From assembly GCA_016191815.1 (NCBI GenBank), contig JACPVI010000024.1, positions 1 to 64,000 on the forward strand: a stretch of DNA of 64,000 bases, read 5' to 3'. Under the pieces are notes generated by a model, which saw nothing but the letters and a program-made list of their open reading frames with translations, was not told the DNA's origin and searched no databases. Made by a program: the position numbers and the translations under genes. Shown in pieces: positions 1 to 64,000 of the stretch. This DNA comes from Myxococcales bacterium (lineage in GTDB: Bacteria; Myxococcota; Myxococcia; Myxococcales; Myxococcaceae). Each line of letters begins with the position of its first letter. Position 1 is the stretch's first letter.

Positions 1-1
1 G

Positions 2-310
2 AAAAAGTTACAGCCTCCGGTGAGGGACGGTACCGCGCAGAGGGAGGGGCGCCAGCCGAGCCGGTACGTGCCGGTGGAGGTGCGGCGGCAGGTGTGGCAG
101 CGGGACGCTGGCCGATGCGCCTTTGTGGGCGCCGGCGGAAGGCGCTGTAACTCGCGGCACCGCCTGGAAATCCACCATCTGAAGCCGTTTGCGCATGGTG
201 GGGAGGCGACGCCGGACAACCTCATGCTGGCTTGCAAGCGCCACAACTCTCACTGCGCGCGCCTGGACTTCGGAGAGGAACTCATGGCGCGGTTTCAGAA
301 GACTGGATGA
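2..310 (+). CDS. HNH endonuclease, C-terminal part (5' end outside window)
   Basis: The frame is open from the first bases of the window, so this is the end of a longer protein; an internal GTG at 20 is the first possible start seen but need not be the true one. The visible part carries a full HNH fold: an R-x-x-VWQRD-x-GRC segment, then CNSRHRLEIHH with the paired histidines, and the closing DNLMLACKRHN segment. This arrangement is typical of the HNH domain at the end of longer myxobacterial proteins of unknown role. A metal-dependent nuclease activity is inferred from the fold. The missing N-terminal part prevents deciding between a standalone nuclease and a mobile-element-linked protein. 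Confidence 0.75.
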   Translation, partial: KKLQPPVRDGTAQREGRQPSRYVPVEVRRQVWQRDAGRCAFVGAGGRRCNSRHRLEIHHLKPFAHGGEATPDNLMLACKRHNSHCARLDFGEELMARFQKTG

Positions 311-832
311 AGCCAGGTGGGGAAAGTCCGGCACTGCCGCGACGCGGACGGCGGCGGTTGAAGGGCGCTGCACTGGCGGGGGCGCTCGAGCGGCGGGGCG
401 CTGCCGCCGGCCGGGGAGCTCGAGCGCGCAGATGGGTGGTGGAGCTCCCAGCCGCTCCTTGGGCGCCGCGTGGAGCGCCGCATCGCCGGGGCCGCCGCGG
501 GTGCGCGGAGGAGCCCCGGTCCGCACCCCACTGGCGCACTCGCCCGATGCGCGAGGGTGGTCAGCATGAGAACCATACCCAAGCAAGCGGTGCGAGGCGA
601 CCTGACAGCGACCTGACGGCGGCAGCAGTCGTGGACCTTGGCGTGGAGGTGGGCCAGGGCGACGCCGGTGAGGTGGCCCGGCCGAGGGCGCCGTCGCCGG
701 TGAGCCCCCGCGCCGGGCAGGCGCGTCGCCGTCCACGTCACGCCCACATCGCCGACCACGCCCGCGCCGACAACGCACCGCCGACCAAGCCCGCGTCGCC
801 GACGACGCCAGCGCGGCGCGAACACGAGCCAG
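311..832. other. Gap without a supported gene
   Basis: About 520 bases between the HNH gene and the convergently oriented Pro-rich lipoprotein gene. Long open frames exist on both strands, but they run through the neighbouring genes, are rich in Arg, Ala and Pro, and show no motif, so they look like by-products of high GC. No RNA gene, terminator or clear repeat was seen. Confidence 0.5.
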
Positions 833-1318
833 CTACGGATTCGGGCGCACCGGAGCCGGAGTGCCAGGCGGCGACGGGGGAACCGCAGTGTGCGGATTAC
901 CCGGTGGCGGGGGACTGCCGCTCGGCGGTTGCCCGGGCGAGCCCCCGGGAGGCTGGGTGCTCGTCCCTCCCGGCGGCTGTCCCGAAGAGCCTCCGGGAGG
1001 CATGGCAGTCGTCGCTCCAGGCGGCTGTCCGGCCGTGCCTCCGTGCGGGTTCGAGGGCGCTCCCTTCGGCGGCTGCGCTGGCGCGCCCCCGTGAGGGACA
1101 CCGGGTGGATAGTAGCCGGGCGGGCTCAGAGGCTGGCTGGACCTGCCGGGCGGCTGAACCGCTGTTGCCGAGTGTCCGTGTCCCGGCGGCGGAGCTGGCG
1201 CGTACACCACTGGCGGAGGCCCTGGCGGCGGGGGCGGAAGAGGCGGGCGCCGGGTTCTCCGCACGGTGCACGCCAAGGCGAGGGCCAGCACGGCGGCTGT
1301 GAGGGCGAGCTTTCTCAT
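833..1318 (-). CDS. Proline/glycine-rich lipoprotein
   Basis: The 161-aa product begins MRKLALTAAVLALALAC, a clean lipoprotein signal with an LALAC lipobox, so it should be lipidated at Cys17. The rest is very low complexity: a run of prolines followed by repeats of the type QPPGGxxxQPPGG, with no charged or hydrophobic core. A GGAGGGAG-like ribosome site lies about 12 nt upstream of the ATG. It is divergent from the HtrA gene, with about 230 bases between starts. Such Pro-rich tethered proteins may act as envelope spacers; no function can be assigned. The lipobox is the main reason to prefer this frame over overlapping open frames. Confidence 0.6.
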   Translation of the reverse strand: MRKLALTAAVLALALACTVRRTRRPPLPPPPPGPPPVVYAPAPPPGHGHSATAVQPPGRSSQPLSPPGYYPPGVPHGGAPAQPPKGAPSNPHGGTAGQPPGATTAMPPGGSSGQPPGGTSTQPPGGSPGQPPSGSPPPPGNPHTAVPPSPPGTPAPVRPNP

Positions 1319-1547
1319 GGGCGGCTGGATCTTCTCCCTCCGCAGCCCTCCGGCGCAACGCCGGGCGGCTGCGGCAGGCTCGGCCTGCGCCCAAGGTGCG
1401 CTCCCCTGACTGCTCAGGTGCAGACGCGCCCCGACGGTCGGCTACCCGCCGCGCGGGCGCAAGCCTGAATCGAGGCTGTCAGTTGCCCGCCGGCAGCGTC
1501 GGCAGAACCTAACGGTCAGCGCCGGCACCGGCGCTTCGGGGTCCGCC

Positions 1548-2981
1548 ATGGATTCGCCTACGTCCCGCGCACTACCTCTGATGGCCGCCATCCTCTGCCT
1601 CTCGCTCCCAGCGGGGGCGAAGGTGCAGGCTCCGGCGAGGCAACTGGGCGCCCCCGCTGGCCGCGCCGAGCAGCTCCTCCCGTCGATCGCGCCGCTGGTG
1701 GAGTCGGTGAAGGCCGCGGTGGTGAACGTCGACGTCCGCTCCAAGCGTCCGGCCCGGGAGGAGCGGGAGGGCGAGGACCTGCCGGAGCTGTTCGAGGAAT
1801 TCTTCGGCCACCAGCTTCGCCCGCCGGGGCCGCAGATCCGCCAGGGCACGGGCTCGGGCTTCCTCATCGAGCAGAACGGCCTGGTGCTGACGAACAACCA
1901 CGTCGTGGAGGATGCGGTCTCCATCCGAGTGACCTTGGACGACGGCCGGGAGTTCGACGCACGAGTGTTGGGGCGTGACCCGCTCACCGACGTGGCGGTG
2001 CTCAGGCTGGAGGGCAACCCCAAGAACCTTCCCGCGGTGACGCTGGGGGACTCCGACGCGGTGCAGATCGGCGACTGGGTGTTGGCGATCGGAAACCCCT
2101 TCGGGCTGGCCTCCTCGGTGAGCCTGGGGATCCTCTCGGCGCGGGCGAGGCAGATCGGCACCGGGCCGTTCGACGACTTCTTGCAGACGGACGCCGCGAT
2201 CAACCCGGGCAACTCGGGCGGCCCGCTCTTCAACATGCGCGGAGAGGTGGTGGGGATGACCACTGCCATCGTGGGCGTCGGGACGGGCATTGGCTTCGCG
2301 GTGCCGTCGAACCTGATCCGCGCCCTGTTGCCCTCGCTGGAGCGTGGAAAGCCGGTGGAGCGAGGCTGGCTGGGCATCTCGGTGCAGGACCTCACGCCGG
2401 ACCTCGCGCGGGCGCTCGGGGTGCCGGTGAGCGCGGGGGCGGTGGTGGCCGACGTGGAGGAGCGCGCTCCGGCGGCGAAGGCGGGGATCCAGCCGCAGGA
2501 TGCGATCGTGGCCCTCAACGGGCGCCCGGTGGAGTCGGCGAGCGACCTCACCCGGCGCGTGGCGCTGGAGAGGCCGGGGGCGGCGTCCACCCTCACCCTT
2601 TACCGCGGCCAGCAGCGGATGGAGTTGCGAGTGACTCTTGGCACTCGACCGGACATCGAGGGCCTCGGTCGGCCGCGGCCGGAGGAGCGCGAGAAGGAGA
2701 AGCGGCTCGGCGTCACTTTCCAGACCGTCGATCCGAGGGCGGCGCGGGAGCGCGGCATGCCCTCCGAAGGGGCGCTGGTCACGGCGGTGCTGCCCGGCTC
2801 TCCGGCGGAGCGCGCCGACTTGCGGCCGGGGATGGTGGTGGTGGAGGCGGGTGGAAAACCGATCAAGCGGGCGGAGGATCTCCGCCGGGTGCTGAGCGAC
2901 GCCAAGAAGGGCTCGGTGGTGCTGTTGCGGGTGGCGATCCCCGGAGGGTTCGTGTTGCGGGGGCTGCCGATCCCCGGATGA
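1548..2981 (+). CDS. Periplasmic Do/HtrA-family serine protease with two PDZ domains
   Basis: A 477-aa trypsin-like protease of the DegP/DegQ/HtrA class, which degrades or refolds damaged envelope proteins. The N-terminus (about residues 1-24) is a secretion signal. The catalytic triad is visible as His118 in TNNHVVE, Asp148 in DPLTDVAVL and Ser223 in NPGNSGGPL. Two PDZ domains follow, at about 265-365 (starting GWLGISVQDL) and 385-470 (around GALVTAVLPGSPAERADL). Length and order match the DegQ/MucD type. The gene stands alone, divergent from a lipoprotein gene. Which Do paralogue it corresponds to cannot be decided here, so no symbol is given. Confidence 0.93.
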   Translation: MDSPTSRALPLMAAILCLSLPAGAKVQAPARQLGAPAGRAEQLLPSIAPLVESVKAAVVNVDVRSKRPAREEREGEDLPELFEEFFGHQLRPPGPQIRQGTGSGFLIEQNGLVLTNNHVVEDAVSIRVTLDDGREFDARVLGRDPLTDVAVLRLEGNPKNLPAVTLGDSDAVQIGDWVLAIGNPFGLASSVSLGILSARARQIGTGPFDDFLQTDAAINPGNSGGPLFNMRGEVVGMTTAIVGVGTGIGFAVPSNLIRALLPSLERGKPVERGWLGISVQDLTPDLARALGVPVSAGAVVADVEERAPAAKAGIQPQDAIVALNGRPVESASDLTRRVALERPGAASTLTLYRGQQRMELRVTLGTRPDIEGLGRPRPEEREKEKRLGVTFQTVDPRAARERGMPSEGALVTAVLPGSPAERADLRPGMVVVEAGGKPIKRAEDLRRVLSDAKKGSVVLLRVAIPGGFVLRGLPIPG

Positions 2982-3038
2982 TGCGAAACCCGAGTCCGGC
3001 TTGGGCTTCGCCTTCTCGGGCGAGACGACGAAATCCCC

Positions 3039-3074
3039 GTCAGAGCAGCCGCGGCTGGAACTCGCCCCGGGGCG
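3039..3074. repeat. Dispersed 36-bp repeat, copy 1
   Basis: These 36 bases recur at 9193-9228 with a single difference (35/36 identical). Both copies lie at gene ends and contain the self-complementary CGCCCCGGGGCG-type core. It may be a dispersed intergenic repeat family; only two copies are present in this window. Confidence 0.6.
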
Positions 3075-3339
3075 GGCGGTGGACTTGTGGGGAGCCGAGG
3101 GGGCGATGGCTTTCGCGTTCTTCGCGGCCGTCCCCGCAGTCCGTGTTTCCCGCGGCGGCGCAGGTGTTCCGGGTGTCAGGCTGGCAGGGGCAACCGGTGA
3201 CGCGAACGGTCTGGCCGTTCGGACACGAGATGTCTCGGGTGACGCACCCGCTGCAAGTACAGGAGACGCACGTCTGCGCCTGGACGGATCGGGCCCCGAG
3301 AAGGAGCCCCGGCACAAGGACCCTAGTGGCCACCACCAC
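3040..3339 (-). CDS. Small cysteine-rich secreted protein (hypothetical)
   Basis: A 99-aa frame starting at GTG (three GTG codons in a row) 18 nt downstream of the M15 peptidase gene on the same strand, so probably co-transcribed with it. A signal-like segment ends near SVQAQ, followed by about 50 residues holding nine cysteines in CxxCxC, GCPC and single-Cys patterns, suggesting disulfides or metal binding in the periplasm or outside the cell. The last 25 residues are low-complexity and end inside a dispersed repeat (3039-3074), so the natural C-terminus may have been replaced. No family recognised. It overlaps no better gene, but the GTG start and odd tail keep confidence modest. Confidence 0.4.
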   Translation of the reverse strand: MVVATRVLVPGLLLGARSVQAQTCVSCTCSGCVTRDISCPNGQTVRVTGCPCQPDTRNTCAAAGNTDCGDGREERESHRPLGSPQVHRPPRGEFQPRLL

Positions 3340-3357
3340 CTGCCTCGCACAGGACAG

Positions 3358-4125
3358 CTAGCCCCGGAAGGTCCAGTGCCAGTACTCGCCGCGGACGTCG
3401 TTCGCGAAGCCGAAGCGCGAGGCGTTCTGCTGCAGCCAGCGGTAGGTCGCGGTGCCGTAGCCGCCCACGTTCCCGATGTCCATCGAGATGCCGTTCTGGT
3501 GGTTGGAGTACCCCGGCCGCGCCGCCAGGTTGCCGGTGCCGTTCAGGTACTTCTGATAGAGCGTCTGCTGCTCGGCCATGGTGCGGAAGCCGCTCAGCGC
3601 CGGGAGGCTGATGCCCGCGCGCCGCGCCGCCTGCTGCATCGCGAGGAACGCCTTCGCCGCGTCGGTCCGCATGTACTCGCCGTTGCCGACTGAGGCCACG
3701 GTGATGGTGGTGGGCCGCCCGTTCACGTACGCCTGCACCCGCTTGCCCGGGCCAACTGAGCCCTCGAAGGTGTCCCGGTTGAATTGCACCGGGCTTGCTC
3801 CCGTGGACTGCGCCGGAGCGCCGCCACGCAACATCGACGTCCCCGGCGGATAGCTCTTGCCGTAGAACGCACCCCAGGTCTGCTGCCCCACCAACCCATC
3901 CACCTGCAGCCCGCGCGCGGACTGGAACGCCCTCACCGCCTTGAGCGTGCGCTGGTCGAAGGTGCCGGAAGCCGAGCCTGGGTCGAATCCAGCCGACCGC
4001 AGCATCCGCTGAAGCTGCGCCACCTCCGCCCCGCTCGAGCCCACCCTCAACAGACTGTGACTCGCTACCGGGTTGCCGCTCGCCCTCGCCACCTTGATGC
4101 GCTGCGCTGCGGATACGCGGGTCAT
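3358..4125 (-). CDS. Peptidoglycan-binding M15 (VanY-type) D,D-peptidase
   Basis: A 255-aa protein with a PG_binding_1 domain at about residues 24-88 (LRVGSSGAEVAQLQRML through GLVGQQTWGAF) and a C-terminal zinc peptidase of the VanY/D-alanyl-D-alanine carboxypeptidase class. Zinc ligands are His209 and Asp216 in the SNHQNGISMD motif and His250 in EYWHW, with Glu247 as the likely base. A GGAGG site lies 6 nt before the ATG. No signal peptide is visible, which is unusual for an enzyme acting on peptidoglycan and resembles endolysins released by holins or lysis; an upstream start was not found. The Cys-rich ORF follows immediately downstream. Confidence 0.88.
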   Translation of the reverse strand: MTRVSAAQRIKVARASGNPVASHSLLRVGSSGAEVAQLQRMLRSAGFDPGSASGTFDQRTLKAVRAFQSARGLQVDGLVGQQTWGAFYGKSYPPGTSMLRGGAPAQSTGASPVQFNRDTFEGSVGPGKRVQAYVNGRPTTITVASVGNGEYMRTDAAKAFLAMQQAARRAGISLPALSGFRTMAEQQTLYQKYLNGTGNLAARPGYSNHQNGISMDIGNVGGYGTATYRWLQQNASRFGFANDVRGEYWHWTFRG

Positions 4126-4230
4126 CTCGTTCCTCCGTCCGCCCTACATGTATTCTCAGGTGTTGAGATGACTTGTTGCCGGCCAATGATTACAGGCACT
4201 TGCGCTGCTTGGTCGACCGCCCACACCTTT

Positions 4231-4254
4231 CCCCCTCCAGCCAGCGGGAGGGGG
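4231..4254. terminator. GC-rich hairpin, possible terminator
   Basis: A perfect 8-bp stem (CCCCCTCC with GGAGGGGG) around an 8-nt loop lies 11 bases past the stop of the RCK/cNMP gene. Neither side has a proper T-run (only TTT nearby), so a Rho-independent terminator is possible but weak. Confidence 0.3.
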
Positions 4255-4264
4255 GCGTTTCAAG

Positions 4265-5395
4265 CTAGCGGCCGAAGAGGCCTCGCCTTCGGCGCTGGGC
4301 TTCGGAGCGGGCCGCGGAAGCGAGCCGCTGCCCGAGGATGCGGCTCATCTCCAGCGCGACCGCCGGGTTGGCCATCACCACCTCGCGGAAGTCTTCGCGG
4401 CCGATGGCGGCCAGCTCGCACTCGGTCGCGGCCACAGCGGTGTTGGTTCGCGCCTCGCCGGTCAGGAGGGAAATCTCCCCGAAGAACCCACCCCCCTTGA
4501 TGGTTTCCACCGCCACACCCTCCCGGGTGAGGGTCACCTCACCGGAGAGCACCACGTAGAAGGCCTCGCCCGGCTCGCCCTGGCGGAAGACGACTTCTTT
4601 CTCCGCCCGGCGGACCAGCTCCACCCCGCGCGAGACCTTCGCCAGCTCCTCCTCGGAGAGCGGCGCGAGGAAGTCGATGCTCTTGAGCGCCCGGACCACG
4701 CTGGCCACCGCTTCGGCCGCGCTGGTGCGGGCGGTGAGGAAGGACACCGCGGCCGGCAGCTGCTCCCGCCTTGCCACCAGGATCGCCGTCAGGCCGGGCT
4801 TGAGCACCGTCGCCCCGCTGGGCAGGTCGATCCTCCCGTCCGCGTCGACCAGGCCGATGAAGACGCACTCGCGGGGAAACCCGTCGGTGGCGCGGACCTG
4901 CGCTACCGTCTTCCCGGCTACCAGCGCCGCGCCGACGATCGGCAGCTCGAAGAGAATGGCATCGCCGCGGGCGAGGGGCAGCGAACCGGCCACCTCCGGG
5001 AACTCGATCGCCGTGGCGATCTTCCCCACCACTACCTGTGCCTCCGCCACCACGTCCCTCACCCCCGCGAGCCGGTAGGGCTGCCGGTAGCTGTCGTCCA
5101 GCATCCGCACCATCAGCCGCGCCGCGGAGAGCGATCGCACCAGCATCGCGAAGGCCAGGTTGTCGGCGTCCCTGGCCAAGACTCCGGCAGCCACGTCGGC
5201 GCCGCCGATGCCCGCCTCCTCCAGCGAGTGCGGGTCGGTCGCGTCTCCCACGACGGTCACCGCTCCGATGCTCTGGAAGATCCGCTCGCACACCGCGCGC
5301 TCCCGATCGATCACCGTCACCAAGTGCCGCTCCGCCACCAGCCGCGCCGCCAGCGCCGCCCCCACCCTGCCGCCGCCTGCGATGACGATCTTCAC
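4265..5395 (-). CDS. RCK (TrkA-type) K+ transport regulator fused to a cyclic-nucleotide-binding domain
   Basis: A 376-aa cytosolic protein. Residues 1-120 form a TrkA_N/RCK_N nucleotide-binding Rossmann domain (GGGRVG start, then VIDRE and GDATDP). About 135-215 is a TrkA_C domain. About 240-355 is a CAP_ED/cNMP-binding domain (FRQGEPGEAFYVVLSGEV, GGGFFGEISLLTGE, RTNTAVA). Its ATG overlaps the stop of the antiporter gene by 4 nt, so the two are translationally coupled. By analogy with RCK subunits that gate K+ channels and KefC/CPA antiporters, it is inferred to regulate the coupled antiporter in response to NAD(H)-like and cyclic-nucleotide ligands. The cNMP domain fused behind RCK is the unusual part. 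Confidence 0.85.
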   Translation of the reverse strand: MKIVIAGGGRVGAALAARLVAERHLVTVIDRERAVCERIFQSIGAVTVVGDATDPHSLEEAGIGGADVAAGVLARDADNLAFAMLVRSLSAARLMVRMLDDSYRQPYRLAGVRDVVAEAQVVVGKIATAIEFPEVAGSLPLARGDAILFELPIVGAALVAGKTVAQVRATDGFPRECVFIGLVDADGRIDLPSGATVLKPGLTAILVARREQLPAAVSFLTARTSAAEAVASVVRALKSIDFLAPLSEEELAKVSRGVELVRRAEKEVVFRQGEPGEAFYVVLSGEVTLTREGVAVETIKGGGFFGEISLLTGEARTNTAVAATECELAAIGREDFREVVMANPAVALEMSRILGQRLASAARSEAQRRRRGLFGR

Positions 5396-6984
5396 GCTTT
5401 CTCCCCCCGCTGCGCGGGCCCGGGCTCGCGCTGCCTGTGCTCAGCGAGGATCCGGTCCAACTCCAATAGCCGCGCGTCGATCGCCTGCGATGCTCGCGCA
5501 GCGGTTTCTTCCGGCACCAACCCGGCGCGGCGCGCGGCCGCGAGGGCGGTGCGCTCGGCGTCGATGAGCCTCCGCCTGGTGGCGAGCAAAAGCCTGGCCC
5601 CGTAGGCCATGTGCCGGTCGTGCAGCCGCCGCAGCTCGCGCTCCGCCACGGAGATGGCCGCTTGGTATTCGCCCCGCAAGTGATCGTAGGCATCGCGCGG
5701 CACCAGCCCGGCGGAATGCAGCCCCTCCAGCTCCTGCCGCGCCGCCTGGGAGGTGATCAACACCGCCTGCTGCTCGCCGATGGCCGCCGCCACCGGGTCG
5801 CTGCGCAAAAGGCCCAGCCCCCGGAGCGAGGCAAGCAGGAGCGGCCCCTGCACCACCAGCGAGACGAAGGTGACTCCGAAGACGACGTCGATCAGAAGCT
5901 CCCGGCTGGGAGCACCAGCGGGCAACCCGAGCACCAGCGCGATCGAAAGCGCACCCTTGATGTTGCCGATCACGAATGCGTGCTGCCACCGCAAGGGAGC
6001 CCAGTGCACCGGGCCGAACAGCCTGAGCAGAAGGTACGGCAGGTAGATGCCCGCCGACCTGCCGGCGAACACGCAGACCAGCGCGAGGAGGATGAGCGGG
6101 TAGTGCTTGAGCAGCGAGGCAGGGTTGGTGGAGAGACCCACCGAGAGAAAGAGGAAGGTGTTGACCCCGAAGGCGACGTACTCCCAGAAGCTGTGGATGG
6201 CCACCTGGCTGTGGGGGCTCAGCGACTGCCGGAGGGAGGCGGCGGTGGTCAAGCCCGCGGTCACCGAAGCGATCGCTCCGGAGACGTGGAGCCCCTCCCC
6301 CACGGTGAAGGCCGCGAAGGCGAGCGCGGTGGTCACCATGATGTCCGCCAGAGGATCCCCGGTGCGGCGGAGCACCACCGCGGCGGCCAGGCCCAGCGCG
6401 AGCCCCACCGCGATCCCGCCCGCGGTGGCCACCGCCGCCATCACCCCGATCCCCGGCAGCGAAACCGCCGTCCCGGCGACGAAGGTGGCAATCGCCCCAT
6501 AGGCCACCAGCGCGGTGCCGTCGTTGAAGAGGCTCTCCCCGAGGATGACGCCCGCCAGCCGGCTGGGCAGCGGCGCCCGGCGGAACACGTAGAGGATCGA
6601 GACGGTGTCGGTCACCGAGAGGATCGCCGCGAGGAGGAGCGCCGGCCCAAAGGCAAGTCCCAGCGCCAGGTGGGCGGCCACTCCGGTGACCGCGATGGCC
6701 AGCCCCATTCCCAGCACTGAAAGGAGCGCGATCGGCACCGCGTTGGCGCGGATGCCGGACAGGTCGGCGGTGATGCCGCCCTCGTAGAGCAGCGCGGGCA
6801 GGCCCAAAAGCAGCACCACCTCGGGGTTCATCCGCGGCGCGGTCGGGAGCACCCCGCTCACCGCGATGAGCAAGCCGCCCACCACCAGCGCGACGTTGTA
6901 GGGCACCCGCGCGCGCTTGGCCGCGATGGCCAGGGCCACGGCGGCGACCATCAGCCCGACCAGCACTGGAAGCTCGAGACGCAC
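5392..6984 (-). CDS. CPA1-family Na+(K+)/H+ antiporter, NhaP type
   Basis: A 530-aa membrane protein with about twelve hydrophobic segments and the CPA1 core motif GESLFNDGTALV (the Asn-Asp pair of the transport site). A cytosolic tail of about 120 residues, rich in charged helices and ending at the TGA shared with the next gene, follows the membrane part. The open frame extends upstream over a divergent gene; the GTG at 6984 is chosen because it begins directly before the first membrane segment (LELPVLVGLMV). It probably exchanges cytoplasmic Na+ or K+ for protons. Coupling to the RCK/cNMP gene downstream suggests ligand-gated transport. Confidence 0.88.
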   Translation of the reverse strand: MRLELPVLVGLMVAAVALAIAAKRARVPYNVALVVGGLLIAVSGVLPTAPRMNPEVVLLLGLPALLYEGGITADLSGIRANAVPIALLSVLGMGLAIAVTGVAAHLALGLAFGPALLLAAILSVTDTVSILYVFRRAPLPSRLAGVILGESLFNDGTALVAYGAIATFVAGTAVSLPGIGVMAAVATAGGIAVGLALGLAAAVVLRRTGDPLADIMVTTALAFAAFTVGEGLHVSGAIASVTAGLTTAASLRQSLSPHSQVAIHSFWEYVAFGVNTFLFLSVGLSTNPASLLKHYPLILLALVCVFAGRSAGIYLPYLLLRLFGPVHWAPLRWQHAFVIGNIKGALSIALVLGLPAGAPSRELLIDVVFGVTFVSLVVQGPLLLASLRGLGLLRSDPVAAAIGEQQAVLITSQAARQELEGLHSAGLVPRDAYDHLRGEYQAAISVAERELRRLHDRHMAYGARLLLATRRRLIDAERTALAAARRAGLVPEETAARASQAIDARLLELDRILAEHRQREPGPAQRGEKA

Positions 6985-7135
6985 CGCGGCGCAGGCTAGC
7001 GCAGGCCGCTGAAGCGGAGCGCGCCAATCTGGACCAAGAGTTGGTCGTCGCCGCCGTCGGCATCTCCAGCCCGCCACCTCCCCGCACTTCACCGGGAGAC
7101 AACCTGCCTTGGAGGGCTGATACGATTGGCCGCGC

Positions 7136-7504
7136 ATGTGGAGGACCGCCGCCCTGTCGACGATCGGAGTCTTCGTGCTCGGCTCGGCGGGCGTCTTTGC
7201 CGCGGTGAGCGGCGACGCGTGGCCGTTCGACGACCGGCAATTCCCGGCCACGGCCGTCTGGGCGCTCAACGGCGCGGTGGGCGCCTGGCTGGTTGAGCAC
7301 GGCGACTTCGCGGCGCCGGGAAATCCAGCGGGGAACGACCCCGACCTGGAACAGTCGGGGCTAACCCCGAAGGAGCTGGCGGAGGTGCAGCGGATCCTGG
7401 AAACCGATCCTCGCTTCAAGGATCGGGCCTTCCTCAACCGCGGAGTGAACACCGCCTGGCGATGGAGCCCTCTTCCGCCAAGCACCGCACCCAAGCGGGG
7501 CTGA
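7136..7504 (+). CDS. Hypothetical envelope protein
   Basis: A 122-aa frame with an N-terminal hydrophobic segment (AALSTIGVFVLGSAGVFAAV) that could be a signal or membrane anchor, then a soluble part containing a helical stretch SGLTPKELAEVQRILETDP. No family is recognised and no clear ribosome site precedes the ATG. It lies divergent to the antiporter gene (about 150 bases between starts) and 45 bases before the DUF4124/glutaredoxin gene on the same strand. The opposite frame here is an upstream extension of the antiporter frame, which is not protein-like. Confidence 0.4.
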   Translation: MWRTAALSTIGVFVLGSAGVFAAVSGDAWPFDDRQFPATAVWALNGAVGAWLVEHGDFAAPGNPAGNDPDLEQSGLTPKELAEVQRILETDPRFKDRAFLNRGVNTAWRWSPLPPSTAPKRG

Positions 7505-7549
7505 CGCAGGTGAGGCCGGGTCGCCCGTGCGGCGACCTAGAGGCTGGAC

Positions 7550-8260
7550 ATGGCCAAGACCATCCTTGCAGCCCTGGGCCTCATCCTCCTGACGCTGGTC
7601 GTGTGGGTCCTCGCGTCCCTCGTTCCATGGAGCACCGCGAGGAGCGCCGGGCCGCTGCGGTGGGTGCGACAGACCAACCGCTCCGCGGGGGAATGGCTGC
7701 TCTCCCGCTCCTCGCCGCTGGCGATCTGTCCTCCGGCCGAGGAGGCCGCCCCGAACCCGAAAGTGGCCGGCGGCCGCCCGAGCAGGGCCAGCGGGAAACG
7801 TGCCGCGATCTTCGCCTGGACGGACTCCGAGGGCGTCCTCCACATCGTGAACGAGCCCGAGAGCGTGCCCGAGCGCTACCGCGAGACCGCCGCGGCGATG
7901 GCAGGGGCGCCCGCTTCGGAGTTCAGCGGGCGTTTCTCCAAGATCGGCGAGACCGGCCGGGACGTGGAGCCGGCCCGCACCTTCCGCAAGCCGCCGAGCG
8001 CTTCCGGGGGCAAGGTGGTGGCGGTGATCTACTCCGCTGCGTGGTGCGAGGCGTGCCGCGAGGCGAAGCGGTACCTCGCGTCGCTCTCGGTACGCATCGA
8101 CGAGCGCGACGTGGATTCCGACCGCTCCGCCCTGGCCGAGCTCAAGGCGCTCTCCGGAGAGAACGCCGCCATCCCGGTCACGGTGATCGGCGACGCGGTG
8201 GTCGCGGGATACGATCCGCAGCGGCTCCGCGCCGCGGTCGACGCCGCGCGCCGGCGGTAG
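7550..8260 (+). CDS. Membrane-anchored DUF4124 and glutaredoxin-like protein
   Basis: A 236-aa protein. Residues 5-27 are a membrane anchor, leaving the rest periplasmic. Residues about 86-111 match the DUF4124 pattern (FAWTDSEGVLHIVNEPESVPERY), usually found at the start of small periplasmic proteins. Residues about 155-236 form a thioredoxin-fold glutaredoxin-like domain with a CEAC active site at Cys166/Cys169 (YSAAWCEACREAKRYL) and the cis-Pro segment IPVTVIG. This suggests thiol-disulfide exchange at the outer face of the inner membrane. It is followed by the ankyrin-repeat gene on the same strand. Confidence 0.8.
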   Translation: MAKTILAALGLILLTLVVWVLASLVPWSTARSAGPLRWVRQTNRSAGEWLLSRSSPLAICPPAEEAAPNPKVAGGRPSRASGKRAAIFAWTDSEGVLHIVNEPESVPERYRETAAAMAGAPASEFSGRFSKIGETGRDVEPARTFRKPPSASGGKVVAVIYSAAWCEACREAKRYLASLSVRIDERDVDSDRSALAELKALSGENAAIPVTVIGDAVVAGYDPQRLRAAVDAARRR

Positions 8261-8330
8261 AGCGACCTCTCGATTGCGGCAGGTGCCGACAGCTGGCAGT
8301 CTGCCCGCCGTCTTCGAACGGAGGCCCTCC

Positions 8331-9107
8331 TTGAACCGACTCGTCCTCGCCGCCGCACTTGCCTCGCTGCCCCTGGCCGCCCGGGCGCAGACGCCCGAGG
8401 AGCAGAAGGTGGTCGACGCCTTCTTGCTCGGCTCCAGCGCCAGCGCCGCATCGAAGGAAGCGGCGCTGGTGAAGATGCTGGACTCCAAGCCCGCCCTCGC
8501 CAAGAGCACGGACCTACTCATCGCGGGATTGGACAACTCGGGCGTCAGGGGCGAGCTCGGAGCGCGCGGGAGGAAGCTCGCCGAACTGGCGCTCGCCCGG
8601 GGGGCCGATCCCAACGGCACGGACAAGGACGGAACGCCGCTGCTCATCAAGTACGGCATGTTCGCGCGACAGGGCCCGCTGGAGATTCTCCTGGTCCATC
8701 GCGCCAACCCGAACGTGGCCGACGGCGACAAGCGCACCGCGCTTCACTGGCTGGCCACCATGCCCGAGCACGACAAGGAGCCGGCCGCGGTGGAGGCAGC
8801 CAAGGCCGCGGCCAAGCTCCTGCTCGACAAGAAGGCAGACGTGAACGCGGCGGACAAACAGGGCCGGACGGCGCTGCACATCGCCGCCCACAACGGCGCC
8901 AAGGGAATGGTCGAGTTGCTGCTCTCGCGCGGCGCCAAGATCGACGCCGTCGACGCCGAAGGCTACTCGGTGCTGGGCAGCGCGTTGCTCCGCGTGGAGG
9001 AAAGGCCGGGGCAGCCCTCCTTCGCCAACGACATGGAGAAGGCCGCGACCCGAGAGGTCATCGAGCTCTTGCAGAAGAAGGGGGCCAAGGACATACGGCC
9101 CAGGTGA
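8331..9107 (+). CDS. Secreted ankyrin-repeat protein
   Basis: The TTG at 8331 is chosen because it follows a GGAGG by 6 nt and opens directly on a signal peptide (LNRLVLAAALASLPLAARAQ); an earlier in-frame TTG at 8274 would add a non-signal leader. The mature protein, about 238 residues, contains at least four ankyrin units, seen as ALARGADPNGTDKDGTPLL, RANPNVADGDKRTALHWLA, KADVNAADKQGRTALHIAA and GAKIDAVDAEGYSVLGSAL. Ankyrin repeats bind proteins; a periplasmic or secreted location follows from the signal. No enzymatic domain is present. Confidence 0.8.
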   Translation: MNRLVLAAALASLPLAARAQTPEEQKVVDAFLLGSSASAASKEAALVKMLDSKPALAKSTDLLIAGLDNSGVRGELGARGRKLAELALARGADPNGTDKDGTPLLIKYGMFARQGPLEILLVHRANPNVADGDKRTALHWLATMPEHDKEPAAVEAAKAAAKLLLDKKADVNAADKQGRTALHIAAHNGAKGMVELLLSRGAKIDAVDAEGYSVLGSALLRVEERPGQPSFANDMEKAATREVIELLQKKGAKDIRPR

Positions 9108-9192
9108 CAACCCCGCCGCGCGCGCCGGGCTGCGCAGGGGCTGCGATGTCACGCCCCGCCCCAGACTCGGGGCTCGAACTAAGCCCCCTCAG

Positions 9193-9228
9193 AGTCAGAG
9201 CATCCGCGGCTGGAACTCGCCCCGGGGC
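9193..9228. repeat. Dispersed 36-bp repeat, copy 2
   Basis: This copy matches 3039-3074 at 35 of 36 positions in the same orientation. It sits between the ends of two convergent genes (ankyrin protein and slipin). Confidence 0.6.
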
Positions 9229-9273
9229 GAGTTGGGCGCTGGCGGCGGGCTGAGTGGAAACCGCCTCGCTCCG

Positions 9274-10071
9274 CTACTGGTGGAGACTCGGGGCGGCCTC
9301 CTCGCGCTCGGCGGGCCGAGCCAAAGGATGCAGCTCGCGCAACAGATCGAGGGGGATCGGCAGGATGGTGTGATTCCCTCCGCCGGTGATCTCCACCAGG
9401 GTCTGGAGGTAGCGCAGCTGGATGGTGGCAGGATTCCGGGTCATCACCTGAGCGGCTTCCGAGAGCTTCTCGGCGGCCTGCAGCTCTCCCTCGGCGGCGA
9501 TCACCTTGGCGCGGCGCTCGCGTTCCGCCTCGGCCTGCCGCGCGATCGCCCGCTGCATTCCCGCGGGCAGATCGACGTGCTTGACCTCCACATTGGAGAC
9601 CTTGATCCCCCAGGGATCGGTGTGGGCATCGAGCACCTGTTGGATCTCGCGGTTGATCCGGTCGCGTTCGGCGAGCAACTGGTCCAGCTCGACCTGGCCC
9701 AGGATGGCCCGCAAGGTGGTCTGGGCGAGCTGCGAGGTGGCGTACTGGTAGTCCTCCACCTGGAGCACCGCCTTGTCGGCGTGGATCACCCGGAAGTAGA
9801 CCACCGCGTTCACCTTCACGCTGACGTTGTCGCGGGTGATCACGTCCTGGGGCGGCACGTCGCGCGCCACCGTCCGGAGGTCGATCACCACCATCCGCTC
9901 CACGAACGGGATGATCCACCGCAGCCCGGCCCGCTTGAGGCCTACGAAGCGCCCCAGCCGGAACACCACTCCGTTCTCGTACTCGTTCACGATGCGGAGC
10001 CCGGAGATCACCACCAGCACCAGCACCGCCAAGGGAATGAGCAGCCCCACCGTCCCTGCCAGATCGATCAT
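9274..10071 (-). CDS. Slipin/stomatin-like SPFH membrane protein
   Basis: A 265-aa protein with one N-terminal membrane segment (about 5-25) followed by an SPFH/Band 7 domain: [35 protein letters not shown] and [16 protein letters not shown] are characteristic of prokaryotic stomatin (slipin). A charged coiled region ([24 protein letters not shown]) follows. The ATG at 10071 overlaps the end of the NfeD-like gene by 4 nt. Pairing of an NfeD-type membrane protease with a slipin is a conserved arrangement; in Pyrococcus the protease cleaves the stomatin partner. Together they are thought to organise membrane microdomains and quality control. Confidence 0.92.
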
Positions 10072-11369
10072 CGGCCTACCTCCTCGACGCCAAGGGTCAA
10101 GCCTTCCACCCGTCGGACCACTACCGACCGGCCGGCGGCGATCGGCTGGTCCGACACCGCGTGCCAGCGCTCGCCGTGCACGAACACCTCGCCCCGCTCG
10201 CGTCCGACCGGCTCGAGGACCTTGCCCACGTCGCCCACGAGCCCCAGGTCCGCCGCCCGCTGGGGAAGGCGCCTTGCCTGGCCCGCCCGGCGCGCGACGT
10301 AGGCGGCAGCCGCGGCCACCGCCGCCGCCGAGGGGAGAGCGAGCCTCCAGGACATCCGGAACGAAGGCTCGACGAACCAGCGAGGGTCGAACCGATCGAC
10401 CAGGAGGACTCCGCCGAGCACCAGCAGCACCGCGCCGCCGGCACCGAGCAGGCCGCTGGGAAGCAAGAGCTCCGCCACCACCAGCCCGACGCCGATGACG
10501 AGCAGCACGATCGCCCCGGCCTGTACCGGAAGCGCGGAGAAAGCCACCATCGCGAGCACGAGGGAGACAACGCCGATCACCCCGGGAGCCACCAGCCCGG
10601 GGTGCGACAGCTCCAGGGCGATTCCGAGGCCCCCGAGGAGGAACAGGAGGTAGGCCACCGCGGGGTTGGCGAGCCAGTGGATCACGCGCTGCCTCCAGGT
10701 GGGCCGGAGCTCGAGCAGCAGCGCGCCGCGCGTGGCCAAGGTGTGCTCGCCGGAAGCGAGCTCCACGGTGCGGCCGTCTGCCCGCGAGAGCAGCTCTTCC
10801 TCGCTGGCGGCGATGGCGTCGGCGATGCGCAACTCGACCGCCCGCTCGGCCGGAGCGCTGGCGCTCTCTCGGACCGCCTCCTCGGCCCAGTCGGCGTTTC
10901 GGCCGCGCTGGTGGGCGAGGGCCTGGGCGAAGGCCACTGCGTCGTTGACCGCCTTCTCCGCGGCGGCGTCCCCGGCCTCCTCGGGGTCGACGCCGGCGGG
11001 ACCCATCACCGGGTGGGCGGCGCCGATGTTGGTGCCGGGGGCCATGGCCGCGAAGTGCGAAGCCAACACCAGGAAGAGCCCGGCGCTGCCGGCCCGCGCG
11101 CCCGACGGGCCCACCCAGATCAGCACAGGAACTTCGGCGCCGAGGAAGGCGCGGGCGATCTGTCGAGTCGACTCGAGCGAGCCACCGGGCGTGTCGAGCC
11201 GGACGAGGAGAGCCGCGTCGCCTCGTCGCTCCGCCAGCTCGACGCAGTCCTCCAGGTAGGCCGCCGAGCCGGCGTCCACCGTGCCCTCGAGGACGCAGCG
11301 GGTGACGGCGGCGCTCGCGGCCGGGGCGACCGCCCACGCCACCAGAGCGACTGCCGATAGCTTCCCCAT
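10068..11369 (-). CDS. NfeD-family membrane-bound ClpP-class serine protease (NfeD1b type)
   Basis: A 433-aa protein with a signal sequence, a periplasmic ClpP/crotonase-fold protease domain (about 22-230), a block of four or so membrane segments (about 240-330) and a C-terminal OB-fold NfeD domain (about 365-430). The Ser-Lys dyad is visible as Ser95 in GARAGSAG and Lys139 in [10 protein letters not shown], with [11 protein letters not shown] marking the substrate groove. Length and domain order match the long NfeD1b class that partners slipin, whose gene overlaps it. The ATG at 11369 starts a good signal peptide. Confidence 0.92.
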
Positions 11370-11391
11370 GACCGGACAAAGGTGGACACGA

Positions 11392-11540
11392 GAGTCGAGT
11401 GTCGAGAGTCGAGTGTCGACCGGCTGTCAGACGAGCGTCCAGCGCTCGACCGTCATCCGTCGACGAACATCGACGTCGAGCCGTTGACGCTCGCTGGGCG
11501 GGTGCGCTTGACACTTGACCCTCGACCCTCGACCGTCGCA
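11392..11540. repeat. Intergenic GTCGAG-rich tandem and inverted repeat
   Basis: A 14-bp unit (GAGTCGAGTGTCGA) occurs twice in perfect tandem at 11392-11419. The reverse complement of 11508-11533 matches 11394-11419 at 22 of 26 positions, forming an imperfect inverted repeat around about 88 bases that themselves contain shorter palindromes built on GTCGAC/TCGA. The block fills the gap between divergent genes and encodes nothing recognisable. Confidence 0.6.
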
Positions 11541-11551
11541 TTAGCCCCTCC

Positions 11552-12112
11552 GTGCCTCGCATCGTGAAGCTCCTCCCCGCGCTCTGGGGAGTTGCCGGCG
11601 TCCTCCTCTTGCTCGCCAAGGGAGTGATCGGCCTGTGGGGCTTTGCCGCAGAGGCGCTTCGCTCCCCTGCCCTCGGCTGGCAGGAGGCCGGGCTCGGAGC
11701 CGTCTGGCTGTGCGCCATGGGATACCTGGAGGGCTACCGAGGCTTCCAGAAAGCCTTCGCCCCCAGAGTCGCGGCGCGGGCGATGTCGCTCGCCGGCGCG
11801 CGCGCGCTGCACGTGGCGCTCGCTCCGCTGTACTGCATGGGGCTCGTCCACGCCACCCGGCGAAGGCTCGCCTCGAGCTGGCTCCTTCTCGCCGGCATCG
11901 TGGCGCTGGTCGCCTCCGTCCGCCTGGTCCCGCAGCCCTACCGCGGGCTCATCGACGCCGGAGTGGTGTTCGGGTTGGCCTGGGGCGCCATCGCCGTGGT
12001 CGCCTGGTTCTCCCTTGCCCTCGCGGGCCGGCGCATGCCCGTCCAGCCCGACTTGCCGGGCGAGCCTTCCACGCACCCTCTCACGCCCGCGCGCACCACT
12101 CCGGCACCTTGA
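11552..12112 (+). CDS. Hypothetical integral membrane protein
   Basis: A 186-aa product starting at GTG with about five hydrophobic segments (for example [68 protein letters not shown]) and a Pro/Thr-rich cytosolic tail. The central [20 protein letters not shown] stretch is the only polar loop of note. No family recognised. It lies about 50 bases upstream of purM on the same strand and divergent from the NfeD gene across the inverted repeat. Confidence 0.65.
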
Positions 12113-12161
12113 CCGCGTGGCGGGTGACAACGCCCGCCCAGGCCGCTAGAAGGCCCGACCC

Positions 12162-13196
12162 GTGGGCCTCACCTACAGGCAGGCGGGAGTGGACATCGAC
12201 GCCGGCGACGCGCTGGTGGAGCGGATCAAGCCGCTCGCCGCCCGTACCCTCCGCCCGGAGGTGCTGGCTGGTATCGGCGGCTTCGGCGGGCTGTTCGCCA
12301 TCCCCCCGGGCCGCTACCGCGAGCCGGTGCTCGTCTCCAGCACCGACGGAGTAGGCACCAAGCTCAAGCTCGCCTTCTTGCTCGGGCGCCACGATACGGT
12401 GGGGATCGACCTAGTGGCGATGAGCGTGAACGACGTGCTCACCTCCGGCGCCGAGCCGCTCTTCTTCCTCGACTACTTCGCCACCTCGAAGCTCGAGGTC
12501 GAGGTGGCCGCCCAGGTGATCTCCGGCATCGCCGCGGGATGCGAGCTGGCCGGATGCACGCTGCTCGGAGGCGAAACCGCGGAGCTGCCAGGCTTCTATT
12601 CCGAAGGGGAGTACGACCTGGCGGGGTTCTGCGTGGGCGTGGTGGAGCGCTCCGAGATCCTCGATGGTAGCTCCGTGGACGTCGGGGACTCGCTCGTGGG
12701 CATCGCCTCGAGCGGGCTGCACTCCAACGGCTACTCGCTCGCGCGAAAGGTGGTGGCCGACCAGGGCTTGCCGCTGCATCGCCCCCTCGGCGGGGTCGAA
12801 CGGCCCCTGGGAGAGGCGCTCCTGGAGCCGACGCGGATCTACGTGAAGGACGTCCTCGAGCTTCGGAAGACGGTGCGCCTCAAGGGGCTGGCGCACATCA
12901 CCGGAGGCGGCATTCCTGGCAACCTCCCCCGCGTTCTGCCGGCCGGAACCTCGGCGGTGCTGGAGGAGCGCTCCTGGCGGCGGCAGGCAATCTTCGAGCT
13001 CCTCGCCGAACGCGGCGGCGTGGACCGAGAGGAGATGTACCGCACCTTCAACATGGGTCTCGGAATGATCGCGGTGGTGCCGTCCGGCGATGCGGGCGCC
13101 GCGGTGCGGACGCTTCGCGGGCGCGGCCTCGAGGCGTGGGAGGTGGGCGGCGTCGAGAAGGGCCAGGGCGAGCCCACCGCGGTGATCCGTCCATGA
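12162..13196 (+). CDS. purM: Phosphoribosylformylglycinamidine cyclo-ligase (AIR synthetase)
   Basis: The 344-aa enzyme converts FGAM to AIR with ATP in de novo purine synthesis. It starts at GTG with the family opening [20 protein letters not shown]. It carries the PurM ATP-grasp-like signature around [15 protein letters not shown], the [25 protein letters not shown] block, the [13 protein letters not shown] motif and the C-terminal [16 protein letters not shown] and FNMGLGM segments. Length is normal for the family. Its stop overlaps the purN start by 4 nt (ATGA). Confidence 0.97.
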
Positions 13197-13849
13197 CTGC
13201 CCGGGTGCGCGCGGGCGTGCTCGTCTCGGGGGGCGGGACGAACCTCCAGGCGCTGATCGACGCCTGCGCGGCGCCGGGCTTTCCGGCGGAGATTGCGGTG
13301 GTGATCTCCAACGTCGCCGAGGCGTTCGCGCTGGAGCGGGCGCGCAAGGCGGGTATCGCCACCGCGGTGATCGATCACAAGGCGTTCCCGAGCCGCGACG
13401 AATTCGAGGCCGCGCTGGTGGCAAGGCTGCGAGAGCACCGGGCCGACCTCGTGTGCTTGGCGGGCTTCATGCGGCTTCTGGGCGGGACCTTCCTTCGGCA
13501 ATTCCCTTCGCGGGTGCTCAACATCCACCCGGCGTTGTTGCCGGCTTTCCCCGGCCTCCACGGGCCGCGCCAGGCGCTGGACTACGGAGTGAAGATCGCC
13601 GGCTGCACCGTGCACCTGGTGGACGAAGGAACGGACACTGGTCCGGTGGTCGCGCAGGCGGCGGTGCCGGTGCTCGCCGATGACGACGAGGCCAAGCTCG
13701 CGGCTCGGATCCTCGCCGAGGAGCACCGGCTCTATCCGCTGGCGCTGCGCTGGGTGGCCGAAGGCCGGCTCACCATCGAGGGCCGCAAGGCGCGGGTCGA
13801 GGCGCCGCCTGTTGCCGAGGGCCTCTCGCTGAGGAACCCCGGGCGATGA
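13193..13849 (+). CDS. purN: Phosphoribosylglycinamide formyltransferase
   Basis: A 218-aa GART enzyme transferring a formyl group from 10-formyl-THF to GAR. Family marks: the phosphate-binding [14 protein letters not shown], the catalytic [17 protein letters not shown] (Asn and His) and the [15 protein letters not shown] segment with the essential Asp. The ATG at 13193 overlaps the purM stop, which fixes the start although the frame stays open upstream. Its own stop overlaps the DUF523 start in the same way, making a three-gene coupled unit. Confidence 0.97.
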
Positions 13850-14349
13850 GCGGAGGCGATCGCTTCGCCTCGCTCCAGAAGGCGCAGACGGTGCTGGTGA
13901 GCGCCTGTCTGCTCGGGGAGCCTTGCCGGTACGATGGCACCCACGCCCGCTGCGAGCGCGTGCTCGCGGCAGTCGAGGGGAAGCGGGTGATTCCCATCTG
14001 CCCAGAGGTAGCGGGAGGCCTCGTGGTGCCGCGGGCCCCAGCCGAGCTACGCGGAGGTGATGGCTCCGCCGTGCTCGACGGCGTGGCCAAGGTGTGCATC
14101 CGCGAGACGGGAGCAGACGTCACCGAGGCCTTCCTGAGCGGCGCCCGAATGGCGATGGAGGAAGGGGTGAGAGCCGGCGCGACCGCGGCGGTGTTGAAGC
14201 AGCTAAGCCCGTCCTGCGGAGCCAGTCGCGTCTACGTGGACGGCGCGCTCGAGGACGGCCAGGGAGTCACCGCCGCGGCGTTGAGGCGCGCCGGCCTGCA
14301 CCTGGTCAGCGACGACGAGGCCAAGGCCCGCGGCCGCCACGGCCGCTGA
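13846..14349 (+). CDS. DUF523 family protein
   Basis: A 167-aa protein of the DUF523 (YbbK-like) family, recognised from VSACLLGEPCRYDG near the start, the PICPEVAGGLVVPRAP segment and the SPSCG motif. The conserved cysteines are intact; some relatives have been reported as 2-thiouracil desulfidases, so a thiol-based role in desulfurising or handling modified pyrimidines is possible here but unproven. The ATG overlaps the purN stop by 4 nt, so it is coupled to purine biosynthesis genes. Confidence 0.85.
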   Translation: MSGGDRFASLQKAQTVLVSACLLGEPCRYDGTHARCERVLAAVEGKRVIPICPEVAGGLVVPRAPAELRGGDGSAVLDGVAKVCIRETGADVTEAFLSGARMAMEEGVRAGATAAVLKQLSPSCGASRVYVDGALEDGQGVTAAALRRAGLHLVSDDEAKARGRHGR

Positions 14350-14381
14350 TCCGGGCGGGGCGGCTCTGCTACGTTGGGCGC

Positions 14382-17300
14382 GTGACGGACTCGAAGTCCC
14401 CGGGGGGGGCCCAAGAGAGCGACGAGATTGGGCTGGCCTCCACCGCGCTCTCCGGCCCCTCGCCTGGCCCCAAGCCCCACGAGCATGCCGCCCCGGGTGA
14501 GGTCCTCGGCGGGCGGTACGAGATCATCGCCGAGCTGGGCCGCGGCGCCTCCGGGGTCGTGCTCAAGGCGCGCGACCGGGTGGCCGCCGAGACGGTCGCG
14601 CTGAAGCTCCTGTCGGGCGGCATCGCTCTGGCGCCGGCGATGATCGAGCGATTCCGCCGCGAGCTTCGCTCCGCACGCAAGGTCACCCACTCCGGCGTGG
14701 TCCGGATGCACGACCTGCTCGAGTTGGAGGGAGGGCTCGCCCTCTCGATGGAGCTCATCGAGGGCGAGACCTTGCAGGCAAGGCTCGCCCGCGCTCCCAA
14801 GCTCGCTTCGGAGGAGCTGCTCCACCTGGCCGCCGATCTGGCCGACGCGCTCGCCGCCGCCCACCGGTCAGGGGTCACCCACCGCGACCTGAAGCCGGCC
14901 AATGTCATCCTCCGGGCCTCGACGGCCAGACCCGTCATCACCGACTTCGGGATCTCCAGGCTGAGGGAGGCGGCCGACCCTGCCGGCGACTCCAGGAGCC
15001 AAACCCCAGGTCATGACAGCAACCTGACGCAGGAGGGTGAGCTCATCGGCACCCCGCTGTACATGGCGCCCGAGCAACTGCTGGGGCGCAGCGACGTGAG
15101 CTCTGCGGCCGACGTCTTCGCGCTGGGTCTTTTGCTGTTCGAGGCGGCCACCGGGAGGGTCCCGGCGGCGAGCGCCTCCGTTGGCGAGTTGGTGCAGCAA
15201 CGGCTTTCGGGTCCGCCCGTCTCGCTCGCCTCGGAGCGGCGGGACCTCCCGGCGGCATTTTGCGCGGTGGTGGACCGATGTCTGCGCCCGGCGGTGGCGG
15301 ACCGCTACCGCGACGGAGTGGAGGTGCGGGACGCGCTGGCTGCGCTCACTCCTGCCGGGGCGCGCGAACGGCCACTGCGGCGGGCGCGGGGAGGAGTCTT
15401 CTGGGCCGCTCTCGGCCTGGCGGGGGCCGCGCTGACGGCTTTGGGCTCCTGGTGGTGGATCGGTCGCCTCCCGCCTCGAGACCGGCGGGTGGCGGTGATC
15501 GCCGCCAACCACGGGCCTCGCGAGGATGACAGGCTGATTCCCGCGGTGACCAGGTTGTCGGCGCAAGCCATCGGCCGCCGCAGCCCGCGATTCCGAGTGA
15601 CGGACGATCGCGCCCAGGCCAACGTGCTGGTGGAGATCGCCTTCGACCGCCGCGCCGACCGGTCGCAGTTCGAAGTGTCGCTGGGCCCGGCGAAAGGCAG
15701 GCGCAGCACCGTCTTTCAGGGGACGGCGAGCTCCGCGGCGGAGGCGCTGGAGACGGCCCTCCCTTCCCTCCGGGAACGCCTCGAGGCGGGCCAGCCCGAG
15801 CCCGCAGTCGATCCGCGGGAGCTACGCGAGGCGAAGAGAGCCGGCGCGCGCAACATCCTGGCCCATCGCGAGCTGCGCGAGGTCGAGCGCCGGCTCTTCG
15901 GCGCGATCATCGTCGATCTGGTCGCCCTGGAGGCAAGCCTCGACCGGATCATCGCATCGGATCCCACCTGGGCCCGCCCGCGCGCGGCGCTGGCCATCGT
16001 GCAGGGGCTGGTGGGACCGAAGCCTTCCGCCACGATACAGGCAGCGCGGGCCAGTGCCGATCCCGGCAGGGACTCTGTGGGCCACGCCCTGATTGGGGCC
16101 ATCGAGCGGCTGCAGGCGGGCCACCTGGAAGAGATCACGGCGCTGCTCGACGGCCACTGGGCCGAAGAGCCTCCGGACGCGATCGCCGGCTATCTCCTCT
16201 TCGTCGCGCATTACCAGGCCGCCCGCGTGGATGACCTCATCGGAGTGTCGCGGCGGCTGAACGACTCCTATCCCGAGCTGCAGTTCGGCTCCGACCTGGC
16301 GGGGACGCTGATCGCCAACGGGAGGGCCGAAGAGGTTCCCGCCCTGATTGAGCACTGGGTGGCCAGGGCCCCCGACAACGAGCAGGCGCTCTCCTCCAAG
16401 ATCAGCGTCGAGGCCGAAAGGGGCAGGCTTGACGAGGCGGAGCGCCTGGCCCGGGCGATCCTCTGGCTGCACGGCGAGGCACCGCACCGCACGGCTGCAC
16501 TCTGTGATCTGCTGCTGTTCATGGGGCGAACCCGCGAGGCTCGCGAGCTCGCTGATCGGTTGCTGGCCAAGGATCCGATATCGCGCGCTCGAGGTCGCTA
16601 TCGGACCGGAGTAGCTGCGATCCTCGAAGGCCGCTTCTCGGCTGCGTACGACTCGCTGGCCGCTGCCATCGATGACAATCGGCCTTTGGGGATCCAGTCG
16701 GAGACCCCTCAGGCCATCGAGGCCATTCGGGGAGTGGCTCCAATGGTGGGCCGGACCCATGAGCTTCCGCGCTGGACCGAGGAGTTGGCGTCGGCCTTCG
16801 ACCGCATGGGCGCCAAGGAACGCGGGTCCGCCATCCGCGCCGAGGCCGCGCTCCTCCGCGAGGGGAAGGCGAAGTGCCCGGAGCTCGAGGCTGCGCTGGC
16901 ATCGGCGGGAAAGAGCGCGGCCGAGGAGAAAGCGCGGGTGGAGCTGCTCCGCACCGAGGCGGCTGCGGCATGCGTCGGCTGCGACGCGGTGGTCGCAGCC
17001 GGGCTCGGGGCGAGCGAGCAGGGCACCGCGGGGCTCTTGCGGCTAGGCCTGTGCGCCGAGCAGAAAGGGGAACTCGATCTCGCCAGCCGCGCCCTCAACT
17101 CGGCCAGCAGGCTCCGAACGGTCAGCCTCGCGTTGGACTTCCGCAGCTCGCCTCTGCACGCGGTCCTGGCGCGCTTCCACCTCGCTCGCCTCCGGGAGCG
17201 GATGGGGGACATCGACGGCGCTCGGGACTCCTACCAGTGGTTCCTCGCCCGGTGGGGTAGCGCGGACCGGCCGGTGGCTGAGGTGGGCGCCGCTCGCCTT

Positions 17301-17411
17301 GCCCTCGTGCGCCTCCGCAGCCCCAATCCAGCGCCGTCACCGCTCAACGGGCCGGATCGAGGGCAGCCGCGTACTCGCGCCTCGCCTCGCTCTGGCTCGA
17401 GCGTCCGATGA
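14382..17411 (+). CDS. Membrane Ser/Thr protein kinase with large TPR-like extracytoplasmic domain
   Basis: A 1009-aa protein. The GTG at 14382 is taken because it follows the previous gene and precedes the kinase domain directly. Kinase (about 44-325): GRGASGVVLKA glycine loop, Lys75 in VALKLL, HRDLKPANV with catalytic Asp169, Asp188 in DFG, and the MAPEQ activation-loop end, so it should be active. A membrane segment lies at about 336-362. The remaining 640 residues are helical, TPR-like (for example LDEAERLARAILWLHGEAP), with several Cys pairs; by topology this part is periplasmic and presumably senses a signal. The layout is typical of myxobacterial PknB-like kinases. No phosphatase gene is adjacent. 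Confidence 0.9.
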   Translation: MTDSKSPGGAQESDEIGLASTALSGPSPGPKPHEHAAPGEVLGGRYEIIAELGRGASGVVLKARDRVAAETVALKLLSGGIALAPAMIERFRRELRSARKVTHSGVVRMHDLLELEGGLALSMELIEGETLQARLARAPKLASEELLHLAADLADALAAAHRSGVTHRDLKPANVILRASTARPVITDFGISRLREAADPAGDSRSQTPGHDSNLTQEGELIGTPLYMAPEQLLGRSDVSSAADVFALGLLLFEAATGRVPAASASVGELVQQRLSGPPVSLASERRDLPAAFCAVVDRCLRPAVADRYRDGVEVRDALAALTPAGARERPLRRARGGVFWAALGLAGAALTALGSWWWIGRLPPRDRRVAVIAANHGPREDDRLIPAVTRLSAQAIGRRSPRFRVTDDRAQANVLVEIAFDRRADRSQFEVSLGPAKGRRSTVFQGTASSAAEALETALPSLRERLEAGQPEPAVDPRELREAKRAGARNILAHRELREVERRLFGAIIVDLVALEASLDRIIASDPTWARPRAALAIVQGLVGPKPSATIQAARASADPGRDSVGHALIGAIERLQAGHLEEITALLDGHWAEEPPDAIAGYLLFVAHYQAARVDDLIGVSRRLNDSYPELQFGSDLAGTLIANGRAEEVPALIEHWVARAPDNEQALSSKISVEAERGRLDEAERLARAILWLHGEAPHRTAALCDLLLFMGRTREARELADRLLAKDPISRARGRYRTGVAAILEGRFSAAYDSLAAAIDDNRPLGIQSETPQAIEAIRGVAPMVGRTHELPRWTEELASAFDRMGAKERGSAIRAEAALLREGKAKCPELEAALASAGKSAAEEKARVELLRTEAAAACVGCDAVVAAGLGASEQGTAGLLRLGLCAEQKGELDLASRALNSASRLRTVSLALDFRSSPLHAVLARFHLARLRERMGDIDGARDSYQWFLARWGSADRPVAEVGAARLALVRLRSPNPAPSPLNGPDRGQPRTRASPRSGSSVR

Positions 17412-17557
17412 GCTGGCACACCTCCAGGGCCTCCAGGTCCGAGGGGTGCTGGTGGGCGAGCGCTCTCAGGTTGGGAAACCGCTGGCCCGACCCTACCTCG
17501 CCACCAGCCGGATTAGATCTCCCGCTCGCCGCGGCTGCTGTAGTGTGGAGCGGCCAG

Positions 17558-19069
17558 ATGGCGACCATCGCCGCCAGACCGAAGATCGCCGCCGGCCCCT
17601 CCCGGCAGGTATACGACGCGGTCGTGGTGGGCGGCCAGCTCGGTGGCGCACTCGCGGCGGCGCTCCTCGCCAAGCGCGGCCACCGCGTGCTCCTGGTGGA
17701 GCACGACGGGCTGGGCCACGGCTACGAGCACGGCGGCTATCTGTTGCCCTATGCGCCGCTGGTGGCACCTCCGCTGAAAGCAATGCCCGCCTTCGACGAG
17801 GCGCTGGTGGAGCTGGGGCTCAACACCGCCGTCCAGCGGGCGCTCAGGCCGCACGCGCCGGACTTGCAGCTCGTGCTCCCCAGCCACCGGCTCGACCTGC
17901 ACCACGACGAGGCTCCCAGGCTCGCCGAGCTGACCCGCGAGTTCGGGGAGGGCGCCGGCCGCATCGCCGCCGCCCTCAAGGCCGCGGCCTCCCAGCACGA
18001 GCAGAGCGACCCCTTCTTCCGCGAGCACCCGAACCTCCCACCCGATGGCTTCTTCGAGTCCTTGGCCCTCAAGCGGCAGATCGGCCGCCATCCCGCGCTC
18101 GCCGAGCCCTCTGCGGCGCTCCAGGCGGACCTCTCGCTCCCGGTGCTCGGCGGCCTCCTCCAGTTCCTCACCTACGCCAACGAACCCAAGCAGCCCCTGG
18201 CACAAACCCGCCCGCTGTCCCAGGCCCTCGCCTCTCCCAATCGCTACCCGGGAGGCAAAGAGGGCCTCCGCGAGCTGTTCACTCGCAGGCTAGTAGAGCT
18301 GGGAGGAGATCTCCTCTGGCGCGAGAGCGAGGAGAGCTCGGTGGTCGAGGAGCTTTTCCTCGAGGGCGGCCGCGTCGCCGGGCTCAAGCTGGTTCAGTCC
18401 GATCACGAATACCGGTGCTCGTCTTTGATCGGCGCTACCGACGCCGGCGCGCTCAGGCGGCTGGTGCCGGACAAGAGGAAGCACCGCGCCCTGGCGGAGC
18501 TGCTGGACCAGGTGGAGCCGCGGAAGTTCCTCTTTGCCATCAACTGGGTGCTGCCGGCCGAGGTGCTCCCCAAGGGGATGGGGGAGCTGGTGCTGCTCGA
18601 CACCGCCGACGACCTCTCGCCCTTGCTCGTGCAAGTGAGCCACGCCCGGAAGATCGGCGCCAAGGCCGACGAGCCTAAAGAGCGGGTGGTGTGCGCGGGC
18701 GCCTTCGTCCCTACGAGCTACCGGGATCTTGGCGAGGACCACCTCAGGTCGCTCGCGGCGCGAATGGGCGTCCACCTCGACGAGCTGATGCCCTTTGCCC
18801 GAAGGCGCGCCATTCTCGAGTCGGCTCCCTACCTCGACGCGGGCGGCGTCCGCGGCAGCCGGCTGCTTCCCCACCCGCTCTACGAGGTGAACGCCGAGCA
18901 CTTCCTCGGAATCACGGGGCTCCCCCAGAGGACGCCGGTGAAGAACCTCTTCTTGGCCAGCCGCGAGGTCCTGCCAGGGTTGGGCCTCGAGGGAGAGGTG
19001 ATGGCCGGGGTCCGCGCCGCCCGGCTGGTCCAGGAGAGCCTGGGGAAGAAGGACCCCCTCAAACGCTGA
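17558..19069 (+). CDS. FAD-dependent oxidoreductase, phytoene desaturase-like
   Basis: A 503-aa flavoprotein. The ATG at 17558 begins shortly before the dinucleotide-binding fold YDAVVVGGQLGGALAAALLAKRGHRVLLVEHD; the open frame upstream is not protein-like. The overall plan resembles the NAD(P)/FAD amine-oxidase and phytoene-desaturase group: substrate cap in the middle (FLTYANEPKQPLAQ, RYPGGKEGLRELFTRRLVELGG) and a C-terminal FAD-closing segment NLFLASREVLPGLGLEGEVMAG. The substrate is unknown and no carotenoid gene is nearby. Confidence 0.72.
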   Translation: MATIAARPKIAAGPSRQVYDAVVVGGQLGGALAAALLAKRGHRVLLVEHDGLGHGYEHGGYLLPYAPLVAPPLKAMPAFDEALVELGLNTAVQRALRPHAPDLQLVLPSHRLDLHHDEAPRLAELTREFGEGAGRIAAALKAAASQHEQSDPFFREHPNLPPDGFFESLALKRQIGRHPALAEPSAALQADLSLPVLGGLLQFLTYANEPKQPLAQTRPLSQALASPNRYPGGKEGLRELFTRRLVELGGDLLWRESEESSVVEELFLEGGRVAGLKLVQSDHEYRCSSLIGATDAGALRRLVPDKRKHRALAELLDQVEPRKFLFAINWVLPAEVLPKGMGELVLLDTADDLSPLLVQVSHARKIGAKADEPKERVVCAGAFVPTSYRDLGEDHLRSLAARMGVHLDELMPFARRRAILESAPYLDAGGVRGSRLLPHPLYEVNAEHFLGITGLPQRTPVKNLFLASREVLPGLGLEGEVMAGVRAARLVQESLGKKDPLKR

Positions 19070-19075
19070 CCCCGG

Positions 19076-19104
19076 GTGGATTTCCCCATTTTTTCTGGTA
19101 GGGT
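19076..19104 (+). promoter_or_regulatory. Candidate promoter for rpmB operon
   Basis: A TAGGGT box at 19099-19104 preceded by TG (extended -10) and a weak GTGGAT-like -35 17 bases upstream. It sits just after the flavoprotein stop and 53 bases before the rpmB ATG. Judged by eye only. Confidence 0.35.
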
Positions 19105-19156
19105 CCGCGCCCCCCCTCGCGCCGGGCGTTCCCGGCAATTGAAGGAGCACGCAGTC

Positions 19157-19348
19157 ATGGCCTGGAAGTGCGACATCTGTGGCAAGCGCCCGCTGGTAGG
19201 CAACAAGGTGAGCCACGCCAACAACAAGACCAAGACGCGAACCGTGCCGAACTTGCAGAAGGTGCGGGCCCAGGTGGACGGGTGCACCAAGCGGGTGAGG
19301 GTCTGCACCCGCTGCCTCAAGGCCGGCAAGGTGGTCAAGGCGGCATAG
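19157..19348 (+). CDS. rpmB: 50S ribosomal protein L28
   Basis: A 63-aa L28 starting [28 protein letters not shown], with a strong GAAGGAG ribosome site 9 nt before the ATG. Two CxxC pairs (CDIC and CTRC) make this the zinc-binding (C+) form. The start is set by the ribosome site and the family's N-terminus. It is followed after only 6 bases by murQ, an unusual partner, so a ribosomal protein and peptidoglycan recycling genes seem to share a transcript. Confidence 0.96.
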
Positions 19349-19354
19349 CCGCCC

Positions 19355-20269
19355 ATGCCGCTGCGAACGCCTCCGACCGAGGAGCTGCATCGCGGCTCGG
19401 AGGATCTCGATCTGCTTCCCATCCCCGAGGTGGTGCGGCGGCTGCACCGGGAGGATCGGACCGCCTTCGAGGCGGTGGGCCGGGTCCTGCCGCAGGTCTC
19501 CGTCGCCGCGCGGGAGGCGGCGCAGGCACTGGAGCGGGGTGGCCGGCTCGTCTACGTGGGCGCCGGAACCAGCGGCCGCCTGGGCATGCTCGACGCCGCC
19601 GAGTGCCCGCCCACCTTCGGCGCAAGAGCCGGCCAGGTGATCGCCATCCTCGCCGGGGGGCCCGAGGCGGCTTCGCGCGCGGTGGAGGGAGCGGAGGATG
19701 ACGCGAGGGCCGGCGCCTCCGCGGTCGAAAACGCCCGGGTCGGTCCGAGTGACTTCGTGATCGGCGTGAGCGCGAGCAGCACGACACCCTTCGTGCAAGC
19801 TGCCCTGAGAACGGCGCGCCGCAAGGGCGCCAGGACCGCGCTGGTTTGCTGCAACCCGGAGGCGGCCAGGCGGCGGATGGCCGACGTCCTGGTCCTCCCG
19901 GACACCGGCCCGGAGCTGATCGCCGGCTCCACCCGGCTCAAGGCGGGCACCGCGACCAAGCTAGTGCTGAATGCGATCTCCACCGCGGCGATGGTTTCCC
20001 TGGGGAAGGTGTACCGCGGCAGGATGGTGGACCTCACTCCGACCAGCCGGAAGCTGCGCTTGCGCGCGCGGAGGATGGTGCAGGAGCTGACCGGGCTCTC
20101 CGAGGCGCGGGCCGGGCGGCTCCTCTCCCGGGCGGGTGGCAGGCCGAAGACGGCCCTCGCGATGCACCTGAGCGGGCTCGGGCGCGAGGCCGCCGAGCGC
20201 CTGGCGCGAAGGGTCGGCCTGCGCGGATTGGAAAGCAGCGGAGGCGCCGGGCGGTGGCCATCAACGTGA
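19355..20269 (+). CDS. murQ: N-acetylmuramic acid 6-phosphate etherase
   Basis: A 304-aa SIS-domain lyase that removes D-lactate from MurNAc-6-phosphate to give GlcNAc-6-phosphate. Family marks: SEDLDLLPIPEVVRRLHREDR, the sugar-phosphate motif YVGAGTSGRLGMLDAAECPPTFG with the catalytic Glu, GVSASSTTPFVQAAL, and RLKAGTATKLVLNAIST. Length is normal. It acts after AnmK, whose gene overlaps its end, so together they form the anhydroMurNAc recycling route. Confidence 0.96.
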   Translation: MPLRTPPTEELHRGSEDLDLLPIPEVVRRLHREDRTAFEAVGRVLPQVSVAAREAAQALERGGRLVYVGAGTSGRLGMLDAAECPPTFGARAGQVIAILAGGPEAASRAVEGAEDDARAGASAVENARVGPSDFVIGVSASSTTPFVQAALRTARRKGARTALVCCNPEAARRRMADVLVLPDTGPELIAGSTRLKAGTATKLVLNAISTAAMVSLGKVYRGRMVDLTPTSRKLRLRARRMVQELTGLSEARAGRLLSRAGGRPKTALAMHLSGLGREAAERLARRVGLRGLESSGGAGRWPST

Positions 20270-21417
20270 TCGCACGCTTGTCCCGCTCGGGAAAGAAGAG
20301 CGCGCGGCTGTGCGTGGGAGTCATCTCCGGGACGAGCGTGGATGCCGCCGAGGCAGCGCTGTGCCGGATCAGCGGCTCCGGACACGAGGCCAAGGTGGTG
20401 CTTCTGGCCCACGCCTCCCTCCCCTTTCCGCGCCGGCTTTCCGCGCGCGTCTTGGCGGCCGACTCGGCCCGCGAGCTGTGCGAGCTCAACTTCCAGCTGG
20501 GCGAGCGTTTCGCCGAGGCGGTGCTGGAGGTGATCTCACTCGCCCGCCTTCGTCCGGAGCAGGTGGATCTGGTCGGCTCGCACGGCCAGACCGTCGCGCA
20601 CCTGCCGGCGCCGCTTTCGCGCACGCCCTCCACCCTGCAGATCGGCGAGGCCTCGGTGATCGCCGAGCGCACCGGCATCCCGACGGTGAGCGACTTCCGC
20701 ACCCGCGACGTGGCCGCCGGCGGAGAGGGCGCCCCCCTGGTGCCCTACGCGGACTGGGTGATGTTCCGGAAGAAGGGCGTTTTCCGAGCGCTGCAGAACA
20801 TCGGTGGGATCGCCAACTGCTCGGTGGTGGGAGAGCGGCTGGAGGACACCTTGGCCTTCGACACCGGGCCGGGGAACATGCTCCTCGACGCGCTCTCGCA
20901 GCGGGCGAGCCGGGGAAGGCTTCGGTTCGACCGCGACGGCGAGCTGTCGCGCCGGGGGCGGGTGATTCGGCCGGCGCTCGAGGAGCTGCTCCGGCACCCC
21001 TTCCTTCGCAGGCCCCCGCCTCGGAGCACTGGCCGCGAGAGCTTCGGCAAGGAGCTGGCCTCGAAGCTGTGGCGCCGCTTCGGCCGCAGGCCGTTCGACC
21101 TCTTGGCCACCGCCGCGGCGTTCACGGTCGAAGCGACCGCCCGCGCCTACGAGAAGTGGGTGCTGCCGGCGCGAACGCTCGAGGCCATCTACCTCTCCGG
21201 TGGAGGCAGCCGGAACCCCACCCTGGTCGGGGGCCTTTCGAGGAGGCTCGCTCCGCTTCCGGTGCGACCGCTGGCGGACCTGGGCTTCCCCGAGGAGGCC
21301 AAGGAGGCGGCCTGCTTCGCCCTGCTGGCCAGCGAGTGGCTCGCCGGGCAGCCGCAGAACGTCCCACCCGCCACGGGCGCGAGGAAGGCCGTGGTCCTGG
21401 GTAAGATGGCGCCGTGA
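20254..21417 (+). CDS. anmK: Anhydro-N-acetylmuramic acid kinase
   Basis: A 387-aa sugar kinase that opens and phosphorylates 1,6-anhydroMurNAc to MurNAc-6-phosphate, the MurQ substrate. Recognised from GVISGTSVDAAEAAL (GTSxD phosphate loop), VGSHGQTVAHLP, DFRTRDVAAGGEGAPLVPYAD, FDTGPGNMLLDA and YLSGGGSRNPTLV. The GTG at 20254 has a GGAGG 10 nt upstream and overlaps murQ by 16 nt; an in-frame GTG at 20266 overlapping the murQ stop is an alternative. The stop overlaps the GTPase gene by 4 nt. Confidence 0.95.
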   Translation: MAINVIARLSRSGKKSARLCVGVISGTSVDAAEAALCRISGSGHEAKVVLLAHASLPFPRRLSARVLAADSARELCELNFQLGERFAEAVLEVISLARLRPEQVDLVGSHGQTVAHLPAPLSRTPSTLQIGEASVIAERTGIPTVSDFRTRDVAAGGEGAPLVPYADWVMFRKKGVFRALQNIGGIANCSVVGERLEDTLAFDTGPGNMLLDALSQRASRGRLRFDRDGELSRRGRVIRPALEELLRHPFLRRPPPRSTGRESFGKELASKLWRRFGRRPFDLLATAAAFTVEATARAYEKWVLPARTLEAIYLSGGGSRNPTLVGGLSRRLAPLPVRPLADLGFPEEAKEAACFALLASEWLAGQPQNVPPATGARKAVVLGKMAP

Positions 21418-22538
21418 GCACGGTCAACATCCTGGCGCGGGAAGTGGCGGCGAAGATCGTCTTCTACGGGCCGGGGCTTTCGGGGAAGACCACCACCCTC
21501 AAGAAGATCCACGAGTCGGTGAAGCCGGCGCACCGGGGCGAGCTGATGTCGCTGCCGACCGAGGCCGATCGGACGCTCTTCTTCGACTTCTTGCCGGTGA
21601 AGGTGGAGCAGGTGGGCAACTGCGCGGTGCGGCTGGCGCTCTACACGGTGCCGGGGCAGGTCTTCTACAACGCCACCCGGAAGCTGGTCCTCCAGGGCGC
21701 GGACGGGGTGGTGTTCGTCGCCGACTCGCAACCCGAGGCGATGGACGCCAACGCCGAATCGATGCGCAACCTGGAAGAGAACCTGCTCGAGCAGGGAATC
21801 CGACTGGACCAGTTCCCGCTGGTGCTCCAGTACAACAAGCGCGACCTCGAGAAGGCGGTGCCGGTGGAGCGGCTGCGCTCCCTGCTCAACCCGCGGGCGG
21901 TGGCGGAGTTCGAGACTTGCGCCACCAGCGGCCGCGGGGTGCTCGACGCACTCAAGGCAATCACCCGGGCGGTGATCCGCGACCTGCGGGCCAAGCGGGT
22001 GGTGCCTGCGCCGAGGAGCGAGGCGGCTGCCGCGCCGGCGCTCGACGCGCCGAAGGTGGGGTTGGAGGACAAGATCCAGCAAATCCTGGAGGCCGCGTCG
22101 CACCCTCCCACATCACCTCCTGCGAGCTCGAACGTGACGCCCACCTCCTCCAGCTCGATTCCGGCCGCGCCTGCGTCCACCCGCCGGTCAGAGGCTCCGC
22201 CCGTGGCAGGCCGGCTGCCCTTGGGCCCGGCGTCGGCGCTCGCGCCGGGCGCGTTGCTCGACTACGCGCGGGCGGCGGACATGGCCTACATCTGTGCGGA
22301 CCATGCGGGCTGCGTGCGGTCCTGTCAGGAGGCGGTGCGCAGGGCGCTGGCCTACACCGGCGAGTCGACCGCCGCGGCGCAAGGCTACCTCCTCGGCGTG
22401 GACGGCGCGGACCTCCTCAGGCTGGAACGGCTTTCCACCCAGCCGCACCTTCGGCCCGACGACGGCGCGTTCGCGCTCTACGTGGTGATGCAGGTCTTCG
22501 TGCGCCTGTCCGCGGCCGGGCTGCCCCAGGCGGAGTAG
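21414..22538 (+). CDS. MglA-like small GTPase with long C-terminal extension
   Basis: A 374-aa protein. Residues 1-195 are closely MglA-like: P-loop YGPGLSGKTTT with Lys25, the TVPGQVFYNATRKLVLQGADGVVFVADSQ region and the base-specificity motif NKRD. MglA itself, the polarity and gliding switch of Myxococcus, ends near there. Here about 180 further residues follow: a Pro/Ser-rich linker (about 200-270) and a helical domain (about 275-370, with YARAADMAYICADHAGC). No MglB-like activator gene is adjacent. The GTG start overlaps the anmK stop (GTGA), so it is coupled to the peptidoglycan recycling genes. Probably a paralogue with a fused effector domain. Confidence 0.88.
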   Translation: MSTVNILAREVAAKIVFYGPGLSGKTTTLKKIHESVKPAHRGELMSLPTEADRTLFFDFLPVKVEQVGNCAVRLALYTVPGQVFYNATRKLVLQGADGVVFVADSQPEAMDANAESMRNLEENLLEQGIRLDQFPLVLQYNKRDLEKAVPVERLRSLLNPRAVAEFETCATSGRGVLDALKAITRAVIRDLRAKRVVPAPRSEAAAAPALDAPKVGLEDKIQQILEAASHPPTSPPASSNVTPTSSSSIPAAPASTRRSEAPPVAGRLPLGPASALAPGALLDYARAADMAYICADHAGCVRSCQEAVRRALAYTGESTAAAQGYLLGVDGADLLRLERLSTQPHLRPDDGAFALYVVMQVFVRLSAAGLPQAE

Positions 22539-22641
22539 CCCTCATCGCGCCAGACGTGCGCGAGAGGGACTGCGACCTGCAGGCGACCTCGCGAGCGAAG
22601 CCGGCGGGCGCTCGGCCTGCCAGCTTCCCTCGCAGGAACGC

Positions 22642-22670
22642 TTGACGAGCCGTGGTTGCAACATGCAAAC
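22642..22670 (+). promoter_or_regulatory. Candidate promoter/operator of toxin-antitoxin operon
   Basis: A TTGACG box (22642-22647) and an AT-richer segment around 22665-22671 could be -35 and -10. Overlapping the latter is an inverted repeat TTGCA-aca-TGCAA at 22656-22668, a good candidate site for autorepression by the antitoxin. Confidence 0.4.
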
Positions 22671-22681
22671 TTTGGTTACTG

Positions 22682-22909
22682 ATGGAAACCACCACGTTGG
22701 CGGTCAAGGTCTCGCAAGAATTCGCACGAAAGTACCGCGAGTTTTGCGAGACGCACGCCCTCCAGGTCGGCAAGTTCACCGAGCAGGCGCTCTCCGACCT
22801 GATGGAGGACTTTCACTTCGGACTGAAGGCCCAACGTGTGCTCAGCACGTCATCCGGCCGCAGCACGCCTCACGAGAAGGCTTTTCGGAGGCGGGCCAGG
22901 CGCAAGTGA
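22682..22909 (+). CDS. Antitoxin of a RelE-type toxin-antitoxin pair
   Basis: A 75-aa protein starting METTTLAVKVSQEFARKYREFC; the predicted strand followed by helices (VGKFTEQALSDLMEDFHFG) fits a ribbon-helix-helix DNA-binding dimer, with a basic, Ser/Arg-rich tail that would wrap the toxin. A GTG at 22652 in the same frame is an alternative start, but it lies inside the palindrome. No ribosome site is obvious, so the mRNA may be nearly leaderless. The end overlaps the toxin start by 4 nt (GTGA), the usual coupling of such pairs. Confidence 0.72.
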   Translation: METTTLAVKVSQEFARKYREFCETHALQVGKFTEQALSDLMEDFHFGLKAQRVLSTSSGRSTPHEKAFRRRARRK

Positions 22910-23160
22910 CCATCAAGTACCTCCACGAGTTTCTCGTGGAATACCTCGAGCTCGATCGAGGAGTTCAGCGGTTGCTCCGAAAGAAGCTCGAGGAGATGCA
23001 CCGCGTCGCGCTCGAGGCCTACCCCCATCAGGCACTGACCGGAGCGCAATTCAAGGGTCTCTTCAAGCTTCGCGTCGGCGACTGGAGGCTCGTCTACAAG
23101 ATCGCCGACGGCGAGGTTCTCTTCGTCACCCTCGGCCATCGGTCGGAGATCTACCAATAG
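22906..23160 (+). CDS. RelE/ParE-superfamily toxin
   Basis: An 84-aa protein beginning at a GTG that overlaps the antitoxin stop. The RelE fold is recognisable from KKLEEMHRVALEAYPHQALTGAQFKGLFKLRVGDWRLVYKIADGEVLFVTLGHRSEIYQ-type layout: an Arg/Lys-bearing strand (FKLRVGDWRLVYK) and a C-terminal HRSEIY. RelE relatives cut mRNA at the ribosome while ParE relatives block gyrase; the GHR-x-E-IY ending favours the RelE mRNase side. Genetic context and size fit a type II toxin. Confidence 0.82.
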   Translation: MTIKYLHEFLVEYLELDRGVQRLLRKKLEEMHRVALEAYPHQALTGAQFKGLFKLRVGDWRLVYKIADGEVLFVTLGHRSEIYQ

Positions 23161-23166
23161 GCGGGC

Positions 23167-23934
23167 TCAGAAAGCCCGGCCCTGGCCGCCGTCCACCGGA
23201 ATGGTCGCACCCGTCACCCAGCTCGCCCGCTCCGAGCAGAGGAAGGTCACCACCGCGGCCACCTCCTGTGGCGCGCCGAAGCGGCCCCACGGCAGATCCT
23301 CGCGCAACATCTTCTGCACGGCGTCCGGGCGCTCCCGGGAGCGGCGCTCCCAGCTTCCGCCGGGGAAGAGGATGCTCCCCGGCGCCACCGAGTTCACCCG
23401 GATGCGGTACCGCGCCAGGTCGATCGCCATCTCCTTGGTGAGCGCGGTGAGCGCTGACTTCGCCGCGGTGTAGGGCGCGCTCGCGCAGTACTCCCGCCCG
23501 CAGATCGAATTCATGTGCACGATGCAGCCCCCCCTCTGCCGCATGTGCTGGACCGCTCTCCGGCTGCACCAGATCGCCGAGAGCAAGTTCTGATCGAGCA
23601 CCGACCTCCACTGCTCGGCGCTCACCCCGTCGAAGCGGCCCGCCCCGCCGCTCCCGCCCACGTTGTTCACCAGGATGTCCAGCCCACCCAGCGCCTCGAT
23701 CGCCGCCTCCACTCCCTTCGCCGCGCCTTCCTCGCTCGAGACGTCCACCGGCAGGCTGTGGACCTTGGCGCCGCCCGCGGCCACCTCCTCGGCGGCCCTG
23801 GCGAGATCCGAGGCGCCGCGCGCGACGATGAACACCGAGGCGCCCTCCCTCGCCAGCTCCAGCGCCACCGCGCGGCCGATGCCCCGGCTCGCGCCGGTCA
23901 CCAGAGCGGCCTTGCCCGAAAGCCCCAGTTCCAT
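23167..23934 (-). CDS. Short-chain dehydrogenase/reductase (SDR)
   Basis: A 255-aa classical SDR: NAD(P) motif TGASRGIG at residues 13-20, NNVGG at about 90-94, and the catalytic set Ser143, Tyr155, Lys159 (SICGREYCASAPYTAAK). A C-terminal WVTGATIPVDGGQG closes the fold. The ATG at 23934 gives the standard N-terminus (MELGLSGKAALVTG). It lies 5 bases behind the DUF4388 gene on the same strand, so probably one transcript. Substrate unknown. Confidence 0.9.
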   Translation of the reverse strand: MELGLSGKAALVTGASRGIGRAVALELAREGASVFIVARGASDLARAAEEVAAGGAKVHSLPVDVSSEEGAAKGVEAAIEALGGLDILVNNVGGSGGAGRFDGVSAEQWRSVLDQNLLSAIWCSRRAVQHMRQRGGCIVHMNSICGREYCASAPYTAAKSALTALTKEMAIDLARYRIRVNSVAPGSILFPGGSWERRSRERPDAVQKMLREDLPWGRFGAPQEVAAVVTFLCSERASWVTGATIPVDGGQGRAF

Positions 23935-23939
23935 TCGCG

Positions 23940-25040
23940 CTAGTGCCCTCCGGCCGCAGACGGATCGACAAGCTGGACTAGCCCCATCCGCTGTAGCTTG
24001 GAGAGCGCCTTCAGCGTCTCCAGCTCCCGATTGTGGCTCGCCAGCACGATGGTGGCCACGTCCCACTTGCCGTTTGCCAGCGCGGCGACATGCCGCTCGT
24101 CCGGCCGCAGCCGGGCCATCGCCTCCGGATCCTCACACAAGACCGGGACCGCGATGGGCTGCAGCTCCAGGTAGAGGGAGGCGACGTGCTCGCGCTCCAC
24201 CATGCGGGCGAACTCGCGCACCCGCCGGTCTCCGGGGTCGCTCGCTAGAAGCGCGTTGAAGACCAGCCCGGCCGCCTCGAACTGCCGCTCCCTCACCAGC
24301 ACCGCGCCCTTCTCCAGCATCTCCGCGATCGGATCCTCCTCGAGCTGCGGAGCGCCGTCGATCTCCACCTTCTTCGCCCTCAGCAAATCGAACAGCCGGC
24401 GGGTGAGCGACGAGCGGGGCAAGCCCAGCGCGAGCCTGAGCCTCCCCAGGTTCTGCTCGGGCTGCGCAGCGCCCAGGATGACGCGCCAAACCAGCGGCAG
24501 ATCCGGTGAGGGCTTCGCCCTGGCCCGCACCGTCATCGAGTCCAGCGGCAGCGCGCGCTCCACCTCGGGCTGCTCGTCGACCCACCTCAGCGACTCGAAC
24601 ATCAAGTGCCTCACCCCCAGCTCCACGGGCACCCACTCGTCATCTGTGCGGTCCGGGTCTTCGGTCCAATGAAAGCGCCCGCGCGCCGCCTGGGTGAGAT
24701 CCGCCACCGCGCCGTACAGCTCCTCGCACGCCAGCTCGGTGGCCATCGACAGCTCGGCTTCCTTGGTCCTGTCGGACAGCTCCGCGGCCATAGGGCGCCT
24801 CAGGCGCGACAGCTCGGCGTGAACCTTCTGCCCCGACGCCACCCGGCCTACCTCCAGCGTCCGGGCGATGCGCTCCCACAGCCCAGGGCTCGCCACGGCA
24901 ACCAGCTGGCCTCCGAGCAAGAACAGCTTCCGCTCGCCGGCGTCGCCGGACAACTGCAAGGAGCCCGTCTTGCGCGAGGTGTCCAGCCAGTGAAGCAGCT
25001 CGGGGAGCGGGTAGCTGGACAGGTCTCCGTGGAACGCCAT
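23940..25040 (-). CDS. DUF4388-domain protein
   Basis: A 366-aa cytosolic protein starting MAFHGDLSSYPLPELLHWLDTSRKTGSLQLSG, the standard opening of DUF4388 (the PATAN region found in many myxobacterial and cyanobacterial signalling proteins). Residues about 1-110 form that domain; the rest is helical, with a winged-helix-like middle (LGLPRSSLTRRLFDLLRAKKVEI) and no catalytic motif. DUF4388 proteins are thought to mediate protein contacts in two-component and motility circuits. It is divergent from the metalloenzyme gene, with only 28 bases between starts. Confidence 0.82.
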   Translation of the reverse strand: MAFHGDLSSYPLPELLHWLDTSRKTGSLQLSGDAGERKLFLLGGQLVAVASPGLWERIARTLEVGRVASGQKVHAELSRLRRPMAAELSDRTKEAELSMATELACEELYGAVADLTQAARGRFHWTEDPDRTDDEWVPVELGVRHLMFESLRWVDEQPEVERALPLDSMTVRARAKPSPDLPLVWRVILGAAQPEQNLGRLRLALGLPRSSLTRRLFDLLRAKKVEIDGAPQLEEDPIAEMLEKGAVLVRERQFEAAGLVFNALLASDPGDRRVREFARMVEREHVASLYLELQPIAVPVLCEDPEAMARLRPDERHVAALANGKWDVATIVLASHNRELETLKALSKLQRMGLVQLVDPSAAGGH

Positions 25041-25068
25041 TCGCCGAACGAGGATACAGTCGGCGGCC

Positions 25069-26025
25069 GTGCGCGTCGCGCTCCTGTTCATCGACGGCGT
25101 GGGCATCGGCGAGAAGGATGCATCGAAGAACCCGCTCGCCCGCGGCCGCACCTTGCTCTCGCAGTTCCAAGACGGCTCCGGCGAGCCTTTGGAGGGCGGG
25201 CAGGTGCGCGCGGTGGACGCCACCTTCGGCCTCGGAGGACGGCCACAGTCGGCGACCAACCAAGCGGCGATCTTCACCGGCGAGCCCGCATCGCTCATGC
25301 TCGGGCGCCACCTGCTCGGGTTCCCGAACGCCTTTCTGCGCGAGCTGATCTCCCGGAAGTCCATCGCTCGGCGCCTGGCGGACTCCGGGCGCCGTTGCGC
25401 CTACCTCAACTCATTCCCCGCGGCATGCCTGGATGCGCTGCGGCTGCCGAGGAGACCATCGGCCGGACCGGACCTGGTCATTCCCCAGAGAGCTCGCCGG
25501 CGCCTCCGGGCCTCCGCGGTGCCGCTGGCGATGTCGGCCGGGGGACTGCTGATGCGAACCCTGGACGATGCAAGGAGGGGCGAGGGACTCACCAGCGACA
25601 TCGACGGGCGGCGGGCCACCTCGCGCGGCCTCGAGGCTCCCGTTCGATCCCCGGAGGAGGCAGGCGAGATCTTCTGGCGCGTGGCCGAGCGATCCGATCT
25701 GTCGGTGTTCGAGCACCACCTCGCCGATGAGGCTGGGCACGCCCGCAGCATGGAGGCGGCCGAAGCGGCGCTCTCCACATTCGACCGCTTCGCTCGGCGG
25801 GTGGTGGCCCTGCGGCCGGCCGGGACTGCGGTCCTCGTCTGCAGCGATCACGGCAACGTGGAGGACCTCTCCACGCGCAGCCACACCCGAAATCGTGTCC
25901 CCGTGCTGGCGTTCGGCACACTGCTCGAGGGACTGGAGACGGTGGCCGACGTGGGGCGGCTCGCCCTCTCGCTGGCGGGAGCCGAGCCCAGGGCGGCAGC
26001 GCGCAAGGAGGCGGCTCGACCGTGA
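25069..26025 (+). CDS. Alkaline-phosphatase-superfamily metalloenzyme, iPGM/phosphopentomutase-like
   Basis: A 318-aa protein beginning at GTG with ALLFIDGVGIGE, the first metal-binding aspartate loop of the superfamily. Further metal ligands are visible in FEHHLADEAGH and in SDHGNVED followed by TRSHTRNRVPVLAFG, the two-metal signature shared by cofactor-independent phosphoglycerate mutase and phosphopentomutase. It is shorter than iPGM (about 510 aa) and seems to lack the inserted transferase domain, and the usual active Ser/Thr is not obvious (SATNQAAIFTG may supply it). The reaction is unassigned. The stop overlaps the next start by 4 nt. Confidence 0.75.
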   Translation: MRVALLFIDGVGIGEKDASKNPLARGRTLLSQFQDGSGEPLEGGQVRAVDATFGLGGRPQSATNQAAIFTGEPASLMLGRHLLGFPNAFLRELISRKSIARRLADSGRRCAYLNSFPAACLDALRLPRRPSAGPDLVIPQRARRRLRASAVPLAMSAGGLLMRTLDDARRGEGLTSDIDGRRATSRGLEAPVRSPEEAGEIFWRVAERSDLSVFEHHLADEAGHARSMEAAEAALSTFDRFARRVVALRPAGTAVLVCSDHGNVEDLSTRSHTRNRVPVLAFGTLLEGLETVADVGRLALSLAGAEPRAAARKEAARP

Positions 26026-26948
26026 GGGGCGCCACCGGCCTGAGCGGGCTGGCACTCGCGGCGTGCCTGATGGCGTGTCCGGGGCCGCTCTCCTCGCTGC
26101 GCTACCGCGCGGGAGTGCACACCGGCGCCGGCGAGTTCGAGCTGGAGTACGCCGAGCGAGACGCCGGCGATCGGCTGAGGGTGCAGGAGGCCATCGAGCG
26201 GGCGGCCCCGAAGCTCGCGCGCTGGGGAGCGCTTCGCGAGCCGGTGTCGGTCCGGATCATGCCCAACCACCGGCTCTTGGAAGAGGCGGTGGATCGGCGG
26301 GGGTTCGGGTGGCTTCGCGCGTGGGCGCGTTACGACGAGGTCTTCGTCCAGGCGCCGCGGACCTGGAGCCTCTTCGGCGCGAGCCAGGGAGAAGTGGACG
26401 AGCTGATGCTGCACGAGCTGACTCACTGCGTGATGTACCAGGCCTCCGCCACCCGCACGAGCTGGAGCCGCAAGCAGATCCCGCTCTGGTTCCGCGAGGG
26501 GATGGCCTCCCTCACCGCTGACCAGGGCTATCGGTGGCCGTCGCTCGAAGACTTGGCGCGCTTCTACGAGGCCGAGCCAGAGGTGGACCCGGTGGCCGGG
26601 CCCGATGGCCTCTATCAGGCCCAGAGCGACATCGTGTATGGGGCGGCCCACCACGTCTTCGCCTTCCTGGTGCGGCGGCACGGAGACGCGGCGGTGCGCG
26701 CCACCATGGCTCGGATGTCGGGCACAGAGGCGTTCCCCGAGGCCTTCACCGCCGCGGTGGGGGCCTCTCCGGCGAGCTTCGTGGAGGACTTCCGGCGGTA
26801 CGTGAGGCTCCGTGGCTTCCGCGGGGGGCGGCTGATTCGCAAGGTGCCGCCGGTGCACCTCGCCACGCCCCCGGAGCCGCCGCCCGAACCGTCCCCGCCG
26901 CCGCCCGCTCCACCGCCCCCGGACGCTCGGGGGTGCACGATGAAGTAG
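26022..26948 (+). CDS. HExxH metallopeptidase-like lipoprotein
   Basis: A 308-aa product starting at GTG with a lipoprotein-like signal (LALAACLMACPG; Cys15 or Cys19). The centre has a zinc-peptidase motif HELTH (His131, Glu132, His135) and WFREGMAS with Glu159 as a third ligand, the gluzincin pattern seen in peptidase MA-like and basic secretory proteins. The C-terminus is a Pro-rich run (about 285-303) that may cross the cell wall. It is translationally coupled to the metalloenzyme gene. Confidence 0.75.
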   Translation: MRGATGLSGLALAACLMACPGPLSSLRYRAGVHTGAGEFELEYAERDAGDRLRVQEAIERAAPKLARWGALREPVSVRIMPNHRLLEEAVDRRGFGWLRAWARYDEVFVQAPRTWSLFGASQGEVDELMLHELTHCVMYQASATRTSWSRKQIPLWFREGMASLTADQGYRWPSLEDLARFYEAEPEVDPVAGPDGLYQAQSDIVYGAAHHVFAFLVRRHGDAAVRATMARMSGTEAFPEAFTAAVGASPASFVEDFRRYVRLRGFRGGRLIRKVPPVHLATPPEPPPEPSPPPPAPPPPDARGCTMK

Positions 26949-27004
26949 GTCAAGGGACTTGGTGAACGAGCGGGCGGCCGCCGGTCCATCTGCTGCGGCC
27001 GCCG

Positions 27005-28699
27005 CTACCTGGCCGGCTTCTGCGCCGCCGAGGGGCTCTGCAACAGCGGCGGCCGGTCTTTCCCTTCGAGCGTGCGCTGCAGCTCGATTTCTTGCAGAAG
27101 CGTCGCCGGAGCGATCGCCGACACCGGCACGTTGCCGCTCTCCGCGCCGCAGAATCCGTTGAAGACGCCCTGCCTCTTGCCGGTGGCGAGGACCCGGTTG
27201 ATCGACGAGAGCGGCGTCCCGACGATCTCCACCCCGCGCACCAGCGTCTCCGAGCCGTCGCGCACGTCCACTCGGAACACCATCCTGGGGATGCCCTTGA
27301 AGGCCTGGTAGCCAAAGCCCGAGGTGTTGGTGTTTCCGCCGGTGATGTCCCGGATGATCAGCCCAAACGGCTTCTTCTGCCGCTTCGCCTCGGCGATCAG
27401 CATCCGCTTCAGCTCCGCCTCGCCCACCTGCTTCTTGGACTCCACGATCAGGTTCGCCATCCGCGCCACCGGCTTGCGGTTGCCCTGGGCGCGGCCATGG
27501 CCGTTCGAGCGCAGGAAGGTCTCCACCGGGTGCCGGGAGAGCAGGTAGCTCTTCAAGACGCCGTCCTCCACCAGCGCGGTCCTTTGGCCCCGGACGCCCT
27601 CCTCGTCGAACCGGTAGTAGCCGTTGAGCTGCACCCCGCTCCAGTCCCGCAGGGTGGGGTCGTCGATCACCGAGATGAACTGCGGCAGCACCGTCTTCCC
27701 CACTTGTCCCCGGAAGGTCTTCCCCTCGCTGTCGCTGTCTTGCCGTTCGCCCTCGAGGCGATGGCCCACCGCTTCGTGGAAGAGGACTCCCGCGGCGTCG
27801 GGTTCGAGGATTGCGGGCCCAGTGTAAGGGTCGATCGCCGGTGCCATCCGAAGCGACAACAGCTCCGAGATCATCTTCTCCGCGGCCTCAGAGATGGCCT
27901 GATCCGAGGGCAGCTGCGCCTCGAGCGGGGCGTAAAAGTCGCGCGAGTTGTCCAGCAGCTGGCCATCGGCGGCCCGGGTGACCGCGGAGACGTGAACCGC
28001 GAAGAGGGTCTCCTCGGTCACCAGCCGCGCGCCCTCGGACGAGACGAAGTACCGGGTCAACTTGTCCGCGCTGATCCTCACCTCCGAATCGAAGAGCTGC
28101 GGGGAGGCGTTGAACCGGGCGGAGGCGGCGCGCGCCAGACGGATCCACCTCTCCCGGCTGAAGGCGAACGGCGCCGGCGGCTGGAGGAAGACCTCGACCT
28201 TCTCTTTGGAGAAGGAAGGAGGCCGGGAAGGATCGTCGACCGTGTAGACCGACTCGCCCTTCTTCTTGAGGAAGTTGAACAGCGCCGCCTTGTACTTCTC
28301 GTCGGTCACCAGCCACAGCGCGGTGCGGAGCGCCAGCGGGTCGTCATCGATGGGGCCGTTCTTCTTGGTGATGTAGCTGGTGCCCTTGAGGGAGAAGCTG
28401 AAGTCCAGCTCCTCGCCGACCGAGCTATCCAGCTCGTACGAGCCGACCCGGACGTCCGCGTACACCTTCCGGTCGCGGTAGGCGTCGTCCTGGAAGAGCG
28501 CGCCGTAGCGGGCGGCGATCTCGCGCTCGTCGTAGTCCTTCACCTGGTAGCTGATGAAGTAGGGGGGCTTGTTCTCGTGCAGCGTCAGCTCCGCGTGGTT
28601 GCGCGAGAGCTCGGCGGCCATCGCATCGAGAAGGAGCTGCCTGGGGTCCTTCGTTGGCTCCGCGGCCAGGGCGGCCGCCAAGGCGAGGGAGAGAATCAT
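27005..28699 (-). CDS. TldD/PmbA-family metalloprotease, exported
   Basis: About 564 aa. The zinc motif HEAVGH (near residue 310) with the surrounding LEPDAAGVLFHEAVGHRLEGER is diagnostic of the TldD/PmbA (modulator of gyrase, U62) family, and GFGYQAFKGIPRMVFRVDVRDG follows. Unlike the cytosolic TldD/TldE pair, this one opens with a signal peptide (MILSLALAAALAAEP), so it should act outside the cytoplasm. The ATG at 28699 is chosen because it begins the signal; GTG at 28717 is possible. The heparinase-like gene lies 48 bases upstream on the same strand. Confidence 0.87.
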   Translation of the reverse strand: MILSLALAAALAAEPTKDPRQLLLDAMAAELSRNHAELTLHENKPPYFISYQVKDYDEREIAARYGALFQDDAYRDRKVYADVRVGSYELDSSVGEELDFSFSLKGTSYITKKNGPIDDDPLALRTALWLVTDEKYKAALFNFLKKKGESVYTVDDPSRPPSFSKEKVEVFLQPPAPFAFSRERWIRLARAASARFNASPQLFDSEVRISADKLTRYFVSSEGARLVTEETLFAVHVSAVTRAADGQLLDNSRDFYAPLEAQLPSDQAISEAAEKMISELLSLRMAPAIDPYTGPAILEPDAAGVLFHEAVGHRLEGERQDSDSEGKTFRGQVGKTVLPQFISVIDDPTLRDWSGVQLNGYYRFDEEGVRGQRTALVEDGVLKSYLLSRHPVETFLRSNGHGRAQGNRKPVARMANLIVESKKQVGEAELKRMLIAEAKRQKKPFGLIIRDITGGNTNTSGFGYQAFKGIPRMVFRVDVRDGSETLVRGVEIVGTPLSSINRVLATGKRQGVFNGFCGAESGNVPVSAIAPATLLQEIELQRTLEGKDRPPLLQSPSAAQKPAR

Positions 28700-28747
28700 C
28701 GGCCGATAGTACGACACGGCGCGCGGCGCGGCGGGTCCAGCTGGCGT

Positions 28748-30805
28748 TCAGAACAGCACCACCCAGGCTGTCCGCGCCGGAAGCGGCAGCGAAAACTCCG
28801 CCACCACGCACCTCGCCGGCCGCAGCTCGCCGTAGCCCTTCGAGTATGCAGACGACTCCACGCGCACCCTCGCCCGCGGCTCGAAGAGGACCACGGCACT
28901 GGGCGCAGCGGTCGCGCCGAGCTCGGCCGCCAGGGCGCCCGTCCCCAGAGGGAGGCGGGCCCGCGCCAGCTCCTCGGGGAAGGGCGCTCGAAGGCGGACC
29001 TCTTCATCGGGCAGGTGAACCCGGGCGAGCAGCTCGCAGGATCCCTTCCCGTGGAGCCGATCGACCACCGCGAGCCTTCGCCCCCCCTTGTCGAGCAACA
29101 GCTCGCGCTCGATCATCACCGGCGGGTCCGCGCGCCCGTACGCGCCGAGGCGGGCCAAAAGCCGGTCCCATTCGGCGCACAGCTCCAGCTCCACCACCTG
29201 GCATCGCGCCGCCTCGAGCAGGGCAAAGGGACGCGAGGGTTCGATCGGCGAGTGCTCCCTCCCGCGCACCTCCAGCGTGTTGTGCGCCGCCGTCCCCCGA
29301 AAGGCGCTCCGGAGCTCGGGCTGGGCGTAGCTGAAGGTGCCAGGGTCCACCACCACCGGTGCGCCGTCGACGTGAAGCTCGAAGGAGAGCCGGTCGTTGT
29401 GGCTGTGGCCCCCCACGCCCCTCTGGCCGTTCTTGCCCGCGCTCACCGAGACCACCGCCCCCCCGCCGCGGAGCACCACCAGCCCGCCCCCACCGAAGGC
29501 GCGAGAGCTCGGCCTTGGCCCGGGCCTCAGCCGCTCGAATCTGGCCAGGCCCCGCTCGCCCAAGAGCCACGCCGCCTCGTCCGGAAAATCGTCCCCGCCT
29601 TGCTTGAGCGTCGCGTCGGCGAACAGCGCTGCCCCGAACGGAGCGAGGTACCCGTGGTCCAGGCTCTCGCGGTCCCTGAGCGGCCAGGCCCGGCCGGAGT
29701 CGTTGTCGCCGATCTGCGGCGCGAGCCTCGCCTCCGAGCAGTAGGCCTTCGCCACGTGGAACATCCGGAGGAGCCTCTCTTCGTAGGCAGCACCGAGGTC
29801 CACTCCCAGGCTTCTCGTCACCACTTGTGCCAGAGCGAACAGCTCGGTCGCGAGGCGGTGGTAGGGCACCGAGCCCTCGAACGAATAGCCGTCGGGGAGC
29901 ACCTGGGCGAACATCTCCGCGCGCACGCCCTCCACCGAGAGGGCGATCCGGCGCGGCGAGCCGGGGAGATCCGGGAAGAGCAGGCCCGCCACCAGCATCC
30001 CCAGGAAGTCCGCCACCAGGTGGTTGTTGGGCACCGCCCCCTGGTCCTCCAGGTGCGCCTCCACGAAGTCGCCGTGCGACTCGATCGCCGCGAGCGCCTC
30101 GAGGGCGAAGGCGGGCGCCCTCACCGAGGGGTGATCCCGGAACATCCTGAGCGCCTGGGCGAGATTCGCCGCGCGGAGCGAGACCTCCATCGGCGAGGCC
30201 CATTGCACGCCGACTCCCACCGGGTTCATCAGCGAGAAGTCGAGGACTTGCTCGACCAGCTCTCGCGCGCAGCGGCCGCGGACGGCGGGCTCGTCGCTCG
30301 CCCAGTACCCCTGCCCGAGCGCCACGAGCTGGTCCATTCTGCCGAGCGCCCAGGCGTACTTGGGATCCACTCCGGGGCCGGCTCGGACCGCGCGCGACGG
30401 CGCCTGCGAGAAGCGGTGCCCGCTCGAGGCATCGAAGCTCCAGTCCACCGCCTCGCCGGCCGAGAATGCGACGTCATGGCCGAACACGCGAAAGCGACGC
30501 CGCACCGCTTCCGCAGCGCGGCAGAGGGCTCGCTCCCGCACGGACGGAAGGCGCTCCATCACCGCGAGCACCGATGGCCGCTGCGCCACATCGCACCACG
30601 CGCGCGCCGCCGATGGATCCAGCAACCGCTGCGCCGCTTCTTGCTCCGAGAGCCCCAGGGCGGCGGCGAGCTGTTGGCCGCTCCACTGTCGCGGCCGGCG
30701 GAGCGCCCGCCGCACTGCGCGCCGGGTCCGCCGAGCCAATGCCCTCGCGAGCTTCGCCGCGCCGAGCTGACGGACGACTGCCGCGTAGTACTCGAGGGCG
30801 CCCAT
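28748..30805 (-). CDS. Heparinase II/III-like polysaccharide lyase family protein
   Basis: A 685-aa protein with an N-terminal alpha-toroid-like helical half (about 60-380; LGRMDQLVALGQGYWASDEP, NNHLVADFLGML) and a C-terminal beta-sandwich half with the heparinase II/III signature GVGGHSHNDRLSFELHVDGAPVVVDPGTFSY and AHNTLEVRGREHSP. Such proteins cleave uronate-containing polysaccharides. No signal peptide is apparent, and other myxobacterial members lie in exopolysaccharide loci, so a role in processing self-made polysaccharide is possible. ATG at 30805 fits; the much longer open frame upstream covers other genes. Confidence 0.82.
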   Translation of the reverse strand: MGALEYYAAVVRQLGAAKLARALARRTRRAVRRALRRPRQWSGQQLAAALGLSEQEAAQRLLDPSAARAWCDVAQRPSVLAVMERLPSVRERALCRAAEAVRRRFRVFGHDVAFSAGEAVDWSFDASSGHRFSQAPSRAVRAGPGVDPKYAWALGRMDQLVALGQGYWASDEPAVRGRCARELVEQVLDFSLMNPVGVGVQWASPMEVSLRAANLAQALRMFRDHPSVRAPAFALEALAAIESHGDFVEAHLEDQGAVPNNHLVADFLGMLVAGLLFPDLPGSPRRIALSVEGVRAEMFAQVLPDGYSFEGSVPYHRLATELFALAQVVTRSLGVDLGAAYEERLLRMFHVAKAYCSEARLAPQIGDNDSGRAWPLRDRESLDHGYLAPFGAALFADATLKQGGDDFPDEAAWLLGERGLARFERLRPGPRPSSRAFGGGGLVVLRGGGAVVSVSAGKNGQRGVGGHSHNDRLSFELHVDGAPVVVDPGTFSYAQPELRSAFRGTAAHNTLEVRGREHSPIEPSRPFALLEAARCQVVELELCAEWDRLLARLGAYGRADPPVMIERELLLDKGGRRLAVVDRLHGKGSCELLARVHLPDEEVRLRAPFPEELARARLPLGTGALAAELGATAAPSAVVLFEPRARVRVESSAYSKGYGELRPARCVVAEFSLPLPARTAWVVLF

Positions 30806-30964
30806 CGGAGCCCAGGTCGAGCAATCGCCACGCCATCGCCAGCTCAGGCGCTGGCGGCCCTGCTCGGAGAGCCGCTGATTCCCGGGGCGGTAGTTTCTTC
30901 TGTTTCGCGCCGCTGCCGCGCGGCAAAGTTTTCGGCGGACGGGCGGGTGCCGGCGGCACGGGAA

Positions 30965-31540
30965 ATGCTCGAGCGACGGGGCGTGTCGCTCTCCGAGATC
31001 CTCGACGCCCTCTGTGAAGCCGCCCGGCGAGCCACCGACGCCCGCGCGGGCGCCATCATCCGTTTCTCCCAAGGCCACACAGCTTGCCTTGCATGCAGCG
31101 GCGAAGGTGGGCGGCTGCTCGATGTGCTGGCCGACGCGGAGCGCGTGGCCAAAGGCGCCACCGGCGGAGGGCTGGTGCTCGTGCAACTGGGCGGAGGGAA
31201 CGGCGCGGCCACCGTCCTGGTGCTCGACAGCCCAGCGCGGGACGGGGCGCTCGCGCCGCTGGGCAGGCTGGGAAGGTCGATCCTCGCGCAGCTCGACTCG
31301 GCCGGCAGCCCGGAGGAGGCCCGTTTGGCGATGGTCAGGCACCAGTTGAAGACGCCGCTGGTGGCGATGAAGGGCTACCTGGACATGGTGCGCCGCGGAA
31401 TGGCGGGGCCGATCACGCCGGTGATGGACCGCTACCTCGAGCGGGTCGCGGCCGGGATCGAGCGAGCGCGGGCGCTGGTGGATTCGGAGCTGCAGGCGAC
31501 GGCGCCCCGAAACGCCGACCGCTACACAGTCGGCGGCTGA
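30965..31540 (+). CDS. GAF-like and HisKA-domain protein lacking a kinase ATPase domain
   Basis: A 191-aa protein (ATG at 30965; GTG at 30947 also possible). Residues about 10-115 look like a small GAF-type sensor (ARAGAIIRFSQGHTACLACSGEGG through VLVLDSPARDGALAPLGRL). Residues about 118-170 are a HisKA dimerisation and phosphoacceptor helix pair with MVRHQLKTPLVAMKGYLDM; His126 is the phosphoacceptor. The protein ends before any HATPase_c domain, and none follows. It may be a phosphotransfer module for another kinase, or a truncated kinase. The selenoprotein pair starts about 110 bases downstream on the same strand. Confidence 0.68.
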   Translation: MLERRGVSLSEILDALCEAARRATDARAGAIIRFSQGHTACLACSGEGGRLLDVLADAERVAKGATGGGLVLVQLGGGNGAATVLVLDSPARDGALAPLGRLGRSILAQLDSAGSPEEARLAMVRHQLKTPLVAMKGYLDMVRRGMAGPITPVMDRYLERVAAGIERARALVDSELQATAPRNADRYTVGG

Positions 31541-31570
31541 GAAGTGCCTGGTTTCGTCTTGCGAGGAACA

Positions 31571-31588
31571 GCAACCATTCTCGGTTGC
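31571..31588. other. Hairpin between sensor gene and selenoprotein operon
   Basis: A perfect inverted repeat GCAACC / GGTTGC with a 6-nt loop. It lacks a T-run, so it may be an operator or an mRNA structure rather than a terminator. Confidence 0.3.
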
Positions 31589-31653
31589 CGCGCCGCCGGG
31601 CGCCGCTGGGCATGCTTGATAGGCGGCATTCGGCACGCCGCAAGGAGGTAGAC

Positions 31654-32163
31654 ATGGCAGCGACCAAGAGACCGATCTGGAAGCTCTCGGTCGGCGAAGA
31701 GGCGCCGGACTTCGAGCTGACCGCCACCGGCGATGCCGCCGGGAAGGGCGGTCCCCAGAAGAAAGTGCGGCTGAGCAGCTACCGCGGGAAGAAGAACGTG
31801 ATGCTGGCCTTCTACCCGGCGGCGTTCACTCCCGTTTGAACGGTCCAGATGCCCTCGTACGAGGAGGATCTCTCCGAGTTCGAGCGGCGCAATACCCAGG
31901 TCCTGGGTATCTCGACGGATCAGGTTTTCAGCAACGAGGCATGGGCGAAGTCGATGGGCGGGTTGTCGTATCCCCTGCTGAGTGACAACTGGCCATACGG
32001 GCACGTGTGCGCGCAGTACGGGGTGCTTCGCGGCTCCGGAATGGCGGAGCGGGCGATCTTCGTGATCGATCGCCAGGGCATCATCCGCTACGTCGACGTG
32101 CACGACATCGACGAGCAGCCGCCCACCGACAAGATCATCGAGGCGCTCGACCGGCTGAAGTGA
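31654..32163 (+). CDS. Selenocysteine-containing peroxiredoxin (in-frame TGA at 31837-31839)
   Basis: A 169-aa AhpC/TSA-family peroxidase that reduces H2O2 or organic peroxides. The ATG has an AAGGAGG site 5 nt upstream. Reading through the TGA at codon 62 gives AFYPAAFTPV-U-TVQMPSYEEDL: U sits exactly where the peroxidatic Cys of FYP-x-AFTxxC peroxiredoxins belongs, after Thr59. The frame continues without another stop through GISTDQVFSNEAWAKSMGG, PLLSDNWPYG, GMAERAIFVIDRQGIIRYV to 32163, all typical of the family. Cys119 is the only other redox candidate and may resolve the selenenic acid. A SECIS-like hairpin follows the TGA. The alternative, a stop-mutated pseudogene, is unlikely because the family profile is intact on both sides and the next gene shows the same feature. 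Confidence 0.92.
31853..31875 (+). promoter_or_regulatory. Candidate bacterial SECIS element (peroxiredoxin)
   Basis: Stem GGAG (31863-31866) with CTCC (31872-31875) encloses the loop GATCT. The loop begins with G, 27 nt after the TGA, inside the 16-37 nt range described for bacterial SECIS elements. A competing 12-bp palindrome CCTCGTACGAGG lies at 31853-31864. The structure was judged by eye, not folded. Confidence 0.55.
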
Positions 32164-32184
32164 CGCCGGACGGAGCGGGACGAG

Positions 32185-32871
32185 ATGGCGGTGCCCCCGA
32201 TCGAGCTGTCGCGGTACTGCGTCCCGTACACGCCATTCAAGCGCAGGCTCGAGGAGGCGACGATCTGCCTGGTGAGCTCCGCGGGAGTACGGGCGCGCGC
32301 CGACGCGCCGTTCAACCCCGATGGAGACGCCGGCTACCGCGCGATCGACGGCACCGCCTCGACCGCCGAGCTGACCTACGATGACAAGCACTACGAGCAC
32401 GGCTGCGTCGACAGCGACCTGAACTGTGTGTTCCCGCTCGATCGGCTGCACGAGCTGGCGCACGAGCTGCGGATCGGCGGGGTGGCTCCCAGGCACTTCT
32501 CTTTCGGGTACACCCAGGCGCTCCGGGAGCTGAGAGAGAGCACCGTCCCTCACCTGGCGCGGGAGGTGGATCGCGTGCGGCCGGACGCAGTCCTGCTCAC
32601 CGGCGGCTGAAGGCTCTGTCACCGCACCGTGGTCACGGTGCAGCGGGCGATCGAGATGCTGGGGATTCCGACCGTGTTGATCACCGTGGAGCCGGAGGAG
32701 AGCCTCCAGGCGAGGCCTCCGCGGGCGCTGTGCCCGAGGGGATTCGTCCCCGGCTTCACGCTGGGGCGGCCGAAGGATGCGGCACTGCACAAGTGGATCA
32801 TCCTCGACGCCCTCGGGCTCCTGCTCGCGCCGCCGCAGCCGGGAGAGGTGGTGGTGCGCGACTACCGATGA
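32185..32871 (+). CDS. GrdB/PrdB-like selenoprotein (in-frame TGA at 32608-32610, UxxC motif)
   Basis: A 228-aa protein related to selenoprotein B of glycine, sarcosine and betaine reductases and to PrdB of D-proline reductase, close to the short PrdB-like size. It starts MAVPPIELSRYCVPYTPFKRRLEEATICLVSSAGV; the mid part IGGVAPRHFSFGYTQ and RPDAVLLTGG-U-RLCHRTVVTVQRAIEMLGIPTV are hallmarks. The TGA is codon 142 and Cys145 follows, giving a UxxC redox pair as in GrdB/PrdB. Reading continues unbroken to a TGA at 32869-32871. It lies 21 bases after the Sec-peroxiredoxin, so likely one operon. No other reductase subunit (GrdA, GrdC, PrdA) is present, so Stickland-type reduction is unlikely; a thiol/selenol redox role is inferred. 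Confidence 0.9.
32624..32641 (+). promoter_or_regulatory. Candidate bacterial SECIS element (GrdB/PrdB-like gene)
   Basis: A perfect 7-bp stem (GCACCGT with ACGGTGC) carries the tetraloop GGTC; loop G begins 21 nt after the TGA. The apical GGU matches the SelB-contact nucleotides of the E. coli fdhF SECIS. Position, stem length and loop all fit. Confidence 0.75.
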
Positions 32872-32900
32872 GCGCGGCTGACGCTCGCGGGGCGGTCCGC

Positions 32901-33530
32901 TCAACGCGTGCCGGCTTCTGCCTCCCGCCTCCGGAGCCGGCTCGCGCGGAGCCTCCGGCGCGCCATCGCCACCGCGATGACCGCCAGCACCAGCGCCACC
33001 GCCCCGAGCACCGCGTAGGAGCCCGCCGCCCGCACGCGCGCGAAAACGGCCAGCCCGAAGCGGAAGCCCACGTACGTCATCAGCGGCGCGTAGAGCAGGA
33101 CCCCCAGCCCGTCCGCGAGCAGGAACGTCCGCGCAGGCAGGCCTCCCATCCCCGCGAGCAGGAAGGTCGGCACCCGCATCCCCGGCAGGAAGCGGGCGGC
33201 GAAGACGGTCAGCGCCCCGTGCCGGGCGAGGTGACGCCGCACCCACTCCACGCGCCTGGGAGTCAATAGTCGCGAGAGCCGCCGGCTCGCCAAGGCGCGC
33301 GGGCCGATCGCCCGGCCGATCCGGAACAACAGTCCGTCCGCTGAGAGCACGCCTGCCGCCGCGGTGGCCATCATCAGCGGGAGCTTGGCGCCTCCGGCCG
33401 CGGCCAGCGCTCCGCCAGCGAGCATCACTAGATCCTCCGAGACCGGCGCCCCGACTCCCGTCGCGGCCAAGAGGAGGAACACCGCCGGGTAGGAGAACAA
33501 CCGCACCCACTCGAGCACCTGCGCGTCCAC
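32901..33530 (-). CDS. DedA-family membrane protein
   Basis: A 209-aa membrane protein of the DedA/SNARE-associated family, recently linked to lipid-carrier flipping. Recognised from YPAVFLLLAATGVGAPVSEDLVMLAGGALAAAGG, the ARFLPGMRVPTFLLAGMGG motif (FxRFxPxxR-type) and several membrane segments ending in an Arg-rich tail. The GTG at 33530 is chosen because it precedes the conserved start; the longer frame adds non-family sequence. It is convergent with the selenoprotein operon and follows the HAD gene on the same strand. Confidence 0.85.
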   Translation of the reverse strand: MDAQVLEWVRLFSYPAVFLLLAATGVGAPVSEDLVMLAGGALAAAGGAKLPLMMATAAAGVLSADGLLFRIGRAIGPRALASRRLSRLLTPRRVEWVRRHLARHGALTVFAARFLPGMRVPTFLLAGMGGLPARTFLLADGLGVLLYAPLMTYVGFRFGLAVFARVRAAGSYAVLGAVALVLAVIAVAMARRRLRASRLRRREAEAGTR

Positions 33531-33636
33531 CGGCCGAAGGTGACACCGGGGCGATCGGAACGCACGCAGCCCAGGCTGCCCGTGTCTCGAACGCGCGCCT
33601 CGCACGGCCGACCAACCCGTCCGGCGCGTCCGCTCC

Positions 33637-34347
33637 TCACCCGCGGGCCGACTCCGCCTCGGACAGCCGGCGGTCCGCCGGCGGCACTCCCCAGTCCAAC
33701 ACTCGCCAGCCGCGGCGAAGCGCGTAGCGCCTGAGCCTCCTGTCCGGGTTGACCGCCACTGGGCGCCCTACCCTGTGCAGCACCGGCAGGTCCGAGTAGG
33801 AGTCGGTGTAGAAGGCGCACCCCGACAGGGGCAGCCCGCTGGAATGGGCGAACGCCTCCGCGTGGACCAGCTTCCCCGCGCCAAAACACACCCCTCCCCG
33901 CGCGCGGCCGGTGTGCCTCCCCGTCGGATCGACCTCGAAGTGGTTGCTGATGAACGCGTCCAACCCGAGCTCCTTGGCCACCAACTCCGCGAGGTAGTTG
34001 GAGGAAGAGGTGAGCAGCACCCGCATGTCGCCCGCCTCGAGGTGCTCTCTCAAGGCCTCGCGCGCCCCGGGCCGGAAGTGCCGGCGGACCTCTTCCTCAT
34101 AGAAGGAGCGGGTGCGCGAGCGCAGGTCGCTCTCCAGGCTGCCCTCCAAAGAGGCGATCGCCCGCTCCACCGCATCCTCCAGCGCCGCGAAGCCAAGCTC
34201 GTACCCCAGCATCCAGGCCGCCGCGCGCAGCACCTGCCACCGGCCAAGCCGGCCGTGGGCGCGCTCCCGGCGTACCCAAAGCCTGGCGGAATTCACCGCG
34301 AGCAGAGTGTTGTCCAAGTCGAAGAAGGCGATCGCCGCGTGTGCCAC
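33637..34347 (-). CDS. HAD-superfamily phosphatase, SerB-like (HAD-IB)
   Basis: A 236-aa hydrolase opening with FFDLDNTLL (nucleophile Asp10, acid/base Asp12). Motif II is LLTSSSNYLAE, motif III the Lys in FGAGKLVHAEA, and motif IV YTDSYSDLPVL. This is the HAD-IB pattern of phosphoserine phosphatase-like enzymes. GTG at 34347 gives a standard N-terminus. It is divergent from the pyrimidine catabolic cluster. Substrate unknown. Confidence 0.88.
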   Translation of the reverse strand: MAHAAIAFFDLDNTLLAVNSARLWVRRERAHGRLGRWQVLRAAAWMLGYELGFAALEDAVERAIASLEGSLESDLRSRTRSFYEEEVRRHFRPGAREALREHLEAGDMRVLLTSSSNYLAELVAKELGLDAFISNHFEVDPTGRHTGRARGGVCFGAGKLVHAEAFAHSSGLPLSGCAFYTDSYSDLPVLHRVGRPVAVNPDRRLRRYALRRGWRVLDWGVPPADRRLSEAESARG

Positions 34348-34430
34348 CTTGATGCCCCTCTGCTTGACCGGCTGGAAGACCGGAGGGTATGTCCGCCCCC
34401 TATCTTTCGCACCACCCAACGGGAGCGCCC

Positions 34431-35297
34431 ATGGCTCGAACCGTCAAGGGCGGCCTCATCCAGGTCGCCTGTCCGAAGACCGAGGGAAGCGTCAAAGAGA
34501 TCGCCACCGCGATGCTGGAGAAGACGCTGCCGCTGGTGGAGAAGGCCGGCAAGAGCGGAGTGCAGATGCTCTGCCTCCAGGAGATCTTCAACACTCCCTA
34601 CTTCTGCCCGGCGCAGACGCCCAGCTGGTACGAGACCGCCGAGGAGGTGCCCGGGCCGACCACCCAGCTGTTGGCGGAGTACGCCAAGAAGCACGGGATG
34701 GTGGTGGTGGTGCCGCTCTACGAGCGCGAGATGGCCGGCGTCTACTACAACACCGCGGCGGTGATCGACGCCGACGGCAAGTACCTCGGCAAGTACCGCA
34801 AGAACCACATCCCGCAGACCTCGGGCTTCTGGGAGAAGTACTACTTCAAGCCCGGCAACCTCGGGTACCCCACCTTCCGCACCCAGTTCGGCGTGGTGGG
34901 CGTGTACATCTGTTACGACCGGCACTTCCCCGAGGGCGCGCGGCTCTTGGCGCTCAACGGCGCGGAGGTGGTGTTCAACCCCTCGGCGACCGTGGCCGGT
35001 CTCTCGCAGTACCTCTGGAAGCTGGAGCAGCCCGCCCACGCGGTGGCCAACGGCTACTTCATGGGCTGCATCAACCGGGTGGGCACCGAGCCGCCGTGGA
35101 ACATCGGGAGGTTCTACGGCACTTCGTACTTCGTCGACCCCCGAGGGAACTTCCTTGCCACCGGGAGCGAGGACAAAGACGAGCTGATCGTCGCCGAGAT
35201 GAACCTCGAGCTGATCGAGGAGGTGCGGAGGGTCTGGCAGTTCTTCCGCGATCGCCGCCCCGAGACGTACGGCGACATGGTCAAGCTCCTGCCGTGA
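34431..35297 (+). CDS. Beta-ureidopropionase-type nitrilase-superfamily amidohydrolase
   Basis: A 288-aa carbon-nitrogen hydrolase with the Glu-Lys-Cys triad as Glu51 (CLQEIFNTPYFC), Lys124 (KYRKNHIPQTSGFWEKYYF) and Cys161 (VYICYDRHFPEGAR). The HIPQ-x-x-GFWEKYYF region is typical of N-carbamoyl-beta-alanine/N-carbamoylputrescine amidases. The hydantoinase gene next to it favours beta-ureidopropionase, releasing beta-alanine, CO2 and ammonia in reductive pyrimidine breakdown. ATG at 34431 has a GGGAG site; an earlier ATG at 34389 is less likely. Confidence 0.92.
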   Translation: MARTVKGGLIQVACPKTEGSVKEIATAMLEKTLPLVEKAGKSGVQMLCLQEIFNTPYFCPAQTPSWYETAEEVPGPTTQLLAEYAKKHGMVVVVPLYEREMAGVYYNTAAVIDADGKYLGKYRKNHIPQTSGFWEKYYFKPGNLGYPTFRTQFGVVGVYICYDRHFPEGARLLALNGAEVVFNPSATVAGLSQYLWKLEQPAHAVANGYFMGCINRVGTEPPWNIGRFYGTSYFVDPRGNFLATGSEDKDELIVAEMNLELIEEVRRVWQFFRDRRPETYGDMVKLLP

Positions 35298-35306
35298 GGT
35301 GATGCC

Positions 35307-36698
35307 ATGAGGATATTGATCAAGAACGGGACCGTCGCCACCGCCTCGGAGCTGTTCAAGTCGGACGTGCTGATCGAGGGGGAGAAGATCGCTCTGCTCG
35401 GAGCGGACCTGGTCTCGAAGGTGGGCGAGGTGGACCGCACCATCGAGGCCTCGGGCAAGTTCGTCATCCCCGGCGGCATCGATCCGCACACCCACCTCGA
35501 CATGCCCTTCGGCGGCACCAAGAGCGCCGACGACTTCGAGACCGGGACCCGGGCGGCGGCCTTCGGCGGCACCACCTGCGTGGTGGACTTCGCCATCCAG
35601 CCGGCGGGCGGAGCGCTCCGCGCAGGCCTCGACGAGTGGCACCGGAAGGCCGAGGGCAAGGCCTGCACCGACTACGGCTTCCACATGATCGTCCGCGAGG
35701 CCGGCAAGGAGACGCTGGCCGAGATGGACCTCCTCGTGAAGGAGGGCGTGCCCTCGTTCAAGCTCTTCACCGCCTACCCGGGCGTGTTCATGGTGGACGA
35801 CGCGACTCTCTTGCGCGCGCTGCAGCGGAGCGCCGGCAACGGCTCCCTCATCTGCCTGCACGCCGAGAATGGGCCGGCGATCGACGTCCTGGTCGCCGAA
35901 GCGGTCGCCAACGGCCACACCGCCCCCAAGTGGCACGCGCTCACCCGCCCCCCGCGGCTGGAGGGCGAGGCCACCCACCGGGCCATCGTGCTCGCGGAGC
36001 AGGCCGGGGCGCCGATCTACATCGTGCACCTCACCTGCAAGGAGGCGCTCACCGCGCTGCGCGAGGCCCGCGGCCGCGGCGTGCCCGCGATGGCGGAGAC
36101 CTGCCCGCAGTATCTCTTCCTCTCGCAGGAGAACTACGAGGAGCCGAACTTCGAGGGCGCCAAGTACGTGATGAGCCCTCCGCTTAGGCCCAAGGGCCAC
36201 GACGAGGCGCTCTGGCAGGGGCTCAGGTTCGGCGACCTGGAGTTGGTCTCCACCGACCACTGCCCCTTCAACTTCAAGGGCGACAAGGACCTCGGCAAGT
36301 CGAGCTTCGCGAAGATCCCCAACGGGGCGCCGGGCATCGAGCCGAGGATGAGCCTGATGTGGGACGGCGGGGTGCGCGCGGGCCGGATCGACGTGAACCG
36401 CTTCGTGGAGATCACCAGCACCGCCGCGGCGAAGATCTTCGGCATGTTCCCGGCCAAGGGGACGATCGCGGTGGGCTCGGACGCGGACCTGGTGGTGTTC
36501 GACCCGGAGAAGGAGATCCGCTGGTCGGCGAAGACGCACCACATGCGGGTGGACTACAACCCGTACGAGAACCGGGTGACACGAGGGGCTCCGGCGCAGG
36601 TCTTCTCGCGCGGGAACCTGATCGTCGACGGGGAGAAGTGGCTGGGCAAGGCGGGGGCGGGGAAGTTCGTCCGGCGCGGCTCAAGGCAGGGGAAGTAG
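35307..36698 (+). CDS. Dihydropyrimidinase / D-hydantoinase
   Basis: A 463-aa amidohydrolase that opens dihydrouracil or hydantoin rings. Binuclear metal ligands: His61 and His63 in GGIDPHTHLDMPFGG, carboxylated Lys152 in SFKLFTAYPG, His in CLHAENG and in IVHLTCKEAL, Asp317 in STDHCPFN. Length and order are standard. It supplies the substrate of the preceding amidase and lies 9 bases after it. The dihydropyrimidine dehydrogenase genes needed for the full pathway are not in the window, so imported dihydropyrimidines or hydantoins could be the real substrates. Confidence 0.95.
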   Translation: MRILIKNGTVATASELFKSDVLIEGEKIALLGADLVSKVGEVDRTIEASGKFVIPGGIDPHTHLDMPFGGTKSADDFETGTRAAAFGGTTCVVDFAIQPAGGALRAGLDEWHRKAEGKACTDYGFHMIVREAGKETLAEMDLLVKEGVPSFKLFTAYPGVFMVDDATLLRALQRSAGNGSLICLHAENGPAIDVLVAEAVANGHTAPKWHALTRPPRLEGEATHRAIVLAEQAGAPIYIVHLTCKEALTALREARGRGVPAMAETCPQYLFLSQENYEEPNFEGAKYVMSPPLRPKGHDEALWQGLRFGDLELVSTDHCPFNFKGDKDLGKSSFAKIPNGAPGIEPRMSLMWDGGVRAGRIDVNRFVEITSTAAAKIFGMFPAKGTIAVGSDADLVVFDPEKEIRWSAKTHHMRVDYNPYENRVTRGAPAQVFSRGNLIVDGEKWLGKAGAGKFVRRGSRQGK

Positions 36699-36705
36699 CC
36701 TGCCG

Positions 36706-36905
36706 ATGAGACAGGCGCTCTGGCTTTTCTCGCTCGCGCTGGCTTCCGGCTGCGTGCACAAGCCGAAGGCGGCGGCGGCGGCTCCGGCCGCGTCCGCGGC
36801 CAATTCCTCAGGCGCGCAGCCACAGCCGGAGAGCACGAGACCGCCGGGCCCCTCGGGCAAGGCCCGGCCGAGCGCCTCGGACGTCTCGAATCCGAGCACC
36901 CGCTG

Positions 36906-36906
<1 letters not shown>
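36706..36906 (+). CDS. Small Ala/Pro-rich lipoprotein
   Basis: A 66-aa product: MRQALWLFSLALASGC is a clear lipoprotein signal with an LASGC lipobox at Cys16, followed by an Ala-, Pro- and Ser-rich tail. Starts 7 bases after the hydantoinase stop and its TGA overlaps the permease ATG by one base, so it is embedded in the operon. No function can be assigned. Confidence 0.6.
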
Positions 36907-38489
<1,583 letters not shown>

Positions 38490-38504
38490 CCGGCGAGGGT
38501 GCCG

Positions 38505-41500
38505 TCATTCGAACGGGTCCCCGAATACGAAGGGGGCCTCCTCGGAATCGGTGGCGGACCTGAGCACGGGCGCTGATGGATCTAGCCTCACGTCCAAGGT
38601 GCGTTCTCCCTCCTCCGGGAGGTCGAGGACTTGCCGGTGCACCTGAACGCCTCCTTCCGCGGGGCGGTAGACGAGCAGGGTGTACCGGCCCGCGGGGAGC
38701 AGCCTGAAGGTGAAGACACCGTTCCGCTCGCCTTGAGGCGAGTACGCGAGGACGTCGAACAACTCCTCGGGCGTGGCGGGCAGCGCCGTCTCGCTGGGAA
38801 CCAAGCCGGCGGCCAACCCGCGGTTCGGCGCAGGCGCTTCCACCCGAACCGTGACGGTGACACCTTGCCTCGGCTCCCTGAAGTCGACGCGTACCGGAGT
38901 GGCACGGATCGCGATCACCTTCTGCGGCAGGAGGACGGGCGTCCGGCTGCCGCGCCGCGAGGGCCTCACCCTCACCGTGTATTGCCCGTCTTTGAGACCT
39001 CGAATCTCGAAAGCGCCGTCGGGAGCGATCCTCTCGGATCTGGACTGCCGGTCCCCGCTCGCCTCGACCGAGCCCGCGACCGCGGCCCCGGCAGCATATG
39101 TGACGGTGCCGATGATCGATGCGCCTCGGTCCAACTTCACGTCGAGCGCAGTCGCTGCCGGCGGCACCGGCACGCGCGCCTCCAGGTAGCGGGAATGCTG
39201 GACAACCGCCACCAGCGGCCGATCGTCGACGTGCGGCAGCCGATAGCGCCCGTCGGCAGCCGACGCCACCGCCCCGAGCCTCTCCGAGAGGTAGAGCTTC
39301 GCCTCCTCCTCGGGCGGACTTCCGACATCCACCAGGGCGCCGGCGACCGGAGCGCCCGTCTCCCCGTCCAGCACCCGTCCGGAGAGCGCCCGCCCGGCGA
39401 CCAGCACGATGTCCGGGACCACGGTCACCCGGTCCTTGAGCACCGCGACGGTCCTCTCGGTGGACGCGAGCCCTTGCGCCGAGACCATCAAGGTCATCTC
39501 CCCGTCGCGGTGAGCCTCCAGCTCGAACTTGCCGTCGCCGTCTTTCACCGCCTCGAAGTTGATTTCGTAGCGGGTGACCGGGCGCCCATCCGAGGTGATC
39601 ACCCGGCCGCGCACCAAGCCGGTGGCGATCATCACGATCCGCAGGCCGCGCTCGCCGGCCTTCGCCCGGCGGCCCTCGAAGGGTGCCGCGCGCTTGCCCG
39701 GGGCCTTCTCCTGGTAGCCCTTCTTCGAGAGCTGCAGCAGGTACTCCCCCTCCTCGAGGCCCTTGATGAGGAACGCGCCGTCGGTGCCAGTGCGGGCGGT
39801 GAGGCCCTTCGGCGCGCCGTCGAACAGGCGAAAGGCGTCGACGAAGCCGAGTTGGCCCATGCCGTCGGCCCGCCTGGGAACGGCGAGCAGGTGAACCTCC
39901 GGAATGGGACCGCCGCGCTCGTCCACGACCTTTCCGGAAATCGAGAGGGTCTCCCTCAGCCGGAGCTTGATCTTCTGGGCGGCGCTGCCGCGGACCTCGA
40001 CGCGGGCCTTCACCGACTTGTGCCCGTCTCCGGCGCTCGAAACGGCGACCACGCTCCACGTTCCCTCCTCCAGGCCCGAGATCTTGAAAGCCCCCGCGGC
40101 GTCGGTCGGCTCTGAGGTCTTCGGCTCCGCGAAGCGGTCCTCTCCCTCTCGGCTGGCAGCGACCTGAGCCCGCGCCACCGGCCGGTCCCTCTCGTCCACG
40201 ACTTCTCCCGACAGAGTCGCCCCCTGCGACAGCGCGATGCGGAGGCCCTGCGATGGAGCGCTCGCCTTCAGTCGTCCCGGCTGGAAGTCCGAGTGGGTGA
40301 CGCGAAGCTCGTATTCGCCCTCGTCAAGTGCGGTCAGCGCGAACCCGCCGTCCGCATCCGACCGGGCACTGTCGGCCTTGCCCCGCCAGCGCTCGAGAGA
40401 GTCTTCCTGCTCCTCGGGCGGCCGGGGCCATCGCGCTTCGATGGAGGCGTTCGCGACGGGTCTCCCCTCGGGGTCCACCACCGCACCAGCCAGCGGCGCG
40501 GCGGTCCTCAGGGTCAGGTGCACGACCGTGGCACCCGACCCACCGATCTCGTACTCGATCGAGTCCTCGGAGGCGTATCCCTTCGCTTGGACGTGGATCC
40601 AGCCGCGTCCTCCCTGCACCGGACTCAAGCGGTAGCGTCCATCGGTCCCAGTCTTGGCCTTCTTCCAGACTCCAGCGCCCGACATCCGGACCGAGACGGT
40701 GGCACCCGGCACAGGTCGCTTTGCGCCATCGGTGACTGTGCCGACAATCTCCCCCGCATCCCCCACCACGATTTCGACGTCGAGGACATCGGTGCCGGGT
40801 TCGATCTCGACCGACTCGGCACCGAGGCGGCCGCCTGCGACGGCAGTTAGCTCGTAGTCGCCAGGGCGGAGGCCGGCGAAGTGGAAGGTCCCCTGCTTGT
40901 CGGCATCTACCTTGGCCTTCCGGTGCTGGCCCTCCAGCGAAACCTGCGCCGCCGGAAGCGGCTCGCGTCCGGCCAGAACGACGCCCGCGATCCGGCGAGG
41001 AGCGTGCAAGGTGAGGCGCACCTCCTCGGCTCTATCGGCCGGTGTCACCTTCTGGTGCGCGGGCAATAGCGCCCCGCTGGCGGCGACGAGGTTGTACTGA
41101 CCCTCCGGAAGCGGCCCGAGCGCGAAGGCGCCGTCGTCGCCGGTGAGCGCGTCGAAGAACCGGCTGTGCGCGGCGTAGATGGCGGTGACCACGGCGCCAC
41201 CGATGCCGGCCCCTTTCTCATTCACCACCTTTCCTCGGAGCGCCATGCCGGACGAAACCAGGATCTCGGCGTTCTGAGCCCCGGCGGCCACCTGCTGCAC
41301 CACCGCCGAGTCAGCCTCCGCATCCGCCCAGAGCGCGTAGCTTCCCTCTTCCAGGCCGGTGAGCTCGAAGAAGCCCTCTGCGCCCGACCGCGCCCGCACG
41401 ATCGGCGGGGCTTCGCCACGCCTTTCGACCACCAACTGCATGAGTTGGGCGGCCGCCTCGCCGCATCCACACTCGAGAAGCTTCCGCCCGCACTCGTTGT

Positions 41501-41813
41501 CGCATTGGCAGGGGAGCTCGGACAGCGTCTCGTCGCCTTCCGGGCGCGTGGCGATCACCAGCGCCCCCGGCAGCGGGCCTGATGCACCGAGCACCCGTCC
41601 TCGGATGCTCAGCGATCCTTGGGGCGGCGGGAGAGGAGCACTGCGCACCGAGTTCAACTGGGCGCGGATCCTCTCGAACGACGCCTGCGCCTCGCGCTGC
41701 GGGTCCTCGGAGGTGGCGGCGGGCGCCTCCGCCTCTCGGCCGCCTTCTCGAAGCAGGAACCACAGGCAACCCGCGAGGCCGAGCGCGGCCACTGCCGCCA
41801 GCAGCTTCTTCAT
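38505..41813 (-). CDS. Lipoprotein-like protein with about ten carboxypeptidase-regulatory (Ig-like) repeats
   Basis: A 1102-aa protein beginning MKKLLAAVAALGLAGCLWFLL, a signal with possible lipobox at Cys16 (or an N-terminal anchor). From residue about 68 it is a chain of CarboxypepD_reg-type units, each with G-x-V-x-D-x-x-G-x-P-[VL]-x-G-A-x-V and DGxFxLxGLxxGxYxL patterns, for example GEIVGTVTDGAKRPVPGATV and GAFKISGLEEGTWSV. The first unit has a Cys-rich insert (PCQCDNECGRKLLECGCG). Common in myxobacteria on the cell surface; probably structural or adhesive. The ATG at 41813 is set by the signal. Confidence 0.8.
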   Translation of the reverse strand: MKKLLAAVAALGLAGCLWFLLREGGREAEAPAATSEDPQREAQASFERIRAQLNSVRSAPLPPPQGSLSIRGRVLGASGPLPGALVIATRPEGDETLSELPCQCDNECGRKLLECGCGEAAAQLMQLVVERRGEAPPIVRARSGAEGFFELTGLEEGSYALWADAEADSAVVQQVAAGAQNAEILVSSGMALRGKVVNEKGAGIGGAVVTAIYAAHSRFFDALTGDDGAFALGPLPEGQYNLVAASGALLPAHQKVTPADRAEEVRLTLHAPRRIAGVVLAGREPLPAAQVSLEGQHRKAKVDADKQGTFHFAGLRPGDYELTAVAGGRLGAESVEIEPGTDVLDVEIVVGDAGEIVGTVTDGAKRPVPGATVSVRMSGAGVWKKAKTGTDGRYRLSPVQGGRGWIHVQAKGYASEDSIEYEIGGSGATVVHLTLRTAAPLAGAVVDPEGRPVANASIEARWPRPPEEQEDSLERWRGKADSARSDADGGFALTALDEGEYELRVTHSDFQPGRLKASAPSQGLRIALSQGATLSGEVVDERDRPVARAQVAASREGEDRFAEPKTSEPTDAAGAFKISGLEEGTWSVVAVSSAGDGHKSVKARVEVRGSAAQKIKLRLRETLSISGKVVDERGGPIPEVHLLAVPRRADGMGQLGFVDAFRLFDGAPKGLTARTGTDGAFLIKGLEEGEYLLQLSKKGYQEKAPGKRAAPFEGRRAKAGERGLRIVMIATGLVRGRVITSDGRPVTRYEINFEAVKDGDGKFELEAHRDGEMTLMVSAQGLASTERTVAVLKDRVTVVPDIVLVAGRALSGRVLDGETGAPVAGALVDVGSPPEEEAKLYLSERLGAVASAADGRYRLPHVDDRPLVAVVQHSRYLEARVPVPPAATALDVKLDRGASIIGTVTYAAGAAVAGSVEASGDRQSRSERIAPDGAFEIRGLKDGQYTVRVRPSRRGSRTPVLLPQKVIAIRATPVRVDFREPRQGVTVTVRVEAPAPNRGLAAGLVPSETALPATPEELFDVLAYSPQGERNGVFTFRLLPAGRYTLLVYRPAEGGVQVHRQVLDLPEEGERTLDVRLDPSAPVLRSATDSEEAPFVFGDPFE

Positions 41814-41947
41814 CGAGGATCCTCCGCGCCTCGCCGGCGCCTTCAGCTTGGAATCTCGCACAAAGAGTGGTGACTCCACCACCGGTCGCGTTGTGTGAAC
41901 GCGCCCCGCATTTGCGGCCACGTTCGCGCCTCGGGTACGAAGCAGCC

Positions 41948-42601
41948 ATGCCGCTTTTCGAGCGCGGGCGGGTGAGGGTCGGCCGCGTCGCGGGTGTGGC
42001 GGTGCGGGTGCACTGGACCGCCCCGGTGGGCGCCCTCGTCTTCTGCGGGTTCCGATTCGATCCCCTGCTTTGGTTCTGCTTCTTCGGCCTCGTGCTGCTG
42101 CACGAGGTTGGGCACGCGCTGGTGGTGAAGGCCTGTCGGGCCAAGGCGGTGGCGATCGATCTCACCGGCTTCGGAGGCCTTTGCCACTGGCGCGGCGAGG
42201 TGTCCGCGGCCGGGCGCGCCGCGATCGCCTGGGGAGGCGTGTGGGCTCAGCTCGCCCTGCTCGCGTTCATCGAGGCCTGGCTCTGGATCAGCGCCCCGCG
42301 GCTCGGCTACCTGGGCCGGGAGGTGGTCGCGTTCTTCACCTACTCGAACGCGTGGATGATCCTCTTGAACCTGGTGCCGATTGCCCCGCTCGATGGCGCC
42401 GAGGCGTGGAGGCTCCCCGTGTTGCTCGGGAGGGCCGTGAGGTCGCGTTTGCCCGGTGCGCGAGCGCGGCCCCTGCTGCTCACCACGCTGGAGCAACGCG
42501 ACGAGGCCGAGGAGGCGGTCGAGACCGGCGAGCGCGGCGAAGAGGTCAAGGCGCTGGTGTCTTCCCTGCTCGAAGCCGCAAGGAAGGAGCCCCCGCCTTG
42601 A
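41948..42601 (+). CDS. M50 (site-2-protease-like) membrane metalloprotease
   Basis: A 217-aa membrane protein with HEVGH (His52, Glu53, His56) in a hydrophobic segment and the second zinc element NLVPIAPLDGAEAW (Asp149), the arrangement of site-2 proteases/SpoIVFB. It is near the minimal size and lacks PDZ or CBS domains. The ATG at 41948 begins the conserved LFERGRVRVGRVAGVAVRVHW opening. Substrate unknown; such enzymes often release sigma or transcription factors from the membrane. The stop overlaps the next start. Confidence 0.88.
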   Translation: MPLFERGRVRVGRVAGVAVRVHWTAPVGALVFCGFRFDPLLWFCFFGLVLLHEVGHALVVKACRAKAVAIDLTGFGGLCHWRGEVSAAGRAAIAWGGVWAQLALLAFIEAWLWISAPRLGYLGREVVAFFTYSNAWMILLNLVPIAPLDGAEAWRLPVLLGRAVRSRLPGARARPLLLTTLEQRDEAEEAVETGERGEEVKALVSSLLEAARKEPPP

Positions 42602-42852
42602 GTCCGCTCCACCTCGTCGCGGGGATCTCGATCGTCTTCGCGGTGCTGTTCCTCCATGGGTTGCTCCAGCGGCGGCCTGACCCGGCCCTCTCTCTTCGCG
42701 CCCGCTACCTCGCGCTCACCAGGCTGAGTCCCGCCGAAGCGCGTGCCCACCTGGCCGGCCGACTCGAGTCCCTGAGCGAGCGCTTCCCAGGCCACAGCTA
42801 CGTCTGGTACTTGAGCTGGCTGGTGAAGGATCTCGAGCGCTCCAAGCAGTGA
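42598..42852 (+). CDS. Small membrane-anchored hypothetical protein
   Basis: An 84-aa protein starting at TTG, overlapping the protease stop by 4 nt (TTGA) with an AAGGAG site upstream. Residues 4-22 form a membrane anchor (LHLVAGISIVFAVLFLHGLL); the rest is a helical, Arg/Leu-rich domain (LTRLSPAEARAHLAGRLESLSERFPG). No family recognised. Coupling suggests it works with the M50 protease, perhaps as a partner or substrate. Confidence 0.55.
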   Translation: MSPLHLVAGISIVFAVLFLHGLLQRRPDPALSLRARYLALTRLSPAEARAHLAGRLESLSERFPGHSYVWYLSWLVKDLERSKQ

Positions 42853-42873
42853 CGGCCAGGTGGACCCCGCGGC

Positions 42874-42902
42874 TTGTTGGCGCATCGGGCGCGGGCTATA
42901 GC
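42874..42902 (+). promoter_or_regulatory. Candidate promoter of methyltransferase gene
   Basis: TTGTTG and TATAGC separated by 17 bases, 13 bases before the ATG. The -10 is a good match and the -35 moderate; judged by eye. Confidence 0.4.
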
Positions 42903-42915
42903 AACCACTCCTCGG

Positions 42916-44076
42916 ATGAGCGCCCTCCTTGCCAGGATCCGCGTGGTGTCGAAGGCGCGAGCGCGCCGGATCCTCCAGCGGGCGCGGTCTCACTTCCCTG
43001 GCCTCGACGAGTGCCTGCGCGAGTCGGAGAGCCAGCGCCCCGCCGTGGCAGAGGAGCCGCCCGTTGCCGGCCCGGCCGAAGCTTCACCGCGGACCGCTAC
43101 GAGCACCTTCGAGGCGGCATTCTTCGTCGAAGCCGTGGAGGCGCTGGGAGCAAAGAGCCCAGGCCTCGCCGGCGCCATCCGCTCTGCCCGCGAGACCCTG
43201 TCCACCTTGTCGGCCTCGGGCGTCACGCGCGGCGCCGACGTGCACGGCAAGCGAGTCCTCGATTGGGAGTGCGGGCGCGGCGCGCACGCGGCGGCCCTGC
43301 TGCAGCTGGGCGCGAGAGAGGTGGTGGCGATTGACAGCTGGCTGGATCTGCCCAGCGCCAAGGACACGATTGGCACGCTCCCCGGCGTGGTCTGTGGCCG
43401 GATGACCATCGAGCAGCTCGCGGAGGATCCGGCGCGGCGCGGTTCGTTCGATCTCATCTTCGCCAACACGGTCACCGAGCACCTCCCCTCGTTGCCGGCC
43501 GGGTTCCAGCGCTGCTTCCAGCTGCTCTCGCCGGATGGAGTGCTCCTCCTCAACCATGACAACTACTACCAGCCGGTCGGCTCGCACGACCATGGCTTTC
43601 TCTTCTACGACTGCCACAACCAGGTCGTGTTCCAGGGCGTCCGCTGCTGGGAGGAGAACGACTGCCGCAGATCGTCCGAGCACCGGCAGAAGATCATGCG
43701 GGAGCTTCCCTGGACCTGGGACCCGGGGATGGAAGATGCGCTCTCGCCCGGCCAGTGCCGTGCCTGCCCTTACTTCAAGCGGGCCGTTCCGTGGGCGCAT
43801 CTTCTGAGCCAGCCGGAATTCCGCCGAGTTTTTCCCCAGCCCGCGTTCAGCACCGGGTACCCGCGGTCGTCGCTGAACAAGCTCACGCCCTTTCAGCTCA
43901 GGCAGTTCGTCATCGAGGCCGGGTTCGACCTCGAGGCCTGGGTGCCGCGGCTGATTGCAAACGAGCCCCCGGAGGAGCTGCTTCGGCCCCCGTTCGCGTT
44001 TCACCGGGAGGATCTCAAGGCCTCGACCATCGGGGTCAGGGCGAGGAGGGGCTCCTCCCCACCGAGCTACGGCTAG
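42916..44076 (+). CDS. Class I SAM-dependent methyltransferase
   Basis: A 386-aa protein with a Rossmann methyltransferase core: motif I VLDWECGRGAHAAALLQLGA, acidic loop VVAIDSW, FDLIFANTVTEHLPSL and LSPDGVLLLNHDNYYQP. The N-terminal 75 residues are helical and the C-terminal part holds several Cys (CRACPYF, DCHNQVVF) that may bind a metal. The motif I Gly pattern is slightly changed (ECGRG) but still compatible with SAM binding. Resembles glycan- or lipid-modifying methyltransferases; substrate unknown. ATG at 42916 is chosen. Confidence 0.8.
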   Translation: MSALLARIRVVSKARARRILQRARSHFPGLDECLRESESQRPAVAEEPPVAGPAEASPRTATSTFEAAFFVEAVEALGAKSPGLAGAIRSARETLSTLSASGVTRGADVHGKRVLDWECGRGAHAAALLQLGAREVVAIDSWLDLPSAKDTIGTLPGVVCGRMTIEQLAEDPARRGSFDLIFANTVTEHLPSLPAGFQRCFQLLSPDGVLLLNHDNYYQPVGSHDHGFLFYDCHNQVVFQGVRCWEENDCRRSSEHRQKIMRELPWTWDPGMEDALSPGQCRACPYFKRAVPWAHLLSQPEFRRVFPQPAFSTGYPRSSLNKLTPFQLRQFVIEAGFDLEAWVPRLIANEPPEELLRPPFAFHREDLKASTIGVRARRGSSPPSYG

Positions 44077-44106
44077 AGCAAGTGCCGCCGCCCTGGAGCG
44101 GATGCT

Positions 44107-44562
44107 TCAGCGCTTGGAGGTCACGAGCATGGCGACGGCCTGGCGAACGCGCCTGGCCCGCGTCTCCGGTCTCTTCGCCTCGCGGATGGCCTCCGCGTGC
44201 TCTCGCTGGTGGCTGAAGCTCAGCTTCTCCCAGGCTGCCTTCGCCTTCGGGTTCTTGGCCAGCGCGGAGGCGAGCTCCGCGGGGGCCCTCACCTTGCGTG
44301 GCGCCGTGTCCAGCTCGATGGCCAGCTCCACGGTGTCTCCCACCTTGATGCCGGCGGCCTCGCGCCGGTCCTTCCGCACCGGGATGTAGTACCTCCCCGA
44401 ATAGACCGCGACGGTGGACCTGAACGCGTACCCGTTCACCGTCACCCTGACCGGAGGCCGGGCGCGGCCGAAGGTCTCCCTCACGTCGAACGGTAGCTCG
44501 ATGAACAGGTCGCTCCGCTCGGCGCCCACCACAGCCTCGAGCTTCTTTCGGACTCCCGGCAT
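44107..44562 (-). CDS. DUF1905/YdeI (OmpD-associated)-like protein
   Basis: A 151-aa protein with an N-terminal DUF1905 domain (about 15-90; FIELPFDVRETFGRARPPVRVTVNGYAFRSTVAVYSGRYYIPVRKD) and a YdeI-type C-terminal helix pair (ALAKNPKAKAAWEKLSFSHQREHAEAIREAKRPETRARRV). Fused DUF1905-YdeI proteins are common and of unknown biochemical function; YdeI has been tied to antimicrobial peptide resistance in enterics. It is convergent with the methyltransferase gene. Confidence 0.87.
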   Translation of the reverse strand: MPGVRKKLEAVVGAERSDLFIELPFDVRETFGRARPPVRVTVNGYAFRSTVAVYSGRYYIPVRKDRREAAGIKVGDTVELAIELDTAPRKVRAPAELASALAKNPKAKAAWEKLSFSHQREHAEAIREAKRPETRARRVRQAVAMLVTSKR

Positions 44563-44732
44563 GCGCGCACCTCCCGCGACGGATTTGTAGCCCTACAAGG
44601 CAAGTTGCGGTCAGTTTCCCAGCAACGCCAGGAAGCTGCCCGCCCACACGCGTTCGAACCGCCCTCCGGTGGGCCCGAGGCTCAACCGCATGTCGACTTG
44701 GACTGCACCGTCGGAGCAGGGGACGGTGGGCT

Positions 44733-44855
44733 TCACCGGTAGGCCGCCTCGTCTCCGCTGCACGGGATGTCGTCGGAGATCTTGCCCTCTCCGGGCGGCA
44801 CCACTGTGGCGCAGGCGGTCAGTGCGGAGCAGAGGGCCATCACTGCGAGGCGCAT
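44733..44855 (-). CDS. Very small lipoprotein, possibly frameshifted
   Basis: A 40-aa frame with signal MRLAVMALCSALTACATV and an LTAC lipobox, ending at a TGA. Sequence in the neighbouring frame continues to 44611 with protein-like composition (PVKPTVPCSDGAVQVDMRL, then VWAGSFLALLGN), so either the gene is frameshifted near 44735 or a second short ORF starts at a GTG overlapping the stop. It lies 50 bases beyond the giant surface-protein gene on the same strand. Confidence 0.45.
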   Translation of the reverse strand: MRLAVMALCSALTACATVVPPGEGKISDDIPCSGDEAAYR

Positions 44856-44905
44856 GCGGCGGTGGCATACGCGGGGCATGGGGGTCCGGTCAACGAGCCG
44901 CAACC

Positions 44906-47900
44906 TCAGCGACGACGCCGCCGCGCGAGCCACCCCAGGTGAGCCAGCCAGGCCAGCAGCATGGCTCCACCGGTGGCGCCCGCGCACCCGCAGCCTTTCT
45001 TCGGCGGCGTGTCGCCACCCGGGGGCAGGGCAACCTCCCCGGCCACCGAGATGATCCAATCCTGCTTGGCGCTTCCCAGGGCGTTGGTGGCCACCAGCGC
45101 CACCGGGACCTCGCCCACCTGGGCCTCGCTAGGCGTCCAGGTGATGCGGCCGGTGCTCGGATCGACCGCCATCCCCTCCGGAGCGCCGGCACCCTCCGCA
45201 CCCAGCGACCAGGTGAGCGGGCGGCTGCCGATCGCCGCAGGAAGCGGCGCGGCGGCGCTCCCATACAGGTACGGCTCGCCCAGCTTGGCTCGGCCATTGG
45301 CCAGCGAGAGAATCGCCGGCGGGACCTCTCCCTTGCCGTCGGTGGCCCACAGCGGCACAGAAGCCGTGGACTTCAACCCCGAGCTGCTGGTGGCGGTAGC
45401 CTGGGCCAGGACCATTCCAGGCGCGGCGAGCGTTGCCTGGAAGGCCGGCCCAGTGGCGGTCGTTCCGTTGCCGAGCGACCAGACCACGCTGATCACCTGC
45501 CCTCCCCGCTGCCGGTAGCTGGCCGCGAGCGACGTTTTGAGCGGCGCCTGCCCAAAGACCGGGTCCGCGCGCACCGAGAGCTGCGGCGGCTCGCGGCTGC
45601 CGTCGGACACGCTGACCAACACCGAATCGGTGGCAGTGAGCCCCTCCTCGTCTACCACGGTGAGTCGCACCTCGTATCCGCCAGCACGGAAGGCATGCGC
45701 CGGGGTCCGCTCTCCCGAGCTGCTCCCGTCTCCAAAGTCCCATCGGTATGCGGCGATCGGGCTGAAGCCCCGGAGGCACTCGCAGGCGAAGACGACCTCC
45801 AGCTCATCCTGGCCCTCGAGCTGGGAGGCCCCGATGCGCGCGACCGGGGGCAGCTTGCCGCCAAAGGTCACCGCCACCCGGGCGCTCTCCTCGCCCGTGC
45901 TGCCGAAGGAGTCCGTGACCAAAAGCCTCACCACGTATCCCCCAGGCCGCGCGTAGGTGTGCGTCGCCGTGGCGCCAAACACGTACGGAGAGCCGTCGCC
46001 GAAGTCCCAGCGGTAGAAGGCCACCAGGCCGCCTGGCGCCGCGTAGCTGCGGCTGCCGTCGGCGGTGATTGCCAGCGGCGCATCTCCCTCGGGCGGAGTG
46101 AGCTTGAGCGCCGCCACTGGCGGAGGCGGCGGAGTGGCGAACACCTTCACCGTGAAGGTGTAGAGATCGCTGCCCAGCGAGTTGCTGGCCTTGAGGGTGA
46201 TGGTCTCGGTGCCGGGCAGCGACGGCGTCCAGGAGACGGCACCGGTCGGCCTGTCGATGCTCAGGTTGGAGGGGCCGGAGGAAAGCTCCCAGGTGATGGG
46301 CTGGGTGCCGCCGGCGCGCGCCACGCCCTTCTCGTTGTAGGCGTAGGGCACCGAGAGCACCGCCGAGGGGAGCGCGTCGCGCACGATGACCGGCGCCGAC
46401 TGGCCCTGCCCGTTGGGCAACACCGTAACGTTGAAGCTCTGTACGTCAGTGCCGGCGGCATTGGTGGCCGACAGCTGTACCGCGAAGTTGCCGCCGGCCT
46501 CCGGACTCCAGCTCACCGCTCCGGTCTGCGCATTCACCGTCAGCCCTTGTGGGCCTACGTCCACCGCGAAGCTGATCGGCGCGGTGCCGGAGGCCGTGAG
46601 GAGCCCGTCCTCGCCGTACTTGTACGCCCCCCCCACGGTGGCGAAGAGGGTCGGCGAAGAGGTGATCTTCGGAGCCGTCGGCGCCGGCGCCACGTTCACC
46701 GTGAAGCACTGGTTGGCAGTGCCATAGGGGTTTTGCGCCTGGAGACAGATGCCGACGGCACCCCAGGTTTGCGGGGTCCACTGAATGGTGCCCTGAGTCG
46801 GGTCGATGGCGAAGCCGTTCGGCGCCAAGAGGGCAGACCAGGTCATCGGGCCGGCTCCAGTGGCAGTGGCCCGGTTCTGCGCGTTGTACGCATAGGCCCT
46901 GCCCTCCTGACCGGTGGTGGACGGCGTGGAGGTGATGGCCGGCGCGCTGCCCGAGGCAGAGCCGGACACGGTGACCTGGAAGCATTGCTGGTCTTTGCCG
47001 GCCACGTTGGTGGCGACGAGGCAGATGCCGTACTGGCCGGGGGCCAGCGGCGTCCAGCTGACCACGCCGGTGGTGGCGTCGATGGAGAAGCCCGACGGGG
47101 CGATCTGAGTGGACCAGCCGATCGGCGTGGTGCCCAGGGAGGTGGCCTTGTCGTCCCCGTCGTAGTGGTAGGGCTGGCCGGCAGTGCCCAAAAGCGAAGC
47201 CGTGGAGTCGATGCTCGGAGCGGTCACACTGGCCGCCACCTGCACCTGCCAGCACTGCGTGTCCTGGCCGTAGGAGTTCTGCGCCTTGATGCACAGCCCC
47301 ACGGTGCCCGCGGTCTGCGGCGTCCAGGTCACCCTGCCGGTGCTGGAATCGATGGAGAAGCCCGAGGGAGCGAGCAACGCCGTCCAGCCCACTGCGGCGA
47401 CGACGGTGGTCTCGGCGGTGTCGTCCGCGTCATAGTGGTAGGGCACGCCCACCGCTCCGCTTTGGGCGGCGGTGGAGGTGATCTGCGGCGCTGCGCTGCC
47501 CGCGGCCGCGGCCACGTTCACCTGCCAGCACTGGGTGTCGGTGCCGGCGCCGTTCTTGGCCTCGATGCACACCCCGGCCTGGCCGGCGGCCGGTGGGGTC
47601 CAGCTGATATCGCCGGTGCTGGGGTCGATCGCCAAGCCCTGAGGAGCCAAGAGCGCCGCCCACAGGATGGGCGTGCTGCCCGAGGCGGCGACCTTGCCCG
47701 CCGAGTTGTAGGAGTACGGCGTGCCCACCGTGCCCGAGGTGGAAGGCGTAGAGGTGATGACCGGCGCGGCCTGGCCGGACACCGCCGCCACCGTCACCTG
47801 GAAGCATTGGGTGGCCGAGCCGACCGAGTTCTGCGCGATGACGCAGATGGCGTACTGGCCGGCCTGCGACGGATTCCAGCTGACCAGCCCGGTGCTCGAG

Positions 47901-50900
47901 TCGATGGTGAAGCCCTGCGGCGCGAAGGAGGCCGCCCAGGCGATGGGGGTGGTGCCGCTGGCCGAGGGCGTGTCGTCGGCGTCGTAGTGGTAGGCCGAGC
48001 TCACCAGCCCGGTGCTCGCCGCGGTGGAAGTGATGCTCGGAGCGGTGCCGCCGGAGGGAGCCGATACGGTTACTTGGAAGCACTGCTGGTCGTTGCCGGC
48101 GGGGTTGGTGACGACGATGCACACGCCCTGCTGCCCCGCTGACGACGGGGTCCAGCTGATCACTCCGGTCTGCGCGTCGATGGTGAACCCGGTAGGAGCG
48201 AAGGTGGTGCTCCAGGTGAGCGGAGAGGTGCCCGTGGCGAAGGCGCGGCCCTGGGCGTTGTACTGGTAGGCTTGGCCAACGGTGCCGGTGAGGGTGGGGG
48301 TGCTGATGATCTGCGGCTTGGAGTAAGCGTTCACCGTGAAGGTGTGAGAAGTGCTGCCGTACGAGTTGGCCGCCTGGATGGTGGCGCTCACCGTGCCGTC
48401 GGTCTGGGGGGTCCAGCTGAAAGCTCCGGTGTTGGCGTCCACCGCCGCTCCCGAGGGGCCGCTGACCAGGGTCCAGCTCATCGGCGTGGAGCCAGTGGCG
48501 GTGGGCTGGTAGGCGTAGGCATCCCCCACGGTGGCCGCCGTAGGAGCGGTGGAGGTGATGATCGGCGGCGCGCTGGACTGCGAGAGGGTCACGCTGCCTG
48601 CCGCCCCGGCCGGAGTGCCCGCTCCGCCGGTGGCCGAGGTCGAGCCGGTGTAGCTCGAGGAGACGTTGCTGACCAGGATGATGCCGCCGCCTCCGCCGCC
48701 GCCGCCGTTGGAGCTCCCGCCCTGGGCGAGGATGGCGCCGGTGGAGCCGGACAGGGAGCCGACGCCGATCAGCACGGTGCCGCCCGCGCCGCCGCCGCCG
48801 TTGTTGGTGACCGACTGCCCGTCGGCGCGAATGAAACCGTTCAGCTTCAGGGTGCCGGCCTGCACGCGAATCAGGCCTCCCCCGAAGCCGCCTGCGGCGT
48901 TGGTGCTGGAGGCGCCGCCGCCGCCGCCCGGATGGAGCGGCGCGCTCGGGTAGTCGTACACCGCCGCCCGCGGCTGTCCGGTCTGGTTCTGGCCGCCCAG
49001 CCCGGCGTGGCTGCCGCCGTTCTGGTTGCCGCTGCCGGCGGCGACTACGTTGGTCGCCGGGTCGATGGTCGCACCCCGAGCGCCGAACCCGGCACTCGGC
49101 CCAGGAGCCAGGCCTCGGCCCAGCGCGTCGACCGCCGCGCCCACCACCAGGTCGAAGGTGCCGTTCACCACCAGGTTCATGCGGGTGTTGCCCACGTCGT
49201 GGGTGACCAGCGCTCCGCTGGAGGTGAGCAGGTCTTTCACCTCGAAGCGGTCGTTGACCACCAGGGTCCCGCCCAGGTTGAAGCTCCGGGCGTCCTTCAG
49301 GCTGGCGTTGACCACCAAGGTGCCGCCGACGGTGCTGCTCACCGAGAGGTTGGTGAGGCTGCTGGGCGAGTCGAGGTAGACCGCGGTGCCGGCCGGAATC
49401 GCGATCGGCTGGGTGATCTTGGCCGACCCGAGGATGCGCAGCTCCGCGCCGCTGCCCAGGAAGACCGCGTTGTACACGTCGGTGGCCTTGAGCGAGTAGA
49501 CCCCGGCGCCTACGTACAGGTCGTTGGAGTTGGTGCTGATCGACCGCACCGTGCCCTTCTGGCCGGCAGGGTTGCCGGACCCTCCTCCGGCGTTGGTGCT
49601 GCCGGTGAAGGTGGAGGTGCCGCTCGAGATGCGCACCCGCCCGCCGCCGCCTCCGCCGGTGCCCGAGGGGCCCCCGGCCGCGCTCACCACTCCTGAGCCG
49701 AAGAAGCTCGTGCTCACCACCAGGTTGATGGCGCCGCCCGCCCCTCCTCCGCCCAGCGGCGCACAGCCGCTGACCGGGCCCATGCCGTCGGCTCGAATGA
49801 AGCCGTCCAGTTGCAGCGATGCGGCGTTGATCACCACCTTGCCGCCTCCCGCTCCACCGGCGCAGGCTCCCGAGCTCTGGCCACCGCCTCCTCCCATCAG
49901 CGCGGGGTTGTCCGGATCGCCGTAGACCGCCGCGGGCGGCGCAGTGGCGCCGCTGTTCATCCCGCCCAGGCCGCCATGGCTGCCCCCGTTGTACTGGCCT
50001 GAGCCGGAGGCCACCTGGAGGGTGAGCGCGTCGTAAGTGGCTCCGCTGGAGCCGAAGCCGGCCAGGTTGCCGGCGGCCAGACCCTTGCCGCTGACATCGA
50101 TGCCGGCACCGGCCTGGATTGCAATATTCCCCATCACGTCGAGCTTGAAGCCGTCGAGGCCCTGGGTGTGGGTGACGGTCCCTCCGGTCCTTACGGTGAG
50201 GCTGCCCGAGAGGGTCAGCTTGGCGTCGATCACCGCGCTGCCTCCGACGGTCAGGCTGGTGCCGCTGGCCGGCGCGTTCAGCCGGAGCGCGCCGTCGATG
50301 GTGAGTGGGGACCCGAAGATCACCGGGGCGTTGACGATCACCGTGCCCGAGACGATGGAGGCCAGCGACAGCTTGGAGAGCGCGTCGGAAGAGTCGAGCA
50401 CCACGGTGGCGCCCGCGGGCACCACGATGGGCGAGGTCACGGTGGCAGCGCCCCGGATGGAGAGGGTGGTGCCGCTGGAGAGGGTGATCGACGCATAGCT
50501 GCCGCCGCCGTCGATGGAGTAGCTCCCCGCGGGGAAGGTGATCGCGCCGTTGCCGGTGTTGACCACCACCACCGTGCCCGGGCCGCCGTTCACCGTGCCG
50601 GTGCCACCCGAAGCCGAGAGCGAGCCGGTGTACGTGTAAGTGCCGCTGTAGCCGAGCCGTACCCTGCCGCCGCCCCCGCCTCCGCCGTTGTTGCCGCTGC
50701 TGCCGCCGTTGGCCGTGATGCCGCCGCTGCCGGCCACCGCGCCAGCGGTGACGTTGACAGCCCCGCCGGCACCGCCCCCCGGCCACCCGCAGCCGCCCCA
50801 GGTGTTGGGCGGCTCACCGTTGGCGCGGATGGCACCATCGAGCTTTAGCGTGCCCGCGTTGATGATGACCTTTCCTCCCCCGTTGCCTCCCTGGAACCCG

Positions 50901-53900
50901 CAGTCCCAACCGCCGCCGCCCGCTCCCAGCATGGTCGGGTTGTTCTGGCTGTCGTAGACGCTGGAGGCGGAGGCTCGGCCGCCGGCACCGCCGTGGCTGC
51001 CGCCGGTGTAATTGCCGGGGCCGGACACCACGGCTCCCGAGGCGGGGTCGATGGTTTCGCCGTTGCCGCCCGTCGGTCCGCCTCGGTTTCCTCCCAGCAA
51101 GCCCTTGCCGGTAGCGTCGATCGCCCCGCCGGCCTGCACCTCGAGGGTGCCCGAGACGTCGAGGTCGAACTTCGACACCCCGCGCGCGTGAGTCACCAGC
51201 CCCCCCGGGGCCACGGTGAGCCCACTCAGCGAGAGGGCGCCGTTGACATTCATCACCCCGGTCACCGTCGGGCTGGCCGACCAGCTCACCGGGGCGTTGA
51301 CATGCAGCGTGCCCGCCACGGCCGGCGTCGGCGCCAGGTTGGTGAGCGCGTCGACGGCGTCGAGGAACAGCTCCGCGCCGGCCGGAACAGCGACGGGCTG
51401 CGTCGCTGTCGCCGTGCCGTTCACGTGGAGCTGGGCTCCGGCCCCGAGGTTGACCTGCGAGTAGCTGGTCCCGGTGCCGATGAGGAAGACGCCCCCGCGC
51501 ACGGTGAGCTCCTGGCTTCCGCTGGCGGTGATTCCCGCCGTGCCTGCCCCGCCCCACCAGCCAGCTTGGCCGCCGGCCGCGTTGAGTCCGCCGGTGAAGG
51601 AGTTGGTGGTGGCGGCGACCCGGATGCGCCCGCCGCTCCCGCTGCCGCTGTTGTTGCCGCTGGCCGCGCCGGTGGCCTGGATTCCGCCCGTCCCGGTGAA
51701 GGTGGTGGCAAAGATGTAGACCGCTCCGCCCGCTCCGGCTCCCGGCCAGTTGCCGCAGCCCGTGTCGAGTGGACCCTGGCCGTTGGCCCTGATGGTGCCG
51801 TCGAGCCTGACCGTTCCGGCGCTGATCGACACCTTCCCGCCGCCGTTGCCGCCGCGGTGGCCGCAGTCTCCTGCTCCTCCGGCGCTGCCCAGCTCGGCCG
51901 GAAGCCACTGCGAGTCGTACCAGGAGGTGGAGGAGGCGCGGCCCCCGACGCTACCGTGGCTGCCGCCGACGTAGGCGCCCACCGCGCACACCACCAGTCC
52001 CGAGCTCGGATCGATGGCAGCGCCACTGCCGCCGCAGGGGCCGCCCCGGTTTCCGCCGAGCAGCCCCTTGGCGCTCACGTCGACGCTGGCGCCCGGCTGG
52101 ACCTCCAGCGTGCCCGTCGCGGGCAGGCTGAGGGCGAACCCGTTGGCCCCTTGCCCGTGGGTGACGAGGCCCCCCGGCGCGATGGTCAGGTTGTCGATCG
52201 ACAGCGCTTTGTTGACCTCCAGCGTGCCCGAGAGGGTGGCGCTGGCCGGCCAGCCGATCTGCGCGTTGACCACCACCGTCCCCGCCACCGAGGGGCTCAA
52301 GGAGAGGTTGCCGAACGCAGAGGAGTCGTTGATCAGCACCGCGCTCCCCGCGATGACCGTGATCGGATTGGTGACTGTGGCCGCTCCCGAGAGGGTGAGC
52401 GTCCCCAGGTTGCCCAGGGACACCGTGGAAAGGTTTCGGGAGGCGTCCAGGTTGTACCAGGCGCCTGCGATGTTCAGCGCGCTCGAGGAGGTCGTCTCGA
52501 TCGCCGAGCTTCCTGCGCCACCCCAATAACCGCCGACGCCGCCTTGGGCGGTGACGATACCGGTGAACGTATTGGTCTGGGCCACGGTGACCCGGATCCG
52601 CCCGCCGGCTCCACCCCCGCCGTTCTGGGAGCTGTCGCCGCCGTTGGCCGACAGAGGTCCCACCCCTTGCAGGTTGTCCACCTGGATGGCCACCGTGCCG
52701 CCCGCGCCGCCGCCGGGGACGTTGGCGTTGCAGTTGCCGGGGTAGTCGCCGCCATTGGCGCGAAGCGCTCCGTTGAGCTTGAGCGTGCCGGCGCTGATCA
52801 CCACCATTCCGCCGCCGTTGCCGCCTTGCCAGCCGCAGTCGCCGCCGCCGCCCCCGGCGCCGAGGTACCGCGGGGTGTCCTGGGTGCCGTAGATGCTCGC
52901 CGGCCCCATTCGGCCGCCCGCGCCGCCGTGGCTCCCGCCGGCGTAGACACCGGTGCCGCAAACCACCTGACCCGTGGTTGGGTCGATGCTGGCTCCGTTG
53001 CCGCCGCAGGGGCCGAGCCGGTTGCCACCGAGCAGCCCCTTGCTGCTCACCTCGATGCTCCCGCCGAACTGCACGTCGATGGTGCCTGCGGCGGGGAGGT
53101 TCAGGGCGAACCCGTCGGCGCCCTGGGAATGGGTGACGTTGCCCCCGGATACCACGGTGACGTTGTTCACCGAGAGCGCCTTGTTCACCTCCAAAGTCCC
53201 CGGCACCGAGAGGTTGGCGGGCCAGCTGATCGGCGCGTTGATCGACAGCTTGCCGGCGATGGCCGGCGAGAGGGTCACGCTCTGCAGCGCGCCGGAGTCG
53301 TTGAGCTGCACCGTCGAGCCGGCCACCACGTCGATCGGCTGGGTCACCGTCGCCGCGCCGTTGATCGCCAGAACGCCGCCCGAGCCGAGGACTACGGAGC
53401 TCAAAGAGCTGCTCGCCGAGATTGAGTAGTTGCCCCCCGCCACGTACAGCGCGTTGGAGCTGGAGTTGAGCACCTTCACGGTGCCGCTGCTCCCGCCGTA
53501 GGTGCCGTTGCCGCCCGCGACGCTGAGCGAGCCGGTGAAGGTGTTGGTGGACGCCGAGATCAGGATGCGCCCGCCCCCTCCCCCGCCGGCGTTGCCGCCC
53601 GGCGTGCTGGCCCCCGCCGCCTGCACAGCCCCTCCGCCGGCGAAGGTCCCCACCTGGGCATTGATGCTGCCGCCGGCGCCGCCGCCCGGGTAGTTACCGC
53701 AGCCGGTGTCGAGCGGACCCTCGCCGTTGGCCTTGATCGAGCCGTCCACCCGCAGCGTCCCGGCGGTGATCACCACCTTCCCGCCACCGTTGCCGCCCCG
53801 ATGACCGCAGTCTCCGCCGCCGGCGCCGCCGCCGATGTTCAGCGGGTTGTCCTGACTTCCGTTCACCGTTCCGGCCGACTGGCGGCCGCCCGCCCCGCCA

Positions 53901-55273
53901 TGGCTCCCGCCCCCGTAGGCGCCGTAGCAGGTCACCGATGAATTGGTCGGGTCGATGTTGGCGCCCCCGCCGCCGCAGGGCCCGCCGCGGTTTCCCCCGA
54001 GCAGACCTCTCGCGGACACGTCGATGTTGCCCCCGAACTGGACGTCCAGCGTTCCGGTGAGGCTCAAGGCGGACGTGGTGATGCCCTGGGCGTGGGTGAC
54101 CAGTCCGCCGGTCGCGACGGTGAGGTTGCTCACCGTGAGGGGCTGGTTGACCTCGATCGTGCCGGAGAGCGTCACGTTCTGCGTCCAGCTCACCGGCTGG
54201 TTGAGCACCACCGTCCCGGCTACCGACCCCGCCAGGGTGAGGCTGGTGAAGGCCTGCGTGCTGTTCACCTGCACGGTGGAGCCGGCCACCACGTTGATCG
54301 CGTTGGTCACGGTGGCCGGGCCGGTGATGCTGAGCGTGCCGCCCGGGCCCAGGGTGACGGTGGTGAAGTTGCTGGTCCCGGTGAGCAGGTAGATGCCGCC
54401 CTGGACGTGCAAGGAGTTGGCGGTCGGTTGGACGATGGCGACCGTGCCGGTGGATCCGGCGTAGCCGCCGCCCCCGCCCGCCGCGTTGATGGGGCCGGTG
54501 AAAGAGCGGGTGCCCGAGACCGAGACCCTGATTCGCCCGCCGCCTCCGCCTCCGCTCTGGTAGCCGCTGTTGCCGCCCACCGCCGAGAGGCTGCCCGCGC
54601 CGGAGAAGTTGGTCAGGGTCAGGTTGATGGTTCCCCCCGCGCCGGCGCCCGGCCAGTTGCCGCACCCGGTGTTGACTGGGTTGGCGCCGTTGGCGCGAAT
54701 CGCTCCATCGAGCTGCAGCGTGCCCGCGGTGATCTGCAGCCTGCCGCCGCCATTGCCCGCCACATGGCCGCAGTCGCCGCAGCCGCCCCCACCGCCGAGC
54801 TGAAAGGGGTTGTCCTGGCTGCCGTAGACCTGCGTGAAGCCGCGGCCGCCGAAGCCTCCGTAGGAACCGCCGGTGTACGCTCCCGCGCCTCCCACCTGGA
54901 GACCGCTGGCGGGGTCGATGGTAGCCCCCGTGCAGCCGTAGGGGTTGCCTGCGGCGTTGCCGCCGAGCAGCCCCTTGCCGGTCACATCGATCAACCCGCC
55001 GGAGTCCACGGTGAGCGTGCCGGAGACCGTGATCGACGACGCCGTGTTGCCTCGGCTGTGGGTGACCAAACCGCCATTGACGACCGTCATGTTGCCGTTG
55101 ACGGTCAGCGCCGCGTCGAGGTTGAGCGTGCCCTGCACGGTGACGGCAGTGTAGGTAGCCGGCGAGGTGACGTTGACCGTGGTGCCGGGGGCCACCGTCA
55201 GCGTCTGAGCCAATGCGAGCCCCGGGAGCAAAAGGGCGCAGCAGATCGGAGTGAGCGTCTTGAGGGAGCGCAT
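44906..55273 (-). CDS. Giant surface protein: seven Gly-rich repeats, He_PIG and PKD domains, MYXO-CTERM tail
   Basis: About 3455 aa. Signal peptide at 1-22 (MRSLKTLTPICCALLLPGLALA). Residues about 25-2230 comprise seven imperfect repeats of about 322-340 aa, each with a GGxVTH mark (near 69, 391, 713, 1036, 1360, 1700, 2023), a KGLLGGN-type segment (degenerate in later units), GGSHGGxGG, GGNGGGKV and GGGGRIRV glycine blocks and beta-helix-like stretches. About 2230-3045 are nine He_PIG/cadherin-like units (ITSTxxxxGTVGxxYxY; GxxxWTP). About 3047-3310 are three PKD-like domains (YRWDFGDGS). One more He_PIG follows, then GCGCAG, a hydrophobic helix and RRRRR: a MYXO-CTERM sorting signal. It should be anchored in the outer envelope as an adhesin or matrix scaffold. 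Lies 38 bases after the RHS gene. Confidence 0.88.
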   Translation of the reverse strand: MRSLKTLTPICCALLLPGLALAQTLTVAPGTTVNVTSPATYTAVTVQGTLNLDAALTVNGNMTVVNGGLVTHSRGNTASSITVSGTLTVDSGGLIDVTGKGLLGGNAAGNPYGCTGATIDPASGLQVGGAGAYTGGSYGGFGGRGFTQVYGSQDNPFQLGGGGGCGDCGHVAGNGGGRLQITAGTLQLDGAIRANGANPVNTGCGNWPGAGAGGTINLTLTNFSGAGSLSAVGGNSGYQSGGGGGGRIRVSVSGTRSFTGPINAAGGGGGYAGSTGTVAIVQPTANSLHVQGGIYLLTGTSNFTTVTLGPGGTLSITGPATVTNAINVVAGSTVQVNSTQAFTSLTLAGSVAGTVVLNQPVSWTQNVTLSGTIEVNQPLTVSNLTVATGGLVTHAQGITTSALSLTGTLDVQFGGNIDVSARGLLGGNRGGPCGGGGANIDPTNSSVTCYGAYGGGSHGGAGGRQSAGTVNGSQDNPLNIGGGAGGGDCGHRGGNGGGKVVITAGTLRVDGSIKANGEGPLDTGCGNYPGGGAGGSINAQVGTFAGGGAVQAAGASTPGGNAGGGGGGRILISASTNTFTGSLSVAGGNGTYGGSSGTVKVLNSSSNALYVAGGNYSISASSSLSSVVLGSGGVLAINGAATVTQPIDVVAGSTVQLNDSGALQSVTLSPAIAGKLSINAPISWPANLSVPGTLEVNKALSVNNVTVVSGGNVTHSQGADGFALNLPAAGTIDVQFGGSIEVSSKGLLGGNRLGPCGGNGASIDPTTGQVVCGTGVYAGGSHGGAGGRMGPASIYGTQDTPRYLGAGGGGGDCGWQGGNGGGMVVISAGTLKLNGALRANGGDYPGNCNANVPGGGAGGTVAIQVDNLQGVGPLSANGGDSSQNGGGGAGGRIRVTVAQTNTFTGIVTAQGGVGGYWGGAGSSAIETTSSSALNIAGAWYNLDASRNLSTVSLGNLGTLTLSGAATVTNPITVIAGSAVLINDSSAFGNLSLSPSVAGTVVVNAQIGWPASATLSGTLEVNKALSIDNLTIAPGGLVTHGQGANGFALSLPATGTLEVQPGASVDVSAKGLLGGNRGGPCGGSGAAIDPSSGLVVCAVGAYVGGSHGSVGGRASSTSWYDSQWLPAELGSAGGAGDCGHRGGNGGGKVSISAGTVRLDGTIRANGQGPLDTGCGNWPGAGAGGAVYIFATTFTGTGGIQATGAASGNNSGSGSGGRIRVAATTNSFTGGLNAAGGQAGWWGGAGTAGITASGSQELTVRGGVFLIGTGTSYSQVNLGAGAQLHVNGTATATQPVAVPAGAELFLDAVDALTNLAPTPAVAGTLHVNAPVSWSASPTVTGVMNVNGALSLSGLTVAPGGLVTHARGVSKFDLDVSGTLEVQAGGAIDATGKGLLGGNRGGPTGGNGETIDPASGAVVSGPGNYTGGSHGGAGGRASASSVYDSQNNPTMLGAGGGGWDCGFQGGNGGGKVIINAGTLKLDGAIRANGEPPNTWGGCGWPGGGAGGAVNVTAGAVAGSGGITANGGSSGNNGGGGGGGRVRLGYSGTYTYTGSLSASGGTGTVNGGPGTVVVVNTGNGAITFPAGSYSIDGGGSYASITLSSGTTLSIRGAATVTSPIVVPAGATVVLDSSDALSKLSLASIVSGTVIVNAPVIFGSPLTIDGALRLNAPASGTSLTVGGSAVIDAKLTLSGSLTVRTGGTVTHTQGLDGFKLDVMGNIAIQAGAGIDVSGKGLAAGNLAGFGSSGATYDALTLQVASGSGQYNGGSHGGLGGMNSGATAPPAAVYGDPDNPALMGGGGGQSSGACAGGAGGGKVVINAASLQLDGFIRADGMGPVSGCAPLGGGGAGGAINLVVSTSFFGSGVVSAAGGPSGTGGGGGGRVRISSGTSTFTGSTNAGGGSGNPAGQKGTVRSISTNSNDLYVGAGVYSLKATDVYNAVFLGSGAELRILGSAKITQPIAIPAGTAVYLDSPSSLTNLSVSSTVGGTLVVNASLKDARSFNLGGTLVVNDRFEVKDLLTSSGALVTHDVGNTRMNLVVNGTFDLVVGAAVDALGRGLAPGPSAGFGARGATIDPATNVVAAGSGNQNGGSHAGLGGQNQTGQPRAAVYDYPSAPLHPGGGGGASSTNAAGGFGGGLIRVQAGTLKLNGFIRADGQSVTNNGGGGAGGTVLIGVGSLSGSTGAILAQGGSSNGGGGGGGGIILVSNVSSSYTGSTSATGGAGTPAGAAGSVTLSQSSAPPIITSTAPTAATVGDAYAYQPTATGSTPMSWTLVSGPSGAAVDANTGAFSWTPQTDGTVSATIQAANSYGSTSHTFTVNAYSKPQIISTPTLTGTVGQAYQYNAQGRAFATGTSPLTWSTTFAPTGFTIDAQTGVISWTPSSAGQQGVCIVVTNPAGNDQQCFQVTVSAPSGGTAPSITSTAASTGLVSSAYHYDADDTPSASGTTPIAWAASFAPQGFTIDSSTGLVSWNPSQAGQYAICVIAQNSVGSATQCFQVTVAAVSGQAAPVITSTPSTSGTVGTPYSYNSAGKVAASGSTPILWAALLAPQGLAIDPSTGDISWTPPAAGQAGVCIEAKNGAGTDTQCWQVNVAAAAGSAAPQITSTAAQSGAVGVPYHYDADDTAETTVVAAVGWTALLAPSGFSIDSSTGRVTWTPQTAGTVGLCIKAQNSYGQDTQCWQVQVAASVTAPSIDSTASLLGTAGQPYHYDGDDKATSLGTTPIGWSTQIAPSGFSIDATTGVVSWTPLAPGQYGICLVATNVAGKDQQCFQVTVSGSASGSAPAITSTPSTTGQEGRAYAYNAQNRATATGAGPMTWSALLAPNGFAIDPTQGTIQWTPQTWGAVGICLQAQNPYGTANQCFTVNVAPAPTAPKITSSPTLFATVGGAYKYGEDGLLTASGTAPISFAVDVGPQGLTVNAQTGAVSWSPEAGGNFAVQLSATNAAGTDVQSFNVTVLPNGQGQSAPVIVRDALPSAVLSVPYAYNEKGVARAGGTQPITWELSSGPSNLSIDRPTGAVSWTPSLPGTETITLKASNSLGSDLYTFTVKVFATPPPPPVAALKLTPPEGDAPLAITADGSRSYAAPGGLVAFYRWDFGDGSPYVFGATATHTYARPGGYVVRLLVTDSFGSTGEESARVAVTFGGKLPPVARIGASQLEGQDELEVVFACECLRGFSPIAAYRWDFGDGSSSGERTPAHAFRAGGYEVRLTVVDEEGLTATDSVLVSVSDGSREPPQLSVRADPVFGQAPLKTSLAASYRQRGGQVISVVWSLGNGTTATGPAFQATLAAPGMVLAQATATSSSGLKSTASVPLWATDGKGEVPPAILSLANGRAKLGEPYLYGSAAAPLPAAIGSRPLTWSLGAEGAGAPEGMAVDPSTGRITWTPSEAQVGEVPVALVATNALGSAKQDWIISVAGEVALPPGGDTPPKKGCGCAGATGGAMLLAWLAHLGWLARRRRR
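48600..55250 (-). repeat. Seven tandem imperfect repeats of about 965 bp
   Basis: Marker codons for VTH occur near 55060, 54097, 53131, 52163, 51191, 50169 and 49200, giving a period of 963-972 bp with one 1022-bp unit. These are coding repeats within the giant surface-protein gene; copies have diverged in sequence, so the array is old or selected for variation. Confidence 0.75.
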
Positions 55274-55311
55274 GAGGGTGTTCTCCACGAGTGTGAGGGG
55301 GCGCCAGCGTG

Positions 55312-58300
55312 CTAACCGCCGCAGGCTTTCTTTCGGAGCCAGTCGCCGAGGTTCTTCAGGTTGTCTTTGAGGCCGGTGGCCTTCTCGGCGCCCTTGCGCA
55401 GCGCCCTGCTGAGGGTGTCGATGAGCGACTTGTACTGGCCTCCCGCCCCATCCTTGAGCACGTCTGCCAGGCCCTTGGTGGTGCGGCCGTCGAAGAATTT
55501 CTTCAGCTCGTCGCCGAGGTAGGGACGGATGGCCCTGCCGGCGGCGTGGTCGGTCAGGTCGTCGAGGTGGCGCAGGCCGTTGCCGATCAGCTTGTCCAGC
55601 CCCTTGCCGGCGGCGCCCAGCCCCGCGCCCCACAGGCCGTCGGTGATCGCGCTGCTGGGGTTGAAAGTCGGCGGGTCCCGCCCGAACACCGGCTCGTACA
55701 TCGTGCTCTGGATGAGGTTGTTGATGTAGCCCTGCGCGAAGCCAATGGTGGCCGCCGCGCCGTAGGCAGCGGCCGTGGTGGCCGCCGCCGCCCCTGCCCA
55801 GACACCGGCCGCTCCCGCCGCCGCTCCCACTCCGGCAGCCGCCCACCGGCCGCTCTGCGAGCAGCCGCTGCAGCTGAAGTAGCCGGCCACACCGCCGATC
55901 AACGCCCCGCCTCCGACGGCCAAGGCCACCGCGGGCGCGATGGCGCCCGAGCGGTCGCGGAACAAGACCGGGTTGTTCTGGGCGTACATGAACAGGTTGG
56001 TCACGCCTCCGGCCAAGAGGCTCGGGTCGCGCGCCGTCCACCGCCCGGCCTCCGGGTCGTAGTCGCGCACTCCGAAGCGGACCAGGCCCGTGGCCGCGTC
56101 GTAGAGCCCGCCGGCGAAGCCGAGGTAGACCTCGAAGGAGGGGTTGCTGTCCGAGGTCACCGCCCCATAGGCAGCGTAGGTGATGGTCTTCACCACCGAG
56201 CCGGTGGCGTCAGTCACCACCCTCGGCGAGCCGAGCTGGTCGGTGCTCACGTAGTACCAGGCGCCCGCGCGCTCGAGGGCGAACAGCACACCGCCCTCGT
56301 CGTAGTAGAGCCGGGTGAGTACCCCGGAGGGGCTCTTGACCGCGGTAATCTCGTATGGATGCTCGAAGTTTCCGCGCAGGTACTGGGTTGTTCCGCTGGC
56401 CTCGGAGCGCGTCACCCGCTGGCCGGCAGCATCGTAGCCATAGGTGATCGTGGCCCCACTGGCGGAGGTGGAGAGCAGCTCGCCGGTGGCGCTGTAGACG
56501 AGCTGCCGGCCTCCGATCTGGGTGAGCTTGCCGTCGGCATCGAAGGCGTAGGCCACCGTCCCGCGCTGTGAGAGCCGGTCCTCCGAGTCGTAGCTTTGCG
56601 ACTCAGCGGGAGAGGTGCCGAGCTGGCGGCTGAGCCGATTGCCGTCCGCGTCGTAGCCATACTTCTCGATCACCGTGCCATCGAGGGCCACCTGGGTGAG
56701 CTGTCCGTCGGCGTCATACGAGTACTCATAGGTTCGGGTGACCGCGCCCTGGGTTTCCACCTTCTTGGCGACCCTGAGCGCAAGGTCATAGGTGTACTGC
56801 TCGGAATAGATGAGGCTGCCTCCCACGGTGAAGGTCCTGCGGGTGACTTTGCCCTCTCGGTCGTAGGTGAGGCTGACCGTGCCCACGCCGTCGGAGATGT
56901 CGCTGAGCATCCCCATGGGGCCGGCGCGGCCGAAGCTGAAGCGGCCCCTGCCGCTGAGCAGCCCGTCCCGGTCGTACCGGAGGACCTCCTCGGGCAGGTT
57001 GTCCTGGGCGACCCCCGCCAGCTGGAAGCTCGCGTCGTACCGATACTTGAACTGGGCGGCGGCCAGCCCGCTCGAGCTCATTTGAGTCAGCATGTTGCCG
57101 TCGTGCGCGTAGGTGGTGGTCTGCGCGGTGCCGGAAGGTAGCGGGCTGCGAACGGCGGTCGCGGTCCTCCGGGTGGGGCCGGCGTAAGTGATTCCGATGT
57201 TGGCCTCTGGATACGAGACGGTCTGCAGGCGCCCGCCCGCGTCATAGGTGCGCTGCAGCGTGGACCCTCCGGGCAGCGCCAGCGCGGCGATCTGGCTGGC
57301 GGAGTTGTACGTCCAGCCGTAGGTCGCTCCGCCCGGCAGCACGTAGGAGGTGGTGCGGCCGAACGCGTCGTAGGCCAGCTGCTGTTTCTTGCCGCTGGGC
57401 AGCGCGATCTCGGTGGGCCTCCCGTTGGTGTCGAGCGTCATCGTCTCCACGGCGCCGCTGGGACGGGTGAAGCTGTTCGGCCGGCCCGCCGCATCGAAGC
57501 CGATGGATGGGGCGGGCGTGCCCAAAGGAGCGAGCGCGTTCATCCGCCCCTGGGCGTCGTAGCCGAAGGCGAGACCCACCGAGCCAAGCTTCACCGCCGA
57601 GACCCGGCCCTGGGCGTCGAAGGTGGGCTTCACCGGGTCCAGGCGTTGGGTGTCGCCCTCCAGCGAGCTCAACAACCCGTTGGCGTCGTACACCGCCTTG
57701 CTCACTCTTCCCTCGGGGGTGGTGATGGTGGTGGTGCGGGTGGCTATGTCTTCCACCACGGTGGTGACCTTGCCGTTGTCCGAGCGGTAGCTGGTGATCC
57801 TCTCGACGCTCAGCGGATCCATCGGATCCTTGAGCTTGATCTGCAGGTCGTGGGTGAAGGTCCCGGTGAGGCCGGATGGCGAGGTGAGCACCATCTTCGA
57901 CAAGTAGGGCGCCTGCTGGCCCCAGCGCGGGTCCGGCGAGGTTTCGGCGACGCTGGTCGAGCCTTCGGGGGTGACCACGGTGGTCGGTCCGTTGGCGATC
58001 AGGGAGGTGACGGTGCGGCCGCCGAGCGGATCCACTGTCACCCGCTGCTGGGTGTTGTTGGCCAGCTGCAGGGCCTCGAAGGTGGTGACCCGGCCGGCCT
58101 GGTCGGTGGCGGTAATGCGCACTCCTCCGTCGAGGGGCGTCTCGACCAGTTGGGTGAAGTTGCCGGCCGGCCCTTCATCCTTGTCCAGGTTGCCGAGCAA
58201 GTCGTACGAGTACCGGTGCGCGCCCCGTTTGTCGGCGAGCGAGGTCAACAGGCCCTGGGTGCCGTAGCTCAGGTAGCTGGAGTCACCCGACGGGGAGGTC

Positions 58301-61300
58301 ACGGTGGTCAGCCACCCGTCGCTGTCCACCGCCAGGGTGGTGCTACGGCCATTGGGGGCCACGATGATGGTCGGGTCACCGTTGGCGTTGCGGGTGACCC
58401 GCGTGGTTCTCCCTTGGTCGTCGACCACGGTGCTGAGCCGCCCGGAGGCATCGTAGGTGAAGGCGAAGAGGACCTTCCCGGTGGCGTCGATGGTGCGCAG
58501 GTGGCGGCCGGCGGCGTCGAAGCCGTAGACCAGGTCGCCGCTCGGGCTGGGCACCACCAGCGCCTGGCCGGTGAAGCCCGGCAGCGTCGGCGCCAAGAGG
58601 CGAATGCGGTGGTTCCACTGGTCGGCCACGAGCACCTTGCCCTCCTGGTCGACCACCACGCTCATCGGGGTATTGAACGAGGCCTCCGCGCCGCGGCCGC
58701 CCTCGCCCCCGAACGCCGCCAAGCCTGTCCCGGCCACGGTGGAGAGCAACCCGGCCGCGAGCTTCCGCACCCGGTGGTTGCCGCTGTCCGCGATGAACAC
58801 GTTCCCGGTGGCGTCCACCGCCACGCCGGCCGGATAGCTGAGCTGCCGCTGAGTAGCGGTGCCTTCGCCGTTGTAGCCGCCGGTGCCGGTGCCGGCGATG
58901 GTGCGAATCGTGCCGCCCATGTCGACCTTCCGCACGCGGTGGTTGCCCTGGTCGGCGATGTAGAGATTGGCGTCCTTGTCCACGGCTACGCCGGTGGGGA
59001 GGTTGAGCCTGGCCTTGGGCGCCGGGCCGCTGTCGCCAAAGAAGCCGAACGTCCCATCACCTGCCACGGTGCGAATCTGCCCGTTGGGGGTAACCACCCG
59101 GACCCGGTGATTGTAGGAGTCGGCGATGTACAGGTAGCCGTGGCCGTCGACCGCCACGCCGCTCGGGCCGGAGAGCATGGCCTGGGTGGCCAGCAGGTCG
59201 TCTCCGCCGAAGCCCTGGGTGCCGGTGCCGGCCACGGTGGTGATGGTGCCGTTGGTATCCACGCGGCGGATCCGGTGGTTGCCCTGGTCGGCGATGTAGA
59301 GATTCCCGTCTCCGTCCACCGCGACGCCCACCGGGCTGGAGAGCTCCGCCCGGGTGGCCAGGCCGCTATCGCCCTGCGAGCCGGCGGTGCCGGTGCCAGC
59401 CACGGTGGAGATCACCCCTGCGGCGGAGATCTTCCGCACGCGGTGGTTGGCCCGGTCGGCGACATAGATGTTGCCGCGCGGGTCGACGCTCAGCCCGGAG
59501 GGGTAGTTCAGCCTTGCCTCGGCGGCCTGGTTGCCGTCTCCGAGGAAGCCGGCGATCCCACCGCCGGCGAGGGTCTTCATCACGCCTGAAAGCTCGCCGT
59601 TGCGCAGGGTCTCGCCGTTGCCGAGGTAGGCGATGCGGCCGATCGGGTCGTAGGCGTGGTGGGCGGAGAGGCTCCAGCCGCCGAACCCAGCGGCGCGGGA
59701 GTCCCAACCGCTGCTTCCCCCGATGGTGGCCTTCAGCTCGCGCGAGAGAGAAACCTCCTGGCGGGTGCGGTTTCCGCTGGCGGGGACGCCGAAGTACGTG
59801 AAGTGCCCGAACGACTCGGACTTCTGCCCCAGCGTCCGCATCGCCGGCGTCATGTACACGCCGTCGTAGACGTACTCGATCTTGGCGGTGAGCGGCTGCA
59901 TGCCCTTGAGCTCGCGGCCGTAGGCGTCCTTGCCGTCCCAGATGAAGGTGATGCTCTGCCCCGCGCTGCCCGGGTAGGTCTGGTTGAAGGTGCGGCCCGC
60001 CACCGAGATGGTGACATCGATGCGCTTGAGGCTGGGCGGCACGGAGCGGTCGCTGATCGGAATCACCACCGCGTTGGCACTGGCGTGGCCGGGGACCCGG
60101 TCGCTCTCGTAGTGCAGGGTGAACGGGGTGTCCTCGAGGTCGATGTCCTCGCCCAGCACCCGGTTCTGCATGCGGATGATCGACCCGGCGCCGTTGCAGA
60201 GCGCGTCGCGGGCCTTGCGCGCGGCCTCCTCGGCGTCCTCGCCGAGCTCCTTGGCCCGCTCCTTCATCCGATCGATCAGGTCCTTGATCTTGTCCTTGAT
60301 GTCGTCGAGCAGCGGGGGAATGGCGTCCAACGGGAAGCCGAAGGGCCAGTTGAAGTCCCAGGAGGAGAAGTGGGTGAGCGGCACCCGCCAGAGGGTCTGC
60401 CCGGGGGAGTAGAGGGACGCCAATGCGGTGCGCTCGTCGTCGGTGACTCCCAGGGCGGCGTAGGCGGCAGTGCTTGCCGCCACGCCACTGCCGTCGATGT
60501 CCAGGTCCGCCTTGCCGCCGGTGATGGAGAGCAGCTTGACCACTCGTCCGTCCTGGTCCCCGACCCACTGCCCCTTCTCGGCATCGAAGGCACCGGAAGG
60601 CACCCCTCCGCCCACCGCCATGCCGAGGAAGTTCTCCAGGTACTGGACCACCGGCGTGCTGAAGGTGACGGTGCGGGCCCCGAGGGCGACCGCCTCGTCG
60701 ACGGTGAACTCGGTGGCGTAGGTGTAACCGCTGGAGGGCGGCAGGTTGCCGGGCATCGCGGAGGGGCCGGTGGAGCCCACCGTGTACTCGCTGCTGCGGA
60801 CGTGGATCGACCCGGAGAGGGGCGCGCTGGTGCCGTTGGGCATGAGCGCGCCCACCTGGGTGCCCTTGAAAAAGAGCAGCGTGGACCGGCGGGTGCCGGA
60901 CGAGTCGTTGATCGCGCCGGCCCTGTGGATCTGCACCGGCTGCGAGAAGTCGATGGTGGTGACCACCGAGTCGCGCACCAAGAGCAGCACGTCGTCCAGG
61001 GCGACGAAGTCCTGCCAGGGAACCTGGACCTCGCGCTCCACCGGCGGCCGCCCGGTCAGCTCGTACTTGAGCTTCAGGCTGCCGCCTCCGTTCACCGCCA
61101 GGTCGTACTTGCCGTCGGCGCGGCTGACGGTCTGGCCATATTCGGGGTGCCCGAGGACGGTGACCACCACCCCGGAGAGTGCGGCGTTGGAGGTATTCAC
61201 CACGCGACCGCGGAGCACCGCCACCCGCTTCGGGTCGATCGCCCCGGGGGTGACGCCGGTCTGGATGGGGTTGTTGCCGCTGAAGAGGAAGTTGACCGAG

Positions 61301-62688
61301 CTGGCCAGATTGGTGGCCACCAACTGGTCGACGGCCGGAGCCACGGAGGTCGGGTCGGGAGGCGGACAGAGCGGGCAGGGGCCCCCGCAGTCCACTCCCA
61401 GCTCGAGGCCGTTGCGCACTCCGTCGCTGCAGGTGTCGACGCACTTGCTGAGCGTGCAGACTCCGCTCCGGCAATCGGCCGGCGAGGCACAGGCCGCACC
61501 GGAGGCGCAACCACCGCACGAGCCGCCGCAGTCGAGATCCGTCTCGCTGCCGTTCTTCACCCCGTCGCCGCACGTTGCGGCACGGCAGGCGTTCTGCTGG
61601 CAGACCCGGCTCTGGCAGTCGGCTGGGAAAGCACAAGAAAGGCCGGTGGCGCACCCGCCGCACAGCGGGCCCCCGCAGTCGATGGCGGTCTCCTGTCCGT
61701 TCTTGATTCCGTCGCTGCAGCTAGGGGGCTGGCAGGCGCCGCCCGCGCACAAAAGCGAGGTGCAGTCCTGCGCGTTTCCGCAGGCCGCCCCGACCGCGCA
61801 GGGGGGGCAGGCCCCGCCACCGCAGTCGGTGGCAGTCTCGCTGCCGTTCTTCGCTCCGTCCGAGCAGGTGGCGCTCTGGCAGATGCCGCCCAGGCACACC
61901 TCGCTGCGGCAGTCCGCGCCCGTCTGGCACAGGCCGCCCGCGTTGCACCCTTGACAGGCGCCGCCGCAGTCCAGGTCGGTCTCGCCCGGGCTGCGGACGC
62001 CGTCGTTGCAGGACGGTGGACGGCACTTGCCGCCGGCGCAGAGGGCGCTCTGGCAGTCCGCGCCCGCCTTGCAGCCCTTGCCGTCGGCGCAGTCGGCGGG
62101 ACAGGTGCCGCCGCAGTCGCTGTCGGTCTCCTCGCCGTTCTTCACTCCGTCATCGCAGCGGGGAAGCTGGCAGACGCCGCCGGAGCACTTCTGACTCTGG
62201 CAGTCGGAGCCCTTGAGGCAGCTCTTTCCGCTGGCGCAGGGGTCGCACACTCCGCCGCAGTCCACGTCGGTCTCGGTGCCGTCCTTGAAACCCGAGTTGC
62301 AGCTGGCGCTGGCGCACAGCCCTCCGATGCCGCAGCGACCCGAGGCGCAATCAGCAGGCAGCTTGCAGCGCTCGCCGTCGGCGCAGCTGTCGGCGCAGCT
62401 GCCGCCGCAGTCCACGTCGCTCTCCGAGCCGTTCCGCACGCCGTCGGCGCAGGTCGGCGCCTGGCATGCTCCAGCGCGACAGGAGGCGCTGGCGCAGTCC
62501 GCGCCTTGGGAGCACGCCTTTCCGTCGTCGCAGGGAAGACAGCTCCCCCCGCAGTCTACGTCGCTCTCGTCTCCACTTTTCTCTTGGTCGGCGCACTGGG
62601 GAAGGTTGCCCGGGGGCTCCGGAGACGGACCACAGGCGAAAAAGGTGAGGCAGAGGAGCGCAGACGCTCTCGCGGCACCAAGACGCAT
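55312..62688 (-). CDS. RHS/YD-repeat lipoprotein with Cys-rich repeats and NHL domain
   Basis: A 2458-aa protein with lipoprotein signal MRLGAARASALLCLTFFAC (Cys19). Residues about 31-445 hold eight full and one partial Cys-rich units of about 48 aa (DGxxNGxETDxDCGGxC...DCxSxxC). About 485-590 is a CarboxypepD_reg-like fold. About 1036-1366 are six NHL repeats (GVAVDxxGNLYIADxGNHRVRK). About 1390-2200 are YD/RHS repeats ending in the RHS core RDYDPEAGRWTARDPSLL and YAQNNPVLFRDRSG. The last 210 residues form a variable C-terminal domain with Ala/Gly-rich membrane-like helices and no recognisable toxin motif. An ATG with AGGGGG upstream sets the start; a TAGAAT box at 62723-62728 could be its -10. 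The surface-protein gene follows 38 bases downstream. Confidence 0.9.
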   Translation of the reverse strand: MRLGAARASALLCLTFFACGPSPEPPGNLPQCADQEKSGDESDVDCGGSCLPCDDGKACSQGADCASASCRAGACQAPTCADGVRNGSESDVDCGGSCADSCADGERCKLPADCASGRCGIGGLCASASCNSGFKDGTETDVDCGGVCDPCASGKSCLKGSDCQSQKCSGGVCQLPRCDDGVKNGEETDSDCGGTCPADCADGKGCKAGADCQSALCAGGKCRPPSCNDGVRSPGETDLDCGGACQGCNAGGLCQTGADCRSEVCLGGICQSATCSDGAKNGSETATDCGGGACPPCAVGAACGNAQDCTSLLCAGGACQPPSCSDGIKNGQETAIDCGGPLCGGCATGLSCAFPADCQSRVCQQNACRAATCGDGVKNGSETDLDCGGSCGGCASGAACASPADCRSGVCTLSKCVDTCSDGVRNGLELGVDCGGPCPLCPPPDPTSVAPAVDQLVATNLASSVNFLFSGNNPIQTGVTPGAIDPKRVAVLRGRVVNTSNAALSGVVVTVLGHPEYGQTVSRADGKYDLAVNGGGSLKLKYELTGRPPVEREVQVPWQDFVALDDVLLLVRDSVVTTIDFSQPVQIHRAGAINDSSGTRRSTLLFFKGTQVGALMPNGTSAPLSGSIHVRSSEYTVGSTGPSAMPGNLPPSSGYTYATEFTVDEAVALGARTVTFSTPVVQYLENFLGMAVGGGVPSGAFDAEKGQWVGDQDGRVVKLLSITGGKADLDIDGSGVAASTAAYAALGVTDDERTALASLYSPGQTLWRVPLTHFSSWDFNWPFGFPLDAIPPLLDDIKDKIKDLIDRMKERAKELGEDAEEAARKARDALCNGAGSIIRMQNRVLGEDIDLEDTPFTLHYESDRVPGHASANAVVIPISDRSVPPSLKRIDVTISVAGRTFNQTYPGSAGQSITFIWDGKDAYGRELKGMQPLTAKIEYVYDGVYMTPAMRTLGQKSESFGHFTYFGVPASGNRTRQEVSLSRELKATIGGSSGWDSRAAGFGGWSLSAHHAYDPIGRIAYLGNGETLRNGELSGVMKTLAGGGIAGFLGDGNQAAEARLNYPSGLSVDPRGNIYVADRANHRVRKISAAGVISTVAGTGTAGSQGDSGLATRAELSSPVGVAVDGDGNLYIADQGNHRIRRVDTNGTITTVAGTGTQGFGGDDLLATQAMLSGPSGVAVDGHGYLYIADSYNHRVRVVTPNGQIRTVAGDGTFGFFGDSGPAPKARLNLPTGVAVDKDANLYIADQGNHRVRKVDMGGTIRTIAGTGTGGYNGEGTATQRQLSYPAGVAVDATGNVFIADSGNHRVRKLAAGLLSTVAGTGLAAFGGEGGRGAEASFNTPMSVVVDQEGKVLVADQWNHRIRLLAPTLPGFTGQALVVPSPSGDLVYGFDAAGRHLRTIDATGKVLFAFTYDASGRLSTVVDDQGRTTRVTRNANGDPTIIVAPNGRSTTLAVDSDGWLTTVTSPSGDSSYLSYGTQGLLTSLADKRGAHRYSYDLLGNLDKDEGPAGNFTQLVETPLDGGVRITATDQAGRVTTFEALQLANNTQQRVTVDPLGGRTVTSLIANGPTTVVTPEGSTSVAETSPDPRWGQQAPYLSKMVLTSPSGLTGTFTHDLQIKLKDPMDPLSVERITSYRSDNGKVTTVVEDIATRTTTITTPEGRVSKAVYDANGLLSSLEGDTQRLDPVKPTFDAQGRVSAVKLGSVGLAFGYDAQGRMNALAPLGTPAPSIGFDAAGRPNSFTRPSGAVETMTLDTNGRPTEIALPSGKKQQLAYDAFGRTTSYVLPGGATYGWTYNSASQIAALALPGGSTLQRTYDAGGRLQTVSYPEANIGITYAGPTRRTATAVRSPLPSGTAQTTTYAHDGNMLTQMSSSGLAAAQFKYRYDASFQLAGVAQDNLPEEVLRYDRDGLLSGRGRFSFGRAGPMGMLSDISDGVGTVSLTYDREGKVTRRTFTVGGSLIYSEQYTYDLALRVAKKVETQGAVTRTYEYSYDADGQLTQVALDGTVIEKYGYDADGNRLSRQLGTSPAESQSYDSEDRLSQRGTVAYAFDADGKLTQIGGRQLVYSATGELLSTSASGATITYGYDAAGQRVTRSEASGTTQYLRGNFEHPYEITAVKSPSGVLTRLYYDEGGVLFALERAGAWYYVSTDQLGSPRVVTDATGSVVKTITYAAYGAVTSDSNPSFEVYLGFAGGLYDAATGLVRFGVRDYDPEAGRWTARDPSLLAGGVTNLFMYAQNNPVLFRDRSGAIAPAVALAVGGGALIGGVAGYFSCSGCSQSGRWAAAGVGAAAGAAGVWAGAAAATTAAAYGAAATIGFAQGYINNLIQSTMYEPVFGRDPPTFNPSSAITDGLWGAGLGAAGKGLDKLIGNGLRHLDDLTDHAAGRAIRPYLGDELKKFFDGRTTKGLADVLKDGAGGQYKSLIDTLSRALRKGAEKATGLKDNLKNLGDWLRKKACGG
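61340..62610 (-). repeat. Cys-rich coding repeats, about 145 bp period
   Basis: Eight complete and one partial unit of about 48 codons at the start of the RHS gene, each with six to eight cysteines (CxDGxxNGxETDxDCGGxC...C...C...DC...C...C). Myxobacterial surface proteins carry similar Cys-rich arrays. The DNA repeat is imperfect and has no spacer structure, so it is not a CRISPR. Confidence 0.75.
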
Positions 62689-62833
62689 AGGGCCCCCTTT
62701 TGCAGGCTTGGTGAAGGGAAGGATTCTACAGCAACTTCAATCTCGGGATCTCAACGGTCAGGGATCTTTTCGGATCTGCGGGCGCGCCTGCTCCACGGGG
62801 CCGTCGAATCCCGACGCCATGGTAGGGGGAACA

Positions 62834-63110
62834 ATGACGGCACCCCGACCGTACACGCTGGAGTTCTACCAGGACGCCGACGGCAAACGCCCCGGTCGAG
62901 CGCTGGTTCCAGGAACTGACGCTGGTCGAGGCCTACGTCGTGGGCTCGGCCCTGGACGGGCTGCTCCAGCAGACCGGGCCCGAGCTGGCCCTGCTCCGGC
63001 CGCAGTACTGCTCCAGCCTCGGTGGCGGGGACCGCTCGCCCAGTTGCCCGCCGGCAAGTGGGGCAAGGGCTTGGGCGCACCCGGTCGAACAAGGTGGCTC
63101 TTGCGACTTC
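62834..63110 (+). pseudogene. Decayed HigB/Gp49-like toxin gene
   Basis: An ATG with an AGGGGG site starts MTAPRPYTLEFYQDADGKRP, the opening of phage Gp49-like/HigB toxins (EFYxDxDGxxPVxxWF). After residue 20 the family continues only in another frame: dropping one C near 62892 gives PVERWFQELT and GSALDGLLQQTGPELALLRP. The C-terminal part (GKWGKGL) is barely recognisable. A frameshift and further decay are inferred; sequencing error could explain the first step only. An intact toxin-antitoxin pair follows. Confidence 0.6.
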
Positions 63111-63133
63111 TGAACTGTATCTGCATGATATCA
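63101..63133 (+). promoter_or_regulatory. Candidate promoter/operator of second toxin-antitoxin operon
   Basis: TTGCGA at 63101-63106 could be a -35, but no well-spaced -10 is clear. An 8-bp perfect palindrome TGATATCA (63126-63133) lies 2 bases before the antitoxin ATG, a plausible autoregulatory site. Confidence 0.3.
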
Positions 63134-63135
63134 GC

Positions 63136-63591
63136 ATGGGCGCACACGAGCTAACCTGGAGCTCCTTTCTTCGTGAACCGACGAGCGTCGAACGCTGGCT
63201 GGAGCGTGGTGACGTCCTCCTGCGCCGGCGCGAGGGGGAAACACTCCGCCTGTCGCGCCAGTCAAGCGATGCGGCGCAACGGGAGGCGCTCTCGGCGGCG
63301 GTCCGGCTGCTGACGCTCGGCGCCGGCGACGCCAAGGAGAGGCTGAAGCTCGACGAGTCACAGATCGCCGAACGCCTTCCCTGGACGCGGTTCCTTACCC
63401 CCGCCGGTCGAGCCAACTTCGTCGCGGAGTTTCTGAGCATGCTGGAAGCCTGCGCAGATCTCGGCGAATTCGCGGCCCTCGGCGGACTCGTCGAGGACTG
63501 GAAGGCAACCGCCTCGCTGTATGCGGAGGGCTTGGCTGAACGCCTGAGAACGCCTATCTCGGCGATCGGTCCGAAGGTTCCGAGGCCATAG
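63136..63591 (+). CDS. Probable antitoxin of a RelE-like pair
   Basis: A 151-aa protein beginning MGAHELTWSSFLREPTSVERWLERGDVLLRRREGETLRLSR, which resembles a Phd/YefM-like N-terminus (prevent-host-death style: T-x-x-xLxxPxxxxxxLxxGDVxLxRRxGExLxLS). The rest is helical. The stop is 3 bases before the toxin start, as expected for a coupled pair. Larger than typical antitoxins, suggesting an added regulatory domain. The assignment rests on N-terminal pattern and context. Confidence 0.6.
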   Translation: MGAHELTWSSFLREPTSVERWLERGDVLLRRREGETLRLSRQSSDAAQREALSAAVRLLTLGAGDAKERLKLDESQIAERLPWTRFLTPAGRANFVAEFLSMLEACADLGEFAALGGLVEDWKATASLYAEGLAERLRTPISAIGPKVPRP

Positions 63592-63594
63592 TCG

Positions 63595-63948
63595 GTGGCC
63601 AAGCGCGGCGAGCGCGTCGCCCCTCCACCTCGACAGGGCGACTGGGAGCTCCGGTTCGCCACGGGCGAAGCGGCGAGCGGCTGGGAGGAGATCTGCGCAC
63701 AGGCTCCGGGGCCAGCGAGGGACTGCTACGACCCTCTCTCGCGGGATCCGCGCGATCGGTGGGCATGGTCTTCTCGCATCCACCAACTCAAGGGCGAGCT
63801 CGCCACGCGCGACATCAAGGGCAAAACGCTCGAGCAGTGGCAGTACGAGATCACGGGGGCGGGTCGCGTCTGGTACTGCATCGACGATCAGCATCGCCGA
63901 GTGCTGCTGACACTGGCGACGACAGGGCATCCGAAGGCGACGGAGTAG
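63595..63948 (+). CDS. RelE-like toxin
   Basis: A 117-aa protein starting at GTG. The pattern WELRFATGEAASGWEEICAQAPGPARDCYD, RIHQLKGELATRDIKGKTLEQWQYEITGAGRVWYCIDDQHRRVLLTLATTGHPKATE is typical of a RelE/ParE-superfamily group widespread in actinobacteria and myxobacteria: basic strand (KGKTLEQWQYE), GRVWYCIDD strand and a HPK-x-T ending. Paired with the gene directly before it. Whether it cuts mRNA is not shown by sequence. Confidence 0.72.
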   Translation: MAKRGERVAPPPRQGDWELRFATGEAASGWEEICAQAPGPARDCYDPLSRDPRDRWAWSSRIHQLKGELATRDIKGKTLEQWQYEITGAGRVWYCIDDQHRRVLLTLATTGHPKATE

Positions 63949-64000
63949 CGCTCGGGGAGCACGGGGAGCAGCCCCACTGCCTGCAGAACGCATCAGCCGG

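Follow-up and report, generated by a model that had tools for sequence, protein, structure and literature searches.

Proteins of the PrdB and GrdB type are known for cleaving C-N bonds. In D-proline reductase, the substrate is bound by the pyruvoyl group of PrdA, and an attack on it by the selenocysteine (Sec) of PrdB has been proposed (PMC3091704). Peroxidase activity has been reported for GrdB, which is related to PrdB (Groebe et al. 2007, cited in PMC3091704 and PMC2702500). The PrdB-like selenoprotein family itself is long known. PrdB-like UxxC selenoproteins have been catalogued in the Sargasso Sea data (PMC1088965) and in the GOS data (PMC2398784), and a 2006 catalogue lists a "proline reductase" selenoprotein of Anaeromyxobacter dehalogenans beside three Sec-peroxiredoxins (PMC1794560). 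Like the protein described here, these metagenome and Anaeromyxobacter entries are UxxC selenoproteins assigned to PrdB by homology, and the Anaeromyxobacter entry very likely belongs to the very clade that we describe. They differ in carrying the name proline reductase, and we found no link to a peroxiredoxin described there. The pair of a peroxiredoxin and a PrdB-like gene is not mentioned in the GOS list of neighbouring selenoprotein genes (PMC2398784), nor in the section on selenoprotein operons of a 2026 review (PMC13188914). In the part of the literature that we covered, a paired, jointly switching, PrdA-free clade appears to be undescribed, and a prior description elsewhere is possible. 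On the peroxiredoxin side, the closest described system is AhpE of Mycobacterium tuberculosis, a 1-Cys peroxiredoxin that is reduced by a separate redoxin, mycoredoxin-1 (PMC4360819).

A PrdB-like gene downstream of a Sec-peroxiredoxin gene

The window, a stretch of 64,000 nt from a Myxococcales genome, contains two adjacent frames that each read through one in-frame TGA (Table 1). The second encodes a PrdB-like protein with the translation MAVPPIELSRYC...LLTGG-U142-RLCHRTVVTVQR...VVVRDYR, ending at a TGA stop at 32869-32871. An earlier interpretation of the window, made from its letters alone (the sequence-only reading), had described the neighbour of this gene as a Sec-peroxiredoxin, and that identification both holds and proves meaningful. 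The best solved relative of the peroxiredoxin is AhpE (Rv2238c; 3e-27). Judged from its PxxxTxxC/U motif and the lack of a conserved resolving Cys (there is no invariant second Cys across an alignment of 24 homologues), it is predicted to be an AhpE-like peroxiredoxin of the 1-Cys, here 1-Sec, type. AhpE thus shares with the window peroxiredoxin the 1-Cys architecture that needs an outside redoxin; unlike the window pair, the AhpE system is without Sec, and mycoredoxin is a glutaredoxin homologue rather than a PrdB-like protein. We know of no linked gene pair formed by AhpE and mycoredoxin-1. We also considered whether the pair is the prxU/prpU pair of Eubacterium acidaminophilum and rejected this; PrpU is an 11-kDa CxxU protein of a glycine decarboxylase operon.

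Table 1. Features of the PrdB-like gene and its upstream neighbour, in window coordinates
Feature	Coordinates	Strand	Remarks
Shine-Dalgarno-like AAGGAGGT before peroxiredoxin start	31642..31649	+	read from sequence
Sec-peroxiredoxin (AhpC/TSA, 1-Cys AhpE-like), 169 aa, U62	31654..32163	+	PF00578, 1e-35
TGA codon for predicted peroxidatic Sec62, PxxxTxxU motif (FTPVU)	31837..31839	+	homologue alignment
Candidate SECIS hairpin CCCUCGUACGAGG of peroxiredoxin, short stem, GU in loop	31852..31864	+	weak alone
PrdB-like selenoprotein, 228 aa	32185..32871	+	start 21 nt past peroxiredoxin stop
TGA codon for Sec142	32608..32610	+	conserved TGA in homologues; then R-L-C (U-R-L-C motif)
Cys145 codon, second half of UxxC	32617..32619	+	invariant in alignment
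Candidate bacterial SECIS, 7-bp stem and GGUC apical loop	32624..32641	+	covariation; loss in Cys homologues

The two genes stay together and share their Sec or Cys state

A genome search found the close PrdB-like clade in 23 of 195 Myxococcota genomes, with copies 57-73% identical to the window protein. Orthologues of the peroxiredoxin are present in 24 of the 195, and the PrdB-like gene adjoins in 23 of these 24; none of the 171 genomes without the orthologue has the clade (Fisher value for co-occurrence 5e-29, which ignores shared ancestry). We recounted the pairing with tblastn because conserved-neighbour clustering was noisy from spurious antisense frames in GC-rich DNA. The peroxiredoxin gene lies directly upstream in all 23 cases, with gaps of 2-43 nt for the chosen starts, one overlap and one fusion, and among the surrounding genes the pair alone is common to all loci, other neighbours varying between families.

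The two genes also agree in their use of selenium: 21 of the 23 pairs are Sec/Sec, two are Cys/Cys (G121, locus L092, and G122, locus L091), and none is mixed. The two Cys/Cys genomes are sisters, the remaining third member of their genus being Sec/Sec, and in the tree they form one branch nested among Sec forms; the joint switch from Sec to Cys was probably a single evolutionary event. Both genomes keep an intact tRNA-Sec, and SelB is present in at least G121 (matches in G122 are fragmentary and under the cut-off), so that loss of the Sec machinery does not explain the joint switch. Both SECIS-like loops have decayed in these two genomes.

In a further genome, G078, the peroxiredoxin frame continues without a stop into the PrdB-like frame, the two being joined by some 27 linker residues (L043:3-1217; the contig is also L003). 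This is possibly a natural fusion that yields one double-Sec polypeptide, and since it comes from a single draft genome, a changed stop or an assembly error could also produce it. The sole lone orthologue, a Sec-peroxiredoxin without a PrdB-like neighbour (G059; L139:5035-5541), has three extra Cys residues, which could take over the resolving role; each of them also occurs in a minority of the paired peroxiredoxins, and the G078 protein has two.

The close clade was found in only three searched genomes of the host's own family, compared with most genomes in the Anaeromyxobacter family, and loss or transfer is therefore likely. Searches of phage records and of IMG/VR contigs gave no homologue. 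Directly upstream of the pair in the window is a short HisKA frame without an ATPase domain (31010-31537), resembling a truncated or single-domain histidine kinase; downstream, a carbon-nitrogen hydrolase, a dihydropyrimidinase-like amidohydrolase and a cytosine/purine permease stand in a row (34389-38489), likely forming a pyrimidine-breakdown operon.

A possible role as peroxiredoxin reductant

Because the genes stay together and switch from selenium to sulfur together, our data suggest that they form a single redox system and do not serve amino-acid fermentation. A 1-Sec peroxiredoxin would need an outside reductant, as AhpE uses mycoredoxin-1, and the PrdB-like protein is the natural candidate, since it is always adjacent, has a UxxC centre, matches the peroxiredoxin in using Sec or Cys and in one genome is fused to it. 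We propose that it is a dedicated UxxC redox partner that reduces the 1-Sec AhpE-like peroxiredoxin, with a probability that we put at roughly 0.45; both the interaction and the direction of electron flow are what we infer from the genes. The unit would be prx(Sec)-prdB-like(Sec), with the PrdB-like gene second. Peroxide would oxidise Sec62 of the peroxiredoxin to a selenenic acid, whose reduction would need an outside partner; Sec142 of the PrdB-like protein would then attack the oxidised peroxiredoxin, Cys145 would resolve the bond as a selenenylsulfide within the UxxC motif, and cellular dithiols would re-reduce the PrdB-like protein, perhaps through C12, C28, C74 and C81. The protein would thereby have retained the PrdB core and UxxC centre while working without a pyruvoyl substrate-binding subunit, and hence without amino-acid reduction.

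Several considerations weigh against this proposal: the pairing counts ignore shared ancestry and the joint switch probably represents one event, the fused frame comes from one draft genome, the G059 peroxiredoxin exists without a partner and its extra Cys residues also occur in some paired peroxiredoxins, and the known activity of PrdB and GrdB is the cleavage of C-N bonds rather than the reduction of peroxiredoxins. We hold a little more tentatively to a broader form of the idea, in which a 1-Sec peroxiredoxin has acquired a protein of the PrdB/GrdB type as its dedicated reductant, both proteins using Sec in a diselenide or selenosulfide relay and gaining or losing selenium jointly. If the PrdB-like protein does reduce the peroxiredoxin, it would represent a new type of peroxiredoxin reductase, one that belongs to neither the thioredoxin nor the glutaredoxin family. 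Should the relay exist, an amino-acid reductase subunit would have been converted into a peroxiredoxin reductase, and the joint retention or loss of two Sec residues would serve as a natural experiment on the reasons for cellular selenium use.

Alternatively, the PrdB-like protein may work in its own right as a thiol-dependent peroxidase or as a reductase of oxidised small molecules, which serves beside the peroxiredoxin in a stress response and does not act on it. The peroxidase activity reported for GrdB (Groebe et al. 2007, cited in PMC3091704 and PMC2702500) would fit such a role, and adjacency and co-occurrence would likewise follow if two peroxide enzymes were expressed together. Nonetheless, independent action on its own leaves unexplained the joint Sec or Cys state in Sec-competent genomes and the fused frame, and we consider it rather improbable, though a serious contender to reduction of the peroxiredoxin.

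Relationship to PrdB and GrdB

The best NCBIfam match of the window protein is the D-proline reductase family PrdB (TIGR04483), at 138.4 bits against a curated cut-off of 300 bits; similarity to the GrdB families (TIGR01917/TIGR01918 and PF07355) is weak, at 30 bits. In a profile comparison with PrdB of Terrisporobacter, 210 columns (about residues 15-223) align at 40% identity, the Sec UxxC centre falls at the homologous position and the UxxCHR core is retained. In the tree, the PrdB-like clade is sister to the true PrdB clade, with support of 1.0 for the joint clade. The window protein thus shares with PrdB (TIGR04483; Terrisporobacter, Enterococcus raffinosus, Peptoclostridium acidaminophilum) about 40% identity, length class, Sec UxxC position and core residues; it differs in falling under the PrdB cut-off, in having no PrdA, in being paired with a Sec-peroxiredoxin, and in four extra invariant cysteines (C12, C28, C74 and C81), which are missing as a set from true PrdB and from a more distant PrdB-like clade. 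From GrdB, GrdF and GrdH (selenoprotein B), which belong to the same superfamily and likewise have a UxxC centre in the C-terminal half, it differs in being about half the length, in its weak similarity, and in a genome without GrdA or GrdE.

These matches, alignment and tree, the last two of which the sequence-only reading had proposed, support its assignment of the protein to the PrdB/GrdB superfamily as a Sec UxxC protein. Its description of the protein as short does not survive, given that authentic PrdB of Terrisporobacter and Enterococcus has 241 aa, compared with 228 aa here, at about 40% identity. No solved structure resembles the PrdB-like protein in sequence, and an AlphaFold model built from four sequences (mean pLDDT 43) gives at most a hint of a strand-UxxC-helix arrangement.

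The more distant PrdB-like selenoproteins of Myxococcota (L055, L056, L057, L094, L095 and L101) have mostly UPFC or USFC motifs and one TGA each; no such peroxiredoxin lies within the stretches examined around this distant clade. Separately, a Paraclostridium bifermentans plasmid (CP124691.1) carries an intact Cys-type PrdB-like frame adjoining a CBO2463-domain gene (L087:4977-5660); the frame has no CDS in the gene table of that record, which is incomplete.

The kinship with PrdB raises the possibility that the protein is a substrate reductase that cleaves C-N, C-S or similar bonds, working either independently of PrdA/GrdE or together with a partner that has escaped recognition, while the peroxiredoxin guards its oxygen-sensitive selenol. 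Identity to PrdB of about 40% along almost the whole protein, the retained UxxCHR core and the sister position in the tree all speak for such an activity. However, the host genome and its relatives have no PrdA/GrdE-type pyruvoyl protein and no GrdA, and no other conserved neighbour gene is available to supply a substrate-binding subunit, so that we regard this explanation as unlikely. PrdA (TIGR04480) had no match in the host genome or in seven relatives, where control matches reached 1e-292 or better, and neither GrdE-type proteins (PF09338) nor GrdA (PF04723) were found in the host genome or in six relatives, again with a positive control; the positive controls for these searches were plasmids of Enterococcus, Terrisporobacter and Peptoclostridium, which gave strong matches. 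With PrdA absent, only the Sec or Cys redox centre remains.

The absence of PrdA and GrdA from the neighbourhood, noted in the sequence-only reading, accordingly extends to the whole genome and to the six or seven relatives searched. That reading had also pointed to a role other than amino-acid reduction; the lack of PrdA, GrdE and GrdA agrees with this, while the pairing, the joint switch, the fusion and the clade-specific cysteines had gone unnoticed. Because PrdA/GrdE and GrdA are nowhere found in the genome, we conclude from gene content that the PrdB-like protein serves neither as a D-proline reductase nor as a glycine reductase. An ordinary D-proline reductase PrdB with its partner genes elsewhere in the genome would agree with TIGR04483 being the best match, at 138 bits, and with the "proline reductase" label given to the Anaeromyxobacter protein in 2006 (PMC1794560), but that score is far under the 300-bit cut-off and no PrdA occurs in a genome that is 98.8% complete or in the seven relatives, which makes this reading very improbable and largely refutes it. 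Given that this clade is strictly linked to a peroxiredoxin and lacks PrdA/GrdE, the name proline reductase is misleading for it, and peroxide defence is a testable function.

Decoding of the in-frame TGA

The sequence-only reading had placed a TGA at codon 142, followed by R-L-C, in a frame open to 32871, and rereading the frame together with its homologues confirms this. A single TGA occurs at the same position in 21 of the 23 close homologues, well above chance expectation, and the other two (G121 and G122; loci L092 and L091) have TGC, encoding Cys. Nonsynonymous differences number 79/660 in the 30 codons after the TGA, compared with 174/660 in the 30 codons before it; purifying selection is stronger downstream of the TGA than upstream. 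The host genome encodes SelB and has a tRNA-Sec with anticodon TCA, confirmed by ARAGORN. The two findings that the sequence-only reading had named as refuting it, a lack of homologues with Cys or Sec at this position and a genome without SelB/SelC, are both contradicted by these results.

A hairpin, GCACCGU-GGUC-ACGGUGC, begins 13 nt past the Sec142 TGA, and its loop lies 20 nt past that codon. Of the 21 TGA loci, 19 carry the GGUC loop on a 7-bp stem without interruption, and neither of the two Cys loci does. One stem pair occurs in both orientations, G-C and C-G, in five genomes against thirteen, through changes at two synonymous Thr sites, and a second compensatory change replaces U-A with C-G; neither compensation is kept in the two Cys genomes. 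Covariation in the hairpin exceeds that in all 500 shuffles and in every slid control, counts that relatedness inflates. Taken singly, the window sequence folds with an energy that is unexceptional against shuffles (z -0.5), and the case for a SECIS is made instead by the covariation and the loss in Cys forms. Rfam has no matching SECIS family for this hairpin.

The conserved TGA, the Cys homologues, the covarying hairpin, the purifying selection after the TGA, the tRNA-Sec and SelB identify this as a genuine selenoprotein gene; the same evidence contradicts a pseudogene or two genes separated by a true stop, a reading with a negligible chance of being right, although a mechanical list of open reading frames, taken alone, breaks the frame at the TGA. 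In the peroxiredoxin gene, the GU in the loop of the candidate hairpin is altered in the two Cys homologues.
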